Positions 1 through 8,278 of a stretch of 8,278 nucleotides of DNA are shown here, piece by piece. Below the pieces are notes generated by a model. It ran no database searches and had not been told where the DNA came from. It worked only from the letters and a program-made list of their open reading frames with translations. Where the stretch lies: the NCBI GenBank assembly GCA_019057975.1, contig JAHLWJ010000189.1:1-8278 (forward strand), in the 5' to 3' direction. Position 1 is the first letter of the stretch, and each line of letters starts with the position of its first letter. The stretch comes from Promethearchaeota archaeon (lineage in GTDB: Archaea > Asgardarchaeota > Lokiarchaeia > Sigynarchaeales > SOKP01). The position numbers were made by a program, and so were the translations under genes.

Positions 1-2933
1 TCGTCTGATCTACAAACAACTTCAGTCAAATTACAGAATTGAAAAGGTTGCATAACGATCTCTCCGCAATTGTGACTTCTTATACCGTTAGCACAAAACT
101 CGTGGACATCAGAAACCGTGACATCATAAACTTTTTCCATACCGAGTTTAGTAATAGATTTAATCTTATCTGAAAAAGTTTCTTTATACGGCTTTCGGGT
201 ATAAGAATCTACAACCTTTTGAAGCTTTTCTACTTTTGCAGGCTCGTGAAAACCAATAATAGCATGATAAAGAATGATATTATCCTTCGAAATAACAAGT
301 TCGTGATTAGCCTGACAATAATATTCTTTAAGTTCTCTATTTGAATCTGGGAGAAGTTTCATACCAGCATCTTTTCTATTTTCATAAACTTTTGAAATTA
401 TACCCATTCGAGAAAGCATACGTTGAATTACTCGAAGACGGAGAAGATTTGATTGTCCAAGTCTAACAGAATATCCTTTTTTCAAGTTTCCTTGAACTGA
501 TCCATCTGCATCAAACATCCCTCTAATAAACCCTCTTTGGAAATCAGAAGAAGTTCGTTCTGTAATTTCTGTGGGATTCTTTTCTAAAGTAATTCCATAT
601 TTTTCACAAAGTTTATAAAGACCTACACATGCAACTTGAAAAGTTTTGTTTTGTTTGTTATATACATTTGTAAGATCAGATCTAGAAGATACTAAACTTT
701 TAGTGTAACTCAAAGCCAATTCAGACATATATTCTGCCGATTCTTCCCAGAAACGCAAATAACCCATATGATTTCTGTTTTCGGAAGTAGATTTAATAAT
801 ACCTCCATCTCCCATTATTTCTCCAATAAGCCACCCTTCGTTAAAAGTTCCTCCATTTCCAACCCAAGTGTTACCAGATCTATGATTTGAAATATATATT
901 TCATCACCACAAATAAGATCTGAAAGTTTACACCATTCTCCAATAAATTTCTGTTTATTGATTTTAGATTTCAATTTCTTAAGAAGAGGATGATTATCTG
1001 TGAGTTTCAGAATAAATCCTTTGTCTGTTTTTAGTTCATAAACATCTTTAATCCCGGTTTCAAAAAAACCTTCGCTTTCAGTAAGATGAGATTTTCCATT
1101 AACATAAAGATGAGTTTTAACACCAATTAATTCATGAACTTGGCGAGGACCTAATGTAGTTTGAATCCAAGTATCACCAGCTACACATGGATTCATACCT
1201 ACATGATTAATTTTATCTCCTAAAAACTCTGTTCTACGTTTTGGAAGAACCTTTTTCAACCCAGAACGGTTCATAATACCACGTTCTCCAGTCCCAGATT
1301 CAGCCAAAGCTATCCATTCTTTCATAAATTGAATCTGAGAAGGTTTTACATTATAAGCAGCAGAATTGTTAGATAAATAACGCTGAGAATTATTAAGCCA
1401 AATAGGACCATTTTTACAATCTCTCATTTCTTGGTCATCCAAATCACTAATAGATATTAAAGCTGAATTATGAACTAAAACCCCAGAACAGACAAAATTG
1501 TGATTTTCTTCAACTTCAATATCATAAGTATCAGTTTTCCCTGCATTATAAATCCCATGAATATGAACTAAAGAAATAACATCATCATCGGTAGGAAATC
1601 CTAAAATATCATCTTTGGTTAAATCTCCTGCCTCTTTCCAAATAAAATCTGTAGAATTTTCTGGGTTATTAAAAACAGCAACTCGGTGATTAGTTGTGCA
1701 GATAAGAGGCTCTGAAATTCCAGAATGAACAATCTTGATAACTTCTTGAACCCCTTGTTCGACAAAAGCAATGACTTTTTTCCAACCATTAATCGTTTTA
1801 ACTAAATCACCAACATTGATCTCTTGAATCTCTTTATAAGTTTTTTCACCAGTCTCTTTCAACATATCAACTTTCTGTCCTTTAGCAATACATCTTCTAA
1901 CTCCTCCAGCTACTACAATTTGACCAATTTTACAAATGATGTCGTGAACATTTAAAGTAGAGAGTCTATTTTTTCCAGCTTCACGTCTTACTTTAATTGT
2001 TTCATGAATAAAATGATGCAATTCTTTAAGAGGATCTGGACCAGAAGAACGACCACCTGAAGTCATTAGACGTGCACCTTTTGGTCTAAGCTTAGAATAA
2101 TCAAAAGTAATTTGACTACCATTAAATTCAGCTGTTAAACATTTGATAAGAGAATCACACCATCCTTCTTTGCTATCTCCGATTGTGAAAAAACTACTTT
2201 TTGAAGAATCTGTAGGAATAGATAATTCAGGGAATTTGTTTACATTATATTTTTCAACACTGAAACCTACACCTGTCCCAGACATACTCAAATACATAAT
2301 ATCAGCTAAATCTTTGAATGATTCTGGGGCAGAAAAAGAACAATTATACACGCAAACATTACATCTTTCAGCCGCAGAACCAGCAAATTGTAGTAAACGC
2401 ATGCTAGGCATAACTTCCATATTAAGTAAGGATTCTCTGATTCTTTGATAATTTCCTACTTCCAGTTTATCTCCACACTTGGATTTAACAAAATTAATGT
2501 AACGATCTACTGTTTCAGTCCATAATTCTCTACGTTCTTGATCCGGAATCCATTTAGAATAGGTGCGAGAATAAACAAATTCTCGTAAAGGATCTGAATT
2601 AAAAAATTTGCTAGAATTGTCTGCTAAAACTTGAAGTTCTTTAGTGATATAATTCTGTTGCCTGAGTTCTTTATGTTTTTCTCGATAAAGAATATAAGAT
2701 CTTGCTGTTTCAAAAAACTTATTTTCCATTAAACTTTTTTCAACTTTATCTTGAATTTCTTCAACAGTATATTTTTTGGATTCAAGGGAAGAAAGAACAT
2801 CTTGTGTGATTTTTTGACTATCAGAAGTAATGTCAGATGATTCTTGGTTATTTCCTAAAGCTTTTTGAATAGCATTCAAAATTTTCTTTGAATCAAAAAG
2901 AACAACTTCTTGGTTGCGTTTGACGATTTCCAT
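1..2933 (-). CDS. nrdJ: Adenosylcobalamin-dependent (class II) ribonucleotide reductase with two inteins, 3' end cut by window edge
   Basis: This enzyme reduces ribonucleotides to deoxyribonucleotides. The frame is open from ATG at 2933 to the edge (977 codons); about 462 belong to the mature enzyme. Residues 1-90 form an ATP-cone (MEIVKRNQEVVLFDSKKI start), the usual allosteric nucleotide domain. The catalytic barrel follows with MPSMRLLQFAG, VYNCS (Cys198, expected redox Cys), FDYSKLRPKGARL and SGGRSSGP, then VVAGGVRR. Intein 1 interrupts at residues 348-489 and intein 2 at 583-955. After splicing, NPCGE is restored (thiyl-radical Cys about 441, Glu 443), with QFCNLTEVV placing the second redox Cys 11 residues later. 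NPCGE and that spacing mark class II; class I has NLCTE with wider spacing. Whether it uses NTP or NDP is unclear, though the motifs resemble the RTPR group. No small subunit is needed or seen. An early-type promoter lies 30 nt upstream. Confidence 0.95.
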   Translation of the reverse strand, partial: MEIVKRNQEVVLFDSKKILNAIQKALGNNQESSDITSDSQKITQDVLSSLESKKYTVEEIQDKVEKSLMENKFFETARSYILYREKHKELRQQNYITKELQVLADNSSKFFNSDPLREFVYSRTYSKWIPDQERRELWTETVDRYINFVKSKCGDKLEVGNYQRIRESLLNMEVMPSMRLLQFAGSAAERCNVCVYNCSFSAPESFKDLADIMYLSMSGTGVGFSVEKYNVNKFPELSIPTDSSKSSFFTIGDSKEGWCDSLIKCLTAEFNGSQITFDYSKLRPKGARLMTSGGRSSGPDPLKELHHFIHETIKVRREAGKNRLSTLNVHDIICKIGQIVVAGGVRRCIAKGQKVDMLKETGEKTYKEIQEINVGDLVKTINGWKKVIAFVEQGVQEVIKIVHSGISEPLICTTNHRVAVFNNPENSTDFIWKEAGDLTKDDILGFPTDDDVISLVHIHGIYNAGKTDTYDIEVEENHNFVCSGVLVHNSALISISDLDDQEMRDCKNGPIWLNNSQRYLSNNSAAYNVKPSQIQFMKEWIALAESGTGERGIMNRSGLKKVLPKRRTEFLGDKINHVGMNPCVAGDTWIQTTLGPRQVHELIGVKTHLYVNGKSHLTESEGFFETGIKDVYELKTDKGFILKLTDNHPLLKKLKSKINKQKFIGEWCKLSDLICGDEIYISNHRSGNTWVGNGGTFNEGWLIGEIMGDGGIIKSTSENRNHMGYLRFWEESAEYMSELALSYTKSLVSSRSDLTNVYNKQNKTFQVACVGLYKLCEKYGITLEKNPTEITERTSSDFQRGFIRGMFDADGSVQGNLKKGYSVRLGQSNLLRLRVIQRMLSRMGIISKVYENRKDAGMKLLPDSNRELKEYYCQANHELVISKDNIILYHAIIGFHEPAKVEKLQKVVDSYTRKPYKETFSDKIKSITKLGMEKVYDVTVSDVHEFCANGIRSHNCGEIVMQPFQFCNLTEVVCRSD
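69..1187 (-). other. Intein 2: full-length intein (373 residues) with LAGLIDADG homing endonuclease, inserted at NP/CGE
   Basis: This in-frame intein splits the reductase active-site motif NPCGE between Pro and Cys. It starts with Cys1 (CVAGDTWI, block A), has block B as LTDNH (Thr63, His66), and ends with block F VYDVTVSDVHEF and block G GIRSHN, followed by Cys +1. The central domain carries two LAGLIDADG motifs, LIGEIMGDG (about 120-128) and IRGMFDADG (about 221-229). They lie about 100 residues apart, as in a monomeric two-motif endonuclease. The metal-binding acidic residue is kept in both (Asp127, Asp228), and there is no stop or frameshift, so both splicing and homing may be active. The +1 Cys is also the catalytic thiyl-radical Cys of the reductase. 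Sampled GC (30% in one 60-base row) matches the host gene (28%). Confidence 0.96.
1467..1892 (-). other. Intein 1: mini-intein (142 residues) in the ribonucleotide reductase, no endonuclease
   Basis: This in-frame protein-splicing element lies between VVAGGVRR and SALISISD of the reductase, a sequence that is contiguous in class II enzymes. It starts with Cys1 (CIAKGQKV, block A), has block B as TTNH (Thr66, His69), then block F YDIEVEENHNFV and block G ending VLVHN, followed by Ser as the +1 nucleophile. All residues expected for splicing are present. The 70 or so residues between blocks B and F hold no LAGLIDADG or HNH motif, so this is an endonuclease-free mini-intein that cannot home by itself. 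Base composition is as AT-rich as the host gene. Confidence 0.95.
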
Positions 2934-2963
2934 TTTTGTTTTAATAATTTTTTAATTGTTAAA

Positions 2964-2971
2964 TCAATTTT
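2964..2971 (-). promoter_or_regulatory. Mimivirus-like early promoter motif AAAATTGA for the reductase gene
   Basis: The plus strand reads TCAATTTT, giving AAAATTGA on the coding strand. It is 30 nt upstream of the reductase ATG in the AT-rich gap 2934-3157. The octamer is the known Mimivirus early core. The flanking bases (AAATCAATTTTATT on the plus strand) are nearly the same as at the copy serving the 167-residue gene. The distance to the ATG is shorter than typical in Mimivirus, implying a very short leader. Confidence 0.65.
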
Positions 2972-3074
2972 ATTTAAATAAACTCAAAATAATTTAATCA
3001 ATAATATTATATTTTAATTCTTTTTATTTTTAAATGGTTAGTATTGAAATGACTTTTTTGTTATTTTTGGTGTT

Positions 3075-3105
3075 ATTTTATTATAATGTTTAATTATAAT
3101 AAAAT
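3075..3105 (-). terminator. 3'-end hairpin (13-bp stem, 5-nt loop) behind the 167-residue gene
   Basis: Arms 3075-3087 and 3093-3105 are perfectly complementary over 13 bp, around loop 3088-3092. The hairpin starts 52 nt after the stop of the 167-residue gene and ends before the reductase promoter motif. A long AT-rich stem after a stop is the known cleavage and polyadenylation signal in Mimivirus transcripts. The assignment rests on position and stem length only. Confidence 0.6.
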
Positions 3106-3157
3106 TATCTTATTTTTATATTTTGTAATATTACAGAAATAATCTCATTTTTATATT

Positions 3158-3661
3158 TTACAAAAATAATCTTTTTGGATTTGGTTCTGTGCTTTTTTTT
3201 AGACTATCTTCTCTTTTTCTTTTTGGTGATGGTTTATCGTCAATATCCATAGCAATCACTCCATATTCCTCGTAACTATTTTGAGTAAATGCTTTTAGTT
3301 TGGTGTTTTCTAACAAAAGGTGTTCAATGTTTTTCTTCATACACTTTTTATTTTCATTACAAAATGGTAAATAAGTAGTTCCAAATCTAGCTTCACGATT
3401 ATTACAGTTTACATTTTGGCACCCAAAACCATCATTAACTGTATTTTTCTTTTCCATAGAAAAATTATTGTCATTATTGCCACTATAAAAATTTTGAGAT
3501 TTTTCAAAATTGCTTCTAATTTCTTTATTAAAGTCGTAATAGTTACTTTCTTGAAACTTATCTCTGACTCTTTCAAATTCTCTTCCGAAATCTCTTTCAG
3601 TGTTCAAATCTTCATCAGATTCAAAGATAAAACTAGGGGAGCTTACACCGTAATAATCCAT
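3158..3661 (-). CDS. Hypothetical protein, 167 residues, four-Cys motif and basic C-terminal tail
   Basis: I do not recognise this family. The first 75 residues are acidic and hydrophilic, rich in Asn, Asp, Glu and aromatics, and probably disordered. Four cysteines follow in a C-x4-C-x14-C-x5-C layout (81, 86, 101, 107) that could bind zinc. Next comes a short helical Leu-rich stretch (IEHLLLENTKLKAF). The tail has an acidic patch (AMDIDD), a classical monopartite nuclear-localisation-like cluster SPKRKRED (145-152), and a final PNPKRLFL that resembles a cyclin-docking K/R-x-L-F motif. These motif readings are speculative. The gene is divergent from the 400-residue gene, has AAAATTGA 59 nt upstream and a 13-bp hairpin downstream, so it is probably a real early gene. 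A nuclear, DNA-binding or host-interaction role is only a guess. Confidence 0.75.
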   Translation of the reverse strand: MDYYGVSSPSFIFESDEDLNTERDFGREFERVRDKFQESNYYDFNKEIRSNFEKSQNFYSGNNDNNFSMEKKNTVNDGFGCQNVNCNNREARFGTTYLPFCNENKKCMKKNIEHLLLENTKLKAFTQNSYEEYGVIAMDIDDKPSPKRKREDSLKKSTEPNPKRLFL

Positions 3662-3720
3662 AATTATATAAATATTTATAGTTTATTAATATTATTAATT
3701 GTATATTTTTAATTTTAAAA

Positions 3721-3728
3721 TCAATTTT
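3721..3728 (-). promoter_or_regulatory. Mimivirus-like early promoter motif AAAATTGA for the 167-residue gene
   Basis: The plus strand reads TCAATTTT. On the coding strand this is AAAATTGA, with 59 nt between it and the ATG at 3661, close to typical Mimivirus early spacing. It shares the 116-bp divergent gap 3662-3777 with the opposite-facing copy at 3742-3749. Confidence 0.65.
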
Positions 3729-3741
3729 ATTAATATTTATA

Positions 3742-3749
3742 AAAATTGA
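3742..3749 (+). promoter_or_regulatory. Mimivirus-like early promoter motif AAAATTGA for the 400-residue gene
   Basis: AAAATTGA lies 28 nt upstream of the ATG at 3778, only 13 nt from the opposite-facing copy at 3721-3728. The two form a compact back-to-back promoter. The stretch between motif and ATG is purine-rich and AT-rich with no Shine-Dalgarno sequence. Confidence 0.65.
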
Positions 3750-3777
3750 CAAATAAAATAAAATAATAGATATAAAA

Positions 3778-4980
3778 ATGTCGAAAGAACTTAATGTTAT
3801 AGGTATAGCTGTTGAAAGTATTAAGAATGACAATTTAAATGAATTGGATAATGCATTAAGAATTATGCCTATTGAAAAATTAAAAGATCCAGCTCAAAAT
3901 TTATTTGTAACCTTCTTATCTTTATGTGCTGGATATAATAGACCTCAAGCTTTAACCATGGTTTTAGATAGATGGAAAGTTGTTTATCCAGATAATGATG
4001 TATTACCTATTATGACAAGATTATTTTTAATTGTCACATTGAATAATTCAGCCTTAGCTTATATTGTTTTATCAAACCCCGAATATACTTATGTAGAATT
4101 AATGGATGACTTGATTAATTTTGATTCAAGTCAAGAAGTATCTGTGGCTTGTGCAAGAGCAGAGAAAATATTTGGTCAACAATCTCATCATACTTATAAA
4201 ATTCTTAGAAATAATGCTAGGGAAATTGGAAATTATGTTGTAGAAGAATACATGGTTGATAAAATAAGTGAAACTGCTCCTTTTGCTCCTATACCAGAAT
4301 ATATTAAAAATCATTTAGCTAGTTATTATCCACAATATAAGGATAAACTTCCAACAGAAAGTGAATTAAACCAATTAGCAGAAAAACAAAGCGAAACGGT
4401 AGAAAACATTACATTACCTTCAGATGATGAAGCTGTAGAAATGTTAACAGAAGGTTTAAGTAGATATGGAATTTCAATAGAAGAAATAGATGCTGCTAAA
4501 GATATTATCAGAGAGGAAATTTCAGATCCAAAAAAGAAAAAAGAATTATTGTTACCATTATTGAAAAATCAAAACGAACAAAGTTTAGATTCTGATAGAG
4601 TTTTATTTTGGATTTATGGTCCAAGTAATCCATTAGTTGACCAAGATTTAACTATAGATGCACCTTCATATAATTTCGGTGGTGCAAGACTTCAGCTCTG
4701 TGATCTGTTTGATTATGATGAGGAATATGATTATGTTGTGGAATGGTTCACAGGGAGTTGTAAACAGTGTTTAATGAGAATTCGGGAAAAATGGCATGCT
4801 GTAAGAAAGCCAAGAAGTATGGGTGGATGGGAACATTGTTACTGTAGTTGGAAATGTGTAAAAGAAGATTTTGAAGAAAGAGAGAATTTCGAGGAAGAAG
4901 AAGATTTATTAACTGAAAGAATAATTGAAGCTTTTGAAAAGAAAACTAAAGAAGTAGGTATTCAAGATAGAACTAAATAA
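3778..4980 (+). CDS. Giant-virus-type hypothetical protein, 400 residues, C-terminal FCS/TRASH-like Cys finger
   Basis: No enzymatic function is recognised. Residues 1 to about 190 are predicted largely helical (LNVIGIAVESIKNDNLNELD, then repeated helix-length segments) and may be a helical-repeat scaffold. Residues 200-290 form a charged linker ending in a Lys/Leu-rich helix (KKKKELLLPLL). The C-terminal domain (about 275-365) begins FWIYGPSNP, then has GGARLQLCDLFDYDEE, WFTGSCKQC (Cys328, Cys331), WHAVRKPR (His340), GGW and CYCSWKC (Cys354, Cys356, Cys360). The paired Cys plus [FY]CS-x2-C ending resembles FCS/MYM/TRASH treble-clef zinc fingers, and from memory the GSC..C....HAVR..GGW..CYCS..C pattern recurs in giant-virus proteins of unknown function. 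The tail is acidic and coiled-coil-like (EERENFEEEEDLL). An early-type motif lies upstream and a palindrome downstream. A role in protein or nucleic-acid binding is inference. Confidence 0.85.
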   Translation: MSKELNVIGIAVESIKNDNLNELDNALRIMPIEKLKDPAQNLFVTFLSLCAGYNRPQALTMVLDRWKVVYPDNDVLPIMTRLFLIVTLNNSALAYIVLSNPEYTYVELMDDLINFDSSQEVSVACARAEKIFGQQSHHTYKILRNNAREIGNYVVEEYMVDKISETAPFAPIPEYIKNHLASYYPQYKDKLPTESELNQLAEKQSETVENITLPSDDEAVEMLTEGLSRYGISIEEIDAAKDIIREEISDPKKKKELLLPLLKNQNEQSLDSDRVLFWIYGPSNPLVDQDLTIDAPSYNFGGARLQLCDLFDYDEEYDYVVEWFTGSCKQCLMRIREKWHAVRKPRSMGGWEHCYCSWKCVKEDFEERENFEEEEDLLTERIIEAFEKKTKEVGIQDRTK

Positions 4981-4994
4981 TATATTAAATATAT

Positions 4995-5010
4995 ATTATT
5001 TTAAAATAAT
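4995..5010. terminator. 16-bp perfect palindrome between convergent gene ends
   Basis: The sequence ATTATTTTAAAATAAT has 8-bp arms and no spacer. It starts 14 nt after the TAA of the plus-strand 400-residue gene and touches the TGA of the minus-strand glycosyltransferase. Being symmetric, it could act as a shared 3'-end signal for both transcripts. The stem is shorter than the other gene-end hairpins here, so the call is weaker. Confidence 0.45.
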
Positions 5011-5865
5011 TCAAAAAGGATTTAATGATTCTGTTGATATTCCTGTTTTATATACTATCCATGCTATAAATACTAATATTAATAAACAAATTAAAAATAA
5101 TAAAACCGTGGTCCAATTACATAGCCAAAAATTTAAGAAACTGGTATCAAAACTTATCCAAGAACTACCAGGTAAAGGCCTTAAAAATGATTCACAAGTT
5201 GAACATTCCAAATTACAAATTGAACAAGGCATAACTAATTTTTTAGGAACTACAGAAACCACAGTATTAGTTCTTCTAACAACCCTTGATAACATAAGAG
5301 GACCAGTAGACATCATAACAGTGAAATGTTTTCCTACTGCATAATAAGGTAAAGGTTTCTTCATCTCTTCGATAACTTCTAACCAAAATTTAGATTTAGC
5401 TTGAGATGCCATAAACGAATTAGTGTAATAAGACCCTACATTTCCACTACAAACTAAAAAAACTTCTGATGTGCTTTTAAATAGGGGACTTAAATCTCTT
5501 TGTATTTCAAAATCTAAATCAATATATAACCCTCCATATAAATACAAGAAACAGTACCTTATTGCATCCGCCTTTTGTATATTGTATGGAAAGGCATCAT
5601 AATATGGAAGGAAATCTGGAAAATGTTTTTTGACCATATTTCTATTGTCTTCATCGGTCATTAAAACATATTTCCAATCAGACATTAAATATTTAATGGA
5701 TTTTGGAGATACAGCCCATTTATCTGGAATTTCTTTATTTTTCCATGTTTGCATAATAATTTTAGGTATTCCTGTTTTACATTTTAATGTGGGATAAATT
5801 CCAGAACATTTAGAATTGTAACTAGGTTTTTTAACATTTTCTTGTAAAATTTCGTCCAAAGACAT
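5011..5865 (-). CDS. GT32-like DXD glycosyltransferase with C-terminal membrane anchor
   Basis: This is a predicted sugar transferase of the DXD-containing GT32 type (Gly_transf_sug; relatives include yeast Och1 and the Sur1/Csh1 mannosyltransferases). Residues 33-50 hold the family start IPKIIMQTWKNKEIPDKW. The donor-binding core is KADAIRYCFLYLYGGLYIDLDFE (residues 98-120 by count, with DLD at 116-118 as metal/nucleotide-sugar ligand). Later family-like stretches are TGPLMLS and GSSWISFD. A hydrophobic helix at about 252-272 follows the catalytic domain, with a short tail, giving a C-tail-anchored topology and no N-terminal signal. A four-Cys cluster (214, 217, 221, 224) sits before it and is unusual. 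Donor, acceptor and target are unknown; glycosylation of virion surface proteins is a reasonable inference. Only 11 nt separate its ATG from the preceding hairpin, so its promoter must overlap that hairpin or the neighbouring gene's end. Confidence 0.88.
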   Translation of the reverse strand: MSLDEILQENVKKPSYNSKCSGIYPTLKCKTGIPKIIMQTWKNKEIPDKWAVSPKSIKYLMSDWKYVLMTDEDNRNMVKKHFPDFLPYYDAFPYNIQKADAIRYCFLYLYGGLYIDLDFEIQRDLSPLFKSTSEVFLVCSGNVGSYYTNSFMASQAKSKFWLEVIEEMKKPLPYYAVGKHFTVMMSTGPLMLSRVVRRTNTVVSVVPKKLVMPCSICNLECSTCESFLRPLPGSSWISFDTSFLNFWLCNWTTVLLFLICLLILVFIAWIVYKTGISTESLNPF

Positions 5866-5876
5866 ACTTTGTATTA

Positions 5877-5903
5877 TAAATATTGTCTTTAAAACAATAT
5901 TTA
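5877..5903 (-). terminator. 3'-end hairpin (10-bp stem, 7-nt loop) behind the beta-helix gene
   Basis: Arms 5877-5886 and 5894-5903 are perfectly complementary over 10 bp, with two further pairs possible inside the loop. The hairpin lies 68 nt after the beta-helix stop and just upstream of the glycosyltransferase ATG in the 106-bp gap 5866-5971. Its position fits a Mimivirus-type polyadenylation hairpin separating two same-strand genes. Confidence 0.55.
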
Positions 5904-5971
5904 ATTATTGATTTATTTAAAATCTTCTTTATTTTTATAAATTACTACTTTTATTTATTTTCCACAATTTT

Positions 5972-8005
5972 TTATCTTTTTTTCAGCCCCACAATTGTCT
6001 CCTCGACCTCAGTTCTACGTCTGAACTTTTCTTTCAAGTTCTCCATATATGTGTCACTTAACGCCCGGGTACCTCTTGTATCTACTCCACATGATCCCTT
6101 AACTTCCGTATTTTCTCCTGCAACTGTTGGTAATGCTGGGAATCCCACAGTTAAATCACTTGTTGAAACAGGAACAGGTCCAAAATCATAAGTAACATCG
6201 TAATCTGAAACATTATCAAATCCTTTGTTACAAGCAACATAACTGGTGCTAATTTCTAAAGTATCTTGAACAGGGATTCCATTATGTAAAAAGGTATTAT
6301 TTAAGGCTGAACAACAATTTGATTCTACCAATAAGACACCGACTTCATTATTAGAAATTTCACAATTTTGAACATTAACTTTATCGTAACTTAAAGCCAA
6401 TACTCCAGATGTTCTGTGGTTTGTAATCAAACAATTAAAAACACTACCCTCTTTAGAATTTCCTGATAAGGCCCTTAGTGTAATTCCAGATTCTGTTCTG
6501 TCTCCGAGGTTATCGTCCGGTATACTGTTCTGAGTAATAACACAGTCACGAACAGAAACTTTACCAATATTCGACCCAATAATACGAATTCCTTGACTTG
6601 ATATATCTGACCCCACAATTGCATCACATGTGTTACCGGACGTATGACAATCTTTAATAAGAACAGAGTCACCTATTCCGGCCCTAAAATTAGTTCCACC
6701 CACATCAATGCCTGTGCATAATTTTAAAGCTACATTAGATCTTTCTAAATTTGTTAAAATTCGATTATCTTGTGTAATACATCCACTAATAGTTCCACCT
6801 TCAGTATAAAATAACGCACATCCGCTTGCTTTTTGATATTGGTCAGGAAATGCTTCACCCTGTAATTTATAGTCAGATACATTATTGGATGCAATACATC
6901 GATCGTATTTAACACTTTTTGCTCTATTTAAATCAAGATCGTCATCAGGTAAAGGTCCTGGTAGAAACCCACTTTGATGAAATCCTTCGACTAACCCTCC
7001 GGATGTATTTCTACAAGATTGCGAATTTGAAATCAAAATATGCCCTCCTGCTCCTGCAACAGGACCTCTAGCAATTCCTTGTGCGCCAATTGCTACATTA
7101 TCGTTAAATTGAGAATCCGTGATGTTAATATTATCAACATTAAAATATAAAAATGACTCACATTGTGAATACGCAACTTTTACATTACTAGAATCTGTCT
7201 TATTAAAGCTTGCACTACACTTATCAATGTTCCAATTTTTGATTCCATGATCTTGTATCAATGATGATCTACTGCTCAAAAATAGTAAACCGCCTGCGAA
7301 TACATTTCCGTCTGTTCCTGGTAAATCTCCAAGCCAATATATTCCTGTTCTACGGGTATTTAATCCATATGAAAAAGAGCACTTTGAAAACTCGTACTCA
7401 TTTCCATTTCCAACAGATATTCCTACAGGATTGTTTTCATCACAAATACAGTTAATCAAAGTTGCTGTATCGATGATTCCGTGATAAGTAGTCATTCCTG
7501 CACGGGCATAGTACTTTGTTTCACCTAATTGAATTCCACCTTCTAAAAATGCATCTTCAGGGGTCCCGAATGTTGTAGGAGATTTTCCACCATTTTTGAT
7601 AACATTAAGTTTAGAGTCATCTTCTCCAAGACGAATTCTTTTGGTTCCTCCTTGAACATAGATACCAATTTGAGAAAACTCTCTTACGGTTCCATTACTT
7701 CCCAGAATGGTCACATTTTCATGTCCAGTTAAAACAGTGATACCGGTGGTCTTAAGAACATCATTTCCTTGACGTAGAGTGAATCCGCATAGGTCAAGCT
7801 GAACATTATCGGCGTCAATCAAAATGGCTGATTTTCCTGTAACATCAGGAACGAAGGAAATATCTTTTGATAAAGCATATTTCCCAGATTTGGTGATATG
7901 AAAAGATTTTTTCAATTGTCCATGAGAACAAAAGTCCTTTTTGCTTATAAGATAAGCAGCTTTGCATGATTTCTCACATTTTTTGGTATCTTTGCATTGA
8001 CACAT
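5972..8005 (-). CDS. Right-handed parallel beta-helix (pectate-lyase-like) repeat protein, 677 residues
   Basis: The fold is read from roughly a dozen degenerate rungs of about 20-40 residues. Typical starts are DNVQLDLCGFTL (67-77), ENVTILGSNGTV, VLIKDCHTSGN, VSVRDCVITQN and VNVQNCEISNN. The DNVQLDLCGFTL signature is typical of giant-virus beta-helix proteins. The N-terminus is Cys-rich (Cys 2, 4, 10, 14, 26) with no clear signal peptide or membrane helix. Many rungs place a Cys after Asn, Asp or Lys, suggesting a stacked Cys/Asn ladder. The C-terminus is a Pro/Val-rich linker and a basic helical end (MENLKEKFRRR). About eight N-x-S/T sequons occur. No catalytic residues of a lyase are evident to me. 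Such proteins act as fibre, tail-spike or polysaccharide-binding parts, and a virion surface role is inferred. Sampled rows are 32-45% GC against 28% in neighbours. No early motif was found upstream. Confidence 0.88.
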   Translation of the reverse strand: MCQCKDTKKCEKSCKAAYLISKKDFCSHGQLKKSFHITKSGKYALSKDISFVPDVTGKSAILIDADNVQLDLCGFTLRQGNDVLKTTGITVLTGHENVTILGSNGTVREFSQIGIYVQGGTKRIRLGEDDSKLNVIKNGGKSPTTFGTPEDAFLEGGIQLGETKYYARAGMTTYHGIIDTATLINCICDENNPVGISVGNGNEYEFSKCSFSYGLNTRRTGIYWLGDLPGTDGNVFAGGLLFLSSRSSLIQDHGIKNWNIDKCSASFNKTDSSNVKVAYSQCESFLYFNVDNINITDSQFNDNVAIGAQGIARGPVAGAGGHILISNSQSCRNTSGGLVEGFHQSGFLPGPLPDDDLDLNRAKSVKYDRCIASNNVSDYKLQGEAFPDQYQKASGCALFYTEGGTISGCITQDNRILTNLERSNVALKLCTGIDVGGTNFRAGIGDSVLIKDCHTSGNTCDAIVGSDISSQGIRIIGSNIGKVSVRDCVITQNSIPDDNLGDRTESGITLRALSGNSKEGSVFNCLITNHRTSGVLALSYDKVNVQNCEISNNEVGVLLVESNCCSALNNTFLHNGIPVQDTLEISTSYVACNKGFDNVSDYDVTYDFGPVPVSTSDLTVGFPALPTVAGENTEVKGSCGVDTRGTRALSDTYMENLKEKFRRRTEVEETIVGLKKR

Positions 8006-8020
8006 TTTTATTTAAGAAAT

Positions 8021-8076
8021 ATTTTTAATTTTTAATTTTTAATTTTTAATTTTTAATTTTTAATTTTTAATTTTTA
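8021..8076. repeat. Tandem repeat: 8 perfect copies of a 7-bp unit upstream of the beta-helix gene
   Basis: Eight exact copies of ATTTTTA (TAAAAAT on the minus strand) run without interruption, 15 to 71 nt upstream of the beta-helix ATG. A ninth copy at 8004-8010 overlaps the start codon, separated by TTTAAGAAAT. The array lies where a promoter should be and its last unit overlaps the hairpin at 8072-8098. The copy number may vary by slippage and change promoter spacing, but that is inference. Confidence 0.95.
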
Positions 8077-8098
8077 TATAACATAATGTTATATAAAA
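8072..8098 (-). terminator. 3'-end hairpin (13-bp stem, 1-nt centre) behind the right-edge gene
   Basis: Arms 8072-8084 and 8086-8098 are perfectly complementary over 13 bp, containing ATATAACAT and ATGTTATAT. It begins 22 nt after the stop of the minus-strand gene entering from the right. Position and stem length match the Mimivirus polyadenylation hairpin rule. It overlaps the end of the 7-bp repeat array. Confidence 0.6.
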
Positions 8099-8120
8099 TA
8101 TGAATCAACCATTATTTATA

Positions 8121-8278
8121 CTATGGAAATTTATTTTCAATATTTTCAAATTTATTACTGGTCCATATTAAAATATTTTTCTTTAAAATTTCTAAATCTT
8201 CACTTAATTCAAAATTATCTTCAATACTTAAATTCGCACAAATATAAGCAATATCTGAAAAATTGTAATTATAATATT
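8121..8278 (-). CDS. C-terminal end of an unidentified protein entering from the right edge
   Basis: The minus strand is open from the window edge to a TAG at 8121-8123, giving 51 residues that include SDIAYICANLSIED and LEILKKNILIW and end in NKFP. The stretch is Asn-, Ile- and Glu-rich and looks helical and acidic, typical of AT-rich giant-virus proteins. I do not recognise the family. Support for a real gene comes from the clean 3' hairpin shortly after the stop and the matching orientation with the next gene. The start lies outside the window. Confidence 0.55.
   Translation of the reverse strand, partial: YYNYNFSDIAYICANLSIEDNFELSEDLEILKKNILIWTSNKFENIENKFP

Follow-up and report, generated by a model that had tools for sequence, protein, structure and literature searches.

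Two predicted inteins in a putative class II ribonucleotide reductase gene beside a pithovirus-like gene

We asked whether a ribonucleotide reductase gene at one end of the window, by which we mean the whole 8,278-nucleotide stretch of DNA analysed here, is interrupted by two different inteins, and from what source such a gene would come. We found that positions 2933..3 of the minus strand form a single open frame of 977 codons with an ATG start and no stop before the contig end, in agreement with the uninterrupted minus-strand frame described in an earlier note on this DNA. Upon recalculating the layout by script, we obtained the same elements of 142 and 373 residues, 93 residues apart, that the note had given, and its count of 515 intein residues among the 977 of the translated precursor was exact. 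The exteins comprise 347 aa before, 93 aa between and 22 aa after the inteins, these 22 being the only extein residues present after intein 2, where the reductase frame runs off the contig; the C-terminal half of the enzyme is visible solely in relatives. The G+C content is 32-34% in the N-extein, intein 1, the middle extein and intein 2, and 30.5% in the window overall. In the order of translation, the precursor consists of the following parts:

1893..2933, minus strand: N-extein, 347 aa, with ATP-cone, RNR_Alpha and class II insertion domain (Pfam PF03477, PF17975, PF21995), ending in GGVRR
1467..1892, minus strand: intein 1, a predicted mini-intein of 142 aa without endonuclease motifs, with Cys1, TTNH, VLVHN and +1 Ser
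1188..1466, minus strand: middle extein, 93 aa, from SALIS to GMNP (script coordinates)
69..1187, minus strand: intein 2, 373 aa, with predicted LAGLIDADG endonuclease, Cys1, TDNH, LIGEIMGD, FIRGMFDADG, RSHN and +1 Cys
3..68, minus strand: start of the C-extein, 22 aa (CGEIVMQPFQFCNLTEVVCRSD), its first residue being the Cys aligned to RTPR C408

The precursor reaches 66.2 bits with the Pfam model Intein_splicing (PF14890; gathering score 35.8) and 67.1 bits with LAGLIDADG_3 (gathering score 22.5), and in NCBIfam it passes intein_Cterm (41.8 bits, cut-off 15.6), with intein_Nterm slightly below its cut-off (22.9 vs 24.5 bits). Since the PF14890, LAGLIDADG_3 and intein_Cterm scores clear their cut-offs, the inserts are not chance features. 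The earlier note had proposed a profile search with intein and reductase models as a check; of the reductase models, PF21995 just exceeds its cut-off. When each intein is taken alone, PF14890 gives 48.5 and 38.0 bits, both above 35.8, intein 1 passing by only 2 bits, and intein 2 scores 69.9 bits with PF14528. Hint similarity appears at both inserts in Pfam, NCBIfam and a PDB sequence search, and the Hint fold at both when the AlphaFold model is compared with solved structures, so that the lack of Hint similarity which would have spoken against inteins was looked for and both inserts proved Hint-like by sequence and predicted fold. Intein 1 spans aa 348-489 between the junctions GGVRR^CIAKG and VLVHN^SALIS and keeps Cys1, the block B motif TTNH at 413, the C-terminal HN and the +1 Ser, and intein 2 spans aa 583-955 between GMNP^CVAGD and RSHN^CGEIV and keeps Cys1, block B TDNH at 645, the RSHN end and the +1 Cys; the Cys1, TxxH, HN and +1 Ser or Cys reported earlier are thereby recovered, as TTNH/TDNH, VLVHN^S and RSHN^C. 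Judging from these features, a single reductase precursor carries two Hint inteins of predicted class 1 that are clearly different from each other, and we hold with high confidence that the enzyme is of class II and that both inteins would be able to splice.

In the mechanism that we propose, splicing of each intein would start with an attack of Cys1 on the peptide bond upstream of it; the chain would then pass to the +1 residue (Ser for intein 1, Cys for intein 2), and the terminal Asn of the intein would cyclise, with the exteins becoming joined. Because intein 2 directly precedes the Cys aligned to RTPR C408, C956 would have a double role, first as the splicing nucleophile for intein 2 and then as the radical cysteine of the enzyme. 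Intein 2 has both LAGLIDADG motifs with their acidic residues (LIGEIMGD and FIRGMFDADG) and is probably a mobile element carrying a predicted homing endonuclease, which would cut empty reductase genes; both insertion points are occupied in relatives too. No endonuclease motifs were found within the 142 aa of intein 1. Alleles at the same site fall into those of 406-414 aa with endonuclease motifs (P0005, P0013, P0022, P0023) and those of 142-155 aa without endonuclease (the window, P0002, P0012, P0018), and we read intein 1 as a mini-form derived from an intein with present or past mobility, whose endonuclease would have been lost here. Splicing, homing, the need of splicing for activity, B12 dependence and the virus as source are all things that we infer, splicing competence having the strongest evidence among them, in its motifs and predicted fold.

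The host enzyme has the appearance of a B12-dependent class II reductase of the RTPR type with an ATP-cone, and the class II assignment made earlier is supported by the Pfam and NCBIfam domains together with the alignment to PDB 1l1l. Pfam finds the ATP-cone PF03477, RNR_Alpha PF17975 and the B12-dependent insertion domain PF21995 in the N-extein, the last barely over its cut-off (29.8 vs 27.0 bits) and likewise near or under 27.0 in relatives (26.8 bits in P0001, 27.2 in P0002 and P0018, 20.6 in P0013, 28.5 in P0017). The RTPR model TIGR02505 gives 124.6 bits against a cut-off of 340 (340.05) that is set for the full-length protein, of which the window holds a part. The best solved relative is RTPR (PDB 1l1l), matched by two stretches of the N-extein; the window's protein differs from it by an ATP-cone at the front and by its two inteins. 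An alignment of the intein-free relative P0006 with 1l1l (E 2.9e-50) has three significant stretches, which take in NPCGE and extend to the Cys tail at the C-terminus, and C408 pairs with the Cys of the NPC motif in P0006. N581, C956, E958 and C967 of the precursor are the counterparts of the P0006 residues aligned to RTPR N406, C408, E410 and C419, and C198 of the precursor is aligned to 1l1l C119. We take RTPR C408 to be the radical cysteine, N406 and E410 to be its helpers, and C119/C419 to be a redox pair. Intein 1 interrupts VRR^S, which in the PDB sequence match corresponds to S320 of the chain, and intein 2 splits N581-P582 from C956 and E958, the counterparts of RTPR N406, C408 and E410; as these residues are parted, it is sound to expect that the unspliced reductase chain should be inactive. 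Dependence on adenosylcobalamin is suggested by the family to which the enzyme seems to belong.

When examining the occupancy of the two sites, we took as relatives the 120 matches listed of the 6298 in a protein search with the N-extein, counted proteins of at most 800 aa, except P0012, as intein-free by length, and saw no insert on inspection in six longer ones (P0024, P0035, P0080, P0100, P0101, P0105). Among the 120 listed, site 1 is filled in 7 (P0002, P0005, P0012, P0013, P0018, P0022, P0023), site 2 in 19, both in 3 (P0012, which is cut short, P0013 and P0018) and neither in 97. In two of the 19 at site 2, P0010 and P0092, the intein appears shifted by one residue, to lie behind the radical-type Cys (NPC^C...HN^CE), leaving the extein NPCCE. 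The empty-site relatives P0004, P0006 and P0016 (740-750 aa) are continuous across both sites, reading GG[VT]RR-SAL and NP-C-x-E. Such an alignment had been named as a possible refutation of the inteins, and these intein-free proteins read through both sites, so the claim was not refuted. An alternative in which the inserts are ordinary reductase domains peculiar to one lineage, for which we found no support, is hardly conceivable in view of these and other relatives that lack them and of the Hint similarity at both. Nearest to the window among the matches listed are P0001, whose N-extein is 79% identical and which carries intein 2 only (70% identical), and P0002, whose N-extein is 71% identical and which carries intein 1 only (69% identical). 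One or both inteins might instead have decayed, cleaving without ligation and yielding separate fragments or an inactive enzyme, for which the missing endonuclease and the lineage-specific loops of intein 1 could be adduced, a fragmented enzyme being in principle able to assemble; we consider this very unlikely, with the class 1 motif residues checked kept in both inteins, the frame open across 977 codons and the middle extein 92% identical to P0001 and 94% to P0002, as for a constrained enzyme. Two inteins still able to splice are thus the reading that we prefer.

A search with intein 1 returned 19 proteins, 13 of them new; P0194, with an intein 1 that is 81% identical, has inserts at both sites, as has P0198. 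By sequence, then, the filling of both sites is not unique to the window and is also seen in P0013, P0018, P0194 and P0198. Merged or poorly resolved inserts (P0195, P0196, P0199, P0204, P0205, P0206) were not scored as clear doubles, and P0203 was unclear; some of the relatives with merged inserts are probably double-filled too. A rule that a double-filled gene keeps only one endonuclease would fit the window, P0013, P0018 and P0194, but we do not claim it, since in both P0195 and P0196 two inserts appear to have endonuclease motifs. A genome-contig scan with P0194 gave two relatives of 36-38% identity. Apart from these, residues 443-1103 of P0017 hold two site-2 type inteins head to tail with no extein between them, the first of 251 aa with no LAGLIDADG motifs by pattern and the second of 410 aa with both, Cys1 of the second being the +1 residue of the first. 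A literature search for tandem, nested, twin or adjacent inteins surfaced only the neighbouring inteins in Haloferax. P0206 and P0199 have intein-sized inserts at further sites (profile about 660-665 and about 187-206, respectively) and probably carry three inteins each. In P0024 (981 aa) the profile start matches twice, at residues 5-102 and 126-865, which suggests a duplicated ATP-cone.

Upon placing the N-extein in a FastTree phylogeny of 121 tips (the window, 119 of the 120 proteins and one phage outgroup, P0031 being left out for too short an N-extein match), we observe that the window sits in a clade of 35 with local support of 0.94. By the length and insert criteria as applied, intein bearers make up 24 of the 35 tips in this clade, where they are scattered, and 0 of the 86 outside it. 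Such scattered occupancy is what would be expected if inteins had been gained and lost repeatedly among the members of one exchange group. The clade of 35 contains none of the relatives with recognisably bacterial names, nor any member whose name shows its organism.

Two inteins in one reductase are an already known arrangement, to which the window adds a further example, since double inserts occur in relatives and a four-intein bacterial reductase has been published. The latter is that of Trichodesmium erythraeum (Liu et al. 2003, as cited in PMC1635734), which resembles our case in having several inteins in one reductase gene and differs in being bacterial. P0013, P0018, P0194 and P0198, all from metagenomes, share the window's two sites, but with another mix of mini-inteins and endonuclease-bearing inteins. 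The intein of the phage phi3T reductase alpha subunit aligns with intein 2 over residues 1-373 at 25% identity and lies at NL^C...N^CSEV, a position matching the intein 2 site, whereas the phi3T enzyme is of phage class Ib and similar to SPbeta bnrdE, which also has an intron (PMC8270828). The MCM-a and MCM-d inteins of Haloferax mediterranei (PMC10643990) are likewise two close inteins in one important gene, but there both endonucleases work, whereas the window has endonuclease motifs in intein 2 only; the same source states that closely spaced inteins in one gene hinder each other's homing. A 2018 survey of eukaryotic large DNA viruses counted 117 inteins, distributed over four families, and shows a cluster of viral reductase inteins (PMC5784728), and RNRdb lists about 80 curated reductase inteins (PMC2795772).

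The source of the contig was approached through the neighbouring genes, which include the following:

3778..4980, plus strand: 400-aa gene of a pithovirus-like family (AlphaFold pLDDT 83; BFVD fold matches)
5011-5865, minus strand: glycosyltransferase with a DXD-type sugar-binding region; close to its C-terminus a hydrophobic stretch is visible by eye
5972-8005, minus strand: right-handed beta-helix protein, 677 aa (ORF list, Pfam)

The 400-aa protein has 73 sequence relatives, none informatively named, and all 12 BFVD matches of its model at E 1e-3 or better are pithovirus-like (Pithovirus LCPAC/LCDPAC 9, Cedratvirus 1, Orpheovirus 1, Solumvirus 1), viruses that we take to form one group. Because of these fold matches the contig is taken as pithovirus-like, and on the predicted structure it very likely comes from a giant virus of this kind; the earlier description of the gene as viral is supported indirectly, through this single plus-strand neighbour, on which the assignment hangs, and the 8.3-kb contig could be chimeric. 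No capsid or DNA polymerase core genes were recognised by Pfam in the window. Codon usage of the N-extein and the 400-aa gene correlates at 0.82, a value without a control, and AAAATTGA, an early promoter word of giant viruses, gives no signal, with 3 copies in the window against 3.0 expected.

A bacterium or phage with a class II reductase, in place of a giant virus, is an unlikely source. In its favour, phages often have class II reductases, some part of the precursor being matched by 1216 of 50,697 phage records, the giant-virus placement depends on one gene, and in the N-extein the identity to proteins with Patescibacteria-type names is 49-51%, above the IMG/VR contigs, where searches with the N-extein, P0018 and the alignment A2 (best 80 of 597) gave best reductase segments of 29-47% identity; L001, L024 and L025 look phage-like by eye from their reading frames. 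Against this stand the exclusively pithovirus-like fold matches of the 400-aa protein at E 1e-3 or better, its lack of any PHROGs match, and the position of the bacterially named relatives outside the clade of 35. Of the four genes other than the reductase, only the glycosyltransferase has a PHROGs match (a family of unknown function, E 3.5e-10). Against viral contigs, the 400-aa gene as a single query gave no relative and as an alignment one distant relative (36%), on L018. That contig also has a thymidine kinase and YqaJ, and, at L018:6602-11488, a DNA polymerase of family B whose insert is intein-like but scores only 21.4 bits with PF14890 (cut-off 35.8); the contig's gene content is consistent with a giant virus and is no proof of the window's origin. 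The viral-contig searches with the inteins found one locus for intein 2 (31% identity) and two for intein 1, which match only its last 20 residues. When the whole precursor was searched in BFVD, intein matches dominated; the top 50 include reductases of Pandoravirus salinus, Marseillevirus LCMAC101 and Medusavirus stheno, and none of the 50 could be called a class II giant-virus reductase, which is not evidence of absence.

We take NCVOG1353 and NCVOG0276 to be class I reductase subunits. Both clusters are reported for Cedratvirus, a pithovirus relative (PMC5127014), and class I subunits there would argue against class II as the rule throughout the pithovirus group. Class Ia reductase has been stated for all NCLDV families in a study whose pangenome omits pithoviruses for having too few proteomes, and the less expected part of our result is that a B12-type reductase beside a pithovirus-like gene misfits this statement. 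In the passages searched, which lie mostly outside subscription journals, we found no report of a class II reductase in a giant virus. If the virus is of the kind that the neighbouring gene points to, it would have to obtain B12 from its host, or from what the host feeds on, in order to make dNTPs, but would not require oxygen. It is in our judgement evenly balanced whether a pithovirus-like lineage relies on an oxygen-independent, B12-dependent class II reductase replacing class Ia, its gene being a hot spot for inteins, with two neighbouring sites that have been repeatedly filled, emptied and stripped of endonuclease. The empty, single, double and endonuclease-free alleles form a natural series at two sites 279 bases apart, and this series suits testing whether neighbouring inteins hinder each other's homing.

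Finally, at the far end of the window, a 7-base AT repeat occurs in eight perfect copies at positions 8021-8076, immediately upstream of the beta-helix gene, with the short inverted repeat ATATAACATTATGTTATAT just beyond them.
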